A stretch of 64,000 nt of DNA. Source: Aromatoleum petrolei (lineage in GTDB: Bacteria > Pseudomonadota > Gammaproteobacteria > Burkholderiales > Rhodocyclaceae). A program made the translations under genes and the position numbers. The notes beneath the pieces are model-generated. The model did not search any database. It was not told the origin of the DNA and saw only the letters and a list, made by a program, of their open reading frames with translations. Below are positions 1-64,000 of this stretch, piece after piece. The first letter of the stretch is position 1, and every line of letters starts with the position of its first letter. The stretch lies in NCBI RefSeq assembly GCF_017894385.1, contig NZ_CP059560.1, positions 2,790,001 through 2,854,000 on the forward strand, written 5' to 3'.

Positions 1-283
1 CGCTTGGCGGCGAGTACTTTTGATAAATATCGGAGGTCAGCATGTCTTGAAGTAGCGCTAGCTGCTTTGCCTTAGGAAAGCGAGCAAGGCAGTCTTGCAG
101 GATTTGCTTTCGGCTTGGGGCTCCGCCACTCCACGGGTACTGCTCGATGTTTTCATCATGGCGGGCGAAGTACTGCAACATTTCTGGACCTGAGAGCCCA
201 GTCTCGCCAGCGAGCGTGGCGTCCAAACGCTTCTGGATTGCGAACGGGAGCACGAGGTTTTGTTGGGGCTTTGCGAGGCTCAT
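1..283 (-). CDS. Cassette gene of unknown function, 3' end outside window
   Basis: An open frame starts with ATG at 283 and runs without a stop to the left edge, giving 94 codons. It begins MSLAKPQQNLVLPFAIQKRL and includes LQYFARHDENIEQYPW. The start lies 11 bases inside the 5' core of its cassette (attC at 294-362), the arrangement of every other cassette here. The protein looks soluble, with no signal peptide or membrane segment in the visible part. I do not recognise the family, and its attC lies beyond the window. Confidence 0.6.
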   Translation of the reverse strand, partial: MSLAKPQQNLVLPFAIQKRLDATLAGETGLSGPEMLQYFARHDENIEQYPWSGGAPSRKQILQDCLARFPKAKQLALLQDMLTSDIYQKYSPPS

Positions 284-293
284 CTTTTCAGCG

Positions 294-362
294 GGCTAAC
301 GTGGAAATCACCGGACGGCAAAAGCGCAGCTTTTGACGGTCCGGTGCATTGCAGGGTTAGAA
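294..362 (-). repeat. attC site A
   Basis: Cores GGCTAAC (294-300) and GTTAGAA (356-362) flank an inverted repeat CACCGGAC...GTCCGGTG that contains an AAAAGCGCAGCTTTT hairpin tip. The GTTAGAA core matches the 5' core of the same cassette at 719-725, read on the other strand. Confidence 0.9.
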
Positions 363-471
363 CTTTTTTAACCAAGAGATATGCTTACACCGGAACATAC
401 CCTCAGATTTAACCCCTGTGCGCCTGCTTATTGGAGAAGGGATGCCGCCGGCTCAGGTAAAGAATGACGCG

Positions 472-687
472 CTATTCTTCTTTCAGAATGGATTCTACCG
501 ATCCCCCATTCGCTGCCTTGTAGCACTGGCGATAAAGTTTAAGCCAATAATCCTTGGTTTCTTGAGCGCCTCTGTCAGTTGCGTAGCATTTTTCGCCAAT
601 GAACTTCATTAGATCAAAGGCAACTCGTTGCTTTGCGTCACTGACAACGGAAACGGGACCAGATACGGATACGGATTCATTCGCCAT
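472..687 (-). CDS. 71-aa cassette protein of unknown function
   Basis: A small acidic-to-neutral protein starting MANESVSVSGPVSVVSDAKQ, with a central helix-like stretch (KQRVAFDLMKFIGEKCYAT) and ending in ESILKEE. The ATG at 687 is preceded by a GAGGT ribosome-binding site. It is the only gene between attC A (294-362) and attC B (719-785), so it is a complete cassette. About 110 bases between its stop and attC A contain nothing recognisable. There is no signal peptide, membrane segment or catalytic motif. Function is unknown. Confidence 0.7.
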   Translation of the reverse strand: MANESVSVSGPVSVVSDAKQRVAFDLMKFIGEKCYATDRGAQETKDYWLKLYRQCYKAANGGSVESILKEE

Positions 688-718
688 GATTACCTCGTGT
701 GGTTGTGGTCGGTGAAAG

Positions 719-785
719 TTCTAACGTCTGAGTTCACCGGCCTGCGCGGCTCTTTGCGCAGGTCCGATGGAATGACGGGTTGGGC
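719..785 (-). repeat. attC site B
   Basis: Cores TTCTAAC (719-725) and GTTGGGC (779-785) flank an inverted repeat built on CACCGGCCTGCGC / GCGCAGGTCCG. It is closely similar in sequence to attC H (5209-5275), so these two form one attC subfamily. Confidence 0.9.
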
Positions 786-787
786 CT

Positions 788-1216
788 CTACGCGGCCTTT
801 GCCTGGGCGGCCTGATCCTGGGTTTCCATGAACACTCGGCGAAAGCTCATTGGATTTGAAATGCCAGGGATTGGCGCTTGCGGGTTGCCGGCACCGGAGA
901 CCACCAGCGAGCCGAAATTGAAGATGCGCCCAAGAATGCCTTGGTTAACTTGGATGCTCTCGACCTTGTTGATATTGAGTTCGATGGTCTGACGGCTGAT
1001 GAAGCCGAACTTGGCGATGACTCGCTTGTTCGTTACGGCAAGCTCGGTCGTCTTGTAACGGACGAAGGCGACCAGCCAGAAAATTAAACCAAGACCATAC
1101 AAGGCCAGAAACAGAAGGCCCAGAAGAATTAGCGGCGCAAGGGACCACAAGCTGATGTTTCCGGTATAAACAACCTTCTCGTCCTTGATGAGCGCGCCGT
1201 CGATGTAGCTTGCCAT
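788..1216 (-). CDS. Bacterial PH-domain (YdbT/bPH_2-like) membrane protein
   Basis: A 142-aa protein. I chose the ATG at 1216 (MASYIDGALI) because an AAGGGAG ribosome-binding site precedes it; an in-frame upstream start at 1279 would overlap the next attC. Residues about 25-52 form a hydrophobic membrane hairpin. The remainder carries the bacterial PH-domain signature: TTELAVTNKRVI, then GFISRQTIELNINKVESI, then NQGILGRIFNFGSLVVSGAG. Proteins of this family are small membrane-anchored PH-fold proteins, mostly of unknown role. It is a complete cassette between attC B and attC C. The fold is confident, the function is not. Confidence 0.85.
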   Translation of the reverse strand: MASYIDGALIKDEKVVYTGNISLWSLAPLILLGLLFLALYGLGLIFWLVAFVRYKTTELAVTNKRVIAKFGFISRQTIELNINKVESIQVNQGILGRIFNFGSLVVSGAGNPQAPIPGISNPMSFRRVFMETQDQAAQAKAA

Positions 1217-1266
1217 GTAGTTACTCCCTTTCTTGGTTGAAATGCGAACGGTGTTACGAATAAGAG

Positions 1267-1360
1267 GCCCAACGTTCAAAGTGAGGGGCAGCCGGAGCGC
1301 GAAGCGCGGAGGGGACCAAAAGCGTAGCTTTTGGCTGTCCCCTCGACTGCCGAGTTAGGC
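1267..1360 (-). repeat. attC site C
   Basis: Cores GCCCAAC (1267-1273) and GTTAGGC (1354-1360) enclose a 94-base site with GAGGGGCAGCC...GGCTGTCCCCTC pairing and an inner AAAAGCGTAGCTTTT hairpin. The TAA stop of the next gene is formed by bases of the GTTAGGC core. Confidence 0.9.
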
Positions 1361-2437
1361 ATTTCTATTGGCAAGCAAAGACTCCTTCAATTCATGGGCA
1401 GTCAATTGCACTTGGCTACCAACACACATTGCCACATCCAGTGCAAAGTGAACACTTTCCATGACTTGATCGCTCGCACCTGCAGAAATCAGAAACTCCA
1501 GAGCAAATCTAAAACGCTCTTCATTCGACGGGTGTGAGTTGCTCTCTTGTGTTTCGGTGAATAGGATTGCCTTGGTTTGTTCGCAGGTACGAAGTGCATA
1601 GAAAAGTAAAAGCGGACCAATCAGCTGAAATGCAAAGGCATTGCTCTCGCGAACTCCATACTCAGTGCAGACGGCAAGTCCTACAGCGTCACAGTCGAGT
1701 TCATGGTGCTTGGAATCTGCCCCATCTGGAATGCCACAAGTATCAGGATGCGCTTCATGAGAAATGAAGTGACCGAACTCATGACCAACTATGAACACCT
1801 CCATCGCGTTCAAGAGCAGTGTCCGAAACCCCAATAACTCATTCGGTTGCTCTATTCGACCAAACCCAAGCAACGATTCGAAGCGGGCATAGTGCACAGC
1901 AAGCCGGGTTGCATCGACCAATACCTGGCCCTTGCGTAGCTTAGCGATCACTGCCGCAGGGGACTCGCGTTCCTCATCGGGTAACTCCGCTACTTCAGCC
2001 ATTGCTGAAGAAAATATTTTTGCCCAATAGTTGCAGAAGGCAAAGGTACCTTGCCCTGCGAATAAGACATGCTCAAAAGAAGAAGGGAGAGCAGCTGGCG
2101 AAGGTTCGGCTCCCGGGGAGTTAACAAATCTGACGGCGAAGCGAGGGGCTAAGTCGTGAGCCTCACATATTTCAAGGACTTTCTTAACGAGCGGCTCGAA
2201 GATCTGCTTCGCAAAAACATTGTCATAGTCACCATGGTCCGTATGTCCCATGATCGCCTCCGCCCATCGGTTCGGAGTGTCTTCTGGCTGCTTGCTTATT
2301 TCCAAGAATTTTCTTGCTATAGAGGATCGATTTTCGTCGAACCACTCCTTCTGCTTATGCCAGAAGTCTTCAGAACCTTCACGAACCAGTTGGCGTTGGA
2401 AGTATTCGATGTAGCGATGGTGCTTCAAATGTTCCAT
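1355..2437 (-). CDS. HExxH zincin-like metallopeptidase in a cassette
   Basis: A 360-aa protein with the zinc-binding motif VGHEFGHFISHEAH (H219, E220, H223). A downstream acidic segment, HHELDCDAVGLAV (E246, D250), is placed and shaped like the third-ligand helix of gluzincin-type peptidases. No signal peptide is seen, so it is probably cytoplasmic. The N-terminal 200 residues are helical and unassigned. The ATG at 2437 has no clear ribosome-binding site and the stop codon is embedded in the core of attC C. It fills one cassette between attC C and attC D. Peptidase activity is inferred from the motif and the substrate is unknown. Zincins occur in toxin-antitoxin and phage-defence loci, but nothing here proves that role. 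Confidence 0.75.
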   Translation of the reverse strand: MEHLKHHRYIEYFQRQLVREGSEDFWHKQKEWFDENRSSIARKFLEISKQPEDTPNRWAEAIMGHTDHGDYDNVFAKQIFEPLVKKVLEICEAHDLAPRFAVRFVNSPGAEPSPAALPSSFEHVLFAGQGTFAFCNYWAKIFSSAMAEVAELPDEERESPAAVIAKLRKGQVLVDATRLAVHYARFESLLGFGRIEQPNELLGFRTLLLNAMEVFIVGHEFGHFISHEAHPDTCGIPDGADSKHHELDCDAVGLAVCTEYGVRESNAFAFQLIGPLLLFYALRTCEQTKAILFTETQESNSHPSNEERFRFALEFLISAGASDQVMESVHFALDVAMCVGSQVQLTAHELKESLLANRNA

Positions 2438-2453
2438 TTGGCGTAGTTGTAAT

Positions 2454-2510
2454 GCCTAACGTTTGAAATAAGCGGCGCCGTTAGGCGTCCGCTTGATTGA
2501 TGGGTTGGGC
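2454..2510 (-). repeat. attC site D
   Basis: The shortest attC in the array, 57 bases. Cores are GCCTAAC (2454-2460) and GTTGGGC (2504-2510), with the stem AAGCGGCGCC...GGCGTCCGCTT. On the minus strand the GCCCAACCCATCAATCAAGC side resembles the R''/L'' half of the well-known aadA attC. The stop codon of the next gene (2481) lies inside the site. Confidence 0.88.
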
Positions 2511-3194
2511 GTTATGCGACGGATCCGCACCTTCCCAGCGCGTATGCCAGGTCGTGAAGTCGAAGTTGTCCCTGTACCCGACTACGGCCGTGGCGGTCTC
2601 GACGATTAGGCGGTCTAAGTCCTGCATGACATCGCCGCCGGTAAGCACACCGACGATTGTTCCCCCGGTACCCGGTCCGCCAGGTTCGTGCTTTGCCCAG
2701 TGGAACTTGTACCTTTCGCGTACATATGCCTTGATATGGGCAGCGGCTCCACCTTTGCCGAAATGCTTGAAAGGATAGAACTCCGCAAGCTTCAACCAGA
2801 TGATTTCGTAGAAGTCCACGACGTCGTACGTGGACTTGCGCATTTCAATGGTGACGCCAGAGTCCCATCCCGGTTGCGCGATTCGATGTGCAATTGCCTT
2901 TAGCTCTGGGAGTGACTCAAAAAGGCGGACATCAGTAGGTTCGTCCAGCGAACGTCGAATATAGTCGTCAGGGAGTTCGTCCTTGAACTCCGTTGGAAGT
3001 GACTGTTCGGCTATTTTGTCGTTCCGCCTGTGGAGGGTAATTGCTGCGAGGGCGAAGGCAAGTGCCAGGGCACCGGAACCTGCCGCATACGAGTAGTCTT
3101 TGATGGACAAGAAGTACCAAAGGGCACCGGTTGCAAATATCCCGGAAGTCCACCAGCAGGTTTGGATCACCCAATCGGGTACTGTGCGATTCAT
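2481..3194 (-). CDS. Membrane-anchored cassette protein of unknown function
   Basis: A 237-aa protein from the ATG at 3194 (MNRTVPDWVIQT). A TTG in the cassette core at 3203 is a less likely start. Two adjacent hydrophobic segments, about residues 9-27 and 35-53, form a membrane hairpin. A cytoplasmic domain of about 180 residues follows, containing YEIIWLKLAEFYPFKHFGKG and a Gly-rich loop GGPGTGGTIVGVLTGGD. Only six bases separate the cassette core from the ATG, so translation may depend on upstream readthrough or a leaderless-like start. The stop codon lies within attC D. I do not recognise the family. Confidence 0.7.
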   Translation of the reverse strand: MNRTVPDWVIQTCWWTSGIFATGALWYFLSIKDYSYAAGSGALALAFALAAITLHRRNDKIAEQSLPTEFKDELPDDYIRRSLDEPTDVRLFESLPELKAIAHRIAQPGWDSGVTIEMRKSTYDVVDFYEIIWLKLAEFYPFKHFGKGGAAAHIKAYVRERYKFHWAKHEPGGPGTGGTIVGVLTGGDVMQDLDRLIVETATAVVGYRDNFDFTTWHTRWEGADPSHNAQPINQADA

Positions 3195-3197
3195 GAC

Positions 3198-3269
3198 GCC
3201 CAACGTTCGAGCTCAGCGGACGGCAAAAAGCGCAGCTATTTGACGGTCCGCTGGAGCGGAGTGTTATGC
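3198..3269 (-). repeat. attC site E
   Basis: Cores GCCCAAC (3198-3204) and GTTATGC (3263-3269), stem AGCGGAC...GTCCGCT and tip GGCAAAAAGCGCAGCTATT. It belongs to the same sequence subfamily as attC A, F and J. Confidence 0.9.
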
Positions 3270-3270
3270 T

Positions 3271-3906
3271 CTATTTGATAGCGGAAAGGACTTCTCGTTC
3301 TAGCGAGCCTGTTGCCACGCATTCGGTTGCTCGGCCATCAGCATTAGCCGCAAATGACGAGGTTCCTCCGGAATTAAATGAAATGCTGTCCGAGCCAGAC
3401 TGGGGAAAATTGTTTGCGACACTCCTAACTGTCTGCTGTCGTTGCACTACATAGCGAGTGTTTGCCGTTACTTTGGTTTGATTTGGACTCAACTCTTCAA
3501 ACACCAGATTGACGCGGCCATCAAGAGACATTTTGCGCTCGATAAAGAAGAGGCCATTCCCATTCATAACCTCATACGATTGCTGCGCCTTGGCCCCCGC
3601 GAAATCATATGTTCTCTCGCCACGAGCGTTCTTGACATACGAAGTCACCCTGCCACAGTCGATGTACTTCTCTGGATCTCCGCTATAGCTGATGTTGATA
3701 AGGCCTGATGATTTGTCGAGGTTATTGATAACAAAAAACTGCTTTCCGAGTTCCGGCACGCTTGCGTTCCATACAGCATCGCGAGGTTTGTCGATAATTT
3801 TGTAGTTTGCTGACGCGGGCGGCGGCGTGGTTGGACGAACGTAATCAATTTTCCCAGCACAGCCGGCGATAAGCAGGACAGTGACCATCAATGCGGTTAT
3901 TCTCAT
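3271..3906 (-). CDS. Cassette-encoded lipoprotein
   Basis: A 211-aa protein from the ATG at 3906 (MRITALMVTVLLIAGCAG). It has a short charged n-region, a hydrophobic core and the lipobox LIAGC, predicting processing by lipoprotein signal peptidase and anchoring to an envelope membrane. An in-frame ATG at 3945, inside the cassette core, would add 13 residues and obscure the signal peptide. The mature part is probably beta-rich and resembles small Gram-negative envelope lipoproteins, but I cannot name the family. It ends close to attC E and is a single-gene cassette between attC E and attC F. Confidence 0.8.
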   Translation of the reverse strand: MRITALMVTVLLIAGCAGKIDYVRPTTPPPASANYKIIDKPRDAVWNASVPELGKQFFVINNLDKSSGLINISYSGDPEKYIDCGRVTSYVKNARGERTYDFAGAKAQQSYEVMNGNGLFFIERKMSLDGRVNLVFEELSPNQTKVTANTRYVVQRQQTVRSVANNFPQSGSDSISFNSGGTSSFAANADGRATECVATGSLEREVLSAIK

Positions 3907-3941
3907 TGGTTGCTCTATCCGTAATTGGCTAATTGCGAAAC

Positions 3942-4013
3942 GCATAACGTTGGACGTGACCGGACGGTAAAAAGCGCAGCTTTTTGACGGTCCGGTTGGC
4001 GGACTTGTTATGC
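3942..4013 (-). repeat. attC site F
   Basis: Cores GCATAAC (3942-3948) and GTTATGC (4007-4013) with stem CCGGACGG...CCGTCCGG-type pairing around AAAAAGCGCAGCTTTTT. It is almost identical in layout to attC E. Confidence 0.92.
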
Positions 4014-4469
4014 GTTCTCACGATTCCAGTCTGCTCCCTTGTGTAGGTTTATCAGTTCTTCTTCGATGTAATTTCGTAGAGATTCGGGTTCGACACTGAC
4101 CCACGATATCTTTACCGCTCCACCCGCCTGAACATGTGAAATTATTTTCCAGAGCTTTGCTCCGGTTTTCTCGTTTTTCGTTATTAGGTGATTCCGAATT
4201 CTTTGGCGGGCAAGTTTTTTTGTTGTTTTACCAATGTATCGGAGAGTGAACTCATTGGTGTTCTTCGGGGCCGTGAAGATCGCATACACGTTGGCTGCGC
4301 CCGATACTGAATTGAGCAAGCCTTGATTCTCAGCATCGATCTGAGCCGCGTTCCACGGCGCAATGTTATGTGGTGAATACTTGACTGGCGTTCGCGCCTC
4401 TTCACTCAGAAGTGCGGCCTCCACGTCCGTCAAGAACTCTTCCAGACTCTGAAGTTGCTCATATTTCAT
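4008..4469 (-). CDS. GIY-YIG nuclease-domain protein in a cassette
   Basis: A 153-aa protein in which residues about 58-150 match the GIY-YIG fold. VYAIF (61-65) stands for the GIY strand, YIGKT (78-82) for the YIG strand, and R88/R90/H94 in LARQRIRNHL for the catalytic Arg/His helix. An acidic metal-site candidate lies in YIEEEL (134-139), and N149 is in the final DWN. GIY-YIG enzymes cut DNA in restriction, repair and homing. A free-standing short version carried as a cassette is compatible with restriction or defence, but the target is unknown. The stop codon lies in the core of attC F. Confidence 0.8.
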   Translation of the reverse strand: MKYEQLQSLEEFLTDVEAALLSEEARTPVKYSPHNIAPWNAAQIDAENQGLLNSVSGAANVYAIFTAPKNTNEFTLRYIGKTTKKLARQRIRNHLITKNEKTGAKLWKIISHVQAGGAVKISWVSVEPESLRNYIEEELINLHKGADWNRENA

Positions 4470-4487
4470 CAGCGCGTGGCCTTTAAC

Positions 4488-4575
4488 GCATAACGATTAA
4501 GCTAAGGGGCGGCAAAAAGCTGCGCTTTTTGACGTCCAGTGAGCGAAGCGAACGACCTTGAGCGCATTGTTATGC
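4488..4575 (-). repeat. attC site G
   Basis: Cores GCATAAC (4488-4494) and GTTATGC (4569-4575), 88 bases, with an AAAAAGCTGCGCTTTTT hairpin and an additional asymmetric GAGCGAAGCGAACGA segment on one side. Confidence 0.88.
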
Positions 4576-5205
4576 CCTTGCTCGTTGCCCCGGCTCTGGC
4601 AATGGGCGACGCTCACGGTAGCAGGTGTTTAATTCTTCGAAGGTTTCTCTGATGAGTTTGAAAGAGGAATTGGGGATTTCCATGCGCACCATAGCCGTGT
4701 TGCCAAATAGTGTTGGATACTCGAAAACAACGAATCCGCGCACTAGCTTCCAATCGTGCTGTCCGATGGCACCAGGCCACACCGCCCAGATGCCCATGGT
4801 CTTTGGCGGAAGGACTTTGCTGTGGGGATTGCTGTCTTCTTCCAAAGCCCCCTTAGAAATGAAGGTGCGCTTGAACTTTGGACGCACAACTTCATTAGAC
4901 AACGGCGTTTGGAAGAGTCCGTGCTTTTCACTCGGGGTAAGTTCCATGTGCCATTTCTCTGCCACTAAGACTACGGACCAAACGCGAACGTACGCACTTG
5001 TGTAATTGTGGATTTGGATCGTGAACTCGGCAGAAAGCGGAGACAAGGAGTAGCCAACACCTACGCCATTTGGACTGATAGCGCTCTTGAGACTCCGTTC
5101 GAGCCTCAGATTGCGCCCCCAGCTATAGAGCCAAGCCGCAAGCGCGAGCAGTGCCGCCGCAGAGAGCGCTGACAAGACATCCGACAAGTACGATGAAAAG
5201 TTCAT
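4570..5205 (-). CDS. Single-span membrane protein of unknown function
   Basis: A 211-aa protein starting MNFSSYLSDVLSALSAAALL. Residues about 8-29 form one transmembrane helix, after which LRLERSLKSAI begins a soluble domain of about 170 residues with several tryptophan-containing beta-like strands (VRVWSVVLVAEKW, GIWAVWPG). It could be an immunoglobulin-like or beta-sandwich domain, but I do not recognise it. It is a complete cassette between attC G and attC H, with its stop in the attC G core. Confidence 0.7.
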   Translation of the reverse strand: MNFSSYLSDVLSALSAAALLALAAWLYSWGRNLRLERSLKSAISPNGVGVGYSLSPLSAEFTIQIHNYTSAYVRVWSVVLVAEKWHMELTPSEKHGLFQTPLSNEVVRPKFKRTFISKGALEEDSNPHSKVLPPKTMGIWAVWPGAIGQHDWKLVRGFVVFEYPTLFGNTAMVRMEIPNSSFKLIRETFEELNTCYRERRPLPEPGQRARA

Positions 5206-5208
5206 ATA

Positions 5209-5275
5209 GCATAACGTTTGAATTCACCGGACTGCGCGGCTTCTCGCGCAGGTCCGGTGGAATGATGGGTTGGGC
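5209..5275 (-). repeat. attC site H
   Basis: Cores GCATAAC (5209-5215) and GTTGGGC (5269-5275). The stem CACCGGACTGCGC...GCGCAGGTCCGGTG is near-identical to attC B. Confidence 0.92.
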
Positions 5276-5281
5276 GTCTGC

Positions 5282-5731
5282 TCACGGGCGCACCTGCGCA
5301 AGCTCGCCGTGAAAGATAGCGTTGCCCTCGATGGCCGCATTTTCAAATAGCTGCGCGGCTTGATCGACTTCGGAAATTGGCCACTCGACTCCACCACCGC
5401 CAAGCTGTTGCTGTCCATCCTGGGCGGTGTAAGGATGCGCATGGAGTAGCTTGTTTCTGCTTCGGATAGCGGCAAGATACGACTCGTGAAATTTGATGAG
5501 ACGCTTACGTAGCGGAGCAGGTAATGGCGGGGACGTGTTTTCAATTGCCTTGAAAAGGGCCGTAGCGATGACTTTCGCTGTTTCGCCACGAGGAACGCTG
5601 GCAAAACCATCGGCGCTCAGTTTGACGATTGTCCAAACTACGACCCACTCAAGGTACGTGAAGTTGTAGAACGCTGTGCCTACGGAATGAATGTATGTCG
5701 GATCGACAGGAATGCGGGATTGGTAGGCCAT
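5282..5731 (-). CDS. HEPN-like cassette protein
   Basis: A 149-aa protein from the ATG at 5731 (MAYQSRIPVDPTYIHS). A longer in-frame start at 5803 would lie in the attC I stem and is rejected. The helical C-terminal half contains RNKLLH (R92 to H97), the Rx4H motif that forms the RNA-cleaving site of HEPN ribonucleases, preceded by the helix LRKRLIKFHESYLAAI. HEPN proteins are common toxins and antiviral RNases, but many small helical proteins carry a similar motif. No MNT-type antitoxin partner is present, since the cassette holds this one gene. Confidence 0.6.
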   Translation of the reverse strand: MAYQSRIPVDPTYIHSVGTAFYNFTYLEWVVVWTIVKLSADGFASVPRGETAKVIATALFKAIENTSPPLPAPLRKRLIKFHESYLAAIRSRNKLLHAHPYTAQDGQQQLGGGGVEWPISEVDQAAQLFENAAIEGNAIFHGELAQVRP

Positions 5732-5739
5732 ATCAAGAC

Positions 5740-5853
5740 GCCCAACGTCGGAGTTGACCGGCACGCACCGGCAAGGCGCCGCGAGACGTATGCTCCCGCG
5801 CACGGCTCGCGGCGCCTTGCCGGTGCGTGTCCGCGTCGAACGACCTGTTAGAC
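5740..5853 (-). repeat. attC site I, with long perfect stem
   Basis: Cores GCCCAAC (5740-5746) and GTTAGAC (5847-5853), 114 bases, the longest attC here. Its arms form a perfect 24-base inverted repeat, beginning CACGCACCGGCAAGGCGCCG on the left and ending GCGCCTTGCCGGTGCGTG on the right. This is much longer than any other stem in the array. Confidence 0.9.
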
Positions 5854-6546
5854 CTCACGCTCGCTCGGCCTCAGATCCATGAATGACAGTGTCGCTGGCA
5901 ACCACTTCTGGATCAAGTCACGCTCTGCTCGGCGCATGGTCACCCACATGGCTAACTCCCGTTGAAGGATGTCCCGCTCTCTGCACACGAGGACGCGCGT
6001 CGCGTTGCCCTTGTCATGGCCGCACCAATCAAGAAAATACAGGCTGAGAAACGCGGTGGCTGCATCCGCCACCTTCTTCCCGTCCTCATGCGTCCATTCC
6101 CGATTGTCCAGCGCGATCCCGAGTGCCTTTGTCGCGCCGTAATCCACGTACTGCTCTTCCCCGACCCCGGCCAAGGACCCCGGTTTCAGCTTGGGATGGA
6201 CGATGTGATCGCGGAGCTTGAGCACGTCGGCAGCCAATTCAGTTTCGCGGCAGCCGCGGTCAATGTGCTTGTTCGTTCGAGAAAAGAGGTAGTAGTCGAG
6301 CTTCGAGAGCGCAGGCAGCTTGTCTAGTTCTTCGAGAAGCCGTGTCGGGAGCGCCAGAGAGCCGATGCAGCTGTTAGATACGCACTCAAGAAGCAGCCCT
6401 GCGTTGGTAGCTGCGGATCGGGCAAAGGCACTACCCAGCCATGTCCCCTTGTTCTTCTCGCTCTGCTCCAAGAGAACCGCAATATCGACCACGAGCGTAA
6501 GTGCCCGCTGGTCAACGAACCGAATGTCTTGCACGCGCTTTGACAT
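5848..6546 (-). CDS. HEPN-like cassette protein, 232 aa
   Basis: A mostly helical 232-aa protein. The segment ADVLKLRDHIVHPKL contains R112-x4-H117, the HEPN catalytic pattern, in the usual context of a helix followed by HP. The N-terminal part has AATNAGLLLECVSNSC, a helix often seen in HEPN-related proteins with small cysteine-containing helices. The ATG at 6546 lies four bases from the cassette core and the stop codon lies in the attC I core. RNase or toxin activity is inferred from the motif alone. Confidence 0.6.
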   Translation of the reverse strand: MSKRVQDIRFVDQRALTLVVDIAVLLEQSEKNKGTWLGSAFARSAATNAGLLLECVSNSCIGSLALPTRLLEELDKLPALSKLDYYLFSRTNKHIDRGCRETELAADVLKLRDHIVHPKLKPGSLAGVGEEQYVDYGATKALGIALDNREWTHEDGKKVADAATAFLSLYFLDWCGHDKGNATRVLVCRERDILQRELAMWVTMRRAERDLIQKWLPATLSFMDLRPSEREV

Positions 6547-6549
6547 GAG

Positions 6550-6621
6550 GTCTAACGTTTGAGTTCAGGGGCGGAGAAAAAGCGCAGCTTTTTCGGAGTC
6601 CCCTGGAACGATTTGTTCGGC
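6550..6621 (-). repeat. attC site J, of the first cassette
   Basis: Cores GTCTAAC (6550-6556) and GTTCGGC (6615-6621) with stem AGGGGC...GTCCCCT and tip AAAAAGCGCAGCTTTTT. Its unusual GTTCGGC core is mirrored by GCCGAAC at 8174-8180, which fixes the right end of the reverse-transcriptase cassette. Confidence 0.92.
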
Positions 6622-6652
6622 GACACCACCACTATTTCATCGCCACGCGCGA

Positions 6653-8149
6653 TTAATAGGCCCATGCATTTTCTTTAAACAATTCAACTTCTTCTGGTTG
6701 AACCACTTCCATCGCCTCACCTGCATCAGCAATGACAATCTTGCTAACGTCTAAGGCTTTCTTGAGTGCATCGCTTGCGATCCAGCCGGACTCCCAGAGC
6801 TGAGGCGATGCCCCATTCACAATCTGACAAATCGGTTCGTTGCTTTCGAACTTGATGCCAACGGCCTTCGGTTGTGTGACGCGCTGCAGCCAAATCTCCA
6901 GGTAACCGTTGTATGGGACTCTTGCCATCTTCTCGCGCACTTTGGTCCACAAGCGCACTTTCTCTTCACTCGGTGCGAGTGAGATAAGGTGGCTCAGAAT
7001 GCCTGCCACGGCCGGAAACGTCGATGGCGAAACAAACGCAATATCTGTAGCGATCGCGACCTGCACATCAAGGTCGTCAGGAGCTTCAGTCTGCTTTGAA
7101 ACATTCGTGTGAAAATCACCAACCAACCGTCGTAACGCTCCGCTATTCGGAAACCGCTGACCAAAGGAATGTAGCCTCAAGAGCTGTTTTTGAATTGTCT
7201 TTGCGTTAGATGTTCCGAGGTCTTGTTGCTCAATGCCAGCCAACTTATCTGGCTTGATCGACCCTTCAACTACATTTCTGCAGGAGATTGTCTTTGACAC
7301 CCCGAGCCTCATCCCTACTGCCCGTAACTTATCGCTGACTATCTTTAGCACCGCTTCTGCGCGTTCGTCACTATTTGCAAAAATTCTATAGTCGTCCCTA
7401 TATCGGAGTACCCGGATGTCAGTGCTTCCTGTGAGCTCAAGATTAATCTGCTCATCGACGTATCCAAGGACGATCTCCGCGATGAAGTCCATAAGGACTG
7501 ACCCTTGCGCAATACCGTTGGTCTGTCCGTAACGACTGGCCTGGATATGGGAATCGATTTTGTTGCCAAGCAGAGCTTTATTGGTTTTTTCTTCCTTGGC
7601 TTTCGATAGGCCGTGCAGAGCCCATGCAATGCTATGGGTATACATAGAGCCATAGCAGTCAGTCACATCAGTATGAAGAAGATGACTGAACTCCAGCGAA
7701 TACGTCAGGGACCTTTGCTCAACGCTCTGCCACCAGCTTTTGATCTGAGTTGCGACGTCAGTCTGGTGATCAACCGACATCACCGGCGCGCTACAACAGT
7801 CAACCACACCGTCCTCAAATTCTTTGAGTCGCGCCCTTATGCTCGCCCAGTTTGCCTCCTCACAAATCAGATTCACTAACGAGACGTAGATGGCGGGGTG
7901 CAAAAGTTCATACGGGCGCCAAGCAAATTTTCCGTCCTTGTTCGCAATGAAGTTGTAATTCACGCTCGGAAATTCGTTGGGGTTTGCGTTCTTAAATTGA
8001 GCATAGTTCGCGCCCTTAAGAACCGCAGATACGTCATTCAGTATCGGCTCGAAACTGATGTATTTGGGCAGGTCCCCGTTGAAGTAGCTGCTGCCCTTCA
8101 GGAAATGGGTTCTTGCCTCGTCATTGGAAAGGTCAATTAATCGTTTCAT
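6653..8149 (-). CDS. Reverse transcriptase of the unknown/defence (UG/DRT-like) type
   Basis: A 498-aa protein with the ordered polymerase motifs of reverse transcriptases: FAWRPYELLHPAIY (about 75-88), DVTDCY with catalytic D161, GIAQGSVLMDFIAEIVLGY (212-230), RYRDDYRIF with D252/D253 (249-257), and RLGVSKT (281-287). There is no maturase or HNH endonuclease domain as in group II introns, and no msr/msd-like repeat structure is obvious. The C-terminal 200 residues are helical and unassigned. Stand-alone RTs of this build belong to the UG/Abi groups, several of which (DRT systems) block phages. I cannot assign a DRT number. It occupies the first, best-expressed cassette, with start at 8149 after AAGGAGATCTG. 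Confidence 0.85.
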   Translation of the reverse strand: MKRLIDLSNDEARTHFLKGSSYFNGDLPKYISFEPILNDVSAVLKGANYAQFKNANPNEFPSVNYNFIANKDGKFAWRPYELLHPAIYVSLVNLICEEANWASIRARLKEFEDGVVDCCSAPVMSVDHQTDVATQIKSWWQSVEQRSLTYSLEFSHLLHTDVTDCYGSMYTHSIAWALHGLSKAKEEKTNKALLGNKIDSHIQASRYGQTNGIAQGSVLMDFIAEIVLGYVDEQINLELTGSTDIRVLRYRDDYRIFANSDERAEAVLKIVSDKLRAVGMRLGVSKTISCRNVVEGSIKPDKLAGIEQQDLGTSNAKTIQKQLLRLHSFGQRFPNSGALRRLVGDFHTNVSKQTEAPDDLDVQVAIATDIAFVSPSTFPAVAGILSHLISLAPSEEKVRLWTKVREKMARVPYNGYLEIWLQRVTQPKAVGIKFESNEPICQIVNGASPQLWESGWIASDALKKALDVSKIVIADAGEAMEVVQPEEVELFKENAWAY

Positions 8150-8173
8150 TCGTCGACAGATCTCCTTGATGAC

Positions 8174-8273
8174 GCCGAACAGTTGTAGTAGACCGAATCG
8201 GTCAATATTGAAATATGCCGATTCGGCCTATTATCCGGTGCGGAACCGCGGCGCAGCATTATCGTATTCGGCT
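8174..8273. other. Array head: cassette 5' core and possible attI remnant
   Basis: GCCGAAC at 8174-8180 is the 5' core of the reverse-transcriptase cassette. To its right is a perfect 9-base inverted repeat, CCGAATCGG (8192-8200) and CCGATTCGG (8218-8226), separated by 17 AT-rich bases. A further half-like copy, ATTCGGCT, starts at 8266. Repeats next to the first cassette are what an attI site would show, but the sequence does not match an attI I know, so this is a candidate only. Confidence 0.5.
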
Positions 8274-8292
8274 AAACGTTCGTCATCACGTG

Positions 8293-8321
8293 ACCATAGG
8301 CCACCGCTATGGTGTTGTCAA
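8293..8321 (-). promoter_or_regulatory. Candidate cassette promoter (Pc-like) with dyad
   Basis: On the minus strand TTGACA (8321-8316) and TATGGT (8298-8293) are separated by exactly 17 bases, a near-consensus sigma-70 promoter pointing into the cassette array. The expected start of transcription is near 8286, about 137 bases before the reverse-transcriptase start codon. A perfect 7-base inverted repeat, ACCATAG and CTATGGT (8313-8307 and 8299-8293), overlaps spacer and -10, so the promoter may be regulated. Confidence 0.65.
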
Positions 8322-8568
8322 TGCGCGACGGCCAGCCATCGCGAACGGGCGCATCCGATTGAACTCATTGGGAAAGTGAGGGGCGTCGGTGTGCGTCTCG
8401 CGGCGGGGGACGCCGCTTTGGGGCCGAGGTTGCTTGCGCGGATATTGTCGGCGGCGGTGATTTCAGGTGGTCGATGCGGAGGAGCCGCGCGGGGGAACGT
8501 CGCGAGATAGGCGGATAGTGTTTTCCGCCCGACGTCCGCAACGGCCCTTAGCATCGCCGCGTGCCCCG
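8322..8568. other. Gene-poor gap between eCIS operon and array promoter
   Basis: No supported gene was found. A 78-codon minus-strand frame (8318-8554) lacks a ribosome-binding site and recognisable sequence. A hairpin GCGGCG-GGGGA-CGCCGC (8400-8416) lies downstream of the last eCIS gene and might help end that transcript, but it has no U-tract on the minus strand. No tyrosine-recombinase remnant could be read on either strand. Confidence 0.5.
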
Positions 8569-11500
8569 TCAGAAAATCTGCTCGCCCAACTGCTCCACCA
8601 TCGCCGCCGGATCGACGTCCGGCACTTCGAACTCCAGATCGTCCAGTGACAAATCGAACGGTTCGCCTTCGCGGTAGGTGACCGGGAAGCGCACGCCGAA
8701 TTCGAGGCCCGATCCCAATTCGTAGGCGGCGAGTTCGAAGCGTTCGTCGTAGAGGCTGGCGCCGAGCACGGTGACGGCGACGTAGCCGGAGACGTCGAAG
8801 CGGAAGCTGGGTTGGGCGTGGAGGGAGGCTTCGGCGTCGATTTCGAGGCCCTGGGAGGGCATCCAGTCGATGTGCACGCTGGCTTCGGCCGCGCCGGAGA
8901 TGCCCAGCGTGCCGCCAATCTCCAGGCCGCCGGTGGCGCTGGCGCCGGTGATGCCGAGGCCGACGCCGGCGCGGGCGCCGAGTCGCAATCCGGCTTCGGC
9001 GGGGACGTTGAGGTGGGCGTCGCCGGTGACGTGGGTGTTTTCCTCGTGCGAGGGGTTGTATTCGATGCCGACACGCAGTTGGTCGAGGGCGCCGGGGCCG
9101 ATGCTGGCGTTGGCGCTGAGGTTGCCGCCGACTTCGGCGACGACGCCGGGGATGATGGGGATCTGCGTCGACATGCCGAAAAGGCGCTTGTCGTATTCGA
9201 GCTTGGAGAAGATCTCGAGCGAGCTGGGCAGGGCGATTTCGCCGGAGACGGTGATCTCGCCGTTGGGGTCGAGGCGGAGTCCCGCGGTGCCTTGCAGCCA
9301 GGGGGCGATCTGGATGGTGGCGGAGCCGCTGCCGTAGACGACGATGGGGGCGTCGGGGCCGCTCGGGGGGCCGCCGGGGTTGCCGTCTTCGCCGATGCTG
9401 CGGTTGGTGGCGCCGACGGTGATCTGGCCGGAGAGCATGCCGCGTTCGAAGGCGCCGCTGAACTGGGCGTCGAAGGCGCCGTCCTCGTAGGTGACGGTGA
9501 GCTGCGAGTCGAAGCCGGGGATGGCGGGTTCGGCGGTGCCGCTGGCGGAGACTTTCCAGTCGCCGTCGGTCTGCTCGCATTCGACGTGGATGGAGCCGGA
9601 GCGGATCGCGGGGTTGGCGGTGAGGGCGACGTCGCCGGCGATGTTGAGGCCGTTTTCGCCCTGGGTGATGGCGATGGAGGCGGCGCTGACGCCGGGCACG
9701 GAGAGTTCGGCGCTGCCGTTGAAGGCCCAGCGGCCTTCGTTGACGCTGACGGTCGCGGTGGCGCTCTTGATGCCGCGGATCTTGTCGGGGGTGTCGATGC
9801 CGATGGTGCCTTCGGCGCCGAACTGGCCGTTGCGCCACCAGGCGCTGACGCGGGCGCGGTCGAAGAGGGAGCGTTCGAAGGTGAAGCCGCCTTCGAAGGC
9901 GACGCCGCCGGTGGTCGACACGGAGGCGGCGAGTTCGCCGCTGCCGGCGCCTTCGATGGAGTAGATGACCTGGCCGCCGAGGCCCAGGCCGCGCGCGGTG
10001 GAGTAGAAGACGCTGACGTAGGCGTCGTCGATGGTGGTGCGCGGGATGGGCAGGCTGATCTGCTCGGGGCCGTAGTCGAGCGAGAACGTGAGGTCCTTGC
10101 CGCGCAGGCGCACGGTGATCGGGGCGTTGAGCAGCGGGATCGAGGGGGTGAGCTCGCCGTCGGCGGAGAGTTCGCCGTCTTCGGTGGTGATGGTGGTGAA
10201 GCTGACCGGGCTGAGCTTGGCGTATTCGAGGTTGAGCGCGGGCAGCGCGGAGGGGTAGCCGCGGTATTCGCCGTCGCCGGTGAGGGCGATGGTGACCGCC
10301 GGGGTGGCGGGCTGCCAGTCGGCGGGGAGGTCCCATTCGGCGGAGAGCGAGCCGACCGGGCCTTCGGGGTTGCCGGTGTTGTCGGTGAGGTTGAGCGCGG
10401 TGATCCGGAGGCCGGCGAGCGCGCGCGCCTGCGTGCGGCTGATGCTCGGCGCGGCGCCGGGGCGGTGGCGGAAGCGGGCGACTTCGATTCCGCCGGGGCC
10501 GGAGCTGAGGATGAATTCCTCGGCGGTGCCGGCCGTGTCGTTGTCCTCGGCGGCGTTGGGCGGGCTGGCGGTGGCGAGCGGCTGGGCTTCCTCGATCTCG
10601 GTCTTGGTCCACCACGCGGAGGCGCCCGCGGCGGAGCCTCCGCCGGTGGCGGCGGCACTGGTGAAGACGACGTCGTGCTGGCGCAGGAAACGGCCGCGGT
10701 CGGGCTTGGGGTCGAAGGTGTCGAGGAAGGCGTCGACCTTGCGATAGATGCCGCTGCGGATGGTGCCGCCGGAGCTGCTGTTCGACGGCTGGTCGAGCAG
10801 TTCCATGTTCTCGACGCTGTTGCCGACGCCGGATCCCATCTGGCCGGAGACCTGCAGCTCGACGATGTGATCCACCTGGAACTGCGCGACCTTGCGGCCG
10901 CGGCGGTCCCAGCCGGGGATGCGCAGCATCGTCTGCAGCTCCGACAGGCGCTTGGACGTGAGGCGCGCGCCGCGGTGGGGCTTGAGGCGGATGCGGCCGT
11001 TGGCGTCGGCGGGGACAGGAATGTTGCGTTCGCCCAGGCGTGCGCGGATGGCGTCGGCGCCGACCTGGACCTGGCTGTTCCACACCGAGCGCTGGTCGGC
11101 GCCTTCGCGCCCGTAGCCGCGCACGCGCTTGAGGTTGCCGGCGCCGGCGAGGCTGCTGTAGAGCGGCAGGTGGCGTGACTTGACGGCGGGGATCTCGAGG
11201 CGTTCGAGCGCGGCGAGGGCGGCGGCGGTGCGATCGGTCTCGTGGTAGCGGGCGTTCATCGCCGGCTCGATCGCGCGCGCAAGAACTGGCGCGGCCTGGC
11301 CGTCCTGCTGCACGACGTGGGCGAGCTCGTGGGCGAGGAGGTGGCGGCCGTCCTCGGTGTCCGGGGCGAAGGCGCCGGGGGCGAGGTAGATGTCGCGCCC
11401 GGAGGTGAAGGCGCGTGCGCCCAGCGCGGCGGTGAGGCGGGCGGCCTCGGCGTCGGTGTGGACGCGCACGTCGGCGAAGTCGCGGCCGAAGTGGCCTTCG

Positions 11501-11979
11501 AGCGGGGCGCGGGCGTCGGGTGCGAGCGGTTCTCCGCGGCCGCGGCGTTCGGCGACGCGGCCCGCGGCGTAGGCGGGGACTAGTGTGGCAGATGAGGTGG
11601 CAGATGAGGCTGCGGTGGCGCCGCCGCCCGTCGGGGTGGCGGGGGATGCGGCCGCGGCGTCGGGTGCGGACGGGGCGGCGTCGGTTTCGCCCGATGCCGG
11701 GGCGGCGGTCGGCGGGGTGGCCGCGGTCGGCGTGGGGTCGGGCGTGCTCGCGGGGGCGACGGCGGCGGCGTGCGCCTCGGCCTCGCGTTCGATGGCTTCG
11801 CCGGGCTGGCTGATGCGGACGGGGGGGCTGGCGTAGGCGGGCAGCGCCGGGGGCGGGGCCGGCCTCGCCGCGGGGGAGGCCGCGGGTGTGGTCCCGCTGC
11901 TGCGCGCGGCCGCGTGCGGGGCAGGGGGCGCCGGCTTCTCGCTCGGCCGACGCGCGAATTTAGGCGACGGCGCTTCCAT
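8569..11979 (-). CDS. DUF4157 eCIS cargo protein with HNH-like nuclease motif and beta-rich C-terminus
   Basis: An 1136-aa protein from the ATG at 11979, overlapping the upstream gene by 20 bases. Residues 1-135 are Pro/Ala-rich and disordered. Residues about 150-230 are the DUF4157 domain (FADVRVHTDAEAARLT, then HLLAHELAHVVQQ with H217-E218-H221). Residues about 360-405 read VAQFQVDHIVELQ (D370, H371), then GNSVENMELLD (N391) and N400, the D-H...N...N layout of HNH/colicin-like nucleases. From about 430 to the end come roughly 700 residues of repeated Gly-rich beta strands such as GGVAFEGGFTFERS. DUF4157 marks proteins loaded by eCIS, so this is probably a nuclease effector. Nuclease activity is inferred. 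Confidence 0.8.
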   Translation of the reverse strand: MEAPSPKFARRPSEKPAPPAPHAAARSSGTTPAASPAARPAPPPALPAYASPPVRISQPGEAIEREAEAHAAAVAPASTPDPTPTAATPPTAAPASGETDAAPSAPDAAAASPATPTGGGATAASSATSSATLVPAYAAGRVAERRGRGEPLAPDARAPLEGHFGRDFADVRVHTDAEAARLTAALGARAFTSGRDIYLAPGAFAPDTEDGRHLLAHELAHVVQQDGQAAPVLARAIEPAMNARYHETDRTAAALAALERLEIPAVKSRHLPLYSSLAGAGNLKRVRGYGREGADQRSVWNSQVQVGADAIRARLGERNIPVPADANGRIRLKPHRGARLTSKRLSELQTMLRIPGWDRRGRKVAQFQVDHIVELQVSGQMGSGVGNSVENMELLDQPSNSSSGGTIRSGIYRKVDAFLDTFDPKPDRGRFLRQHDVVFTSAAATGGGSAAGASAWWTKTEIEEAQPLATASPPNAAEDNDTAGTAEEFILSSGPGGIEVARFRHRPGAAPSISRTQARALAGLRITALNLTDNTGNPEGPVGSLSAEWDLPADWQPATPAVTIALTGDGEYRGYPSALPALNLEYAKLSPVSFTTITTEDGELSADGELTPSIPLLNAPITVRLRGKDLTFSLDYGPEQISLPIPRTTIDDAYVSVFYSTARGLGLGGQVIYSIEGAGSGELAASVSTTGGVAFEGGFTFERSLFDRARVSAWWRNGQFGAEGTIGIDTPDKIRGIKSATATVSVNEGRWAFNGSAELSVPGVSAASIAITQGENGLNIAGDVALTANPAIRSGSIHVECEQTDGDWKVSASGTAEPAIPGFDSQLTVTYEDGAFDAQFSGAFERGMLSGQITVGATNRSIGEDGNPGGPPSGPDAPIVVYGSGSATIQIAPWLQGTAGLRLDPNGEITVSGEIALPSSLEIFSKLEYDKRLFGMSTQIPIIPGVVAEVGGNLSANASIGPGALDQLRVGIEYNPSHEENTHVTGDAHLNVPAEAGLRLGARAGVGLGITGASATGGLEIGGTLGISGAAEASVHIDWMPSQGLEIDAEASLHAQPSFRFDVSGYVAVTVLGASLYDERFELAAYELGSGLEFGVRFPVTYREGEPFDLSLDDLEFEVPDVDPAAMVEQLGEQIF

Positions 11980-14275
11980 TGTCGCTGCCCGGTGTGGCGC
12001 CCGGCGGCGGGGTGCCCGGGTTCGTGCCGGGGGCCGGAGCGTTCGGCAGGTTCCAGTCGCCCTTGGGCGAGGGCGCGCCGCATTCCATCGCGACCTGCCA
12101 CTTCGGCTTGTGCAGGCCCAGCGACCATGGGGACTGGGCGGTGACGGTGGTGAGCGCGTTGTGGAAGGTGGCGTAGTGCTGCGGGCGGATCTCGTTGCCG
12201 CCGGACATGATGCCGCCATTGTGTTCGCGGATCGCGCCGGGCAGGTGGGCGCCGCTGGCGTCGGTCATGGCCTTGACCATCGCGTCGTGGCCGGTCGGGT
12301 CACCGATGTTGGTGCCGGCGGTGGTGTATTCGTCGACCAGCCCCAGTGCGTGGCCCCATTCGTGCAATGCGCCGATCTGGCGCTGGCCGCCGTCGACGAG
12401 GAGGTCGACGCGGCGATCCTTGGGGCGGTTCTTGTCGAGCGGGTCGGCTTCGGCGGCGCCGCGGGCGGCGACGTGCACGCGTGTGGGCACGTTGGCGAAG
12501 CCGTTGTTGGTGAGGAAGTCGCGCACGGCATTGGCGCGGGATTCGGACAGCGTCTGGTTGTGGCTGATGGTGCCGGAGCCGCTGGTGTGGCCGATGATGT
12601 CGACGCGGATCTCCTGGTGCGCGGCATTGGCGACCGCGCCGTTGTATTTGGCGATGAAGTTGGTGAGGGTGGTCTGGGCGGTGCCGTCGAGCACGGAGGA
12701 GTCGTGCGCGAACTCGACCGATTCGCGCAGGGTGTCGTAGAAGTTGGGTTCCAGGCCAGTGGCGGAGAGCTTCATGGTCTGGTCGCGCGCGTTGGCGTTA
12801 CCGCCGGGGTTGGTGGAGTCGACGGTGCCGAAGCTGGTGAGGTCTTCGCCCGAGGGCATCTTGTAGACGCGCGTGAACATGTGGTCGCTGGCGGCCTGGG
12901 CGCGCTTGCCGACGTCGAGGGTGACCTTCACTTCGGCACCAAGCCAGTTCCAGCGCGGCTTGTTGAGGAAGAAGCTGTGCTTGCCGCTCCAGCCGCCTTC
13001 AATGAGGGGCTTGAGCCTGTCGATCCAGGGTTGCTCTTCGGCGTTGTTCCACTGGTAGGCGCCGAGCGCCGTGGCGCGCTGGCCGGCGTCGGCGATGCCG
13101 TTGATGCGGGCTGCGAGGGCGGTGAGTTCGGGCGTGCCGCCGAGCAGCGGGTTGGGCGTGGCGACGCCGCCGGCGGTGGTGAGCAGGTCTTCGAACTGGA
13201 TGGCGACACCCTGCTTGATGTCGAGCACGCCTTCGCCTTCCGTCGCGTCCGGCTTGTACTGGGCGTCGAAGCCACCACGCCCGGCGGCACCGACCATGGT
13301 CTGCGCTGCGGCCGGATAGGGGCCGGCCTTGGCCCATTTCTCGGCCTCGCCGAGTTCCTTGTTGCACGCGGCCATCGGATCGGCGGGGGCGCCGCCGCCG
13401 CCGAAGAGATCATCCCAGAAGTCACGCTGCAGTTTGGGCGCGGCGCTCTGCGGGCCGCCGGCCGCGGCCTGCTGGCCGACGTGCGTGAGTTCGTGCGCGA
13501 GGAGTTCGAGGCCGGCGTCGCTCTCGGGGGCGTAGCTGCCGGCGGAGAAGTAAACATCGTTGCCGACCGTGAAGGCGCGAGCGTGCATCTCGACGCACAT
13601 CGCGTCGGCTTCGGCGTCGGTGTGGATGCGCACGGCGGAGAGGTCGCGGCCGAGCTGGGCTTCGAGCTTGGCACGCAGCTCGGGGTCGAGGGGCGTGCCC
13701 TGGCCCTGGCGAGCGGCGACGCGTTGTTCGGTTTCGGCGGGGGCGGTCTGGCCGGCGAGGGCGTCGGCGCCGGCGGTGGCGGTCTTGGGCGTGTCGGCCG
13801 CCTTTTCGGTGCCGGGGGCGGCCGGGGCCTTTTCCTCTTCGCCGGGCTTGGCTTCCCGTAGGAGCCGGGGCGCGAGGATCTCCTTCTTCGGCGGCGTGAT
13901 CGCGGGTTCGAGGCTGCCGCGCGGGGCGGCGCCGCTGCAGGTGGGGCATGCCGCGCCGGGGCCGGTGTCCTTCGGCGTGCGCAGCGCGCGGCGGACTTCG
14001 CCGGCGACCTGATCGGCTTCCTTCTCGGCGGGGTCGTCGGGGTGGCTGACGGCGAGCTTGGCCTGCAGGTAGCCGGGGGCGCCAGGGCGTTGGTCCTTTG
14101 AGGTGCCGCCTTCGTTCGCGGCTGCGGGCGAGGGGGCGCCGCCGCTCGCGCTCTGGTCGGCGGCCGGTTTGCCGCCCGGATCCTTCTGCCCGGCGGGTTT
14201 GGGGGCGGGCGAGGCGGAGGGTGGCTGCTTCTCGGGCGCGCTCTTGCGGCGCAGGCCGGGGGCGAGGCTGCTCAT
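11960..14275 (-). CDS. DUF4157 eCIS cargo protein with OmpA-like domain and second zincin motif
   Basis: A 771-aa protein from the ATG at 14275, whose ATGA overlaps the stop of the AAA+ gene. The layout is: disordered Pro/Lys-rich N-terminus (1-190) with a CPTC pair at 110-113; DUF4157 core (about 195-275) ending LLAHELTHVGQQ (H261-E262-H265); a linker region; an OmpA-like peptidoglycan-binding-type segment (about 518-628, with IIGHTSGSG and LSESRANAVRDFL); then LHEWGHALGLVDEY (H638, E639, H642) followed by GGIMSGGNEIRPQHY. The last part resembles HExxHxxG zincins with a Met-turn. It is probably cargo of the injection particle with a C-terminal protease. Peptidase activity and target are inferred. 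Confidence 0.8.
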   Translation of the reverse strand: MSSLAPGLRRKSAPEKQPPSASPAPKPAGQKDPGGKPAADQSASGGAPSPAAANEGGTSKDQRPGAPGYLQAKLAVSHPDDPAEKEADQVAGEVRRALRTPKDTGPGAACPTCSGAAPRGSLEPAITPPKKEILAPRLLREAKPGEEEKAPAAPGTEKAADTPKTATAGADALAGQTAPAETEQRVAARQGQGTPLDPELRAKLEAQLGRDLSAVRIHTDAEADAMCVEMHARAFTVGNDVYFSAGSYAPESDAGLELLAHELTHVGQQAAAGGPQSAAPKLQRDFWDDLFGGGGAPADPMAACNKELGEAEKWAKAGPYPAAAQTMVGAAGRGGFDAQYKPDATEGEGVLDIKQGVAIQFEDLLTTAGGVATPNPLLGGTPELTALAARINGIADAGQRATALGAYQWNNAEEQPWIDRLKPLIEGGWSGKHSFFLNKPRWNWLGAEVKVTLDVGKRAQAASDHMFTRVYKMPSGEDLTSFGTVDSTNPGGNANARDQTMKLSATGLEPNFYDTLRESVEFAHDSSVLDGTAQTTLTNFIAKYNGAVANAAHQEIRVDIIGHTSGSGTISHNQTLSESRANAVRDFLTNNGFANVPTRVHVAARGAAEADPLDKNRPKDRRVDLLVDGGQRQIGALHEWGHALGLVDEYTTAGTNIGDPTGHDAMVKAMTDASGAHLPGAIREHNGGIMSGGNEIRPQHYATFHNALTTVTAQSPWSLGLHKPKWQVAMECGAPSPKGDWNLPNAPAPGTNPGTPPPGATPGSDNGSAVA

Positions 14276-16317
14276 GGTGTGCCCCGCGCGTGCAGGAGCT
14301 GGGGCGGGGGCGTGCGGCCGATCTTGCGGTATTCCTCGATCAGCGCGGCGACGAGCTGTTCGGCGGCGATGGGGTGGGTGGCGTCGCGGTCGTCCGGGGC
14401 GGCCGGGTCCAGCGCGGCGGCCTGCAGCACGGCGTTGCGGATGTGGCCGCCGGGCAGTGTGCAGTAGCTCGCGAGCTGGCGGCACAGGGCGGCGTCGGGG
14501 GAGCGCTGCCCCAGGTGCGACTGCCAGATGCGCAGGCGTTCGGCCACGCCCGGCGGGGGAAACTCGATGATGGCGTCGAAGCGCCGCGTGAAGGCGCTGT
14601 CGATGCGACCGCGGCTGTTACTGGTTAGGACCACGATGCCGGGGTGCTGTTCGATGCGCGTGAGGAGGAAGTTGGTGAGCATGTTGGCATAGCGCTCGCC
14701 GGTCTCCTTGCCTTCGCCGCGCCGGCCGAAGAGGGCGTCGGCCTCGTCGATGAGGAGGATGACGTCGAGCGCGGCGGCTTCGTCGAGCAGGCGTCCGAGG
14801 TTCTTCTCGGATTCGCCGATGTACTTGTTCATCACCGCGGAGAGGTCGACGCGGAAGAGCGGCGCGCCGAGCAGCGTTGCCAGGCGGCTCGCGGCGAGCG
14901 TCTTGCCGGCGCCGCTTTCGCCGCAGAACAGCGCGCGCACGCCCGGCGCGGGGTCGGCGAGGCTGGCGCCGAGGCCGTCGGCGAGGAGTTCGCGCTGGCG
15001 GCAGCGGGCGACGAGGGCGTCGAAGCGTTCGAGGAGATCGTCGGGCAGCACGAGGCCGTCGGGGCCGACTTCGCGCGTCACCGGTTGCGCGAGCTGGCGC
15101 AGGCGTTCGCTGCCGAAGCCGGCGCGCGCGCGGCGCAGGTGCGCGAGGCCGGGGGCTTCGCCGCGCACCCGGGCGTCGAGGCGCACGCGCTCGGCCAGCG
15201 TGTGCACGGTGGGGCCGTCGAGCAGGGCGTGGCCGGCGAATTCGCGCAGGCGGGTTTCGAGCAGGGCGTCGTCGGGGGCCTCGTCGGAAGTCTGGTCACT
15301 GAGCGCGAGTGCGCTGCGCCAGGCGTCGCGGCGTTCCTGCGGGGTGAGCGGCGGCAGGTCGATCTCGACCAGCGCGGGGGCCTCGATGGCGCCGTCGCGG
15401 CCGGTGACGAGGAGCAGCGGCACCGCCAGTGCGGGGTGCTCGGGCAGGACGTGCCGCTCGCCGGGGCCGAGCTCCAGCGCCAGCACCGGCAGCCAGCCGG
15501 CGTAGCGGCATGCGGCGGCGAGCGCGGGCTGGCGGGTCCAGGTGGCGGCCTCCATCTGCAGGGGCGGGCGACCCACGGCGGCAGCGAGCCGTGCGGCGGC
15601 GGCGAGCCCGGCGGCACGGGCGCCGCGGAACACGACGTGGCGTGTGGCGCCGCTGCGCAGCATGGTCGCGAGCGAGGGGAGCTGGTCGCAGAAGCTTTGC
15701 GGCAGCACGGCGTCGCTGACCGGCAGCGGGGCGGTGTCGCGCCAGGCGCTGGTGTCGCCGCACAGCAGCGCCCACAGTTCGGGGGCGGTGGCGAGCGTGC
15801 GGGTGGGCATGGGGCCGTCGCCGACGATGTCGAGCACGCCGGCACGCACCAGGCGGTGGTTGGGCAGTGCGAGTGGCGGCAGCTGGGCGCCGAAGAGGGC
15901 GTCGCTGGCGGCTGCGACGAGGTGCAGGCCGGGGCGCAGCGCGCCGGGGGATTGCAACTCGGCGAGGGCGAGGTTCAGCAGGTAGCTCGATTCGTTCTCG
16001 CCGCATAGTGCGAGCGCGAACCATTCGTGGAGCTGGAGCTGCAGGTCGGCGAGCAGGCGCCCGAGCGGGCCGCGGAGCTCGGGGGCGGTGCGCGCGAGGG
16101 CGCGGCAGGCGGCTTGCCAGTCGTCGCGCGGGGTGTCGAGCAAGGTCGCGAGATCGTCGCCGCCCAGGCTCGCGGCGAGGGCGTCGAACACCGCGGAGGG
16201 GGCACCGAGGCTGAGCCTTGCGAAGTGCGCGATGCCGGCATGGACGAAGGCACGCGACAGGCGGGCGCCGTCCATTTGGGGCGCCGATTGGGGGAGCAGG
16301 GTCGCGGGAGCGTTCAT
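14272..16317 (-). CDS. eCIS AAA+ ATPase (Pvc15/Afp15-like)
   Basis: A 681-aa protein. The C-terminal AAA+ module has Walker A GESGAGKT (466-473), Walker B VILLIDEADALF (519-530; D524, E525), sensor TSNSRG and an arginine-rich FTRRFD box. The N-terminal 440 residues are an eCIS-specific region with a degenerate ATPase-like fold. Pvc15-type ATPases are needed for particle assembly or cargo loading but are not part of the finished tail. A strong GGAGG site precedes the ATG at 16317. Its position directly before the two DUF4157 genes suits a loading role. Confidence 0.9.
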   Translation of the reverse strand: MNAPATLLPQSAPQMDGARLSRAFVHAGIAHFARLSLGAPSAVFDALAASLGGDDLATLLDTPRDDWQAACRALARTAPELRGPLGRLLADLQLQLHEWFALALCGENESSYLLNLALAELQSPGALRPGLHLVAAASDALFGAQLPPLALPNHRLVRAGVLDIVGDGPMPTRTLATAPELWALLCGDTSAWRDTAPLPVSDAVLPQSFCDQLPSLATMLRSGATRHVVFRGARAAGLAAAARLAAAVGRPPLQMEAATWTRQPALAAACRYAGWLPVLALELGPGERHVLPEHPALAVPLLLVTGRDGAIEAPALVEIDLPPLTPQERRDAWRSALALSDQTSDEAPDDALLETRLREFAGHALLDGPTVHTLAERVRLDARVRGEAPGLAHLRRARAGFGSERLRQLAQPVTREVGPDGLVLPDDLLERFDALVARCRQRELLADGLGASLADPAPGVRALFCGESGAGKTLAASRLATLLGAPLFRVDLSAVMNKYIGESEKNLGRLLDEAAALDVILLIDEADALFGRRGEGKETGERYANMLTNFLLTRIEQHPGIVVLTSNSRGRIDSAFTRRFDAIIEFPPPGVAERLRIWQSHLGQRSPDAALCRQLASYCTLPGGHIRNAVLQAAALDPAAPDDRDATHPIAAEQLVAALIEEYRKIGRTPPPQLLHARGTP

Positions 16318-16332
16318 GACGGAAAACCTCCG

Positions 16333-17931
16333 CTAGTCGTAGTGGAAGTGCACGACCCGGCCGAGCCAGGGCAGCCAGCCGGGGTCGAGGTCGAGGCCGG
16401 TGCGGCGGATGTCGAGATTCACATCGGCCAGACGCAGGTGTACGTCGAGGTGGCTGCGGGTGGCGCGGACGCGCGCGGGGCGCTCGGCGAGCGCGGCGGC
16501 GAGGGCCGCTTCGCCGTAGTGGCGCAGGGCGGCGTGGCGGACCGGGGCGGGGTCGGCGTCGGGGGGTAGCGTCGTGAGAACGGCGATGGGGTCGTCGTCG
16601 CGAATGTCGTGCGGGTCGAGGGCGCAGGCGTCGGCGAGGAAGGCGGCGAGCGGGGCGTCGGGGGCGAAGTCGAGCCCGCGGGCGAGGCGGACAAGCTCGC
16701 GCCAGCCGGCGTGGGGCTCGGCGAGGGTCCCACGCCAGTCGTGCAGGGCCGGCAGGTTGAGCACGTTGAGCAGGAAGAAGAAACCGCCGCCGCGGGTGTG
16801 GAAGTCCACATCCGCAGCGGGCGGAAGTACCGCGGGCGAGGCCGCGGTGGAGGAGACTCGGGAGGATGAGGGGGAATCGGCTGCGGGCACCGGTGCGTCG
16901 GCGCAGAGGATGGGCCGGGCCGGGGCGGGCTCAGGGTGTGGCGCGGCGGAGGCCTGCGATGTGTCCGTTGCCGGTGCGGCGGTGTCGGGGGTGCCCGCTT
17001 GCGGGGGTGTCGGTGCGGGGGCGACCGAGTTGCCCGCGGCGTCGGCGGTGATGGTCTGCGGTTCGCGTGAGCTCGCCGTCGTCGCTTCGGCGGCGGGGCG
17101 TACGAGCGTCTCGGCCGTGGCGCGGAGGGCTTCGCCGGCATCGGTGCCGGCGAGCGTCGCGGGAGCCTGTGTCCACAGTGCGAGCACGGCTTGCAGCACG
17201 ACGCGCGGATCGGAGGGCGGGAGGTCGGCGGACAGGACGGATCGCAGGGCGGATGAGCCGAAGGCCACATTGGGCCGCTGCGTCGCCGTATGCGTCGTTG
17301 GCAGGGGGGCGGGCGCCGTGTGGCGGGATGCGCTTCGCTTTTCCGCTGGATGTTCGTGCAGGCTCGGAAGGAGCGCGATTGTGACGGCGCTTTGCCACCC
17401 GGTTGCGCTGCCGATGGCATGCAGGACGGTGCGTGCGGCGGGGGCGTCGAGGGTGCGCCACAGCGCGGGGAGGCTATCGCGCAGCGCGGGGCGTTCGAGG
17501 AGGGTGGGAAGTGCGAGGGCGTCCTCGGCCAGCAGTTCGGCGAGTGCCTCGGCGGCGGGCCGCGCGAGGAGGGCGGCGCGATGGCGCCACAGCCAGCGGC
17601 GCGCCGCGGTGCCCTTGAGGAGGTCGCGCACGAGGCAGGCGCGGTAGTCGAGGGCGTCGCGGAAGCGCACGGCCTCGGCGGCGTCGGCAGAAGGGCTCCA
17701 GGGGTCGGCGGCGCGGCGGGCGAGGTGGTCGGCGGCGGTGGCGGCGCGGGCGGGCAGTTCGGTGGCGGTGCCGCCGACGGCGACGCGGCGGACGACGACG
17801 ATGGCTTCGTCGGCGGGCCAGGGGGCGCGCGCGAGCGCCGCCGGGAGCGTCGCGCGTGCGTGCTCGACGGCCGGCGCGGTGCCGCGCAGCACGACGCGGC
17901 CGATCCGTAGGTCGTCGCCGGCGGTGAACAT
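16333..17931 (-). CDS. eCIS-associated protein of unknown function
   Basis: A 532-aa protein. The N-terminal about 190 residues are Ala/Arg-rich and helical. Residues about 240-385 are a Pro/Ala/Thr-rich linker, almost certainly disordered. The C-terminal domain begins at FHTRGGGFFFLLNVLNLP and ends GWLPWLGRVVHFHYD. I have seen GGGLFFLLN-type C-termini in genes next to eCIS ATPases, but I cannot give a role. It lies 4 bases after the previous gene and 15 bases before the ATPase, firmly within the operon. Confidence 0.75.
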   Translation of the reverse strand: MFTAGDDLRIGRVVLRGTAPAVEHARATLPAALARAPWPADEAIVVVRRVAVGGTATELPARAATAADHLARRAADPWSPSADAAEAVRFRDALDYRACLVRDLLKGTAARRWLWRHRAALLARPAAEALAELLAEDALALPTLLERPALRDSLPALWRTLDAPAARTVLHAIGSATGWQSAVTIALLPSLHEHPAEKRSASRHTAPAPLPTTHTATQRPNVAFGSSALRSVLSADLPPSDPRVVLQAVLALWTQAPATLAGTDAGEALRATAETLVRPAAEATTASSREPQTITADAAGNSVAPAPTPPQAGTPDTAAPATDTSQASAAPHPEPAPARPILCADAPVPAADSPSSSRVSSTAASPAVLPPAADVDFHTRGGGFFFLLNVLNLPALHDWRGTLAEPHAGWRELVRLARGLDFAPDAPLAAFLADACALDPHDIRDDDPIAVLTTLPPDADPAPVRHAALRHYGEAALAAALAERPARVRATRSHLDVHLRLADVNLDIRRTGLDLDPGWLPWLGRVVHFHYD

Positions 17932-17935
17932 CGCC

Positions 17936-19819
17936 TCAGCCCCGGTTCAGCCCGCTGATGCGCAGCGCGGTGTTGAGCACTGCGCCCGGGTTGCGCTCGA
18001 CTTCGGGGGCGAGGATGGTGGCGACCGAGGCGACGGTGCCTTGGTCGTCGTGGTCGTCGACGCGCAGGGTGGCGATGACGCGCTGGCTGTCGTCGAAAAG
18101 CTGCAGCAGCGTGCCGGGCGCGGCTTCGCGGTTGAGGGTGAGGCGCAGCGCCTCGCCGATGCGGAAGCGCCCCGGGAGGGTCTTGAGCGTGCCCTGGATG
18201 AGCTGTCGCGGATCGTCGCTGGCGGCGAGCAGCAGGCAGGCGCGCACGAGGTTGCGCATCGCGGTGCGGGCCACCCCCGAGGCGTCGGTGTCGAGCTGGC
18301 GGAACCACCAGGCGATGAGCTCGACCAGCGTGCGCACGCCGTTGAAGTCGCGCTCCTCGGCGTCGGCGAGGCCGGGCCAGCGTTCGGGGGTTTCGACGGC
18401 GAGGCGGTTGGCTTCGGCCAGGGTGGACCACTGCAGGCGGATCGACGGGGCGATGGTGCGCAGGCGCGCGAGGATGCAGCCGGCGGCGGCGTCGAGGCGC
18501 TGGTGCAGCGCGCGTGCCGGGTCGCGCAGCAGCGGCGAGGGGATCGCGAGGAGGTCGTCGAGGGCGAGGATCGCGCTGCCCTGGCGTTGCAGTTCCGTGA
18601 GCGCGCCGGCATTGAACGGGCGGGCGGCGACTTCGCGCACGAGGGCGTGGTTCTGCTGCACGAGGCTGGTGAGCACGGGCGTCTCCGCCGACACCGCGCG
18701 GTTGAGGCGCAGTGCGAGCTTCTGGCGGCGCGTGTCGACGAGGCCGGCGAGGATCGCGCGGCCCGGCAGCAGATGGCCGAGCGGGCGCAGGTTGGCCCAG
18801 TCGCCGGCGGGGATGTCGTAGACGGCCTCGATGAAGGGGCCGAGCGCGGCCGGCAGCGCGGTGTCGCGATTGGCGCAGCCGGGCACGAGGTCGTCGGGGC
18901 TCGCGGGGCGCAGGTCGAGCGGGTCGGGGAGCGTGCGCCCGAGCGGGGTTTCGCGCACCTTGACGTAGAAGAGGCCGCGGTGGCTCTCGATCACGCGCTT
19001 GCGCTCGGCGTAGGCGGCCTCGATCTCGCGCCAGTGTTCGGCGAGCAGGCGCTGGGCGACGGCGTAGTCGTCGAGGGCCTCGACGCGTTCGCGCTCGCGC
19101 ACGTCGAGGCTACGGATCTCGCCGGGGATGTCGGTTTCGAGCGCGGCGAGGCGCGCGCGCAGGTCTTCGAGGGTCTGCTGGTGGCGGCGGCGCAGGGTCG
19201 TCAGCGCGCCGCGCAGGGCTTCGATCTTGCGGATGTCGTCGGCGACGACCTTGCCGGCCGCGAACAGCGCCGACTCGTCGTTGTGTGCGGTGCCGTCGGG
19301 GCCGGTGTCGCCCGGACGGGGAATCGCGAGGTCGAGCTTGGGGCGCAGCAGGAAGCCGTCGGCGTTGTGGAGATCGGGCGCGACCATCAGACGGAAGGCC
19401 GGCGCCTGATTGTCGTCGTCGATGACGCCCAGGCGGCGCAGTTCCTCGGGCTTCAGGTAGTCGTCGAGGAAGTCGCACAGGCGGTCGATCAGCGATTTCG
19501 CCTGGTTCTGACGTGCGTTGGCCTTGGCGCGCAGGTCGAGCAGATCGCGGCGGACGTTGAGGAAGCTGTCGCGGATCAGCTCGACGTGCGACAGCATGCC
19601 CTTGCCGGTGGTCGGCGCCTTGCTGAACACCGGCTCGGTGAGAGGCTCCTTGGGCTGTGCCTCGAACTGCAGGCCGGCGAGCGCGGCGAGCGTGCCGGCG
19701 GAGATCGTCGGCTCCATCTGCACGGCGCCGGAGAGGTTCAGGAGTGGCGCGTCGGCGGCGAGCTTCACCTCGGTGAATTCCGTGGTATTCGCCGTGAAGC
19801 GGTTGAAAAGCTCGCTCAT
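17936..19819 (-). CDS. eCIS operon protein, helical, unknown function
   Basis: A 627-aa protein from the ATG at 19819 (MSELFNRFTANTTEFTEVKL) after GGAGAA, overlapping the previous stop by four bases. Longer in-frame starts run into the upstream gene and are rejected. The middle third (about 190-290) is strongly helical with coiled-coil character (LTTLRRRHQQTLEDLRARL, REIEAAYAERKRVIESH). The rest has no motif I can name. Position between the adaptor-like proteins and the ATPase suggests a structural or assembly role in the particle. Confidence 0.75.
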   Translation of the reverse strand: MSELFNRFTANTTEFTEVKLAADAPLLNLSGAVQMEPTISAGTLAALAGLQFEAQPKEPLTEPVFSKAPTTGKGMLSHVELIRDSFLNVRRDLLDLRAKANARQNQAKSLIDRLCDFLDDYLKPEELRRLGVIDDDNQAPAFRLMVAPDLHNADGFLLRPKLDLAIPRPGDTGPDGTAHNDESALFAAGKVVADDIRKIEALRGALTTLRRRHQQTLEDLRARLAALETDIPGEIRSLDVRERERVEALDDYAVAQRLLAEHWREIEAAYAERKRVIESHRGLFYVKVRETPLGRTLPDPLDLRPASPDDLVPGCANRDTALPAALGPFIEAVYDIPAGDWANLRPLGHLLPGRAILAGLVDTRRQKLALRLNRAVSAETPVLTSLVQQNHALVREVAARPFNAGALTELQRQGSAILALDDLLAIPSPLLRDPARALHQRLDAAAGCILARLRTIAPSIRLQWSTLAEANRLAVETPERWPGLADAEERDFNGVRTLVELIAWWFRQLDTDASGVARTAMRNLVRACLLLAASDDPRQLIQGTLKTLPGRFRIGEALRLTLNREAAPGTLLQLFDDSQRVIATLRVDDHDDQGTVASVATILAPEVERNPGAVLNTALRISGLNRG

Positions 19820-21579
19820 GTCGGGTTCTCCGTGGAGGCCTTGGGCACGAAGTTGGCCTTGGTCGTCCAGCGCACCAGCTTCGCGCCGAGGCCGTCGCCG
19901 GGTACGCCGCCGGCGAGCGCGCTGAAGGACACGGTCAGCGCGTCGAGCTGCTGGCGCTGCAGGCCGAGGAAGTCGTTCACCTCTTCGAGCAGGCGGAAGC
20001 TCTTGTCGAGTGCGGCTTCGAGGTGGCGGATGTCGGCGCGCAGGTCCTCGCGCTGGCGGAAGAGGCCGTTGTCGCCGGGCTCGGTGTCGGGAACGACGTC
20101 GTAGTCTTCCGGCGCGGGATGCGGATCGGCGAGGTGGCTCGCGTAGGGTTCGGGCAGGTTGGGCGTGCCGGCCGTCGCAGCGACGTGGGTCGTCATGATC
20201 GGCGCCGATGCCGGCGGCAGCGTCTTCGCGCGGTCGATGACGAGCTTCATGCGGTACTGCTCGGGGTCGGGCGGCGCCTTGGCGATCAGCAGCGGCGCGC
20301 GCAAGGCCTGCAGCTGCTGTGCGGTGAGGCCGTGGAAGAGCGCGAACCACTGCGCTTTCCACGCCTGGTAGGCGCGGGTGGCGGCCTCGGCGCGGCGGAA
20401 GAGCTCGTCTTCGAGCTTCGTGTCGCGCTGCGGCAGGTCGAAGAGGTCGCGGCGGTAGTCGAGGTCGGGGATCGCGAGCAGCAGGCGGATGCGCTCGCCC
20501 AGGCCGTGGATGAGGTCGACCGTGCCGCGCGACAGTTCGTCGGCGACGACGCCTTCGATCGTGTTGGCGGGCACCGGCGCGAGCTCGACCTGCAGGTCGG
20601 CGGGCAGGAAGGCGAGCGTGGGCGTCTTGCCTGCGGGGTCACGCAGCAGCGCGGCCGGCAGGGGACCGGCCGCCGGCAGGTAGTCGAGGCCGAGCAGTTC
20701 GGCGAGCGTCTGCGTCGGCACGTTGGGCAGCGGGTCGCGATGCTCGCGCTGCCAGGCTTCGAGCGCGGCGACGGTGTGGGCGAGCAGGGTGTGGGCGGCG
20801 GCGTCCGGTTCGGCCAGGAGGCGCCCGGCGAGCGGGTCGAACCACACCGGGAGCTTGCCGACGACCTTCACGAGGCCCAGCGGCACGGCGCCGGAGTCCT
20901 CGCGGAAGGGCGATTCGCGCAAGAGGCGCGCGCCGATGCGGTTGGCGGCGCGCGAGCGCGGCATCGCCATGATCCGCGGGCTGCCGGCGATGCGTTGCAG
21001 GCCCAGCAGGCACACCGTCTCGATGCGACGTTCGCGCAGCGGGTCGGGCTCGTAGCGGGTGCAGGGTTCCTGGGCGGTCGGGTCGTCGATCGGCTCGACT
21101 GCGCTGCGGAGCGTGACGAGGAAGAGGCCGTCGCGCAGCGGGGCGTCCTGGTCGCGTTCGGCCTGCGCGGCGAGGTCGGTCCAGGCCTGGTCGATGGGGT
21201 AGAAGAGGCGGATCAGCTGCCCGGCGGCGCCGACGGCGAGACCCGTCTGCACGCGCACGCGGGTGTCGGCGCCGGTGCCGAAGAAGCTGCACGGCAGGCC
21301 TTCGACGATGCCCGGTTCGAGGCTCGCGAGCAGCGGCGCGATGCGGTCGTCGACATAGGCCTGCAGGCGCTCGAACTCGCGTTCGCCGAGCGCGCGACCG
21401 GGGAAGAGGTTGAGCCGGCGCGGGTCGTCGGGGCGCGTTTCCGGGTCGTGCAGGCGGATCTCGACCGGCACGCGCGGCAGCAGCGTCAGGGCGGGGCGCA
21501 GCGCGAGGGCGGCGAGCAGGCTCGGCGACAGGAAGCTTGATGAGAGGAAGCCGGGTGAGAGGAAGGACGGGGTGGCCAT
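19816..21579 (-). CDS. eCIS adaptor-like protein, paralogue 3
   Basis: A 587-aa protein with start at 21579 after GGGAGCACACC. The N-terminal segment NLFPGRALGEREFERLQAYV is followed by GIVEGLPCSFFG and VRVQTGLAVGAAGQLI. This pattern also occurs in the two genes upstream (837 and 312 aa): aromatic-x-G-x-x-L, then G-I-V-x-G-L, then V-x-x-G-x-A-x-x-x-x-G. It is therefore a diverged paralogue of both. The C-terminal 100 residues contain a coiled-coil-like helix (DIRHLEAALDKSFRLLEEV). It is probably a baseplate-to-fibre adaptor or peripheral baseplate part. The exact role is unknown. Confidence 0.75.
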   Translation of the reverse strand: MATPSFLSPGFLSSSFLSPSLLAALALRPALTLLPRVPVEIRLHDPETRPDDPRRLNLFPGRALGEREFERLQAYVDDRIAPLLASLEPGIVEGLPCSFFGTGADTRVRVQTGLAVGAAGQLIRLFYPIDQAWTDLAAQAERDQDAPLRDGLFLVTLRSAVEPIDDPTAQEPCTRYEPDPLRERRIETVCLLGLQRIAGSPRIMAMPRSRAANRIGARLLRESPFREDSGAVPLGLVKVVGKLPVWFDPLAGRLLAEPDAAAHTLLAHTVAALEAWQREHRDPLPNVPTQTLAELLGLDYLPAAGPLPAALLRDPAGKTPTLAFLPADLQVELAPVPANTIEGVVADELSRGTVDLIHGLGERIRLLLAIPDLDYRRDLFDLPQRDTKLEDELFRRAEAATRAYQAWKAQWFALFHGLTAQQLQALRAPLLIAKAPPDPEQYRMKLVIDRAKTLPPASAPIMTTHVAATAGTPNLPEPYASHLADPHPAPEDYDVVPDTEPGDNGLFRQREDLRADIRHLEAALDKSFRLLEEVNDFLGLQRQQLDALTVSFSALAGGVPGDGLGAKLVRWTTKANFVPKASTENPT

Positions 21580-21597
21580 GGTGTGCTCCCTAGATCG

Positions 21598-24111
21598 TCA
21601 GCCTGCGACGCGCTTCCACAGTTCGAGTTGCGTGCCCGACAGCCCGAAGTTCTGCCCTTCTTCGAGGAAGAATTTCGGCAGGTCGAGGTCGCCGGCGGCG
21701 TCGAGGAAGCGGTCGCGCAGCTTCTCGAAGATGCCGAGGTCGAAGCGCGCGAGCGCGGGCATGGTCGGCCACAGCGCGGGATCCAGGCGGCGGTCGGCCA
21801 GCCCGACGATCTGCACCGCGGCGATGCGCGCGCGCTCGTTGCCGCCGATCATCGTGTCGGCGTTGGTCGCGGCTTTGATGCCGGCGTCGTCGGCGCCGCG
21901 GGCGCGCGCGAGGAGCGCCAGCGTGAGTTCGTTGGCGAGGTCGCTGGTCTGCGCGGCTTCGAGCTTGAGTTTTTCGATGGTGGCGTTGGCGTTCGCGAGC
22001 TGGGTTTCGAGCGTCGCAATGCGGGCGCGCAGGGTCGCGATCTCGTTGTTCGCCGCGGCGAGCGCGTTCTGCAGCTCGGCGATACGGGTGTTCGCGGCCG
22101 CCTCGCGCGCGAGGCTGGCATCGAGCTTGGCGCGCGTGTCGGCGAGTTCGGCGCGGGTGGTTTCGAGCGTGGCGCGGGTCGCATCGAGCTCGGCCTTGAG
22201 CTTCGCGGCCTCCTCGCGCGCGGCCTGCAGGTCGGCGTCGGTGCCGCCGGCTGCCTCCAGCTTGGCGAGCGCGTCCTTCAGTTCGGCTTCGAGCTGGGTG
22301 ATGCGTAGCTGCGCCTCCTTCAGTTGCGCGGCGAGCGTTGCGCGTTCCTGCTCCAGCGCCGCGGACTTCGCGCGCTCGGCTTCCAGCGCGGCGGCGAGTT
22401 CCTCGATGCGCTGCTTGAGGGTCTCGTCGATCGGCGCGCTGGTGGTCTTCAGGCGCTCGATCTCGGCGCGCGCGGCGTCGAGCTCGGCCTTGAGCGCGTC
22501 GATGCGGTCACTGGCGGCTTCGAGCGCGTTGGCAATGACAATGGCGTTGCGGTCGTCGGATTTGAGGGCCTCGATCTCTTTCTGCGCCGCGGCGAGGGCG
22601 AGTTTCAGGCGCTCGATCTCGGCCAGCGCGTCGGTGGGGGTGCCGCCGCCGGCTGCGGCCAGCGCCTTTTCGAGTTCGGCGATGCGCACTTTCAGGCGCG
22701 CGATCTCGGCTTCGAGCGCGGCGCGCGCCTCTTCGGCGGCGTCGACGTCCTCCAATGCAGCATCGAGCTGTTCCTCCAGCGCCGCGGCATCGGGCGGCAG
22801 CGCGGAGCCGGGCGGCGGCAGCGTCATGCCCAGCGCGAGCACGACGGCGCTGACGGCCGTCTCGGCGGTGCGCGGCGGGCGGCGCACGAACATCAGCTCG
22901 GCCGGATTCACCTCGGCCCAGATCGCCCGCCACACGTCGGCGTCGGTGTCGATGCGGTGGATCGGCGGCTGCGGCAGGATGCGCAGCGCGAGGCGGTCGA
23001 GGCGCGCGAGCCGGCCGAGCGCGCGCGGCACGACCTCGGCCGGCGCTTCGAGCTGGCGGGCGCGCAGCGCGAAGGCGGTGTCGCTCATCGGCACCAGCAC
23101 CATGATGTCGCAGTCGGCGTCGCGTTCGAGATCGATCGGCGCGAGGTGGGCGGAGTCCGCGAGCACCGCGGCGAGCTCGGAACGGCGCACCGGCGCGATG
23201 CTGACCTCGTAGTCCTTGGGGAAGAACTGCTGGCGGCCGCCGATGGGGTCGACGCAGTCCTGCGGGATCGGCCCCCAGGGCGGCAGCACGCGGAAGTACT
23301 GGCTCGCGGCGAAGGCCCCGCGCAGGCCGGCGCTCTGGCGGCTGGAGAGCACCGTCTGCATCAGTTCGAGGTAGTGGGTCGCGAGGTCCTGCTGGATCGC
23401 GTTGGGCGTGTTCAGCGCGCGCTGCGGGCGGCGCAGCAGGCCGCGGTCCAGCCACAGGATGCGGCCGCGCTCGACGGCGATGAGGCCCAGCGGCACGGCG
23501 TCGTCGGAGGGCAGCGCGAGGCGCTCGCCGCCGGACAGCAGCTCGCGCGCGAGGGTCGCGCGCACGGCGATCTCGTCCTGGCGCGGCAGCGGCAAGGGCA
23601 GCGGCATCAGGCGCAGCTCGACGCCTTCGGCCCACGCGGCGACGTGCGGGCGGCGCGGCGCGGCGAGGTCCTTGGGGAAGGCTTCGGCGACGCCGTCGAC
23701 GACCTCGGCGTGGGTCAGCGCCAGCGCATACAGGCCGCGCGCGTAGCTGCGGAAGCGGCCGTCGTTGAGCGTCGCGATCAGGCCGCTGTTGAGCAGGTCT
23801 ATCGTCAACGGCTGGTTGTTGAGCTGCAGCACGCGACCCGAGGGGGCGATGGCGATGCCGGGCTCCACCTGCAGGACGTGGCCGGAGCGCAGGCTCAGGT
23901 CGAGCCCGCGCACGATGCCGGCGCCGAACACCTGGCCGAGTTCGAGCAGGCGCTCGTCGAGGTAGATCTGGTCGCGGTTGAGGTCGGAGGCCTTCAGCAG
24001 CTGGCCGTCGAAGTAATTGGTGCGCGACAGCAGCGGGTCGATGCTGGAGATGCGCTCGCCGGCCGCGTTGGTGGTGCCGATCCGGAACGGGGTGAAGCGG
24101 ATGTTGGCCAT
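21598..24111 (-). CDS. eCIS adaptor-like protein with long coiled coil, paralogue 2
   Basis: An 837-aa protein. The N-terminal module (about 25-110) reads NYFDGQLLKASDLNRDQIYL, then GAGIVRGLDL, then VEPGIAIAPSGRVL. Residues about 430-725 form an almost uninterrupted heptad coiled coil of roughly 300 residues (for example AALEAEIARLKVRIAELEKA). The last about 110 residues are globular (DLGIFEKLRDRFLDAAGD). The coiled coil could reach about 40 nm if fully helical. Two readings are possible: a tail fibre or extension carried on the adaptor module, or a length-determining protein replacing a tape measure, which the operon otherwise seems to lack. The ATG follows AAGGGAACCGCC. Confidence 0.78.
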   Translation of the reverse strand: MANIRFTPFRIGTTNAAGERISSIDPLLSRTNYFDGQLLKASDLNRDQIYLDERLLELGQVFGAGIVRGLDLSLRSGHVLQVEPGIAIAPSGRVLQLNNQPLTIDLLNSGLIATLNDGRFRSYARGLYALALTHAEVVDGVAEAFPKDLAAPRRPHVAAWAEGVELRLMPLPLPLPRQDEIAVRATLARELLSGGERLALPSDDAVPLGLIAVERGRILWLDRGLLRRPQRALNTPNAIQQDLATHYLELMQTVLSSRQSAGLRGAFAASQYFRVLPPWGPIPQDCVDPIGGRQQFFPKDYEVSIAPVRRSELAAVLADSAHLAPIDLERDADCDIMVLVPMSDTAFALRARQLEAPAEVVPRALGRLARLDRLALRILPQPPIHRIDTDADVWRAIWAEVNPAELMFVRRPPRTAETAVSAVVLALGMTLPPPGSALPPDAAALEEQLDAALEDVDAAEEARAALEAEIARLKVRIAELEKALAAAGGGTPTDALAEIERLKLALAAAQKEIEALKSDDRNAIVIANALEAASDRIDALKAELDAARAEIERLKTTSAPIDETLKQRIEELAAALEAERAKSAALEQERATLAAQLKEAQLRITQLEAELKDALAKLEAAGGTDADLQAAREEAAKLKAELDATRATLETTRAELADTRAKLDASLAREAAANTRIAELQNALAAANNEIATLRARIATLETQLANANATIEKLKLEAAQTSDLANELTLALLARARGADDAGIKAATNADTMIGGNERARIAAVQIVGLADRRLDPALWPTMPALARFDLGIFEKLRDRFLDAAGDLDLPKFFLEEGQNFGLSGTQLELWKRVAG

Positions 24112-24123
24112 GGCGGTTCCCTT

Positions 24124-25062
24124 TTAGGCGCGGATCAGCCGGGCGAGCGCGGCGGCGTTGAAGAGGAAGGGGCGCACGAGGTTGTCGACCTCGATGCGGC
24201 GCGGATTGACGACGAGGCCGGGGTCGGGCGCGGGCGGCGTGAGGCGGATCGCGAGGCGTGCGAGCAGCGTGCGCGCGAGCTGGGCCGGGTCGGTGAGGAA
24301 GGCCTGGCGCGCGACCAGCGACTGGTTGTCGTCGCCGAGCGAATGCAGCAGGCGCGCGCCGAGTTCGAGCTGGGCGCGCGTGGCGCCGGCGGCGGCCTCG
24401 ACCTGGGCGCGTTCGCGCTCGCCGAGATTGGTTTCGATCTCGTCGTAGGGTTTGATGCGGGCGTGGGCGGCGAAGAGGTGCTCCTCCGCGGGCACGTCGT
24501 CCGGGCGTTCGGCGATCAGCTCGAACAGCACGCAGTCGGCGACGCGGCTGGGCTGTACCGGGTCGGTGCCGGCATTGACCTCGGTCGCGAGCACCGGCTG
24601 CAGGCCGCTCGCGCAGTCCTGGTAGCGCATCGTGACCTTGAGCCACAGCAGGTTGTCGGCCGCGGCATAGCCGTCGCGGATCAGGGCGCCCCACAGTTCC
24701 TCGTCTTCGAACTGGGCGGTGAGCCAGGCGCCGAGGTCCACACAGTAGGGTTCGGCGACGCTCACCTCGCGGCCGAGGCCGTCGACGCCCACGCCGGGGC
24801 TCACGACGAGGCGCACGCGCACGTTGTCGGTGTCGTTGCCGGGGTCTTCGGCACGGATGCTCACGCGCAAGCCGGCGACGGTGCCCGCGCCGTGCAGCCA
24901 GTAGCCGTGGCGCGTCGCGCGGCGGCGGAAGTAGTCCTGCTCGGCGCGCGTCGCCTCCAGCCCCAGCAGCATGCCGGGCGCGTAGTTCACGCGCTTCAGC
25001 GCGTCCTCGAAGCGGCCGTCGCCGGCGAGGCTGGTGTCGCAGTTGTCGTCGGGCTCGCTCAT
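24124..25062 (-). CDS. eCIS adaptor-like protein, paralogue 1
   Basis: A 312-aa protein, start at 25062 after AAGGAGAAGGGC. It begins with an acidic tail, then VNYAPGMLLGLEATRAEQDYF, GAGTVAGLRVSI and LVVSPGVGVDGLGREV, the same module as in the 837- and 587-aa products. C-terminal helices (QAFLTDPAQLARTLLARLAI) precede a final NLVRPFLFNAAALARLIRA. Modules of this build are found in eCIS and contractile-tail clusters near baseplate genes. I take it as a baseplate-attached adaptor; function is inferred from family resemblance and place. Confidence 0.75.
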   Translation of the reverse strand: MSEPDDNCDTSLAGDGRFEDALKRVNYAPGMLLGLEATRAEQDYFRRRATRHGYWLHGAGTVAGLRVSIRAEDPGNDTDNVRVRLVVSPGVGVDGLGREVSVAEPYCVDLGAWLTAQFEDEELWGALIRDGYAAADNLLWLKVTMRYQDCASGLQPVLATEVNAGTDPVQPSRVADCVLFELIAERPDDVPAEEHLFAAHARIKPYDEIETNLGERERAQVEAAAGATRAQLELGARLLHSLGDDNQSLVARQAFLTDPAQLARTLLARLAIRLTPPAPDPGLVVNPRRIEVDNLVRPFLFNAAALARLIRA

Positions 25063-25083
25063 GCCCTTCTCCTTGGTTGTTCT

Positions 25084-27528
25084 TTACGGTGCTTCACTGG
25101 CGCTCGCGTCGATCGCCACGGCGTGCTCGGGGTCGAGCGCGACCGGGTTGTGCAGCAGGTCGCCGCGGCCGAGGCGGGTGCGGTCGAGCACGACGCGCCG
25201 CGGCGGCGGCTGGGTTTCCAGCCAGGTGTCGATGCCCAGGAGCGGCGACAGGCCCAGCACGAAGGGGTGGTCGCTCGCGCGGATCGCCCACTGCACGGTG
25301 GCCGGCACCAGCGCGGGCAGCGCGTCGCGCACGACGGCGGCGAGGCCCTTCGCCGGCCCGTGCAGGATCACCGTCATGCGCCGCGCGGCCTCGTCGAAGA
25401 AGCGCTCGACGACTTCCGTCTCGCCGCGCCGTTCGGCCACTTCCGGCGCGAATAGCGCGAGGAACTCGCGTGCCTGGTCGTCCGAAAGGATCAGGCTGTC
25501 GCCGACGATGCTGTTGCCGGAAAGCCCGGTGCCGAGCGTCAGCGGGTGGTCGCGGTCGTCCATGTCGATGCCGAGGATCGTTGCCATGGTGCGGCGCAGG
25601 CGGAAATGCTCGACCGGGATCACCGCGCCGCGCGCGACGGCGCCGTCGGTGAGGATGTCGAGCGCGAGCAGCAGCCCGCGGTAGCTGCCGTGCGTCTGCT
25701 GCATCGCGCCCTGGGCGGCGAGCCAGCGGCGGCGGCGCGCGTCGGGCCAGTGGCGGGGCAGGTGCGTGCCGAGCATGCCGGCGAGCCAGGGCAGGCGTTC
25801 GGTGGGAGTGGCGGCGGGGTCGAGCAGGATTTCGCTCGCGGCGATGCGGTCTTCGAGCGGCGTGAACAGGCCCTCGAAGCTCGCCAGCAGGCGTTCGCGG
25901 AAGTCGGCCCCGTTGGCGGTGATGGGATCGGCGTCCTCCAGCGGCAGCGGGCGTTCCTGCTGCTGGAAGTGGTCGGGCAGGTAGTGGGTCTGCCACGAGA
26001 AGCGCGGGTAGTAGACGCGCAGCGCGAAGATCGCCGGGCTGTGGCGGCCATCGCCGTGCAGCGTGATGCGCAGGCGCAGGTAGCGGCCGCGCACCTCGCG
26101 CACCGCGCCGTTGCCGCGCTGGAGCAGCAGTTCGTACAGGCCGGCGTGGCCGGCGTGGTCCTCGCCCTGCGGTGCGCGTCCCGGGGCGAAGGGCAGTTCC
26201 GAGGCGTGCGGCGTGAGCACCGCCTGCGGCTGGGCGATCCACTCGTCGGGCAGGTCTTCGCGGTCGTCGCCCGCCTGCACGGCGAAGTCGATGCGGCAGC
26301 CGGGCGGGACGCAGGCGTCGAAGCACAGGCGGTCCCACAGCGTGTCGGGCATCGCCGAGTCGAGGATCTCGGTCAGCGTGACCGTGCCGCGCGGCGCGAA
26401 GTGCGCCTGGGCGAGGCGGTAGAGACGGACCGGGCCGTCTTCGGTGAGCGTGCGCGGCGCGCCGTCGCGGTGGCGTACGAAGCGCACCGCGGCGGGCAGC
26501 GGAGCCTCGGAGCGGCGCGGCCAGCGTTCGGCGAGGAGGTCGGCGGCGGTGGCTTCGTCGTCGTCCGGGAGGGCGAGCAGCGGGCAGTCGCGCTGCTTGC
26601 CGCGCTCGGCGCCTTCCTCGAAGGGCACGAGCAGCAGGAAGCGTCCGTCGCCGATCGCGGCGAGGTCGGTTGCGAGCGGAAGGTCGTCGGGCAGGCGATG
26701 GACGCGGAAGCCTTCCGTCGGGCCGACGGCGAGCGCGCGGGTGAACACCTGCATGCGCGGCGCGTCGGCGGTGCTATCGGTCGTTTCGCTCAGCACGTAG
26801 AGGCGTTCGTCGTCGGCGGCCAGGCCCAGCAGGCCGCCGTGCGCGGGCAGGTCGACGTCCCACAGCAGGCGCAGCGGATCGGGGTTGGCCTGCAGCGGTT
26901 CGAAGCGCTCGGGGCGGCCGACGTAGGGCTGGGGCAGCGGCGCACCGACGGCGAGCCCGAGGCGCGTCTCGCCGAGCAGCCAGATGCGGTCGGCGCCGGT
27001 GTTGGCTTCGACGCAGGCGCGGCGCGGGGCGAAGGGCAGGGTGCAGTGCGTTTGCCAGCGGCGGCGCAGATGCACCGCGGTGAGGCCGTTCGCCGTGCCG
27101 CCGTCGCTCCACGGCAGCGCGACCAGCCCGCTGCCGCCGAAGGCGAGGTCGGTGAAGCGGCCGGCGGGCGCGTCGACCGGGTCGAGCACCAGCGCTTCCA
27201 GGTTCGGTGCGCCGGTCTCCGTGTCGTCGAGCGCGGCGAGCACGGGCTGCCAGTCGGCCGGGGCGTTCGCGGGCCAGCGCAGCGCGCATTCGAAGCGCAG
27301 GCCGTCGGCGGACAACCGCCCGAGCTGGCCGTGGTCGTCGAGGATCAGCGGCGTGGCCGTGGCGAGCAGTTCGCGCGCGCGCGCCGGTGGCATCTGCGGC
27401 AGGCGCGGGGCGTCCTGGCGCGTAAGCGTGAAAGCGCGCTGCTCGACGTCCCAGCTGCACTGGCGGCTCGCGTTGCGGAAGTCTGCCGCGCCGTCGAGGA
27501 GCAGGAAGCGGGTGCCGTTGCTGTTCAT
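25084..27528 (-). CDS. eCIS baseplate protein (Pvc12 / tail protein I-like)
   Basis: An 814-aa protein. The first about 400 residues look like a beta-propeller-type region, with repeated units such as GRFTDLAFGGSGLVALPW and GLLGLAADDERLYVLSE. The middle carries LRLRITLHGDGRHSPAIFAL with a sheet-like RVYYPRFSW, typical of tail-associated proteins. The C-terminal 280 residues (DRIAASEILLDP, LPWLAGMLG, TLGTGLSGNS) match the phage tail protein domain found in Pvc12 and gp7-like wedge proteins. It starts one base after the upstream stop. With the J-like protein it should form the baseplate wedge. Confidence 0.83.
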   Translation of the reverse strand: MNSNGTRFLLLDGAADFRNASRQCSWDVEQRAFTLTRQDAPRLPQMPPARARELLATATPLILDDHGQLGRLSADGLRFECALRWPANAPADWQPVLAALDDTETGAPNLEALVLDPVDAPAGRFTDLAFGGSGLVALPWSDGGTANGLTAVHLRRRWQTHCTLPFAPRRACVEANTGADRIWLLGETRLGLAVGAPLPQPYVGRPERFEPLQANPDPLRLLWDVDLPAHGGLLGLAADDERLYVLSETTDSTADAPRMQVFTRALAVGPTEGFRVHRLPDDLPLATDLAAIGDGRFLLLVPFEEGAERGKQRDCPLLALPDDDEATAADLLAERWPRRSEAPLPAAVRFVRHRDGAPRTLTEDGPVRLYRLAQAHFAPRGTVTLTEILDSAMPDTLWDRLCFDACVPPGCRIDFAVQAGDDREDLPDEWIAQPQAVLTPHASELPFAPGRAPQGEDHAGHAGLYELLLQRGNGAVREVRGRYLRLRITLHGDGRHSPAIFALRVYYPRFSWQTHYLPDHFQQQERPLPLEDADPITANGADFRERLLASFEGLFTPLEDRIAASEILLDPAATPTERLPWLAGMLGTHLPRHWPDARRRRWLAAQGAMQQTHGSYRGLLLALDILTDGAVARGAVIPVEHFRLRRTMATILGIDMDDRDHPLTLGTGLSGNSIVGDSLILSDDQAREFLALFAPEVAERRGETEVVERFFDEAARRMTVILHGPAKGLAAVVRDALPALVPATVQWAIRASDHPFVLGLSPLLGIDTWLETQPPPRRVVLDRTRLGRGDLLHNPVALDPEHAVAIDASASEAP

Positions 27529-27529
27529 G

Positions 27530-29719
27530 TCAGCACAAATCCGGAATCACCGGCACCGGCACGGCACGCGGGCCGTCCTCGGGCGGGCGGCCGGGGCCGA
27601 AGCCGCGCGGCGGGGCCGGGCGGTCCTCGCCCGGGCGGATCGCGACCGCCATCAGCTCGGGCAACTGGAAGTCCAGCAGTGGCAGCGCCTGCGCGCCGGT
27701 GAGTTCCAGCCACACCGGCGGGTTCTGCTGCTGGTCCTGGTAGAAGAGGCGCAGCGCATTGACCGCCTCGACGCCTTCGACGCGGCCCGCCTGCGTGCGC
27801 AGTTCGTTGATCTCGACCGCCTTGCCGCGCGGCCAACCGGCCCCGCGCGGACCGCCCGGCGGCAGCGCCCACAGGTAGCGCAAGAGCGCGCGCTCGACCT
27901 CGGCATGCACCTGCTGCTCGGTCGCGGGATCGACGACTTCGAGCGACACCGCGACGGCGACCGGCACGAACTGTGGCGACAGCACGTAGAGCTCGGTGCC
28001 GAGCATGCAGCGCGCCGAGACGTAGTCATGCACGTCGGCGAGCAGGCCCGCGTTCGGGCGCGGCGCGGCGGCCATCGCCTGCGGCGCCGGCGGCATCACG
28101 AACACGGCGACGACGCCGGGGACGTTGCGGCGCACGGCGGTGAGGCTCGCGCCGGGGAAGAAACCGGCGACCGCTTCGGCGCGCGCGACCGGGTTGATCG
28201 GGTTGTCGCGCGCGATCACGCCGAAGTCCTCGGCGGTGACGGCGCGGTCGCGATGACTGAGGAAGGCCGGGATGCGGCGCTCGGCCTCGTCCAGCGTCTC
28301 GGCGTCGACGCCGCCGCGCGTGGGCCATTCGTGGCGCAGCGCGAGGCGGGCGCCGCTGCCGTGGATCTCCTTGATGCTGTCGGGCGGCAGGTTGCCCTTC
28401 GCGCCGCCGCCGTGGCGGTAGAAGGCCGCGCGGATGCGGGCGTTGGCGGGCGGGCGCTTGCCGCGGATGCCGTCGCCGAAGCGCACGCTGCCGTCGGCCG
28501 CGTCGACGACGAAGACGGTGTCGTCCGGCCCGCTGCCGGCGAAATGCGCGACCCGCGTCCAGGGGCGGAAGGCGTGCAGGTGTTCGACCTCGACCTGCAC
28601 GCTGGCGAGTTCGACGTCGGCGTGCGGCAGCTCGAAGCGCTGGTCCGGGCGGCCGGTGCCGGCACCCAGCACGATGTCGCGCGCGATGCCCTGGCCGATC
28701 ACGTCGACGGCGTTGAGCCCGAGGTAGCCGAGCGCGAGGTTCGGCTCGTCGGCGCAGGACACGCGCAGCCAGAAGAGGAGCTGGCCGGGGCGCAGGTCGG
28801 CGGGCGGCTCGGGCGGCGTGTCGCCGAGGCCGGCGAACTGCGGGTCGAGCGCGGCGGTGGCGCGCAGCAGGTCGGCGTTGCGCGGCAGGCGCAGGCGCGC
28901 GACGCCGGTCTTGCGCCCGCCGGCCGAGCTGTCGGCAAGGACTTCGAGCGGCAGGTACTGCACGTTCTGCGGCGCATTGTCGGGGTCGGGCCACCAGGCG
29001 AGTTCCCACGCGAGCTTGCGTGGCCGCAGCCCCGTCGCGAGCAGGCCTTCGAGTTCGGTCAGGGGGGCGAGACCGACGTTCAGCACGATGCCGGCGAGCT
29101 CGCGCCGCACGAGATCCGCCTGCGCGACGAAGGCGGGCTTGGCGAGGCAGATGCCGAGGTGGAAGGCGCCGTCGCGCGTGCCGGCGGTGCTCAGTGCGTC
29201 GTGGCCGGGCACCAGCGTCACCGGGCGGAAGGCCGCCGGTTCGACGCCGTACTGCGCGCGCAGCTGGTCGAGGCTGATGCCTTCGGCGGCGAGGGCGGCC
29301 TCGTCGAGCGTGCGTTTCACCACGACGCGCAGCGCCAGCGGCGTCGGCTGCACTTCGCCGACCGTCGAGAAGCTCGTCGTGCCGGCCTTGAGCGCCGATT
29401 CGGTGGCGATCAGCGGCGGCAGGGAACGCCCGCTCGCGTCGATGCTGACGATGCCGGTCGCGGGCCGCGCCGGGCGCAGCGGGATCTGCAGCAGATTGAG
29501 GAAGGCGCGGCGCTGGCGCTCGGGAATCTGGTTCGCGCGGTAGATGACGGTCTCGGTGAGCCACGCGAAGAGGTCGACCAGCGCATGCACCGGATCGCCC
29601 GGAGCGAGCGGCGCCATCTCCGGCACGTGGCGCGCGAGGCGGGCCTGCAGCTCCGCGACCAGCTCGTCGAAGCGGCGGTCGTCGAGGTCGGGGACGGGGA
29701 AGGTATTGGGAAGCTGCAT
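27530..29719 (-). CDS. eCIS baseplate J-like wedge protein (Pvc11)
   Basis: A 729-aa protein. The N-terminus has ALVDLFAWLTETVIYRANQIPERQRRAF, the signature of putative baseplate assembly proteins. The centre has DGSVRFGDGIRGKRPPANARI, and GGVDAETLDEAERRIPAFL precedes AEDFGVIARD, all diagnostic of the gp6/J-like baseplate family. The C-terminus is Pro-rich. In contractile tails this protein dimerises with the gp7-like partner (next gene) to build the wedge ring. It follows the gp25-like gene by 13 bases, the order seen in phage and Pvc clusters. Confidence 0.9.
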   Translation of the reverse strand: MQLPNTFPVPDLDDRRFDELVAELQARLARHVPEMAPLAPGDPVHALVDLFAWLTETVIYRANQIPERQRRAFLNLLQIPLRPARPATGIVSIDASGRSLPPLIATESALKAGTTSFSTVGEVQPTPLALRVVVKRTLDEAALAAEGISLDQLRAQYGVEPAAFRPVTLVPGHDALSTAGTRDGAFHLGICLAKPAFVAQADLVRRELAGIVLNVGLAPLTELEGLLATGLRPRKLAWELAWWPDPDNAPQNVQYLPLEVLADSSAGGRKTGVARLRLPRNADLLRATAALDPQFAGLGDTPPEPPADLRPGQLLFWLRVSCADEPNLALGYLGLNAVDVIGQGIARDIVLGAGTGRPDQRFELPHADVELASVQVEVEHLHAFRPWTRVAHFAGSGPDDTVFVVDAADGSVRFGDGIRGKRPPANARIRAAFYRHGGGAKGNLPPDSIKEIHGSGARLALRHEWPTRGGVDAETLDEAERRIPAFLSHRDRAVTAEDFGVIARDNPINPVARAEAVAGFFPGASLTAVRRNVPGVVAVFVMPPAPQAMAAAPRPNAGLLADVHDYVSARCMLGTELYVLSPQFVPVAVAVSLEVVDPATEQQVHAEVERALLRYLWALPPGGPRGAGWPRGKAVEINELRTQAGRVEGVEAVNALRLFYQDQQQNPPVWLELTGAQALPLLDFQLPELMAVAIRPGEDRPAPPRGFGPGRPPEDGPRAVPVPVIPDLC

Positions 29720-29732
29720 GGTTCGGGCTCCC

Positions 29733-30128
29733 TCAGCCGAGGTCCAGGGCGAGTTCGAGCGTCTCGCGCCGGCCGTCGGCGAGCAGGCGGTAGCGCACCT
29801 CGAGATTCACGTGCGACAGGCGTTCGCGGTCCGGCACGGCGCGGACCTCCTCGATCGTCACACGCGGTTCCCAGCGCGTGAGCGCACGTAGTGCGGCGTC
29901 GGCGATCAGCGCGCGGGTGGTTTCGTTGTTCGGGTGGTGGATGAAGTTGCGGATGCCGGCGCCGAACTCGGGGCGCATCAGGCGCTCGCCGGGGCGCGTG
30001 AGCAGGATGTTGAGCATCACCTCGCGCACGCTCGCGTTGCCGCGCCGCCAGTCGGGACGGCCCTCGGCGCCGAGGCCGGCGAGCAGCGGGAAACTCGTGA
30101 GCAGGGATTCGGGTGTCGGCATCGTCAT
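29733..30128 (-). CDS. eCIS baseplate wedge protein, gp25-like (Pvc9)
   Basis: A 131-aa protein of the GPW/gp25 family. NASVREVMLNILLTRPGERLMRPEFGAGIRNF contains the EPR-type motif (RP/EFG) that nucleates sheath assembly on the baseplate. The C-terminal half has the usual strand WEPRVTIEEVRAV. It overlaps nothing; there are six bases upstream and 13 downstream. Gene order hub-spike-gp25-J matches other contractile systems. Confidence 0.92.
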   Translation of the reverse strand: MTMPTPESLLTSFPLLAGLGAEGRPDWRRGNASVREVMLNILLTRPGERLMRPEFGAGIRNFIHHPNNETTRALIADAALRALTRWEPRVTIEEVRAVPDRERLSHVNLEVRYRLLADGRRETLELALDLG

Positions 30129-30134
30129 TGACCC

Positions 30135-31799
30135 TTATTTGCCTTTCAGCGCCTTCAGGCACAGCCGCGGCAGCGCGAGGAAGGCCCACGGCAGCCAGCC
30201 GAGGAAGAGGTTGAGCAGGTTGATCACGACCATCAGCATCAGCATCGCGCACAGCGTGATCGCCGGCAGGCTGAAGCTGAAGCTCCAGCACGCGCCGCAG
30301 TTGTTGCCCGGGCCGTCGCCCTTCATGTCGATGCCTGGGCTGATCTTGCGCAGCACGTCGGCGAGCGACTTCGGCGCGAGCATCGCGACGCCGCGCGGCA
30401 ATCCGCGTTTGAAGTCGTCGAGCGAAGGCAGCACGACGGTGGTCGGGCGCTGCGCATCCGGGTCGAAGGGCGACGCGACGCGGAACACGCGGCTCGCCGG
30501 TCCCCACGCGACGCGCTCGCAGCCGCAATTGTCCAGCCAGCGCACGAAGGGGACGGCGACGAAGCGGTCGCCGTCGGTCTGGCCGTAGCGCGGCAGCGGC
30601 AGGCCGTCGTCGAAGCGCACCTGCGCGCGCGCCGTGCGCAGCGCGACGAGGCTGCGCAGGTCGGCCGCTTGCTGTTCCGAGATCAGGAGGCGGTCGCCGC
30701 GCGTGCCGCCGAAGCCGTCGGGCAGTGCAACGCTGCCGGCAATCGCCTCGCGGCGCACGATGCGCGCGAAGAGTTCGACCAGTGCCGCCGCGCTGCGGTC
30801 GAGCCAGGCGAGCACGGTCTCGCCGGAGACCTGCACGGGCTGCGGCAGGATGTTGTCCCCGAAGACGCGCCACTCGATGCGGTGGAAGCGCAGCTGGCCG
30901 AGCAGGGTGCGCAGGCCGGTGTTGTCGCCGTCGGCCGCATTGTCGGTGCGGAACTGCGCGACGAGCGTCTGCAGCAGCTCGATGAAGCCGACCGTCGCGA
31001 CGCCGTTGTCCATCACCAGCCCGTCATTGTCGGCCCACGCCTTCGCGCCTCGGCTGCCGAGCGGCCAGGCGTGCTCCAGGCCGAAGTCCGGCCCCTCGGT
31101 GCCGTTCGCCTGCGGCAACGGCGCGTCGGCGCTCTCGCGTGCGGAGCCGCCGAGCGGCAGGTAGCCCCACAGCAGCGTGTGGCTGCGCTCGACCCCGCGC
31201 GCGTCGCGGCGACGCACAAGCAGCGGGTGCAGCGGCACGACCTCCTCGCCCGAATACGGCGGCTCGGGGAAGCGCGGCGGCAATAGGCCGCGCGCGGTGA
31301 GGCGGCGCACGTCGTCGGGGTCGTGATCGGGAATCTCGCCGCTGCGCCAGCCCACCGGCTGCCCGTCCGCGATCATCCAGCGCTGCGGCGTGCCGTCGGC
31401 AGGCACGCGGCGCACCACCATGCCGGCGCCGAGGATCTTCTTCGGGTCGAAGGCCGGCGCGCCCGGCACGGCGCAATGCACCTCGGCGCAGGCGAGGTAG
31501 AAGCTGCGGTGCATCGGCAGGCGCAGCGTCGGCTCGTCCTTGAAGCGGCCGAAGCGGTCCTCGCGGTACCAGGGCTGGGCCGCGGTGCCGTTTAGCCGGC
31601 CGGCCTGCGCGTCGTTGAGGAAGCGCGCGACGAAGTCCTCGTCGAGGTAGCGGTGCAGCGTCAGGCCGTCGCCGTCGCCGGTGAAGAAGGGGGCCACCAC
31701 GCGCGGCTGGTGTGCACCTGCAGGCCCGGCGGACCGGGGCGCGCGCATCGGGCGCTCGGCGAGCAGGGCCGCGTCCAGGGTACGCGTCGCGCTCACCAT
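30135..31799 (-). CDS. eCIS operon protein with hydrophobic C-terminal anchor
   Basis: A 554-aa protein from the ATG at 31799, overlapping the spike gene by seven bases. Most of it is soluble and unassigned (for example LHRYLDEDFVARFLNDAQAG near the start). The last about 60 residues contain PAITLCAMLMLMVVINLL and NLFLGWLPWAFLALPRL, one or two membrane helices, and end in basic LKALKGK. A cysteine pair, NNCGACW, precedes them. No Pvc gene has this design. An anchored CIS subunit, as in membrane-attached CIS of cyanobacteria, is one possibility. I do not recognise the family. Confidence 0.78.
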   Translation of the reverse strand: MVSATRTLDAALLAERPMRAPRSAGPAGAHQPRVVAPFFTGDGDGLTLHRYLDEDFVARFLNDAQAGRLNGTAAQPWYREDRFGRFKDEPTLRLPMHRSFYLACAEVHCAVPGAPAFDPKKILGAGMVVRRVPADGTPQRWMIADGQPVGWRSGEIPDHDPDDVRRLTARGLLPPRFPEPPYSGEEVVPLHPLLVRRRDARGVERSHTLLWGYLPLGGSARESADAPLPQANGTEGPDFGLEHAWPLGSRGAKAWADNDGLVMDNGVATVGFIELLQTLVAQFRTDNAADGDNTGLRTLLGQLRFHRIEWRVFGDNILPQPVQVSGETVLAWLDRSAAALVELFARIVRREAIAGSVALPDGFGGTRGDRLLISEQQAADLRSLVALRTARAQVRFDDGLPLPRYGQTDGDRFVAVPFVRWLDNCGCERVAWGPASRVFRVASPFDPDAQRPTTVVLPSLDDFKRGLPRGVAMLAPKSLADVLRKISPGIDMKGDGPGNNCGACWSFSFSLPAITLCAMLMLMVVINLLNLFLGWLPWAFLALPRLCLKALKGK

Positions 31800-32434
31800 A
31801 TGTTCCCCGCCCCCGGCGTGTAGCTCGACGACACCACCGCGTTGCTGATCAGGGTGTCGCACTGCACGACGCCGGAAAACTTGCTCATCCCGGCATCGAC
31901 CTTGACCATGCCGGCCGACACCGTGACCTGCGCGGCTTCGATCTTGACGATGCCCGAACCGGTGACCTTGATGTTGCCGGGCGACATCTCGACCTTCTCG
32001 CCGCCCTGCTCGATGGTGACCTTGCCGCCGCCCTGGTCGGTGATCGTGAGATGGTTGCCGGCGGGCGTCTCGATCTTCACCTTCGGTTCCTGGTCGTCGA
32101 GCAGCACCTTGATGCCGGCCGGGCTCTGCACGAAGTAGCGCTCCTCGACCGGGCGCGCGTCGGCGGGCTGGCTGCCGCCGCCGCTCCACACCGCGCCGAG
32201 CACGATCGGCAGGTCGGGGCTGACGAAGGCCACCACGACCTGTTCGTCCAGGCGCGGCAGCAGGCTCACGCCGTAGCCGCTGCCCGCGCTCGGCACCATC
32301 ACCGCGGCCCACATCTCCAGCCCGGTCGCCGGCAGGCGCAGCTTCACGCGCCCGCGGTTGTCCGGGTCGGCGTTGTCGAGCACGACACCGAGGTGCAGAT
32401 CCTGCAGGGGGCCGGGGCTGTGGCGTCCGCTCAT
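31793..32434 (-). CDS. eCIS spike protein, gp5/VgrG-like
   Basis: A 213-aa protein starting MSGRHSPGPLQDLHLGVVLD, with ATGA overlapping the hub stop. The N-terminal OB-fold segment (VVLDNADPDNRGRVKLRLP, then PRLDEQVVVAFVSPDLP and PIVLGAVWSG) is the gp5 N-domain seen in VgrG and Pvc8. The rest is a run of short repeats (VTIEQGGEKVEMSPGNIKV, GIVKIEAAQVTVSAG), the beta-helical needle. In Pvc8 hub and spike are one chain; here they are two adjacent genes. No PAAR tip gene was found. Confidence 0.88.
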   Translation of the reverse strand: MSGRHSPGPLQDLHLGVVLDNADPDNRGRVKLRLPATGLEMWAAVMVPSAGSGYGVSLLPRLDEQVVVAFVSPDLPIVLGAVWSGGGSQPADARPVEERYFVQSPAGIKVLLDDQEPKVKIETPAGNHLTITDQGGGKVTIEQGGEKVEMSPGNIKVTGSGIVKIEAAQVTVSAGMVKVDAGMSKFSGVVQCDTLISNAVVSSSYTPGAGNIW

Positions 32435-33480
32435 GGATTCCAGTCCGGGCGTTCGACGCGTAGGCGCGTGGACAGCCCCTGCGCGTTGTCGAAGTGATGC
32501 CAGCACTCGGCGATGCGATAGCGCCCGGCGAGCCGCGGCGACACGCCGGCGAGCTCCACCTCGCGCCCGACGCCCAGCTCCGGCGTGCCGGTGCACACGA
32601 TCTCGCCGTGCAGGAAGCGCTGCGCATCGCGGCGGAAGGCCCCCTGCGCGAGCGAATCGGCCTCGGCCTGGCTGCGTGCGAAGGGATGCGGGCGCGGCGA
32701 GCGGCCGTCCCAGCCCAGCTCCGCGAGCGTCGCGGCGGCGGTGCGTCCGGCGGGCGCGGGTGCCAGCGAGGCGCTGCGGCCGCTCGCGGCCGAATCCGCG
32801 GCGAGGTTGTAGCCGTCGGCCAAGACCTCGCGCGGCTGGCGGTTGAGGTCGGCGACGATGCGGATGCGCCGCGCGTTGTTGCCCGAGTCGATGCGCACCG
32901 GGTTCGCGTCGGTCTCCTCGGGCCGCGCACGCAGGCGCCCGCCCTGCATGCGCAGCGGGACGTCGTGCGGCGCGAGCACGCGCAGCAGGAAGGCGAGATG
33001 GCTCTCGTTGTGCTGCAGCCAGTCGGCGCTGCCCGCGTCGATGTTCACGTCGGCCTGAAGGCCCGCGTCGGCGGCGATCTCGCGCACCACGTCGGCCAGC
33101 CCCTTGTTCTCGAACACGCGGCTCGCGCGGCTGCGGGCGAGCTTGTGCAGCGCGTCCTCGGCGAGGACCACGAGCTGCGGCGCACCGTCGCCGTAGCGCT
33201 CCTCGAAGGCGGTGATGTCGCCGGAAAAGACTGCGCTGTCGGCGGTCTCGCCGAGCAGGATCTCGATGCGGCTCCCCAGGCGCAGATCCTGGAAAGCGAA
33301 GTCCGGCGTGCCGCTGCCGCCGGGCGCCCAATTCACGACGCGCAGCTCCGCGCTCGCCATGCCGCTCGCCGGCAGATGCACCGACAGCGCCGCCGCTGCC
33401 TCGCCGAGCGCGGCGCGGTCGGCTCCATCCACCCGCACGCGCGGACGGACGCTTACCAGTGCCGGATTAGTCGATGGCAA
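32431..33480 (-). CDS. eCIS baseplate hub, gpD/gp27-like (Pvc8 N-terminal half)
   Basis: A 349-aa protein starting with TTG at 33480 after a good GGGAGG site, 14 bases inside the upstream gene. The central region DALHKLARSRASRVFENKGLADVV followed by WLQHNESHLAFLLRVLA is the late-control gpD / hub pattern. The final YRIAECWHHFDNAQGLSTRL is the usual C-terminal strand pair. It forms the trimeric hub that receives the spike encoded by the next gene. A TTG start and translational overlap suggest coupled translation. Confidence 0.88.
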   Translation of the reverse strand: MPSTNPALVSVRPRVRVDGADRAALGEAAAALSVHLPASGMASAELRVVNWAPGGSGTPDFAFQDLRLGSRIEILLGETADSAVFSGDITAFEERYGDGAPQLVVLAEDALHKLARSRASRVFENKGLADVVREIAADAGLQADVNIDAGSADWLQHNESHLAFLLRVLAPHDVPLRMQGGRLRARPEETDANPVRIDSGNNARRIRIVADLNRQPREVLADGYNLAADSAASGRSASLAPAPAGRTAAATLAELGWDGRSPRPHPFARSQAEADSLAQGAFRRDAQRFLHGEIVCTGTPELGVGREVELAGVSPRLAGRYRIAECWHHFDNAQGLSTRLRVERPDWNP

Positions 33481-33631
33481 GGCGCGCCTCCCGTTCGCGG
33501 ACGACAGTGAGGAGATCGAGCAGCGTCTCGCCGGGTTGACCCTCGGGCGGGCGCGGCTCGGCGCCGGCGGTCTGCGCCGGGTTCGGCTCGGGCTGCACTT
33601 CGGCGACGAGTTCGTCGATGATCACGGGCAT
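33467..33631 (-). CDS. Small DUF5908-type eCIS protein (Pvc6-like)
   Basis: A 54-aa product, MPVIIDELVAEVQPEPN..., ending TVVREREARLAID. The ATG at 33631 overlaps the upstream stop by one base (TGATG), and its 3' end overlaps the hub gene by 14 bases. The MP-V-x-I-x-E-L opening and the position between the CIS_tube and hub genes match DUF5908/Pvc6, a short protein present in most eCIS loci whose role is not settled. Confidence 0.75.
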   Translation of the reverse strand: MPVIIDELVAEVQPEPNPAQTAGAEPRPPEGQPGETLLDLLTVVREREARLAID

Positions 33632-34350
33632 CAGCGGCCTCCGAGCGGGATCAGCAGGGTGCCCAGCGCGGTGAAGCGCGGGTTGTCGAGGGCGTTCAGG
33701 TCGGCCACGCCGCGCCAGTCGCGCGGGTTCTGGCCAGCCGCCTGCGCCGCGCTGGCCGCGTTCTGGCCCTCCCCGCCGGGCGCGAAGGCCGGCATCGGGC
33801 GCTCCGCGGCCTGCACCGAAGGGTCGAGCGCGAACTGGTAGCGGTCCTCCTTGAAGGTCAGGGCGAGGGTCGCGCGCAGCGGGATGCCTTCGGGCGCGAA
33901 GAAGTCCAGCGTCTCCGAGTAGCTCGACAGCATCCCGGTGAACTGGAAGCTGCCCCATTGGAAGCGGCAGCGCTTGGGCGCCTTGGGCTTCTTCGACTCG
34001 GCATCCTGCGGCTTCATGAAGGCCTCGGCGATGCGCTTCGTCAGCGTGCGCACGTCGGTGTTGGCGGAGACCGTCTCGCGGTCCTCGCGGCTGTCCGAGC
34101 CCAGCTTCGCGGCGATGCTGGTGTCGAACACCAGCTCCACGGCGAGCGTCGATTCGCTCTTGTCGATGTACTGCGCCGCCGCGCCGCTGCCTCCGCTGCC
34201 GCCCTTGTTGTCGGCCTTCAGCGTGTTGGAGAGCGTCACACGCAAGGTGGCGGGGTTGAACTGCACGTCGATGTGCTGCGACTCGTCGGTCTCGACCTGG
34301 TCCCCGTTCATCGGGATCAGCTTGGCGCGGGCGATCTGCATGGCGGGCAT
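33631..34350 (-). CDS. CIS_tube / Pvc7-like baseplate-tube connector
   Basis: A 239-aa protein. The first half has HIDVQFNPATLRVTLSN, the strand signature of the contractile injection system tube-protein family (Pvc7/Afp7, gp53-like). The middle KRCRFQWGSFQFTGMLSSYS followed by TLDFFAPEGIPLRATLALTF is equally typical. In Pvc this protein links the inner tube to the hub. A LysM domain, present in some relatives, is not seen here. Start at 34350 after GAGGACGAAAACC; a second ATG at 34341 is possible. Confidence 0.87.
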   Translation of the reverse strand: MPAMQIARAKLIPMNGDQVETDESQHIDVQFNPATLRVTLSNTLKADNKGGSGGSGAAAQYIDKSESTLAVELVFDTSIAAKLGSDSREDRETVSANTDVRTLTKRIAEAFMKPQDAESKKPKAPKRCRFQWGSFQFTGMLSSYSETLDFFAPEGIPLRATLALTFKEDRYQFALDPSVQAAERPMPAFAPGGEGQNAASAAQAAGQNPRDWRGVADLNALDNPRFTALGTLLIPLGGR

Positions 34351-34361
34351 GGTTTTCGTCC

Positions 34362-34826
34362 TCAGGTGCGCTCGAGTTCCAGCCCTTCATGCACCAGCTG
34401 CAACTCCTCGATCGCGACCTGGCTGGCGGTCGCGGAGAGGTCCGGCCCCTTGAACTTGGTCGGCAGCGCGTTCGTGATGCGCCAGCGCAGCAGTGGCTTG
34501 TCCGGATCCTCCGGGTGGAAGACGTCGATCGTGCCGCTCACGCGCAGCGCGTAGTTGGACTGGCGCGTGCTCATGTCGAACCACTGCCACAGGTCCGCGA
34601 GCTCGGTGATGCCGCGCTTGAGGATGACCGGCGCGAAAGTCGTCGGCCCCGACAGCTGCACCTCGCCCCAGTTGCGCCCGCCTTCCTTCAGCGCCTTGGG
34701 TGCCATCGTCGCCTCCAGCCCCGACACCTCGCTGAAGGCGCCGCGGCACAGCAGGTTGCCGCCCTCGCCGTCGTACAGCGCGACGCGGAAGCGAAAGGGG
34801 ATGAACTCGCGCGGCGCGTCAGCCAT
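34362..34826 (-). CDS. eCIS tube protein 2 (Pvc5-like tube initiator)
   Basis: A 154-aa tail-tube family protein. PFRFRVALYD opens it, GAFSEVSGLEATMAPKALKE carries the conserved FSEVSGL element, and LKRGITELADLWQWF is the standard middle motif. It overlaps the sheath-like gene by eight bases. Two tube genes are the rule in eCIS: one polymerises (36431-36889), and a second, usually nearer the hub genes, starts the tube at the baseplate. I assign this one to the initiating position by gene order. Confidence 0.88.
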   Translation of the reverse strand: MADAPREFIPFRFRVALYDGEGGNLLCRGAFSEVSGLEATMAPKALKEGGRNWGEVQLSGPTTFAPVILKRGITELADLWQWFDMSTRQSNYALRVSGTIDVFHPEDPDKPLLRWRITNALPTKFKGPDLSATASQVAIEELQLVHEGLELERT

Positions 34827-36426
34827 CGACGGCCTCGATTCGGGTGTCCGTCACGGCGGCGTGGCGGTCGTGCAGGAAGGTCAGGCGCAGCCGGTCGATC
34901 GGGTAGGCCGGCGCGATCTCGATCTCGAACGCGATGGTCGACTCGGCCGACGGAATCTCGCGGATGCGGTAGGCGCTCTCGGGCCGCGCGCCGCGCAATG
35001 CGCCGGCCTCGTGCAGGCGCTCGAAGAAGGCGCGCAGCGCGAGCTCCGGGCGCGGATCGCGCGGATCGGCGTCGAAGAGCAGCTGCTCGCCCAGCGCCTG
35101 CAGCCCGCGCCGCAGCCAGCCCATGAAGCGCATCACCTCCGCCGAGCGCCAGTGCTCCTGCGCGCGCTGCGCGGCCGTCATGCTGCGCAGGTCGGCGGCG
35201 GGCAGGCAGGGCGCGCACAGCGCCTCGTCGTCCACCTGCAGCTTGCCCGCACGCGTCAGCAGCACCGTCACGCCGGGCACCTCGCGCAAAGCGGTCGCCT
35301 GCTGCTGCGTCACCGGCGGCCACGGCAGCGCGGCGGTGGGCAGCGGCCGGCCGGCGATCGAACGCCACACGCCATGGCGCTGCGACACGCGTGCCTGCAT
35401 GCCGGCGACCAGCCCGCAGGGCGAGGCGAGCGGACTCTCCTCGCTGCGCAGGTAGGGCCACAGGAGCTGCAGGTGGCGCAGTTTCCCGGCGAGCTCGGCG
35501 TGCGGCGAGACGGCCGCGCCGCCACCCGCTTCGCTGCCAATCTCGCCGGCGATGAGCGCGAGGTGTGCGAGGAAATCGCGCGCCGGTGCCGGCAATTCGT
35601 CGCGCGGGCGCTGATCCAGCGGCAGCGTCAGCAGGCATTGCATGTCCGGACGCAGGCGCGCCAGCGTGCGGATGATGGGCGGCACGATGTCGATCGGCTC
35701 GAGCGGTGCGTCCGCGCCGAGCATCTCGTCGGAACGGCGGCGCTCGCGGTGCGTGTCGTCGATCTCGGTGCCGCAGGGCAGGAACACCGCCTCGGGGTTG
35801 TCGAGGCGCACGCGCGGGATGTCCGGCAGCGCGCGCGGCACCAGCAGGCGCTCGAGGTCGGGCAGCGCGAGGATGCCGGCGCGCTCGATCAGCAGCGCGC
35901 GCTCGAAGGCGCCCAGCGCCGACGGTTCGATCAGGCTTGCGTTCGGCTGCGGCAGGAAGGCGCGCACGCCGCCGGACTCGGGCACGCGGATGATCCACAG
36001 CGTGCGCGTGTCGCCGAAGCCGCGGTCCTCGCCGGCGAAGAAGTCCTGCACCGCCGCCGGCAGCCAGGCCGCGCGGCCGGCCAGCGCACTGCGGTAGGCG
36101 CCGTCGGTGTCGAAGGCCTGCGGGAAGAGCGCCTGGAAGTAGCCCAGCGAGCGGATCGGGATCGGCAGCCGGTACAGCGCGAACAGCGCCCCGTCGCCCG
36201 GTTCGGCCTCGGCCTCGCCGGCGTCCAGCGCGCGCAGGCGGTCGACCTCGGCGGTGAAGCCCAGCGCGGCGATCTCGGCGAGCACCGCGAGGTCGCGCGC
36301 CAGCCGCTTCCACTCGGCGCTGCCGTCGAAGGACGGGCAATGGCCGATCATCACGACCTCGACCGGCGCCAGCCGCCGCGGCGCGGGGCGGGCGTCCAGA
36401 TCGATGCGCTTGTCGGCGAGCAGCAC
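34819..36426 (-). CDS. Divergent sheath-like eCIS protein
   Basis: A 535-aa protein starting with GTG at 36426, preceded by GGAGTAAGACC. The C-terminal 130 residues, beginning around HWRSAEVMRFMGWLRRGLQAL and ending YPIDRLRLTFLHDRH, follow the sheath C-terminal layout (a helix, then the strands that weave neighbouring subunits together). The N-terminal part is strongly diverged (VEVVMIGHCPSFDGSAEW, RTLWIIRVPESGG). Many eCIS have two or three sheath genes of which one is unusual. It lies between the two tube genes. It may form a specialised ring at baseplate or cap; that is inference. Confidence 0.72.
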   Translation of the reverse strand: MLLADKRIDLDARPAPRRLAPVEVVMIGHCPSFDGSAEWKRLARDLAVLAEIAALGFTAEVDRLRALDAGEAEAEPGDGALFALYRLPIPIRSLGYFQALFPQAFDTDGAYRSALAGRAAWLPAAVQDFFAGEDRGFGDTRTLWIIRVPESGGVRAFLPQPNASLIEPSALGAFERALLIERAGILALPDLERLLVPRALPDIPRVRLDNPEAVFLPCGTEIDDTHRERRRSDEMLGADAPLEPIDIVPPIIRTLARLRPDMQCLLTLPLDQRPRDELPAPARDFLAHLALIAGEIGSEAGGGAAVSPHAELAGKLRHLQLLWPYLRSEESPLASPCGLVAGMQARVSQRHGVWRSIAGRPLPTAALPWPPVTQQQATALREVPGVTVLLTRAGKLQVDDEALCAPCLPAADLRSMTAAQRAQEHWRSAEVMRFMGWLRRGLQALGEQLLFDADPRDPRPELALRAFFERLHEAGALRGARPESAYRIREIPSAESTIAFEIEIAPAYPIDRLRLTFLHDRHAAVTDTRIEAVDG

Positions 36427-36430
36427 GGTC

Positions 36431-36889
36431 TTACTCCTGCTCGATCGTCTCGACGGAGAGCACCAGCTCCTCGATCGCGACGTCGCCGCCGCCCTTCGCG
36501 GTGAGCGTCGGCCCGGTCCACTTGATCGGCATCGCGCCGCGCAGCTTCCAGCTCACGACCACGTCGGCGCGGTCCTCGGACTGCAGCTTCACGACGATGT
36601 CGCGCTTGGCCTCCGAGATCTTGCCGATGCGCCCCTTCTCCAGCCACTCGTAGAGGTTCTGCGCGCCGATCACGCCGCGCTTGAGCGTGACGTCGCCCGC
36701 CTTGTGGATGCCCGGCACCTTGCGCACGTAGTTCACGCGGTCGTTGCCGGCGCGGTACTCGGCGACCGTGACCTCGGCGTTGAGGCCGGAGACCTCGGAG
36801 AAACCGGCGCGCACCTCGCTGCCCTGGCCGGGTTCGAGGTCGACCAGGAAATTGAACGCCGAATAAGGTGTTTCACGAAAAACGGCCAT
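36431..36889 (-). CDS. eCIS main tail tube protein (Pvc1-like)
   Basis: A 152-aa gp19-like tail tube protein: NFLVDLEPGQGSEVRAGFSEVSGL at the N-terminus, YRAGNDRVNYVRKVPG, then LKRGVIGAQNLYEWLEKGR and DVAIEELVLSVETIEQE at the end. All are family hallmarks (conserved phage tail region of T4-gp19 type). It stacks as hexamers inside the sheath and forms the channel. It lies 19 bases after the sheath gene. Start at 36889. Confidence 0.93.
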   Translation of the reverse strand: MAVFRETPYSAFNFLVDLEPGQGSEVRAGFSEVSGLNAEVTVAEYRAGNDRVNYVRKVPGIHKAGDVTLKRGVIGAQNLYEWLEKGRIGKISEAKRDIVVKLQSEDRADVVVSWKLRGAMPIKWTGPTLTAKGGGDVAIEELVLSVETIEQE

Positions 36890-36908
36890 TTTTCATTTCT
36901 CCACGTTG

Positions 36909-39089
36909 TCAGGCGTCGGCGGTCTTCTGGCCGATGCGGAAGATCACGAACTCGGCGGGCTTCAGCGCCGCCACGCCCACCAGGCACACCATGCGGCCGT
37001 TGTCGATGTCGTTCTGCGTCATCGTCGAACGGTCGCAGCGCACGAAGTAGGCCTCCTTCGGCGTGCCGCCCAGCAGGCGGCCGTTGCGCCATTCGGTGAA
37101 CAGGAAGTCCTCGACGCTGGTGCGGATGTTGGCCCACAGCGCCTCGCCGTTCGGCTCGAACACCGCCCACTGCGTCGATTTCTCGATCGAGCGCTCCAGG
37201 TACAGGAAGTAGCGCCGCACGTTCACGTACTTCCACTCGGGATCGCTCGACAGCGTGCGTCCGCCCCATACGCGGTGGCCGCGGCCGGCGAAGGAGCGCA
37301 GGCAGTTGATGCCGTTGGGGTTGAGGAGCTCCTGCTGGAAGGTGTTGATCTGCTGCTCGAAGCGCAGCGCCCCCATCACGATCTCGTTCGCCGGCGCCTT
37401 GTGCACGCCGCGATCGACGTCGGTGCGCGCATAGATGCCGGCGATGAAGCCCGCCGGCGGCACCGCGATGTCGCGCCGCGTGCCGGTCGGGTCGGGGATC
37501 ACCACCCACGGGTGGTACAGCGCCAGGCGCGTGTCGTCGAACTGGCCGGCGAAGGCGCGCACCTCGCTGATGCTCTGGCCGAAGCGCGAATCGACCACGC
37601 CCACGCGATAGCGCATGCGCCGGCAATGCTTCTGCACTTCCATCACGACCGCGGTGTGCACGTCCTCGTCCGACTCGGCCGCGGCCGGCGTCATCACGAT
37701 CGACACGTCTTCGACCATCTCCAGCGCCTTCAGGCCGGTGCTGCCCTTGATCTCGTCGGTCTCGCCGGCATAGTCGGTCGAGGTCGGCTCGGTGCCGTCG
37801 CTGCCGCCGGTGAGCGCGATCAGGTAGCGCGGCTCGTCGAGCGAACTCGCGCCGGGGTTCAGCGCCGCCGCGTCGCACATCGCGACGAGCGCCGTCTGGA
37901 TGTCGTCGCCGGTCGCGTCGTCGGCCAGCACGCAGGCGATCGGCGAACTCAGCGCCTCCGCGCGGCGCTCGGGGTTGGCCGGCAGCACGCTTGCGAGACT
38001 CGTGGCGCCGGAGGGCGCCGTGCTCAGGCCCGCGTAGGTGCGGATCACTTCGCCGTCCTTGCCGCCGTTGCGCACGTCGAGATCGAAGCTGCGCAGCACG
38101 ATCATCGAGCGCGCCGCACCCGGCTTGGCCGCGAGCGCGGCGAGGGGCAGCGTGATCGGGTTCGCGACGCCGGGGTTGAGCGTCGTGTCGCCGGTGACCG
38201 TGAAGGTCTCGCCAGCCGCGTCCAGCGTGCCGCGCAGCACCTTCAGATTGCCCCAGTTCACGCCGCCGGTGTAGGGGGCGAGGTCCGTCACGTCCGCGAG
38301 CTGCAGCTCCGCCGAAGTCCCCGCCGCGAGCGCGCCCGAGGCCGGCGGACGCACGAAGATGCGCGTGAGCCTGGCGTTGGCCGGCAGGCTCGCGACGACC
38401 AGCGCGGTGAGCTCGCCCGCGGGGACCGCCGCCGGATTGTCCGGATCGGCCATCGACGTGATCTCGGCGCGATTGCTCTGGATCGCGAGGTTCGCGCCGT
38501 CGAGCTTCACCACTGCCTTCACGTCGACGGGGAAGGCCCCATCGGCGATCGCGCCGGTCGCCTTCGCCGCCAGCGCCACGCCGGTCGCCTCGAGGAAGTA
38601 CAGGCCGTCGCCCGTCGCCGCCTTCGGCGTCTCGCTGCGCAGCAGGTTCTCGCTGTCGCGCCAGCGCAGCTCCAGCGTGTATTCGCCCATCTTGCCGGGG
38701 AAGCGGCTGAAGAACTGCACGTCGCCCGCGCCGTCGGTCTTCGACGCCGCATTCGGCCACTTGCCATCCTCGTCCGGGCCGACGCCATTCACGCCCGCCA
38801 CGACGCGCGCGACGAAGAGCTGCTTGCCGCCGTTGTCGAAGAAAGCCCGCGCCGCGTGCGCCGAGTAGTTCGGCACGCTCGCGCCGCCCTCGCCGATCGC
38901 CAGGTCCTGCGCGTCGCCGTAGATGCGCTCGAAGTCCGCGTAGCTCGTCAGCACCTCGGGCACGCCGCGCAGCGGGCCGGTGCGGGTCGGGCCCACCAGC
39001 GCCGCGACGCTCGTACCGACGCCTTCGATCGACTTGTTGCGGAAGCTCGTCTCCTCGACGAAGACGCCAGGTGCTAGGTACTCGGGCAT
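36909..39089 (-). CDS. eCIS tail sheath protein (Pvc2-like)
   Basis: A 726-aa contractile sheath. The start at 39089 (MPEYLAPGVFVEETSFRNKS) follows GGAGAAGCGAC; longer frames upstream overlap the previous gene. The opening YLAPGVFVEE is diagnostic of sheaths. The C-terminal half has FAGQFDDTRLALYHPWVVIP, PPAGFIAGIYARTDVDRG and NPNGINCLRSFAGRGHRVWG, the conserved sheath core. About 300 extra residues (about 110-420) are inserted domains facing outward. On firing the sheath shortens and drives the tube through the target membrane. Confidence 0.95.
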   Translation of the reverse strand: MPEYLAPGVFVEETSFRNKSIEGVGTSVAALVGPTRTGPLRGVPEVLTSYADFERIYGDAQDLAIGEGGASVPNYSAHAARAFFDNGGKQLFVARVVAGVNGVGPDEDGKWPNAASKTDGAGDVQFFSRFPGKMGEYTLELRWRDSENLLRSETPKAATGDGLYFLEATGVALAAKATGAIADGAFPVDVKAVVKLDGANLAIQSNRAEITSMADPDNPAAVPAGELTALVVASLPANARLTRIFVRPPASGALAAGTSAELQLADVTDLAPYTGGVNWGNLKVLRGTLDAAGETFTVTGDTTLNPGVANPITLPLAALAAKPGAARSMIVLRSFDLDVRNGGKDGEVIRTYAGLSTAPSGATSLASVLPANPERRAEALSSPIACVLADDATGDDIQTALVAMCDAAALNPGASSLDEPRYLIALTGGSDGTEPTSTDYAGETDEIKGSTGLKALEMVEDVSIVMTPAAAESDEDVHTAVVMEVQKHCRRMRYRVGVVDSRFGQSISEVRAFAGQFDDTRLALYHPWVVIPDPTGTRRDIAVPPAGFIAGIYARTDVDRGVHKAPANEIVMGALRFEQQINTFQQELLNPNGINCLRSFAGRGHRVWGGRTLSSDPEWKYVNVRRYFLYLERSIEKSTQWAVFEPNGEALWANIRTSVEDFLFTEWRNGRLLGGTPKEAYFVRCDRSTMTQNDIDNGRMVCLVGVAALKPAEFVIFRIGQKTADA

Positions 39090-39133
39090 GTCGCTTCTCC
39101 TTCGGTGCCGGTCAGGCTCGTGAAAGCAGCGGT

Positions 39134-39910
39134 TCAGGAAAACCGCAGGACGAGGGCATCCCGTCCCGGGCTGGCCAAGGTGGTGATGCGCCCTGGCGCA
39201 ATGTCCACCGTCAGTTGAGTCTTGAATGCGGCGTTGCCGCTGCCGGTGCTGCGCACGCGCGCAGCTGGCAGCGTGTCCGGATCGGTGCCGTCGGCGGCGG
39301 CGCGCACCGTGAGCACTCCCGGGTAAGTCGTCGCCGGCGCGTCCTTCGTGAGCGACGGCAGGCGTTCGAGCGACAGGCGGAATTCGCCGTGGGCGTCGCT
39401 CTGCGCGACAAAATCGAAGGGCGTCGCAAGCGGCGGCGTCACGCGCAGCGCCAGCAGCGCCCAGGGTACGAGGGAGCCGTCCTCGAGCGTCGTGCGGCCG
39501 ATCAGCCCGCCGGCGCGGCCGAAGCGCGTACCGAGCGGCGAGCGGAACAGGCTCAGGGCATGTTCGGTACGGCGACCGGCAGCGAGGGAGAAGCGTCGCG
39601 GCAGGAAGTGCCCGGCCGGGTCGGCAACCTCGCCCGCAAGGGCATACAGCGGCTCGTCGGCCTCCAGGGGCACCGCGAGGTCCGCGGGGCTCGCGGCGCC
39701 GTCGATCACGCGCCGCAGTTCGGCCGGAACCCGGCGCCACAGCACGGTGCCCGCGGTCTTGTGGATCAGTTCCAGATCGGCTGGCGGACTTTCAAGCCGG
39801 ACCCTCAGGCCTTGAGCCGGCACGGGACGTCGTGCGCCGCCCTGTGCGCCGCTCGCGTCCACCCACTCGATGAAGTCGCTGGCATGCAGCACGAGGGTCT
39901 CGACGATCAC
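39134..39910 (-). CDS. eCIS operon protein with carboxypeptidase-regulatory-like beta region
   Basis: A 258-aa protein starting with GTG at 39910, translationally coupled to the upstream gene (GTGA overlap). The N-terminal half includes VRLESPPADLELIHKTAG. The C-terminal half, DFVAQSDAHGEFRLSLERLP followed by YPGVLTVRAAADG, resembles the transthyretin/carboxypeptidase regulatory beta-sandwich. It could decorate the particle or sit at the tail end. No catalytic residues are seen. I have no confident family name. Confidence 0.72.
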   Translation of the reverse strand: MIVETLVLHASDFIEWVDASGAQGGARRPVPAQGLRVRLESPPADLELIHKTAGTVLWRRVPAELRRVIDGAASPADLAVPLEADEPLYALAGEVADPAGHFLPRRFSLAAGRRTEHALSLFRSPLGTRFGRAGGLIGRTTLEDGSLVPWALLALRVTPPLATPFDFVAQSDAHGEFRLSLERLPSLTKDAPATTYPGVLTVRAAADGTDPDTLPAARVRSTGSGNAAFKTQLTVDIAPGRITTLASPGRDALVLRFS

Positions 39911-40503
39911 TGCCCGCTCCCGCTGCGCTCGTCCATCGGGAACACCAGGGTTCTCACCGCCGGCCCTTCGTCATGGTCGATGTCCGGGGCCAGGCGTACC
40001 GTCTTGACCAGATAGGGGGCCGACAGGCGGTAGTCGCCCGGCAGGCTGTCCCACAGCCGCATCAGGTCTTCGGTGCTCATCTCCTCCGGCAGCACCTGCA
40101 CGACGTCCTCGCGGCCCCAGTCGGGATCGGCGAGGCTCATGTCCGCGCTCTCCAGCATGAAGCCGCCGCCGAGGATCTGGATCGCCGCGGCGAGGTATTC
40201 GATTTCCTGATCGGTATGCGTGCACCATGCGATCAGCAACAGGTGCAGGTTGACCGGCAACTCCGGGCGGGGCTGGCGGCGACCGGGCAGCGGTGACAGA
40301 TGACGATTGCGGCTGAACGGATCGACCGAGATGCGATGCAGGTAGATCCCGAGCGTGTCGGTGTTGGCCTGCGGCTTGCCGTCGAGCGTCTGCGAACCAA
40401 GGATCTCGACCTGCGGATTGCCGCCCAGGCGCGCCGCCATGCGGATCGCCAGGCGCTCGCGCAATGCCTGCAGGACCGACAGAATGCCGAGATGCGACGC
40501 CAC
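39907..40503 (-). CDS. DUF4255 eCIS tail terminator protein (Pvc16-like)
   Basis: A 198-aa protein starting with GTG at 40503 after a strong AGGGGGAGGA. The DUF4255 hallmarks are NTDTLGIYLHRISVDPFSRN, then LPVNLHLLLIAWCTHTDQEI and LESADMSLADPDW. Pvc16/Afp16 proteins cap the distal end of tube and sheath and fix particle length. This is the first gene of the operon, so the promoter must lie in 40504-40910. Confidence 0.9.
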   Translation of the reverse strand: MASHLGILSVLQALRERLAIRMAARLGGNPQVEILGSQTLDGKPQANTDTLGIYLHRISVDPFSRNRHLSPLPGRRQPRPELPVNLHLLLIAWCTHTDQEIEYLAAAIQILGGGFMLESADMSLADPDWGREDVVQVLPEEMSTEDLMRLWDSLPGDYRLSAPYLVKTVRLAPDIDHDEGPAVRTLVFPMDERSGSGQ

Positions 40504-40910
40504 CGTATCCTCCCCCTGTGAAGCGTGAGCTTGCGAGACAGCGTTGCGACGGGCCGTTCGCGGACCCTATGAAAATCGGGTTTTATTGCGAACGGGTTAT
40601 CAAAATGTCACACCGTCACGAGCGGGCGCAAACCGGAGATGCAACAAGAAATTGCAGCTGACCATTACGTACGGAGGGGAATACCGTACGTACCGTAGGG
40701 GATTCTTACGGGTGTTGCAGTAGGGTGCGGGGGGGCGCTGAGGGCTCATGCGGATCGCTCCGGAGCGACCCGGACGGCTTGTTCCTGCGGGAATGCAGGC
40801 CCGGGCGCGGAACGGAAAGAGGTCCGCCGCGCGCTCGCGACGGTGCCGACCGTCAAGGCCGGAGGCGGTGTGACGCGCGGTCCTGGCCCGTTGCGCGCCG
40901 TCGATCCTGC
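40504..40910. promoter_or_regulatory. Upstream region of the eCIS operon with perfect dyad
   Basis: No gene is supported in these 407 bases. An AT-richer core lies at 40560-40660. A perfect 9-base inverted repeat, TACGTACGG (40666-40674) and CCGTACGTA (40684-40692), sits about 165 bases upstream of the first start codon, and part of the right arm is repeated (CCGTACGTACCGTA). A 12-base palindrome CGCTCCGGAGCG occurs at 40756-40767. The first dyad is a good operator candidate; I could not settle a clear -35/-10 pair. Confidence 0.5.
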
Positions 40911-41633
40911 TTACCAGATTCCCAGTTCGGCGAGCTGGCGGCTCGCCGCTTCGGACCAGCCGCGGTTCGCCGCCGGGCTCGCGGGGCTGGGATGCAGCAC
41001 ACGGCCGATGCGCAGCCTGCGCCCGCCCAGCGCCGCGGCCGCGCGCGATTCCGCCCAGGCGCCGACGCCGATCACCCAGTCCGGCGCCAGCGCGTCGATC
41101 ATGCGCCGCAGGTGCTCGTCGCACGCCGCGAGCAGCGGCTGCGATTCGGCCGCCGGCAGCTTGTCCGGCGTCACGTTGCGTCCGCCGTCGAAGAAGGCCA
41201 GCGGGCAGTAGTTGGCGACGAAATGCTCGGCAAAGAAGGCCTCGGCCGTGCCGAAGCGTTCGCGGAACAGCCCCCACAGCCGCCGTCCGCTCACTTCCGA
41301 ACGCGCGCAGTCGAAACCTTCGACCGGGCGCTTGGGATTCTCCACCGCCGGCTTGCCGATCGGCCCCGCGAGCCCCAGCCAGTCGCGCACCGCCTCGATC
41401 TCGCCGAAGGGCACGCCGGTCTGCGCCATGCCGAAGGGGCCGGGATTCATGCCGAGGAACACGATGCGTTTCCTGCCCGCCGCATAACGGCGCAGGTAAT
41501 CCTCGTGGATTGCCCATGCATAGTCGAGCGGGTTGTAGACGTGGCTCACCGGTGCGGCGAAGCGCATCGCGTCCAGGGTGACCGACAGCGCGCGCGCCGC
41601 GGCGATCAGGGAATCGGCAGTAGTCGTGTTCAT
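40911..41633 (-). CDS. SMUG1-type uracil-DNA glycosylase
   Basis: A 240-aa DNA repair enzyme removing uracil from DNA. GMNPGPFGMAQTGVPFGE (61-78) is the SMUG1 active-site motif with N63. HPSPASPAANRGW (from H214) is the second conserved motif contacting DNA. The start at 41633 was chosen because it begins after ampG stops; longer frames overlap that gene. It follows ampG by 17 bases and is probably co-transcribed with it. Confidence 0.92.
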   Translation of the reverse strand: MNTTTADSLIAAARALSVTLDAMRFAAPVSHVYNPLDYAWAIHEDYLRRYAAGRKRIVFLGMNPGPFGMAQTGVPFGEIEAVRDWLGLAGPIGKPAVENPKRPVEGFDCARSEVSGRRLWGLFRERFGTAEAFFAEHFVANYCPLAFFDGGRNVTPDKLPAAESQPLLAACDEHLRRMIDALAPDWVIGVGAWAESRAAAALGGRRLRIGRVLHPSPASPAANRGWSEAASRQLAELGIW

Positions 41634-41650
41634 CTTTGCGGGAAGAGGAT

Positions 41651-42979
41651 TCAGGCGCGTCCGGGCGCCGCCGCGATCGCCTTCGCCTCGCCGTTCCACG
41701 GCGCGACGCGAATCAGCAGCAGCATCCCCGGCAGCGCGAGGAAGAAGCACAGCCAGAAGAAGTCGTACCAGCCCATGCGCTCGACCAGCCAGCCGGCGGA
41801 CGCGTTGATGAAGGTGCGCGGCACCGCCATCAGGCTGGTGAACAGCGCGAGCTGGGTCGCCGTGTAGGCGGGGTGGGTCGTGCGCGCCATGTAGGCGACG
41901 AAGGCGGTCGTGCCCAGGCCCACGCCCGCCGCCTCGGCCGAGATCACGATCGCCAGCGCCGCGAGGCGTGCCGCGTCGGACGGCGCCGGCCCCAGCCAGG
42001 CCATCCACACGAAGCCCAGGATGCTCACCACCTGCACCACGCCGAACAGCCACAACGCGCGGTTGATGCCCAGCTTCACCATCCAGATGCCGCCGAGGAT
42101 GCCGCCGATCACCGACGGCCACAGCCCGGCGTTCTTCGCGATCAGGCCGATCTCGGTCTTGGTGAAACCCATGTCGAGGTAGAAGGGCGTCGCCAGCGCC
42201 GTGCACAGCGAATCGCCGAGCTTGTAGAGAAAGATGAAGGTCAGCACCAGCAACGCCGACTGCAGCCCATGGCGGCCGAAAAACTCGCGGAAGGGCTCGA
42301 CCACCGCATCGCGCAAGGTGCGCGGCGCGCCCGCTGCGATCGCCGGCTCCTTCGCCAGCAGCGTCATCGCGACCCCCGGCAGCATGAACAGCGCCGTGAT
42401 GGCGAAAACCTCGCTCCACGGCAGGCGGTCGGCGAGGATCAGCGACAGCGAACCCGGCACCAGCCCGGCGATGCGATAGGCGTTCACGTGGAGCGCGTTG
42501 CCCAGTCCCAGTTCGAGTTCGGGCAGGATCTCGCGGCGGAAGGCATCGAGCGCGATGTCCTGTGTTGCCGACAGGAAAGCGAGCGTCGCGGTCAATGCGA
42601 CCACCAGCATCAGGTTATCGGTCGGTGACAGCTGCCCCAGCCACGCGATCGCCGCGAGCAGCCCCAGCTGCGACAGCAGCATCCAGCTCCGCCGTCGCCC
42701 CAGCCACGGCAGGATGCCGAAGCGGTCGAGCAGCGGCGCCCACACGAACTTCCACGTGTAGGGGAACTGGATCAGCGCGAACGCCCCGATCGCCTTCAGC
42801 GACAGCCCTTCGGTCTTGAGCCAGGCCGGCACCAGGTTCAGCAGCAGGTACAGCGGCAGGCCCGAGGAGAAGCCGGTGAAGATGCAGATCAGCATCCGGC
42901 GGTTGAACAGCGCGTCCAGCCAGGCGGGACGCGAGGATGCCGGGCCGGCAGGGGGCGGAGCGGAGGGAATGGACGACAC
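41651..42979 (-). CDS. ampG: AmpG-family muropeptide permease
   Basis: A 442-aa major-facilitator protein with about 12-14 membrane segments. AmpG features include CIFTGFSSGLPLYLLLNLVPAWLK near the N-terminus, FPYTWKFVWAPLLDRFG, the loop GRRRSWM, and ATQDIALDAFRREIL. AmpG imports anhydromuropeptides from the periplasm for cell-wall recycling and can influence beta-lactamase induction. No ampC/ampR is nearby. It is upstream of the uracil glycosylase in the same direction. Confidence 0.9.
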   Translation of the reverse strand: MSSIPSAPPPAGPASSRPAWLDALFNRRMLICIFTGFSSGLPLYLLLNLVPAWLKTEGLSLKAIGAFALIQFPYTWKFVWAPLLDRFGILPWLGRRRSWMLLSQLGLLAAIAWLGQLSPTDNLMLVVALTATLAFLSATQDIALDAFRREILPELELGLGNALHVNAYRIAGLVPGSLSLILADRLPWSEVFAITALFMLPGVAMTLLAKEPAIAAGAPRTLRDAVVEPFREFFGRHGLQSALLVLTFIFLYKLGDSLCTALATPFYLDMGFTKTEIGLIAKNAGLWPSVIGGILGGIWMVKLGINRALWLFGVVQVVSILGFVWMAWLGPAPSDAARLAALAIVISAEAAGVGLGTTAFVAYMARTTHPAYTATQLALFTSLMAVPRTFINASAGWLVERMGWYDFFWLCFFLALPGMLLLIRVAPWNGEAKAIAAAPGRA

Positions 42980-43158
42980 GGGAAGCTTTGGGCGAGGGTT
43001 CGGCGCATTATCCCAGATTGCCGCAGCCCGCGTCGTCGCTGCAGCAGCGCCTTACATTCCGCGCCCGCGTCGAGCTGCGCCGCGGGCTTGCCTGCCCGCG
43101 CGACACACCCGAGAATGTACGTTCAACGCATAAACACCAATAAGGAGAGGAGAGAGGG

Positions 43159-43476
43159 ATGACGCAGCACATCAACGTGGTATTCGGCGCCGAGCGCGAA
43201 TACGAGACGATCGTGTCCGACGCGGACGCGGCCGGTCTTGCAAAGGACCAGGCGCGCGCCTGGCTGTCGGGCGAGTTCGAGCGGCTCGAATGCACGCCGT
43301 CCAACCCGATGGGCAAGATCCTCGTGCTCGACATGGTCCTCAACGTCGCCAAGTACGGCGGCGAGGATCGCTTCAAGGAGCGCGGAGACTGGGCGAAACA
43401 GTTCGCCGTTGCGACCGCCGTCGCGCTGGGCCGCCCGACCGTGAAGGTCGACGTTGCGAACTTCGTCGTCGGCTGA
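43159..43476 (+). CDS. Conserved small protein of unknown function
   Basis: A 105-aa protein, one of only two supported plus-strand genes in the window, starting MTQHINVVFGAEREYETIVS. A strong purine-rich AAGGAGAGGAGAGAGGG site precedes the ATG. It is charged and helical, without signal peptide or membrane segment, and ends VKVDVANFVVG. It is divergent from ampG and convergent with metW; a shared hairpin (43497-43525) separates it from metW. I do not recognise a family. Confidence 0.75.
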   Translation: MTQHINVVFGAEREYETIVSDADAAGLAKDQARAWLSGEFERLECTPSNPMGKILVLDMVLNVAKYGGEDRFKERGDWAKQFAVATAVALGRPTVKVDVANFVVG

Positions 43477-43496
43477 GCGCGCCGCGCCCCCGAAAA

Positions 43497-43525
43497 GACA
43501 AGGCCCGCTGCGCGCGGGCCTTGTC
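43497..43525. terminator. Bidirectional hairpin terminator
   Basis: GACAAGGCCCGC and GCGGGCCTTGTC form a perfect 12-base stem with a 5-base loop. On the minus strand TTTTC follows, so it suits the end of metW best; it can also close the convergent plus-strand gene. Confidence 0.8.
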
Positions 43526-43545
43526 GCATCTGCGTGCCGGACGAT

Positions 43546-44133
43546 TCAGCCGCCGCGGCCGAGCCGATACACCGCCACGCTGGCGAGGAAGTTCGGCTCG
43601 TCCAGGATCAGCTTGCCCTCGTCGAAGGCCAGCCGCTCGCGCACTGCGATGCCGTTCATCTCGCACAGCGCATCGAAGTCCGAGATCGTGAAGAAGCGCA
43701 CGTTGGGCGTGTTGAACCACTGGTGCGGCAGGCTCTCCGACACCGGCATGCGACCGTTAAGGATGCTCTGGCGATGACGCCAGTAGCCGAAGTTCGGGAA
43801 GCTCACCACCGCCTCGCGCGCCACCCGCAGCATCTCCACGAGGATGCCCTGCGTGTTGTGCATCGCCTGCAGCGACAGGCTCATGATCACGTGGTCGAAG
43901 AAGCCGTCCTCGATCCCGGCAAGCCCCTTCTCCATGTCCATCTGGATCACGTTGACGCCGTTTCTCGTGCACGCGAGCAGCTTGTCCGGGTCGTTCTCGA
44001 CGCCGTAACCCTGCACCTGGCGCACTTCCGCGAGATGCTTGAGCAGGCTGCCGTCGCCGCAGCCGAGGTCGAGCACCTTCTCCCCCGGCGCGATCCACTG
44101 GGTGATGACTTCGTAGTCGTAACGGTAGGACAT
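43546..44133 (-). CDS. metW: Methionine biosynthesis protein MetW
   Basis: A 195-aa class I SAM-binding-fold protein. VLDLGCGDGSLLKHL (motif I) and NFGYWRHRQSILNGRMPVS are MetW hallmarks. MetW is required with MetX for homoserine acylation in many proteobacteria. It is separated from metX by two bases, the universal metXW operon, and ends before the hairpin at 43497-43525. Regulation is shared with metX through the upstream riboswitch. Confidence 0.95.
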   Translation of the reverse strand: MSYRYDYEVITQWIAPGEKVLDLGCGDGSLLKHLAEVRQVQGYGVENDPDKLLACTRNGVNVIQMDMEKGLAGIEDGFFDHVIMSLSLQAMHNTQGILVEMLRVAREAVVSFPNFGYWRHRQSILNGRMPVSESLPHQWFNTPNVRFFTISDFDALCEMNGIAVRERLAFDEGKLILDEPNFLASVAVYRLGRGG

Positions 44134-44135
44134 GG

Positions 44136-45263
44136 CTAAACCTTGATGCGGTCGAAGTAGGCGGTGAGCAGCGCGTGGTACTGCGCTTCGTCGAGCAGGA
44201 AGGAATCGTGCCCGGCGTCGCTCTCGATCTCCGCGTAGCTGACATTGCGCTGGTTGTGCAGCAGCGCATAGACGATCTCGCGGCTCCGCGCGGGGGAGAA
44301 GCGCCAGTCGGTGCTGAAGGACACCACGAGGAAATCCGCCGTCGCGCGCGCCAGCGCCGCCGGCAGGTTGCCGCCGTGCTCGAAGGCCGGATCGAAATAG
44401 TCGAGCGCCTTGGTCGCCAGCAGGTAAGTGTTGGCGTCGAAGAAGCCCGCAAACTTGTCGCCCTGGTAGCGCAGGTAGGACTCGATCTCGAACTCCACGT
44501 CGTAGCTGTAGATCGCCTTGCCGTGGCGCAGGCTGCGACCGAACTTGTCGCCCATCGCGTCATCGGAAAGATAGGTGATGTGCCCGACCATGCGCGCGAG
44601 CTTCAGGCCGCGCGTCGGCACGACGCCGTGCGCATAGTAGTGGCCGCCGTGGAAGTCCGGATCGCTCAGGATCGCCTGGCGCGCTACCTCGTTGAAGGCG
44701 ATGTTCTGTGCCGTGAGCTTGGGCGCGGAGGCGATCACGACCGCGTTTGCGACGCGCTCCGGGTACTGCAGCGTCCACGACAGCGCCTGCATGCCGCCCA
44801 GGCTGCCGCCGACGATCGCGGCGAAGCGCGCGATGCCCAGCCGGTCGGCGAGCCGCGCCTGCGCCTCGACCCAGTCTTCGACCGTCACGAAGGGGAAGTC
44901 CGCGCCCCAGGGCTCGCCGCTGGCCGGGTTGATCGACATCGGCCCGGTCGAACCGTGACAGCCGCCGAGGTTGTTCACCCCGATGACGAAGAACTTGCGC
45001 GTGTCGAGCGGCTTGCCCGGGCCGACGAGGTTGTCCCACCAGCCGATGTTCTTCGGCGCGTCGGCATAGTGGCCGGCGACGTGGTGCGACCCCGACAGTG
45101 CGTGGCACACCAGCACCGCGTTGCTGCGGTCGGCGTTCAGTTCGCCGTAGGTCTCGTAGACCAGCTCGTATTCGGGCAAAGAGCCCCCGCTGCGCAGCGG
45201 CAGCGGCTCGGCGAAGTGCGCCCGTTGCGGGGCGACGACTCCGACGGATTGGGGTTGGATCAT
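44136..45263 (-). CDS. metX: Homoserine O-acyltransferase MetX
   Basis: A 375-aa alpha/beta-hydrolase enzyme that acylates homoserine in the first committed step of methionine synthesis. [10 protein letters not shown] holds the nucleophile S154, H352 lies in [11 protein letters not shown], and [15 protein letters not shown] forms the oxyanion region. Family members use acetyl- or succinyl-CoA; betaproteobacterial MetX proteins paired with MetW are often succinyltransferases, but I leave the donor open. The start has no clear ribosome-binding site, which fits control at the level of transcription termination upstream. Confidence 0.95.
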
Positions 45264-45282
45264 GGTCGTATTCTTGTCAACG

Positions 45283-45317
45283 AAAAAACCCAGCCGGCTG
45301 CGAAACGCGGACTGGGT
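45283..45317 (-). terminator. Intrinsic terminator between riboswitch and metX
   Basis: On the minus strand ACCCAG (45317-45312) pairs with CTGGGT (45293-45288); the stem extends through CCG/CGG after one bulged base. It is followed by a run of six or more T (45288-45283). It sits after the SAM-II-like element and 20 bases before the metX start, so it is an attenuator rather than an end-of-gene signal. Confidence 0.85.
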
Positions 45318-45320
45318 CGT

Positions 45321-45376
45321 CCTCGCTTTAGCCGGATTTATTGAGCGCCCGCAAGCTGTGGTTCAAATCGGCGCTG
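45321..45376 (-). ncRNA. SAM-II (SAM-alpha) riboswitch upstream of metX
   Basis: The minus strand reads GCGCCGATTTGAACC, then CTTGCGGGCGC, then AATAAATCCGGCTAAAGCGAGG. This follows the SAM-II consensus: a stem followed by GATTTGA, TTGC before the closing strand, an AATAAAT-like segment, then GCTAAA and a purine-rich end. GCGCC pairs with GGCGC (P1), and AUUU can pair with AAAU for the pseudoknot. High SAM should reduce metXW expression. SAM-II aptamers are known before metX/metA in proteobacteria. Confidence 0.85.
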
Positions 45377-45410
45377 TTCGGCGAGAAATTAGCGTGCGCA
45401 CCGGCGAATG

Positions 45411-46229
45411 TCAAATCGCGCTCGTGTCGGCCGGTGCCAGCTCCAGGCGGTTGCGCCCAGCATGCTTGGCGCGGTACAGCGCGTCGTCGACCCGCTTCAT
45501 GAACGCCGTGACGTCTTCGTCGGCGTGTGCCGTGCCCGCGCCGAGCGAGACGGTGATCACGAGTTGGCGATCGCCGACCATGAAGGGGTCGCTGGCGATG
45601 CTCGCGCGCAGCCGCTCGGCGCTGTCGCGGACGCCGGATTCGGTGGTTTCCGGCAGCAGCACCAGGAACTCCTCGCCTCCCCAGCGCGCGCAAAGATCAT
45701 ACTCGCGCACCGAGGTGGACAGGCGTCCGGCGACGGCGGCGAGCGCCTCGTCGCCGACCTCGTGGCCCCAGGTGTCGTTGATCGTCTTGAAGTGGTCGAT
45801 ATCGACCAGCGCGATCGCCAGCGGCCGGCCGGTGCGCTGCGTGCGCCGGAACTCCTCGTTGAGGCGCGTGAGCGCATGCCGGCGGTTGGGCAGGCCGGTC
45901 AGCGCGTCGCGGTTCGACAGCCATTCGAGGCGCTGGTTGAGCTCGCGCAGCAGGCCCTGATAGCGATCGCTGATGCGCACGATCTTTTCCAGCCGGCGTA
46001 GCTGTTCGCGATAGTTCTGCGCATGTCCGGCACCGCGCGCGCGCTCGGCTGCCTGGTAGCCATCGCTGATGCGGGTGATGCGGTCCATCTGCCGCAACTG
46101 GTCGTCGAAGGCTTCGAACAGTTCGGCGAGCGGCGCGCGCAACGGGTTGTCGCCGTGTTCCGGTGCCGCGAGCAGGGTTTCGATGCGCTCGAACAGCGGA
46201 GGTTCCGGTCGGTGTGCGGCTAATGGCAT
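45411..46229 (-). CDS. siaD: Diguanylate cyclase SiaD
   Basis: A 272-aa protein. A helical N-terminal region with coiled-coil character (NYREQLRRLEKIVRISDRYQ) leads into a GGDEF domain with active site GGEEF (184-188) and inhibitory I-site REYD (175-178) five residues before it. It makes cyclic di-GMP. The start at 46229 overlaps siaC by 10 bases. Order and content match siaABCD of Pseudomonas aeruginosa, where unphosphorylated SiaC activates SiaD. Confidence 0.9.
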   Translation of the reverse strand: MPLAAHRPEPPLFERIETLLAAPEHGDNPLRAPLAELFEAFDDQLRQMDRITRISDGYQAAERARGAGHAQNYREQLRRLEKIVRISDRYQGLLRELNQRLEWLSNRDALTGLPNRRHALTRLNEEFRRTQRTGRPLAIALVDIDHFKTINDTWGHEVGDEALAAVAGRLSTSVREYDLCARWGGEEFLVLLPETTESGVRDSAERLRASIASDPFMVGDRQLVITVSLGAGTAHADEDVTAFMKRVDDALYRAKHAGRNRLELAPADTSAI

Positions 46230-46609
46230 GTTTCGCGAGCGGCCACGATGTCGAACGGGAAAGTGTAGTCCTCCTTGAATTCGCCGGCGAGATCGGCGAC
46301 CCGTTCGTTGATGCCGTCGTAGCGCCACACGACCGCGACCTCACGGCCGCGCTCGTGCGCATCCTGCAGGGCGTCGAAGATTTCCATCATTGCGCGCACG
46401 CTGCTGGTGTTGAGGTACAGCAGGCGCAAATCGACCAGCAGCGGCCGTTCGCCCTCCGCCAGAAACGCGGCGATCCAGTCGAGCACCGGCTGGAACAGTT
46501 CGAAGGAATTTTCCGGGTAGGAGTCGCCGCTCATCTCCAGGCGGCCGGCGTCCCGGTCGGCACGAATACGGGGCGTCGATTCGCTGCCGGCAATGTCGAT
46601 GTCTTTCAC
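46220..46609 (-). CDS. siaC: SiaC-family regulatory phosphoprotein (DUF1987)
   Basis: A 129-aa protein. LYLNTSSVRAMMEIFDAL contains the threonine/serine region phosphorylated in SiaC, inside a STAS-like fold; LEMSGDSYPENSFELFQPV is the family N-terminus. In the known system SiaB phosphorylates and SiaA dephosphorylates SiaC, which then binds SiaD. It lies between siaB and siaD. Confidence 0.9.
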   Translation of the reverse strand: MKDIDIAGSESTPRIRADRDAGRLEMSGDSYPENSFELFQPVLDWIAAFLAEGERPLLVDLRLLYLNTSSVRAMMEIFDALQDAHERGREVAVVWRYDGINERVADLAGEFKEDYTFPFDIVAARETCH

Positions 46610-46622
46610 GGCGATCCTCTCT

Positions 46623-47165
46623 TCAGATCACGACGCGCAGGCTGAAGAAGGCGTGCGCATCGTCGAGCGGTTTCAGGTTGCAGGACAAGGGGCGGCTGGC
46701 GCGCCGCGCCAGGTCGATCAGGCCGAGGCCGGCGCCGGTTCTGGCGTCCGGATCACGTGGCGCGCGCATCTGCGCCTTGAACGCCGCCTTGAGTTCCGCC
46801 TTGTCCATCGCGGCGAGCTCGGCGATGCGCGCCTCCAGCGCGCGGCCGTCCGCGGCCAGCACGACATTGCCGGCGCTCACGACGTAGCGGCCCTCGTCGT
46901 CGCGCGACACGATGATGGTCGCCTCCGCCGCGCTGCCGCTGACGCCGCGCGAGGCGGCGTAGTGGCGGATGTTCTGGCTCAGCTCGATGTAGGCGGAGAA
47001 CACGTCGGTCACTGCCGACGGCGATTCGGCCAGCCCTTCCATGTGCTTGCGCAGCGCCTTGCCGATTTCCTCCATCAGCGTCGCCGAAAACGGCCCGTTG
47101 AAGCCCAGCATGATGCCCTGGCGCGTGAATGCCTCGCGCAGCGTCAAGACGTCGACCTGTTCCAT
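46623..47165 (-). CDS. siaB: SiaB-family protein kinase
   Basis: A 180-aa protein from the ATG at 47165 (MEQVDVLTLREAFTRQG); a longer in-frame start would run into siaA. It has the SiaB/DUF6272 layout: FNGPFSATLMEEIGKAL, then SAYIELSQNIRHYAASRG with the GHKL-like N-box (E, N), then GAGLGLIDLARR as glycine-rich lid. It opposes SiaA in setting the phosphorylation state of SiaC. It begins three bases after siaA. Confidence 0.88.
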   Translation of the reverse strand: MEQVDVLTLREAFTRQGIMLGFNGPFSATLMEEIGKALRKHMEGLAESPSAVTDVFSAYIELSQNIRHYAASRGVSGSAAEATIIVSRDDEGRYVVSAGNVVLAADGRALEARIAELAAMDKAELKAAFKAQMRAPRDPDARTGAGLGLIDLARRASRPLSCNLKPLDDAHAFFSLRVVI

Positions 47166-47167
47166 TC

Positions 47168-49195
47168 TCACTCTCCGGAAACCTGTCCGGGCGAGGCCGC
47201 CCGCGCAGGAACGCAAAAACCCAGTACCGCGACGTCGTCGCGCTGTGCCCGCGGGCCCTGATGCTCGCGCAGCGTGTGCAGCAAGGCCTCGGCCTGGGCC
47301 GGCATCGGCTGCGCGGCGAGCGTCGCGAGCAGCTCGGCGAAGCGGCTGGCGCCGAAGCCGAAGCCGTGCTGGCCGCCGGCCTGGTCCAGAAAACCGTCGG
47401 TGCTCAGATAATACGTCGCATCGCCGGCTGCCGGCATGATCTGGTTCTCATGGGTCGGGTTCGGATGTGCGCCGCGCCGGCGCTCGCCGAGGCTGCGCCG
47501 ACCGCCCCGTATGCGTTCGCAGCGTCCGCCGACGCAGCGATACAGATCGAGATGGGCGCCGGCGAAGCGCAGCACACCGTTGGCGACGTCCACGTGGCAC
47601 AGGCCGGCGTCCATGTTCGTCGCGAGCTGCCGCCCCGCGATCGCCTCGGGCAGCAGGCTGCGGATCGCCGTGTCCATGCGCGCGAGCAGCGCCGCGGGAT
47701 CGGCGATGCCGAGTTCATGCACCGCGAGGTCGAAGGCCGCATGCGCGATCATCGTCATGAAGGCGCCGGGCACGCCGTGTCCGGCGCAGTCGATGAGCCC
47801 GAGGAGGAAGCCGTCGTCATCGTGCCGAAAAAGGTAGAGGTCGCCGCCGACCGTATCGCGCGGTTGCCACAGCACGCAATGCGCGCCCGGCAGTGCCCGC
47901 GCGAGCGCTTCCTGCGGCAGCATCGCGTGCTGGATCAGGCTCGCGTAGCGGATGCTGTCCTGGATCTGGCGGTGGGCTTCGGCGATGCGATCGCGCGCGG
48001 CGGCAAGGTCGCGCGTGCGTTCGGCGACGCGGGCTTCGAGCTCGCGCGTATGCGCATCGATCTGGCGCGCCATGCCGTCGAACACGCGCGTCAGCTCGCC
48101 CAGCTCGTCCTGACGGCCGGAGTGCAGGCGCAGGCCGTAGTCGCCCGCGGCGAGGCGGCGCGCCGATTCGGTCAGGCCCACCAGCGGTTGCAGGATCAGG
48201 CGGTTCGCACCGACGCTGACGCCCGCGGCGAACAGCACCAGCAGCGCCAGTGCCGCGAGCGCCAGCGGCCACAGGAGGTTCTCGTCGATCACCTGCGCGG
48301 CGTCGGTGTCGATGGCGCTGAGCACGTACCAGTCGAGTTGCGGCACGAAGGCGGCGCCGACGATCCGCCGGCGGCCGTCGAATTCGATCTCGAGCGTGCG
48401 GCTCGCGGCCGGGTCGGCACGCAGCTCGGCGAGCGTGCGCGCGAGCGCCGCGCGGTCGTCCTCGCGCGCGACGAGGCGTTGCAGGGTGCGCTGCGGGCTC
48501 GCCTTGGTGAGCGCCGAATACTCGATCAGGGCGGGATCGGGGTGCGCTAGGATCACGCCGTCGCCATTGACGATCAGGCTGGTGGCGCCCGCCTCGCCGG
48601 TGGCGACGAAGTCGGCGAGAAAGCGCGTGAGGTCGAGTCCGGTGCCGGCAAGGCCCAGGATTCGGCCGCCGTCGCCATCGTGCACGAGCACGTTGAACCA
48701 CACCTTGGTCACCCGCAGCGTCTCGTCCACGTTCACGTTGAGGGCGTAGGGGCGTCCGCCGGCGATCGTCGCGTAGTACCACGCATCCTTCGGTTCGTCG
48801 CGGCGCAAGGTGTAACGGGGGCGCAGCGGTCCGGGCGCGGCCGGGCTGTCGCTGAAATAGTAGTCACCCGAGGCGTGCGCGATCAGGAAGGCCGAGCCGT
48901 CGGCAAATGCGGCGCGAAAGCGTTCGAGGTCGGCGAACGTCGCCGCCGCGCCCTCGCCGTCGCGCAGGAACTCGCGCACGCTGCCGAGTTCGGCCAGCCG
49001 CTGCGCCAGGCTGAGTTCGCGCGTGATCAGCGTCACCAGGCGCTGCGCGTGCAACTGCGCGTGATTGGCGGCGAAGGCCGCGCCGAAGCGGGTGCGGAAG
49101 GCCTCCAGTCCCGCGCGCCCGGCCAGCAGCGCGACGAGCAGCAGCAGCGCGAGCAGCACGCCCAGCCACAGCCCCGATTTCCAGCGCAGTCCCAT
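47168..49195 (-). CDS. siaA: Membrane PP2C-type phosphatase SiaA
   Basis: A 675-aa receptor. A membrane helix at about 8-26 is followed by a periplasmic double-Cache-like sensor (about 27-310, with DAWYYATIAGGRPYALNVNV). A second helix at about 312-335 leads into a HAMP domain, a coiled coil, and a SpoIIE-type PP2C domain (RDTVGGDLYLF, then LIDCAGHGVPGAFMTMI with metal-binding aspartates). It dephosphorylates SiaC in response to an unknown external signal. It follows ptsI by 25 bases. Confidence 0.92.
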   Translation of the reverse strand: MGLRWKSGLWLGVLLALLLLVALLAGRAGLEAFRTRFGAAFAANHAQLHAQRLVTLITRELSLAQRLAELGSVREFLRDGEGAAATFADLERFRAAFADGSAFLIAHASGDYYFSDSPAAPGPLRPRYTLRRDEPKDAWYYATIAGGRPYALNVNVDETLRVTKVWFNVLVHDGDGGRILGLAGTGLDLTRFLADFVATGEAGATSLIVNGDGVILAHPDPALIEYSALTKASPQRTLQRLVAREDDRAALARTLAELRADPAASRTLEIEFDGRRRIVGAAFVPQLDWYVLSAIDTDAAQVIDENLLWPLALAALALLVLFAAGVSVGANRLILQPLVGLTESARRLAAGDYGLRLHSGRQDELGELTRVFDGMARQIDAHTRELEARVAERTRDLAAARDRIAEAHRQIQDSIRYASLIQHAMLPQEALARALPGAHCVLWQPRDTVGGDLYLFRHDDDGFLLGLIDCAGHGVPGAFMTMIAHAAFDLAVHELGIADPAALLARMDTAIRSLLPEAIAGRQLATNMDAGLCHVDVANGVLRFAGAHLDLYRCVGGRCERIRGGRRSLGERRRGAHPNPTHENQIMPAAGDATYYLSTDGFLDQAGGQHGFGFGASRFAELLATLAAQPMPAQAEALLHTLREHQGPRAQRDDVAVLGFCVPARAASPGQVSGE

Positions 49196-49220
49196 GTGTT
49201 TTTTTTCGCCTCGCCGTCGT

Positions 49221-50951
49221 TCAGCCGGCGAGCCGCATCACCGCTTCCCGCACCTTCGCCTGCTCGTCCATCTTCAGGATGCGCTGCACGCGCGGCGCCA
49301 GTTCGTTGAGGTCGGCGCGCAGCACCTGCTGCTTGATCTCGAGGATGTGTCCCGGGTGCATCGAGAAATTGCGCAGTCCCATGCCCAAGAGCAGCAGCGT
49401 GTAGGCCGGGTCGCCCGCCATTTCGCCGCACACCGACACCGGCAGGCCGAAGCGTGCCCCCGCCTGGATCGTGCCGGCGATGAGCTTCAGCACCGCCGGA
49501 TGCAGCGGGTCATAGAGGTGCACGACCGCCTCGTCGGAGCGGTCGATCGCGAGCGTGTATTGGATCAGGTCGTTCGTCCCGATCGACAGGAAGGACAGGC
49601 GGCGGATGAACATGCCCAGCGCCAACGCGGCGGCCGGCACCTCGATCATGCCGCCGATCTCCACGCGCGGATCGTACTTCAGCCCTTCCGCGTCGAGCTC
49701 CGCCTTCGCCTTCGCGATCAACTGCAGCGACTGGTCGATCTCGTGCGCGTGCGCGAGCATCGGGATCATGATGCGCAGCTGGCCGTGCACCGAGGCGCGC
49801 AGCAGCGCGCGCAGCTGCGTCATGAACATCTGCGGCTCGGCCAGCGAGTAGCGCACGGCACGCAGCCCCAGCGCCGGGTTCGGCTCGAAGCGCGCGCCGA
49901 CGCCGTTGAGCGCCTTGTCGGCACCGACGTCGAAGGTGCGGATGGTCACCGGCTTCCCCGACAGCGACTTCAGCACCGCGCGGTAGGCCTCGTACTGCTC
50001 GTCCTCGTCCGGCAGCGAGTCGCGGCCGAGGAACAGGAACTCGGTGCGGTACAGGCCCACGCCGTCGGCATTGACCGCCTTGACCTGATTGAGGTCCTTC
50101 GGCCCCTCGATGTTCGCCAGCATCTTGACGTCTTCGCCGTCGAGCGTCGTCGCAGGCGTGCCCTTCAGGCGATTGAGCTTGGAGCGTTCCAGCTCCAGCT
50201 CGCTGCGGCGCAGGCGGTATTCTTCGACGATGCGCTCGTCGGGCGCGACGATCACGACCCCCCGCGTGCCGTCGATGATCAGCAGCTCGTCTTCCTCGAC
50301 CAGCTGGCGGATGTGGTGCAGACCCACGACCGCCGGGATGCGCAGGCTGCGCGCAACAATTGCCGTGTGGCTGGTCGGGCCGCCGACGTCGGTCACGAAG
50401 CCGCCGATGTTGTGGTCGCGGAAGCCTATCGTGTCCGCCGGCGAGAGATCGTGCGCGACGATGATCGTGCCGAGTCCGTCGCGACGCTTGGGCGGCAGGT
50501 GGCCGGGATGGCCCAGCAGCACCTTCACGATGCGCTCGACCACCTGCACCACGTCGGCCTTGCGCTCGCGCAGATAGGGATCCTCGATCTGCTCGAACTG
50601 CTCGACGACCAGCTCCATCTGCTGCACCAGCGCCCATTCGGCGTTGCAGCGCCGCTCGGTGATCAGTTGGCGTGCCGCGTCCACGAGCATCGGGTCGCCC
50701 AGCATCATCAGCTGCAGATCGACGAAGGCCCCGACTTCGCTGTGTGGCTGTCCGGCGGTCGTGGCGGCCTTCAGCCCAACCAGCTCGCCCTGCACGGTCG
50801 CGACGGCTTCGTTGAGGCGCTCCACTTCCTCGGGCAGATACTTAGTCGCGACGTGGTAGTGGTTGACCTCCAGCATCGCGTGCGACACCAGATGCACGTG
50901 GCCGATCGCGATCCCTTGCGAGACGGGGAGCCCGTGGATGGTGAAGGGCAT
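49221..50951 (-). CDS. ptsI: PTS enzyme I (PEP-protein phosphotransferase)
   Basis: A 576-aa protein from the ATG at 50951 (MPFTIHGLPVSQGIAIG). GGPTSHTAIVARSLRIPAV carries the phosphorylated H195, and the C-terminal PEP-binding part has YRTEFLFLGR and CGEMAGDP. It passes phosphate from PEP to HPr. Neighbours are HPr and a mannose-type EIIA, with no sugar permease (EIIB/IIC) in view, so this is the regulatory PTS common in betaproteobacteria. Confidence 0.95.
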   Translation of the reverse strand: MPFTIHGLPVSQGIAIGHVHLVSHAMLEVNHYHVATKYLPEEVERLNEAVATVQGELVGLKAATTAGQPHSEVGAFVDLQLMMLGDPMLVDAARQLITERRCNAEWALVQQMELVVEQFEQIEDPYLRERKADVVQVVERIVKVLLGHPGHLPPKRRDGLGTIIVAHDLSPADTIGFRDHNIGGFVTDVGGPTSHTAIVARSLRIPAVVGLHHIRQLVEEDELLIIDGTRGVVIVAPDERIVEEYRLRRSELELERSKLNRLKGTPATTLDGEDVKMLANIEGPKDLNQVKAVNADGVGLYRTEFLFLGRDSLPDEDEQYEAYRAVLKSLSGKPVTIRTFDVGADKALNGVGARFEPNPALGLRAVRYSLAEPQMFMTQLRALLRASVHGQLRIMIPMLAHAHEIDQSLQLIAKAKAELDAEGLKYDPRVEIGGMIEVPAAALALGMFIRRLSFLSIGTNDLIQYTLAIDRSDEAVVHLYDPLHPAVLKLIAGTIQAGARFGLPVSVCGEMAGDPAYTLLLLGMGLRNFSMHPGHILEIKQQVLRADLNELAPRVQRILKMDEQAKVREAVMRLAG

Positions 50952-50955
50952 CGAG

Positions 50956-51225
50956 TTACTCCCCTTCGCCGAAGCGGTCGGCAATGAGGCCGAGGATTGC
51001 CTCGAGCGCCTTGTCCTCGTCCTGGCCGGCGGTTTCGACCGTGATCGTCGCGCCGCGCGCGGCGGCGAGCATCATGACGCCCATGATGCTCTTGGCATTC
51101 ACGCGTCGGCTGTTGCGTTCGAGCCAGATGTCGGCGCCGAAGCTGCTTGCGAGTTGCGTCAGTTTTGCCGACGCGCGCGCATGCAGGCCCAGCTTGTTGA
51201 TGATTTCGGCTTCCGCTTTCGGCAT
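50956..51225 (-). CDS. ptsH: Phosphocarrier protein HPr
   Basis: An 89-aa HPr with H15 in NKLGLHARAS as phosphoryl acceptor and S46 in RVNAKSIMGVM, the site for HPr kinase where one exists. It lies four bases before ptsI and seven bases after manX. Confidence 0.95.
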   Translation of the reverse strand: MPKAEAEIINKLGLHARASAKLTQLASSFGADIWLERNSRRVNAKSIMGVMMLAAARGATITVETAGQDEDKALEAILGLIADRFGEGE

Positions 51226-51232
51226 GTCCCTC

Positions 51233-51616
51233 TCACTTCATTCGCAGCACGCCCTCGCAGCCGCCGGTGATGGCGCGTTCGATGAGCGTGTTCATGTCCC
51301 TTTCCCGGTAGGTCAGCACCCGCAGCAGCATCGGCAGATTCACGCCGGCGATGCCTTCGACGCGCCCCGGCTCCAGCAGCTTGCGCGCGACGTTTGCCGG
51401 GGTTGCGCCATAGATATCGGTGAGTATCACGACGCCATGTCCCTTGTCGACCGTCGCGAGCAAGCGTCGCGCCTCGGGCAGGATGTCCAGTGGATCGTCC
51501 TGGCCCGAAAGTCCGAGCTGGATGACGTTGTCGGGCCGCCGGTTCAGTACGTGGCAGGCGCATTGGATCAGCGCCTCGCCGAGCGTGCCGTGGGTGATGA
51601 GGAAGATGCCGATCAT
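51233..51616 (-). CDS. manX: PTS EIIA component, mannose family
   Basis: A 127-aa EIIA-Man domain, ITHGTLGEALIQCA with H9 as phosphorylated histidine, and VVILTDIYGATPANVARKLL. Without a transporter it probably serves as an output sensor. It is first gene of manX-ptsH-ptsI. Confidence 0.93.
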   Translation of the reverse strand: MIGIFLITHGTLGEALIQCACHVLNRRPDNVIQLGLSGQDDPLDILPEARRLLATVDKGHGVVILTDIYGATPANVARKLLEPGRVEGIAGVNLPMLLRVLTYRERDMNTLIERAITGGCEGVLRMK

Positions 51617-51722
51617 GGTGTCGTCGCGCTAGTTCAGGGGATTCTAGCCGACGTGCTCGCTGCCGCGCGCATCTTCGGGCACGGCGGCGCCCCGGGCGAC
51701 CCGGCGGCGGGGCGCGCCGTGC

Positions 51723-53696
51723 TCAGCGACTGAGTCGCGCGAGCGCCTGTCGGCAGGGCGATCCCGGCGTCTCACCGGGGTCGATGAAGGGGAGGATGGC
51801 GGCGAACGGCGTGACGAAGCCGAGCGCAATGCCGGCCAGCGCCCTGGTCGCGAGCGGGCCGGCTTCCGGCCGTACGCGCGGAGTTTCGAAGGTGCCGGCG
51901 ACGCGCACCGGTGTGCGCAGCGTGAAGGGCGAAACGTTGCGCGGCTTCGCCGTGAAGCGCAGGTCGAGCGCCTCGCGCGCGAGATCGATGTCGCCGTCGA
52001 CCAGCACCAGGGTGACGGGCGTGTCGATCAGCGCGACGCGCGGGCTCAGCCGGCCGCCGCGCGCAACGACGTCGGCGACGGCGCAGTCCACGGGCAGCGC
52101 CTGGTCGCCGCCCAGCGCGAGGCCGAGGCCCTGGGCGACGTCGAGCCCCATGATCTCGATCAGCAGCCGCGAGATGCTGCCGTCGCGCACGCCTGTGGTC
52201 AGTTCGCCGTCGAGGGTTCCGAGCAGGGCCGCCGTGGACCGGCCGTGCCCGGTCAGCCGCGCGCGGCCGTGAAACACGCCGGTGAAGTACGGCGGCTGGG
52301 TTGGTTCCCCGCCACTGCCGCTGGCGGCCCGCGTCCGCGCCACGCTGATCCAGTCTTCCAGGCGGATGCCTTCCCACTTCAGGTTCGCAGCCCATTGCGG
52401 CGGACGGTGGTCAGCATCGACGGCAATCTCGCCACGCAGGCGTCCCCTTGCCGTGCTCGCATCGAGCTCGCTGAGTGCGAGTCGGCCCTTGTGCAGGCTC
52501 AGCGTCGCACGCAGCGGGGAGATCGGCTGCGAGAACGCGGTGCCGAGATCGACATGGCCGAGATCCACCGCGATGCGCGCGTCCATGGTCTTCAGCGCAG
52601 GCAGGTCCAGATCGCGCTCCGGTATGACTCGCCCGGGCGGAGGGGGCGCACGGCTGCCGTCTGGATTGCGGGTGCCGAACGCGGGTGCAAGATCGGCGAG
52701 GACGAAGCGCTTGCCGCGCAGTTCGCCTTCGAGCCGCGGCGTGTCCGCGCGTGCGTCGTAGGTGAAGACGCCCTGGACGGCGCTCTCGCCGACCTGTGCG
52801 TCGCTGACGCGGGCACGCCACAATTCGCCGTCCTTTTCCAGTGTGCCGCGCAGCGAGAATGGGTCGGTCGTCGGCAGCAGCACGCCAAAGAGCTCGCCGA
52901 GCACGCCGAGCGAGGCGCCGCGCGCCGCAATCCGGCCTTTCAGGTCGCGGCCACCGGAGAGGTCCGCCACGGAGCCGTCGAATTCCGCATGCACGCCGCC
53001 ATAGTCGACGCGCCCGCTGACCGGCACGGGGTGTGCGTCGTCGCCTTGCGCAGCAAGCTGCAGGAAACCGGCGGCGTCGAGCTCGCCGTCGAGCGTGCGC
53101 CCGCGCAGCCGTCCGCGAACGGTCGCGCGTGCAGTGGGCGCCGCCTGTCCGGCGCCTTCATTGGTGGAGAAGAGAGCCCTGAGCGCCGTCCTGGCCGGCA
53201 CATCGTCGAATTCGATCGTGCCGTTACGCACCGCCAGCGCATCCACCAGTGGTGGTGGCGCGCTCGCCTGTGCGGAAGTGCGTCCGCCGATCTGCCAGGT
53301 CGCGGCGCCGTCGGCACGGCGCTTGAGCCGCGCGTCGAGCCGATCGACGTCAATCGCGGCGATACGTAGCGGGTGCGATTCGCTGAGCCTCAACAGGTCG
53401 CCGTAGCGCAGGGTCACTGCGAGGCCGTCGGCCTGCACCAGATGGGGCGCGTCGAAGCCTTCCGGCGCCGCGATCCACACCCCACCGGTGCTGACGCGGA
53501 CAGTGCCGAAGAGATGAACGCGAAATGGCGCGCTGATGCGGACCGGGCGCTCGAAGCTCCGCGTGAGGGCGGATTCGAGCGGGGCGCGCAGGAAGGGCCA
53601 GCCCAGGAACTCTCCCAGCGCGAGAGCGGCGGTCACGGTCGCCAGGATTGCCAACATTGCCCGGCGGACCGGACGCGTTCGCGAAGTGTGGGTCAT
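51723..53696 (-). CDS. AsmA-family envelope protein
   Basis: A 657-aa protein from the ATG at 53696 (MTHTSRTRPVRRAM). A signal anchor (AMLAILATVTAALALGEFLG) precedes a long beta-rich groove region. The C-terminal FTLRTPVRVAGTFETPRVRP and ALPVDCAVADVVARGG are AsmA hallmarks. AsmA/YhdP-type bridge proteins are thought to move phospholipids to the outer membrane. It is separated from the PTS genes by about 100 bases and from the cytochrome gene upstream by the same amount. Confidence 0.88.
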   Translation of the reverse strand: MTHTSRTRPVRRAMLAILATVTAALALGEFLGWPFLRAPLESALTRSFERPVRISAPFRVHLFGTVRVSTGGVWIAAPEGFDAPHLVQADGLAVTLRYGDLLRLSESHPLRIAAIDVDRLDARLKRRADGAATWQIGGRTSAQASAPPPLVDALAVRNGTIEFDDVPARTALRALFSTNEGAGQAAPTARATVRGRLRGRTLDGELDAAGFLQLAAQGDDAHPVPVSGRVDYGGVHAEFDGSVADLSGGRDLKGRIAARGASLGVLGELFGVLLPTTDPFSLRGTLEKDGELWRARVSDAQVGESAVQGVFTYDARADTPRLEGELRGKRFVLADLAPAFGTRNPDGSRAPPPPGRVIPERDLDLPALKTMDARIAVDLGHVDLGTAFSQPISPLRATLSLHKGRLALSELDASTARGRLRGEIAVDADHRPPQWAANLKWEGIRLEDWISVARTRAASGSGGEPTQPPYFTGVFHGRARLTGHGRSTAALLGTLDGELTTGVRDGSISRLLIEIMGLDVAQGLGLALGGDQALPVDCAVADVVARGGRLSPRVALIDTPVTLVLVDGDIDLAREALDLRFTAKPRNVSPFTLRTPVRVAGTFETPRVRPEAGPLATRALAGIALGFVTPFAAILPFIDPGETPGSPCRQALARLSR

Positions 53697-53802
53697 CGCG
53701 GATGCCTGCTGTGGGCGATGCAGGTATGACCGCCGCACCCCCGACGGGAGTTTCCCGCCGAGCGTTCTTGTTACCGATGCGCAGTGCCGTGTGGCGTGGT
53801 GA

Positions 53803-54312
53803 TCAGAGGTTGTGGCAGGTGATGCACAGCATGTGGCCGCCACCCGCGCCGCGCACGTAGTCGGCGGCGTGCTGGGGGTCGGTCGGCATCAGGCCGTGCT
53901 CGATGTGACAGGATGCACAGTCGATCACCCACGTTTCCGTGGTCACGCTGGTTTTCGGTTTGCCCTTCGAACGGCTTGTGGTGCCGGTGCCGCTCGTGCC
54001 GGACAGGACGCTGCTGCTGAACAGTTGGATCTCGTCCGGGTCGGGCAGGCCGTTGGCGTTGCGGTCGAAGAACAGGATTCCGCTCGTGGTCGTCGTGGCC
54101 GGCAGGTTGTAGTCGGGGCGTATCGGATAGCTGACTCGCACCGGATGATGCCCCGGGTCGACGAAATAGCCGGTCAGATCGGGGGTGGCGCTGTCGATAC
54201 CCGTGGCGTAATGACAAGTACGACAGTCCGAATAATCGGCGTGCGCGGTCCCTGCGCCGACAATCGCTGTCGTTGCCGCCAGCATCAATGAGAATCCCCG
54301 CGTCGTAACCAA
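53803..54312 (-). CDS. Periplasmic tri-haem c-type cytochrome-like protein
   Basis: A 169-aa protein with three CxxCH sites: CRTCH (30-34), CASCH (132-136) and CITCH (163-167). A signal peptide (LMLAATTAIVGAGTAHA) directs it to the periplasm. The stretch between haem 1 and haem 2 includes FFDRNANGLPDPDEI, an EF-hand-like calcium loop (DxNxxGxxDPDE). TTG at 54312 gives the best signal peptide; an ATG at 54285 is an alternative. It is probably an electron carrier of unknown partner. Confidence 0.82.
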   Translation of the reverse strand: MVTTRGFSLMLAATTAIVGAGTAHADYSDCRTCHYATGIDSATPDLTGYFVDPGHHPVRVSYPIRPDYNLPATTTTSGILFFDRNANGLPDPDEIQLFSSSVLSGTSGTGTTSRSKGKPKTSVTTETWVIDCASCHIEHGLMPTDPQHAADYVRGAGGGHMLCITCHNL

Positions 54313-54361
54313 GAACAGCCGCCCGTGAAAATGACTCCCCGAGAGGGGATGCGAGCGGCCG

Positions 54362-54390
54362 AATATACATTTGGGTTAGACGGTTCGCAA
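54362..54390 (-). promoter_or_regulatory. Candidate sigma-70 promoter of the cytochrome gene
   Basis: On the minus strand TTGCGA (54390-54385) and TATATT (54367-54362) are spaced by 17 bases, with predicted start of transcription near 54355, about 40 bases before the TTG start codon. Confidence 0.55.
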
Positions 54391-54447
54391 CAAGATATGC
54401 GAACGTACTCAAATATAACGCAAATCGACTATGCGTTGGGGAATTTC

Positions 54448-54465
54448 GCCCGGTCTTCACCGGGC
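54448..54465. terminator. Hairpin after the ABC-F gene
   Basis: GCCCGGT-CTTC-ACCGGGC is a perfect 7-base stem with a four-base loop, 12 bases past the stop of the ABC-F gene. No U-run follows on the minus strand, so termination is uncertain. Confidence 0.4.
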
Positions 54466-54476
54466 CGCGAAAGACC

Positions 54477-56102
<1,626 letters not shown>

Positions 56103-56138
56103 GGCGGATCCTGATTTTCAGTTAAAACAAAGCTTTGC

Positions 56139-56144
56139 ATTATA
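56139..56144 (-). promoter_or_regulatory. Candidate -10 element upstream of ybiT
   Basis: The minus strand has a consensus TATAAT about 37 bases before the start codon. No good -35 is found at 16-18 bases, so the promoter may rely on an activator or be weak. Confidence 0.4.
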
Positions 56145-56384
56145 GCGCAGATGGGACAGGGCCGCCGGATGGCCGAGCAGCTGATGCGGCGAGCGGTCCG
56201 CCCAAGGCTCCCCGGGAAACGATGATTTTGCACAAATAGTTCGCCAAATCAGTCGGATAGGTACGACCTTCGCCATATGTACGACCCAAGGGGACAGGAA
56301 TAGAGTGCACCCACCGGCGCTCATCCTGGGCCGGACGCCGACGCGCGGGCGCGGCGGGCCGTGAGGTCGGAAGGGGGATGAATC

Positions 56385-58061
56385 GTGGACAGCGAGGAAC
56401 GGCCGCAACTGCGCAGGGGCGACAATCCGCTGTATGCAGTGTTGCTGCTTGCATGGGTGCTGTTCGGCGTCTCCCTGTTCGCGCTGGTGTTGCGCGGGGC
56501 ATGGGAAGAGGTTCGCGCGGAGTTCCAGGCGGAAGCCGAGGCGGACATCGAGCTGTTGCGCGACCGCCTGCGCACCAACGACGCCTTGCTGTCGGGATTC
56601 GGCGCCTTTCTCGATGCGCTGGGTGCGCCGACGCGGGAGCAGATCGCCGGTTACGCGAGCCGCGTCCTGGTGGAGCATCCGCACATCTACATGCTCGAGG
56701 TGGTCGAGAAGGTGCCGGCGCGAGCGCGGGACGACTTCGAGCAGGCGCTCGCGGCGCAGGCCGGCCCCGGTGCGCGGATCCGCAGCTTCGCCTACCAGGA
56801 TGGCTTGCGGTGGCAACCCGTCGGCGAGAAGGCGGCCTATTTCCCGATCAGCTTTCGGTGGCCGGAAACACCCGAGTCGCTCCCGGTGCTCGGGCTCGAT
56901 TTCGATTCGGTGCCGCACCTGCGCGATGCCCTGCGGCGCGCCGAGGCGGGGCACGGCGCTGCGTCGACGCGGCCGTTCGCGCTCATCGAGGGGCCGCTGG
57001 CCTACGTGGTGATGAGGCGCACCGACACGGTGCACTCCATCCTGCGGGTTGCGGGTGCCGAGCAGCGTTACGCGCTGCTGGTGGTGAAGGCCGATGCCAT
57101 GGTTCCCGGCCGTCGCAATCCGCGGACCGCGCACGTCCTGCGCATGCTGGGTGAGACTGGCCCGCAGGATCCGCCGCTGTATGCGATTCTGGCGGCACGG
57201 CCGGCCAGTGCGCTGGAGCGCCGCCTGCTGCCGCAGTTCACGCTGAACGTCGAGGATGTCAGCACCTCGCAGCCGGTGCGCCTAAGCGTGACGCGCCAGT
57301 TGCGCTTCCGGGACATCCGCAGCGAGCCGCTGCTGCTGGCGATCGGTCTGGCCCTGTCCACGCTCGCCGTGCTGGTGCTGTACCTGCGTCGTCACCGTGC
57401 GGCGGTCGCCCGCGAGCGTGAGCGCCTGGAGCATGCAACCCATAGTGCGCTGCATGATCCCTTGACCGGGCTACCCAATCGGCGGCTGTTCCACGATCGC
57501 GTCGGCCGCGCGAGCGCCTGCTGGCGACGCACCGGCGAAGGGTTCGCGTTGTTCTTCGTCGATCTCGACCGATTCAAGGACGTGAACGACAGTTATGGTC
57601 ACGATGTCGGTGATGCGGTGCTTGGAACCGTCGCCGCGCGCATGCGCGACAGCGTGCGGGAGACGGATACGGTGGCGCGCATCGCCGGCGACGAATTCGT
57701 CGTGCTCCTGCCCGGCGTGTCGGAGCTTGCGACAGCGGAACCGCTCGCCGAAAAGTTGCTCCGCGCCGTGGGGCAGCCGGTCGAACTGCGAGACGGGCTG
57801 GTGCTGGAGATCACCGCCAGCCTGGGGCTGAGTGTCTGCCCCGAGCACGGCAGCGAGCCGGAGGAGTTGATCCGCCACGCGGATGCGGCGATGTACGGCG
57901 AGAAGCGCGCCGGGCGCATCCGTTCGGAGGATGCGTCGTCAGCGGCGGCAGAGCGTGCGACCGTGCGGGCGCCGCGTCTGCGCGTGGTGCGCAAACTGGT
58001 GCGCGGGCACAACGGCCCCGTCAGCGGGGGTGGCCGGAAGAAGGTCGCGCGCGGCGCTTGA
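56385..58061 (+). CDS. CHASE-GGDEF membrane protein
   Basis: A 558-aa protein starting with GTG at 56385 after AAGGGGGATG. Membrane helices lie at about 15-37 and 325-345. Between them is a CHASE-type periplasmic sensor (DALGAPTREQIAGYAS, LRWQPVGEKAAYFPISFRWP). A GGDEF domain follows with active site AGDEF in ARIAGDEFVVLL and I-site RETD. The first glycine is alanine, a variant found in some active cyclases. The C-terminal 50 residues are basic and probably disordered. The signal is unknown. Confidence 0.87.
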   Translation: MDSEERPQLRRGDNPLYAVLLLAWVLFGVSLFALVLRGAWEEVRAEFQAEAEADIELLRDRLRTNDALLSGFGAFLDALGAPTREQIAGYASRVLVEHPHIYMLEVVEKVPARARDDFEQALAAQAGPGARIRSFAYQDGLRWQPVGEKAAYFPISFRWPETPESLPVLGLDFDSVPHLRDALRRAEAGHGAASTRPFALIEGPLAYVVMRRTDTVHSILRVAGAEQRYALLVVKADAMVPGRRNPRTAHVLRMLGETGPQDPPLYAILAARPASALERRLLPQFTLNVEDVSTSQPVRLSVTRQLRFRDIRSEPLLLAIGLALSTLAVLVLYLRRHRAAVARERERLEHATHSALHDPLTGLPNRRLFHDRVGRASACWRRTGEGFALFFVDLDRFKDVNDSYGHDVGDAVLGTVAARMRDSVRETDTVARIAGDEFVVLLPGVSELATAEPLAEKLLRAVGQPVELRDGLVLEITASLGLSVCPEHGSEPEELIRHADAAMYGEKRAGRIRSEDASSAAAERATVRAPRLRVVRKLVRGHNGPVSGGGRKKVARGA

Positions 58062-58095
58062 TCCCGCAGCTGCGAAGTACGGGTTGCTGCGTGCG

Positions 58096-59466
58096 TCAGA
58101 GCAGTCTGGCGATGAAGCACGGCGCGTCGGCTTGCACGCCCGCGGGCAGCGGCAGGCGGACGCGGCGCCCGGCCCCGGGGATGCGGCCGAGCGCCTCGCC
58201 TTCTAGGGTCTCGAGCCGTTCCAGCGGGGCGATGATGTTGCCCTGGGGCTGGACGAATTCGAGCTGGTCGCCGATGCCGAAACCGTTCTTCACTTCGATT
58301 TCCGCGAGCCCGCTGGCGACGTCGATGCCCAGCACCTCGCCGACGAACAGGCTGCGCCCGGACTCGGAGTGGCCGCGCATGTAGTTCTGGTGTTCGGGGG
58401 TGTGGTGGCGCTGGTAGAAGCCGTCGGTGTAGCCGCGGTTCGCGAGACCTTCGAGTTCCCCCAGGAGGCGCAGGTCGAAGGGGCGGCCGGCCACGGCGTC
58501 GTCGATCGCGCGGCGGTAGCCCTGGCTCGCGCGGGCGACGTAGTAGGGGCTCTTGGTGCGCCCTTCGATCTTGAGCGAATCGACGCCGATGGCGACGAGG
58601 CGCTCGATGTGCTCGATCGCGCGCAGGTCCCGGGAGTTGAGGATGTAGGTGCCGTGCTCGTCTTCCTCGATCGGCATGAGCTGGCCGGGGCGGGTGCCTT
58701 CCTCGAGGAGGTAGACGCGCGAGGCCGCTTCGTGGCGCGCGCCGCCGCCGAGCGCGGTGCCGGCGGCATCCGGCGAGCCCTGGCCGCAGGCGTGCAGGTC
58801 GCCCGAGCCGTCCTCGTTCGCTTCATGCACCTTGTAGTCCCAGCGGCAGGAGTTGGTGCAGGTGCCCTGGTTGGGGTCGCGGTGGTTGAAGTAGCCCGAC
58901 AGCAGGCAGCGGCCGGAGTAGGCGACGCACAGCGCGCCATGCACGAAGACTTCCAGCTCCATGTCGGGGCAGGCCTGACGGATGTCCTCGATCTCGTCGA
59001 GCGAGAGCTCGCGCGACAGGATGATGCGCTCGATGCCGACCGACGCCCAGAAGCGCACCGCGGCGTAATTGGTGGTGTTGGCCTGTACCGAGAGATGCAC
59101 GGCGACCTCGGGCCAGCGTTCGCGCACCATCATGATGAGGCCGGGGTCCGCCATGATCAGCGCGTCGGGCTTGAGCGCGATGACGGGCTCCATGTCGGCG
59201 AGGAAGCTTCGAACCTTGCTGTTGTGCGGGTAGATGTTGCTGACGAGGTAGAAGGCTTTGCCCGCGGCGTGCGCCTCGTCGATGCCGGCGGCGAGCGCGT
59301 CGAGCTTGTCGAAGCTGTTGTTGCGCACGCGCAGCGAGTAGCGCGGCTGGCCGGCGTACACCGCGTCTGCGCCGTAGGCGAAGGCGGTGCGCATCATCTG
59401 CAGCGAGCCGGCGGGGGCGAGGAGTTCGGGCGCGATGCGTGCGGAGGCGGGGAGGGAGGTTGTCAT
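58096..59466 (-). CDS. trhP: tRNA 5-hydroxyuridine synthesis protein TrhP (U32 peptidase family)
   Basis: A 456-aa protein. ELLAPAGSLQMMRTAFAYGADAVYAG opens it, VFVHGALCVAYSGRCLLSG and QGTCTNSCRW are the U32 signature with four conserved cysteines for an iron-sulfur cluster, and KSPYYVARASQGYRRAID follows. TrhP (YegQ) makes 5-hydroxyuridine at tRNA position 34. A 30-residue Gly/Ala-rich insert (GSPDAAGTALGGGARHEAAS) within the middle is unusual for the family. Confidence 0.92.
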   Translation of the reverse strand: MTTSLPASARIAPELLAPAGSLQMMRTAFAYGADAVYAGQPRYSLRVRNNSFDKLDALAAGIDEAHAAGKAFYLVSNIYPHNSKVRSFLADMEPVIALKPDALIMADPGLIMMVRERWPEVAVHLSVQANTTNYAAVRFWASVGIERIILSRELSLDEIEDIRQACPDMELEVFVHGALCVAYSGRCLLSGYFNHRDPNQGTCTNSCRWDYKVHEANEDGSGDLHACGQGSPDAAGTALGGGARHEAASRVYLLEEGTRPGQLMPIEEDEHGTYILNSRDLRAIEHIERLVAIGVDSLKIEGRTKSPYYVARASQGYRRAIDDAVAGRPFDLRLLGELEGLANRGYTDGFYQRHHTPEHQNYMRGHSESGRSLFVGEVLGIDVASGLAEIEVKNGFGIGDQLEFVQPQGNIIAPLERLETLEGEALGRIPGAGRRVRLPLPAGVQADAPCFIARLL

Positions 59467-59520
59467 TGTTGTATTGGCTGCGTGCTGCCGGGGGAAGCGC
59501 GCAAGGATAACCGGAAACGA

Positions 59521-59570
59521 CTCCGGCGCCCGCAGGCGCCGGAGGGGACGGCCCGGTCACACCGGGCCGT
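59521..59570. terminator. Tandem hairpins downstream of the phasin gene
   Basis: Two perfect 10-base stems stand in tandem: CTCCGGCGCC/GGCGCCGGAG (59521-59544) and ACGGCCCGGT/ACCGGGCCGT (59548-59570). They lie 28 bases past the phasin stop. No U-tract follows, so they may act as an mRNA 3' stabiliser as well as a terminator. Confidence 0.6.
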
Positions 59571-59597
59571 CGTGCGGGGGTCGGACCCCGCGGGTGA

Positions 59598-60161
59598 TCA
59601 GGCCGACTTCTTGGCCTTGGTGGCGGGGGCCGGTGCGCTCACCGCATCGACGGCGGCGCGGGCCGTTGCCGTAACGTTGGCTTCGGTGAACTGGATGACC
59701 TTGCGGGTCGCCTTATTCACGGTGTCGTAGGCCTGGTTGGCCGCGGCGATCGCCGACTGCACCGCGGCGACCGCGGCTTCGGAGCCGGCCGGGGCGGACT
59801 TGGCGGCTTTTTCGAGCGCGACGCCGATGGCCTTGTTCACTTCCGAATACTGGGTTTCGTAAGGCGCGGCGGCTTGCTCGACGCCCTGGGCGAGGATCTC
59901 GTAGCTGCTGCGGAACCAGGCCAGCGTCTTTTCGGCCGACGGGCGGACGAGCGAGGCGGAAACGGCCACCAGCTCGTTCGGGGTCTTGATCGACAGCAGG
60001 GCATTCACGGTGGCGATGCCGTCTTCGAGGACGCCGCGGCCGACATTGATGTTCAGCGCGGTGAGGCGCTCGAAGGTGTCGAAGCTGCTGCGGGTGGACG
60101 CTTCGACGGTGGCGAAGGCGTTCTTGGTGGCGCTGGCGAAGGTGTCGGTCGTGGTAATCAT
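59598..60161 (-). CDS. phaP: Phasin family protein
   Basis: A 187-aa amphipathic helical protein from the ATG at 60161 after AGGAGAAAACACC. STRSSFDTFERLTALNINVG and YRSSYEILAQ-like segments, with an Ala/Lys-rich tail (SAPAPATKAKKSA), are typical of phasins that coat polyhydroxyalkanoate granules. Longer in-frame starts overlap the promoter region and are rejected. The promoter is flanked by operator-like motifs (see 60223-60288). Confidence 0.9.
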   Translation of the reverse strand: MITTTDTFASATKNAFATVEASTRSSFDTFERLTALNINVGRGVLEDGIATVNALLSIKTPNELVAVSASLVRPSAEKTLAWFRSSYEILAQGVEQAAAPYETQYSEVNKAIGVALEKAAKSAPAGSEAAVAAVQSAIAAANQAYDTVNKATRKVIQFTEANVTATARAAVDAVSAPAPATKAKKSA

Positions 60162-60222
60162 GGTGTTTTCTCCTGTTGGGGCGGGGTCATCGTCTGCTGG
60201 CCCACTGCTGCCGGCAGGTTTG

Positions 60223-60288
60223 TTGCATTGCACAAATCCATTGTAGCGTGTCGGAACCTGGCGTCAAGCAGAATTTTGTGCGGTGCAA
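60223..60288 (-). promoter_or_regulatory. Phasin promoter between two inverted operator-like motifs
   Basis: On the minus strand TTGACG (60267-60262) and TACAAT (60245-60240) are spaced by 16 bases. Just upstream is TTGTGCGGTGCAA on the plus strand (60276-60288), and just downstream, near +1, is TTGCATTGCACAA (60223-60235). The two are inverted copies of TTGCAnnGCACAA. Phasin genes are commonly repressed by PhaR, whose sites are TGC/GCA-rich. PhaR binding is inferred. Confidence 0.68.
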
Positions 60289-60324
60289 CAAAACCGCCCC
60301 GTGAAGGGAGGCCGGAGGTCAGGT

Positions 60325-60993
60325 TCAGGGCCGGATGCCCTGCCCGGCGTGGTGGTCCGGCATGTCATGGGTAAAGCTGCCGGTGCGCAGGAAGCTCAGG
60401 ACCTGGTCGGCACAGCGCGCGGACAGGAGCATTTCCATGTGGCTCACGCGCAGGGTGACGGCGTCGCGTGCCCCGGCGACGCGGGTTTCGTCGACCATGA
60501 CGATGCCGTCGTGTGGCCGCGGCAGGCCGACCAGGAAACCGGCGAGCCCGAGCGGCCGGCTGCCGGAGATCACACCGACGTCGATGCCGGGGAGTGCGGG
60601 CCGCGGTGCCGCGAGCCAGTCGCGCAGCGAACGGCCGATGAGGACGGACATGCCGGGAACGCGCTGCAATCCGGTGGCGCTGCGTGAGGTGGTCCACGGC
60701 GTGCCCATGAGCACGCAGCGGCGCACGCGCGGGTCGGGATGGCGCGCGAGTGCGCTCGCGACGATGATCCCGCCCAGGCTGTGGCCGACGAGGTGGATGG
60801 GCCCGCCGGGCAGCGTGGCGAGGAAGCACGCCAAGGCGTCGGCGTTGGCGGCGAGCCCCTGCCGCACGGAGGGGTAGGACCAGGTGCGGGTGACGAAGCC
60901 GGCACGTTCGAGGCGGCGGCGCAGGAGGCCGAACACGACGCCGTGCATCCACAGGCCGTGCACCAGCACGACGGTTTGGGCCGCGGGGTTCAT
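60325..60993 (-). CDS. Alpha/beta-hydrolase, lipase/esterase-like
   Basis: A 222-aa protein from the ATG at 60993 (MNPAAQTVVLVHGLWMHGVV). VVLVHGLW is the oxyanion-hole motif and LVGHSLGGIIVASAL carries the nucleophile serine. The histidine is most likely in RVSHMEMLLSA. No signal peptide is present, so it is cytoplasmic. Substrate is unknown; the phasin next door allows, but does not show, a role in PHA metabolism. Confidence 0.82.
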   Translation of the reverse strand: MNPAAQTVVLVHGLWMHGVVFGLLRRRLERAGFVTRTWSYPSVRQGLAANADALACFLATLPGGPIHLVGHSLGGIIVASALARHPDPRVRRCVLMGTPWTTSRSATGLQRVPGMSVLIGRSLRDWLAAPRPALPGIDVGVISGSRPLGLAGFLVGLPRPHDGIVMVDETRVAGARDAVTLRVSHMEMLLSARCADQVLSFLRTGSFTHDMPDHHAGQGIRP

Positions 60994-61031
60994 GCGGGAC
61001 GAATGGGGCGCATTTCGCCCCGTCGCAGGAC

Positions 61032-61613
61032 TCAGGCCGCGCCGCCCATGCCCAGTGGCGTGGGTGTGAGGCTGAGGATGCGCTGGTACAGCGTCTCGGC
61101 CTCGTCCTTGGGCTTGATGCCGAAGAGGGGGTTGTCGTTCTCGCGGAAGGCGATGGCGATCTCGGCCCAGTCTTCCGGCGTGAGCACGCGTTCGGCGATC
61201 GGGATCAGCGCGTCTTCCTCGGTGCGCAGATGGTCCCATTCGAACTCGGCGTAACGCTCGGCGGTGTCCCAGAAGGCTTCACCGGCGCGGGCGTCGCCGC
61301 CCTGGAAGGCGATGAGCTGCTTCTTGAGGTCCTCGACCATCGGGTAGCCCTGGCTGTGCTCGCGTTCGAGGCGGGCGATGAGCCCGTCCGCTTCGCGGGT
61401 GCGCCGTTGCACGGCAGAGAACAGGTACTTGTCCTCCTTCGGGTGGTGCCAGCGGTCGGGGTAGGACACGATGTAGTCGAGGATCGCGCGCAGCAGCGGG
61501 AAGTTGGGCGCATTGCCCTTGCGCATGCCCTTGACGAGGTAGCGCAATGAGTAGAGCACCGCGCTGATCGCGAGGTGCTCGTCGCGGATGATCTGGACTG
61601 CTTCCGGTTTCAC
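61032..61613 (-). CDS. Hemerythrin HHE domain protein
   Basis: A 193-aa protein. GTG at 61613 is chosen because GGGAG stands just upstream; a longer frame from 61730 adds a Pro-rich leader unlike the family. Iron ligands are likely in RDEHLAI, DRWHHPKEDKYLF, EREHSQGY and EWDHLRTEED. Such proteins bind a di-iron centre and sense or bind oxygen or nitric oxide. The C-terminal tail is variable. Confidence 0.85.
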   Translation of the reverse strand: MKPEAVQIIRDEHLAISAVLYSLRYLVKGMRKGNAPNFPLLRAILDYIVSYPDRWHHPKEDKYLFSAVQRRTREADGLIARLEREHSQGYPMVEDLKKQLIAFQGGDARAGEAFWDTAERYAEFEWDHLRTEEDALIPIAERVLTPEDWAEIAIAFRENDNPLFGIKPKDEAETLYQRILSLTPTPLGMGGAA

Positions 61614-61740
61614 GTACGTCTCCCGTGTGCCTTGTCGTGTGCTGGCCACTGCAGGGGGTGGAAAGGGGGGGGCGCAGGGCTGGGGTGGTCGCGGGAGCGG
61701 CTGGAGCGGCTCCCGCGAGGCCGCGCTCATGTTGCTTCTA

Positions 61741-62949
<1,209 letters not shown>

Positions 62950-63181
62950 GTCGGGGGGCTCCTCTCTTTATGTCAGGGGCGCGCATCTTTTGGGCGGGCG
63001 TGCCGCGTGCCATTGTGGGGCAAAACTGCCCGGCGCCGTCAGGCTCGTCGCCTGTTCGAGGGCGGCAGCCCGCTTTGCGCAAGGCGGAAGACGAGGGTCC
63101 AGCCCCGGAAGCGCCGTCGGCCGCATACGACGGAAGGCGCTTCGCTTTCGGGTCAGCAGAAACTCGCTTTCCGCCCTGCGT

Positions 63182-64000
63182 TCAGTAGGTTTCGACGTGG
63201 AAACGGGCCTTGGACAGCAATTGGGGGCGCAGCTGTTCCCAGTCGGAGCCGTTCGCGCGGCAGATGTCGCGGAAGGCTTCCAGCACGCCGGCTTCCATGC
63301 CCTTGAGGCCGCAGATGTAGATGTAGCAGTTGTCGTCCTGCAGCATTTTGAACACCTTGTCGGCGCGCTCGCGGATGGCGTCCTGCACGTAGCGCTTGGG
63401 TTCGCCGGGCACGCGCGAGAACGCGAAGTTGATGTCGATGAACTCCTTCGGCAGCTTCTGCAGCGGGCCGAAGTAGGGCAGTTCCTCGGGCGCGCGGGCG
63501 CCGAAGAACAGCACCAGCTCGCCGCCTTCCTTGCGGTCCATGCGGCGGCGGCGACGCTCGGTCATCGCGCGCATCGGCGCGGAGCCGGTGCCGGTGCAGA
63601 TCATCATGATCGACGAGCCGGGGTGGTTGGGCATCAGGTAGGTCGAGCCGTAGGGGCCGGTGACCTGCACCTTGTCGCCCTTCTTGAGGTCGCACACGTA
63701 GTTCGATGCGACGCCGCGGGTCGGATTGCCTTCGTGGTCCTCGACGACGCGCTTCACCGTCAAGGACAGGTTGTTGTAGTGCGGGCGCTCGCCGTCGCGC
63801 GGGCTGGCGACGGAGTACATGCGCAGCAGGTGCGGCTTGCCCTTTTCGTCGACGCCGGGCGGGATGATGCCGATCGACTGGCCTTCGAGCACCGGGAAGG
63901 GCGTCGTGCCGAAGTCGAGCACGATGTGGTGGATGTCGCTGGAGGCGTCCTCGGCGGTCAGACGGTAGTTGCCGGTGACGGTCGCGGTGATCGGGTTGGC
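63182..64000 (-). CDS. boxA: Benzoyl-CoA 2,3-epoxidase reductase subunit BoxA, 5' end outside window
   Basis: The C-terminal 272 residues of a ferredoxin-NADP reductase-like protein: [14 protein letters not shown] (FAD binding), then [20 protein letters not shown] (NADPH binding) and [16 protein letters not shown]. Coding continues in frame to the window edge ([14 protein letters not shown]...), so the N-terminal ferredoxin-like part is missing only because the window ends. BoxA passes electrons from NADPH to BoxB for oxygen-dependent epoxidation of benzoyl-CoA. Confidence 0.93.

Follow-up and report, generated by a model that had tools for sequence, protein, structure and literature searches.

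The first cassette of an integron array in Aromatoleum petrolei carries a gene for a reverse-transcriptase (RT)-like polymerase of the Abi-P2 type. We identified it in a 64,000-nucleotide stretch of the genome, referred to here as the window, whose positions are used throughout unless a genome position is given (Table 1). The RT open reading frame and its attC site, with matching boundaries, form a genuine integron cassette, and this cassette is the first in the array. We think it probable that an Abi-P2-family polymerase has been captured here as a single-gene cassette at attI, that it can be expressed from a promoter-like site upstream, and that it has abortive-infection activity.

Family of the polymerase

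A first-pass annotation of this DNA had described an RT open reading frame with a YRDD motif. Its coordinates proved exact and the frame is intact; the minus strand was absent from that description. The protein matches Pfam RVT_1 (1.9e-11), and the gene is present in one copy in the 5.41-Mb genome. The Abi-P2 family profile gives 637.7 bits over profile positions 4–487 of 489, with the runner-up family at 164.7 bits; on the same Abi-P2 profile, the P2-EC58 protein scores 530.4 bits and a UG14 protein 176.2 bits. The structural model has an RT palm and fingers and a C-terminal helical domain as in PDB 7r08. In a phylogenetic tree, the RT groups with Abi-P2 apart from the UG14 and DRT8 rows: the 25 AbiP2-model rows lie on one side of a branch with support of 84/74 that occurs in 86% of 200 bootstrap trees, a modest support that reflects a small outgroup on very long branches (one UG14 row and two DRT8 rows, with no group II or retron row). 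By profile, structure and tree, the earlier annotation was thus correct at the level of the family in pointing to antiphage RTs of the UG/DRT kind. Among the Foldseek matches, which VIA-align 2 re-examined, those to DRT6, DRT4, UG15, AbiK and AbiA extend over 363–429 residues of the RT model, placing these proteins in the same structural neighbourhood.

We rejected a group II intron or retron origin, since the NCBIfam group II maturase model gives 39.9 bits against a cut-off of 300 and the NCBIfam retron model 25.5 bits against a cut-off of 235. These scores bear out the annotation's statement that the protein lacks maturase and retron features, and they speak against a grouping with group II intron or retron RTs. 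Group II introns do occur inside integron arrays, which is a different phenomenon (PMC7923331, available text). That a group II intron, retron or diversity-generating (DGR) RT drifted into this array is barely conceivable, given both low scores, the lack of any intron or msr RNA among Rfam matches, and a best full-length match to Abi-P2.

The closest characterised systems are the Abi-P2 proteins of P2-like coliphages (P2-EC30 orf570 and P2-EC58 orf544; PDB 7r08). The A. petrolei RT is homologous to these over its full length and shares with them the fold, including the C-terminal helical part, the catalytic aspartates and the priming tyrosine. By contrast, identity to them is 30–31%, the studied RT falls in a separate clade of proteins of about 498 amino acids, and the coliphage genes lie in a prophage variable locus rather than in an integron cassette. 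R251, D252, D253 and D161 are present in all 78 aligned proteins, so close relatives have not lost the catalytic aspartates; Y30, which aligns with Tyr61 of 7r08 (position counted by hand), is kept in 76 of the 78.

The cassette, its attI and the promoter-like site

The array contains 18 attC sites and runs leftward on the minus strand from position 6621 to genome position 2783348, with ten sites inside the window and eight more to its left (genome 2783348–2789461). We detected these sites with a pattern scan and with a covariance model whose 18 training sites include 14 from this genome. Once cassettes have been integrated, each one supplies the end box of the site that precedes it, and this box is therefore expected to be reverse-complementary to the first box of the attC that the same cassette carries. 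For the RT cassette, the left-end heptamer GTTCGGC (8174–8180) pairs exactly, as reverse complement, with GCCGAAC, the first box of the cassette's attC. Across the 18-attC array, such pairing is 7/7 in 15 of 18 adjacent pairs, as compared with 35 of 306 non-adjacent pairs; the remaining cassettes 15, 17 and 18 pair at 6/7, 6/7 and 5/7.

Table 1. Features of the cassette array and attI platform, in window coordinates.
Feature	Position	Strand	Basis
attC, tenth cassette	294..362	-	covariance model (training set)
attC, ninth cassette (ORF 788-1279, bPH_2)	719..785	-	covariance model (training set)
attC, eighth cassette (ORF 1355-2437)	1267..1360	-	pattern scan and covariance model
attC, seventh cassette (ORF 2481-3203)	2454..2510	-	pattern scan and covariance model (training set)
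attC, sixth cassette (ORF 3271-3945)	3198..3269	-	covariance model (training set)
attC, fifth cassette (ORF 4008-4469)	3942..4013	-	covariance model (training set)
attC, fourth cassette (ORF 4570-5205)	4488..4575	-	covariance model, 25.1 bits, E 0.0016
attC, third cassette (ORF 5282-5803)	5209..5275	-	covariance model (training set)
attC, second cassette (ORF 5848-6546)	5740..5853	-	pattern scan and covariance model
attC of RT cassette	6550..6621	-	covariance model, 78.9 bits (training set), and pattern scan
RT cassette, 1624 nt (30-nt leader, ORF, 31-nt spacer, attC)	6556..8179	-	heptamer pair GTTCGGC/GCCGAAC
RT ORF, Abi-P2-type polymerase, 498 aa	6653..8149	-	ORF call and family profile
YRDD catalytic motif, residues 250-253 (third catalytic aspartate D161)	7391..7402	-	alignment
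attI core, orphan (no adjoining intI)	8178..8232	-	match to intI-linked attI; crossover between G8180 and T8179
Promoter-like site TTGACA-N17-TATGGT	8293..8321	-	consensus match, predicted

We found no Pfam match above cut-off for seven of the eight other window cassette proteins scanned, no NCBIfam match above cut-off for any of the eight, and no PADLOC match at E ≤ 0.01 for any of nine. The fifth-cassette protein has a GIY-YIG match barely under the cut-off (21.9 vs 22.6 bits). Further along the same array, one cassette (L008:19456-19896; genome 2789456-2789896) encodes a 146-aa TIR-domain protein (TIR_2, 6.5e-20), and a cassette protein at L008:16194-17204 has DUF2806 and a sub-threshold abortive-infection-alpha match.

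The sequence in front of the RT cassette resembles the attI sites of integrons that have an integrase gene. Positions 8169–8232 share 83% identity over 64 bp with the sequence preceding the genome's own intI, and the attI core shares 91% identity over 55 bp with the attI beside intI in another genome of the genus (G015). The predicted promoter-like site ends 113 nt upstream of the crossover. Similarly, at three intI-linked attI sites and at the site in genome G016 that shares the window's flank, a similar promoter pair (TTGACA-N17 followed by TATGTT, TATTTT or TATGGT) ends 114 nt before the crossover. The other orphan attI type has TTGACA and then, by eye, TAAGTT at N17 further on, a pair that the scan rejected. 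A weaker promoter-like site lies at 8286–8258; the scan found two sites, as compared with 0.2 expected in shuffles. The position nearest the promoter that the first-pass annotation claimed for the RT gene thus agrees with a first cassette that has the attI core and a predicted promoter upstream.

No intI lies beside the array; the sole intI in the genome above the TIGR02249 cut-off is at genome 4209968–4210897, ~1.4 Mb away. The locus has the attI before the first cassette that is expected of a complete integron, and lacks the adjoining intI. It resembles CALINs in being an attC array without adjacent intI, and differs from them in that both the attI core and a promoter-like site have been kept, which is also true of other orphan platforms in the genus. 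We consider it extremely unlikely that the array is a CALIN arising from secondary-site insertion, with the RT first by accident and no attI behind it. That reading would fit the missing integrase, and also the RT cassette at L013 (the closest genome locus among those listed), which starts with ATTCGGC and not GTTCGGC; however, the 55–64-bp match to the attI of intI-bearing integrons reaches the crossover, the promoter-like site stands at an equivalent distance to that in those integrons, and the same platform is found in G016, with a 1161-bp flank that is 90.5% identical (8564–9724). A 1216-aa open reading frame (8569–12219) adjoins the platform.

Capture of the RT gene at this attI appears to be recent, as the earlier annotation had suggested. 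The studied RT was found in none of the 16 other genomes of the genus, and the G016 platform with the matching flank has a different first cassette, encoding a 211-aa protein with a sub-threshold HEPN match. G+C content is 49.3% for the RT open reading frame and 52.1% for positions 294–8179, as compared with 70.4% for positions 8600–64000. RT matches were found in five of 60 relatives searched, the best being 42% identical and from the same order.

Related polymerases and attI platforms elsewhere

At least 4470 proteins among 8000 scored match the RT at E ≤ 0.001; the best 120 of these are 79–100% identical and 496–521 aa long, and many are on contigs shorter than 5 kb. We examined the flanks of 78 genome loci (from the best 80 of 86 places), which come from Acidobacteriota, Chloroflexota, Cyanobacteriota, Planctomycetota, Bacteroidota and others. 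An RT was counted as cassette-borne if an attC lay no more than 200 nt away on the RT strand at E ≤ 0.05, or if an attC-like hairpin was accompanied by an exact boundary. By this sequence definition, relatives of the Abi-P2-type RT are carried by similar predicted cassettes in other bacterial phyla, at 22 of the 78 loci: eight of 38 with at least 60% identity (L013, L015, L021, L022, L023, L025, L040, L087) and 14 of 40 below 60% (L053, L057, L059, L060, L061, L062, L064, L065, L066, L078, L081, L082, L083, L090). Twelve of the 22 were themselves used to train attC models, having been chosen by hairpin scan or by eye from their flanks, and L021 was counted by hairpin scan and boundary test; the nine that are independent of training are L023, L025, L040, L064, L053, L059, L062, L065 and L078, with L023, L062 and L078 at E 0.01–0.03 only. 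One model, R1, has only five base pairs. The count leaves out L020, L046, L056 and L058, where no attC-like site satisfies both thresholds, and L014, L019 and L044, where cassette-end remnants were seen by eye only. The other 56 loci have no qualifying site, with the contig ending near the RT at some of them; a recognisable cassette is therefore the minority state among these genomic copies.

We also compared the heptamers bounding each RT, using the 64 sequences that have both flanks, the window included. Seven-base boundary matches were observed in five of 34 sequences with at least 60% identity and in seven of 30 below 60%; in shuffles the mean was 1.2, ranging up to six, for each group. 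Heptamers ending in AAC gave matches in 12 of 64 sequences, as compared with one to five of 64 for six other triplets. Because the boundary test is weak alone, matches were combined with the attC models; a match at L029 (CAAAAAC) was judged to be chance, as no attC follows. On the tree, the cassette state must change at least 16 times to account for the 21 cassette rows among 71, a count without shuffled-label comparison, from a 78-row tree that lacks eight of 86 rows as partial, with seven further rows (phage, plasmid, viral and whole-genome) set aside. Of the genomes or records from which 17 of the RT loci come, four contain an intI above cut-off; in the available sequence, a complete integrase is thus missing from most of these RT-bearing genomes. 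Of the 198 plasmid records that match, 197 fall below 60% identity. Nine phage records match, including P2-EC30 and P2-EC58 at 30–31%, and viral contigs contributed one matching locus, at 42%.

Within the genus, an exact 15-base piece of the attI core occurs at nine places in six of 17 genomes and is absent from the other 11; the reversed control pattern gave none. Three of these places are in A. petrolei (the window, the intI locus and genome position 1400498), two are in G016, and G003, G004, G006 and G015 have one each. An intI adjoins three of the nine, in A. petrolei (G000), G006 and G015. The other attI sites of A. petrolei extend over genome positions 4209401–4209464 (intI locus) and 1400494–1400552. 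More generally, attI platforms of the genus (including L097–L106) mostly lack an adjoining integrase, and their first cassettes differ. The flank of the 1.40-Mb site is 86–93% identical to flanks in G003, G004 and G016, and to that of a G015 site without the exact core. First-cassette boundaries pair at 7/7 at all six platforms tested (L101, L106, L102, L099, L097 and the genome's own intI array); this test left out L100 and L104, which have no attC in the stretch examined, and L098 and L105, which have attC matches. At the G004 orphan platform, the first gene (L100:2-1492, open at the end of the stretch) encodes an AAA ATPase with a sub-threshold OLD-like TOPRIM match, a possible defence gene.

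The attC of the second window cassette and an attC (L106:149-262) in the orphan array at 1.40 Mb share 98.3% identity over 115 bp. Near-identical attC sites in two orphan arrays would be expected if one integrase works on both, although this evidence is indirect. On the other hand, the integrases listed above cut-off in G003, G004 and G016 are 342-aa open frames on contigs other than those with the orphan attI, as compared with 457 aa in G000, G006 and G015; the orphan platforms could therefore be relics, and supply in trans need not be general. We propose only tentatively, as a reading we regard as doubtful, that one integrase serves several dispersed promoter–attI platforms and that Abi-P2-type RTs are a recurrent cross-phylum cargo forming a complete one-gene immune system.

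Partner RNA, proposed activity and implications

We searched for an RNA that might accompany the RT. Rfam gave no match at the gathering threshold anywhere in the window, and none at E ≤ 1 in 6500–8600. The conserved non-coding RNA that the first-pass annotation had envisaged beside the gene finds no support: positions 6556–6652 are spacer and attC, positions 8150–8179 are the 30-nt leader, and Rfam is empty for both. For the 143 nt between promoter and start codon the folding z-score is −2.10 (five of 200 shuffles as good), and the attC transcript forms a hairpin with a z-score of −1.58 (14 of 200 shuffles as good). We therefore rejected an adjoining non-coding RNA, the weak folding being accounted for by attI and attC. 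It is very unlikely that the RT works with a non-coding RNA template, as DRT2, DRT9 or DRT10 do. The only candidates for such a template would be the attC transcript, the attI leader and an RNA encoded elsewhere; the somewhat better folding of the 143-nt stretch and the attC hairpin would agree with the first two. The RT cassette has only 61 nucleotides outside the open reading frame and attC, which argues for a stand-alone system.

The activity of a stand-alone Abi-P2-type polymerase can be outlined from its homologues. In the available text of PMC9508834, Abi polymerases carry out tyrosine-primed DNA synthesis, Abi-P2 is trimeric in solution, and P2-EC30 orf570 confers T5 resistance. Abi RTs are described, in the text available of PMC11077055, as synthesising DNA without template or primer, with a typical helical domain and an unclear mode of defence. 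Similarly, the part of PMC13275509 that was accessible attributes protein-primed, template-free synthesis to class 1 UG/Abi RTs, and states that the role of the undefined DNA, and how the random single-stranded DNA halts phages, are not known. We propose that the RT gene entered as a single-gene cassette at attI, with insertion presumably by the distant IntI acting in trans, and that it would be expressed from the predicted promoter upstream of attI. By homology, the RT would assemble into trimers or hexamers, use its tyrosine Y30 as primer, and synthesise single-stranded DNA without a template; this DNA-making activity may in turn lead to abortive infection upon infection by certain phages. 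Phage defence by the RT cassette is suggested by this analogy, and since identity to characterised Abi-P2 proteins is only 30–31%, its activity and phage range may differ.

A further, unlikely alternative is that the cassette is genuine, and that in this host the RT is silent, decaying or has a function other than phage defence, its gene being kept in store by an array that lacks its own integrase. The absence of a nearby intI, the scarcity of Pfam, NCBIfam and PADLOC matches among the other window cassette proteins, and a promoter that is predicted only would all be consistent with such a gene. However, the open reading frame is intact over 498 codons with all checked catalytic residues kept, and it occupies the first position behind a promoter-like site spaced as in intI-bearing integrons.

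Cassettes with defence functions have precedents. Xanthomonas cassettes include twelve phage-defence systems, with CALINs at several loci that can be mobilised in trans (PMC12444791, available text), and integron defence in Vibrio has been reviewed (PMC12409362, available text). The studied cassette resembles the defence cassettes of V. cholerae, V. parahaemolyticus, mobile integrons and Xanthomonas in being potential defence cargo in a cassette array. No RT is named among those cassettes in the available texts of these two papers, to which the comparison extends, the 2025 primary papers lying outside it: 'reverse transcriptase' is absent from the text of PMC12444791, and 'reverse transcriptase', DRT and AbiP2 from that of PMC12409362. 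The open-access literature searched, a scope outside which the 2025 primary integron-defence papers fall, contains no paper on AbiP2 together with integrons, and 'integron' does not occur in the papers found there on Abi-P2 with reverse transcriptase.

If the distant integrase does use the orphan attI sites, this genus would be an exception to the usual rule that an integron expresses a single first cassette, and several cassettes, here the RT, could be first in line and expressed simultaneously. Cassettes are minimal units by nature, and everything the RT needs must travel within 1624 nt; spread in this form therefore speaks for Abi-P2-type enzymes working without a partner gene or a separate RNA. 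With this cassette, the range of defence genes stocked by integrons would extend to a polymerase.
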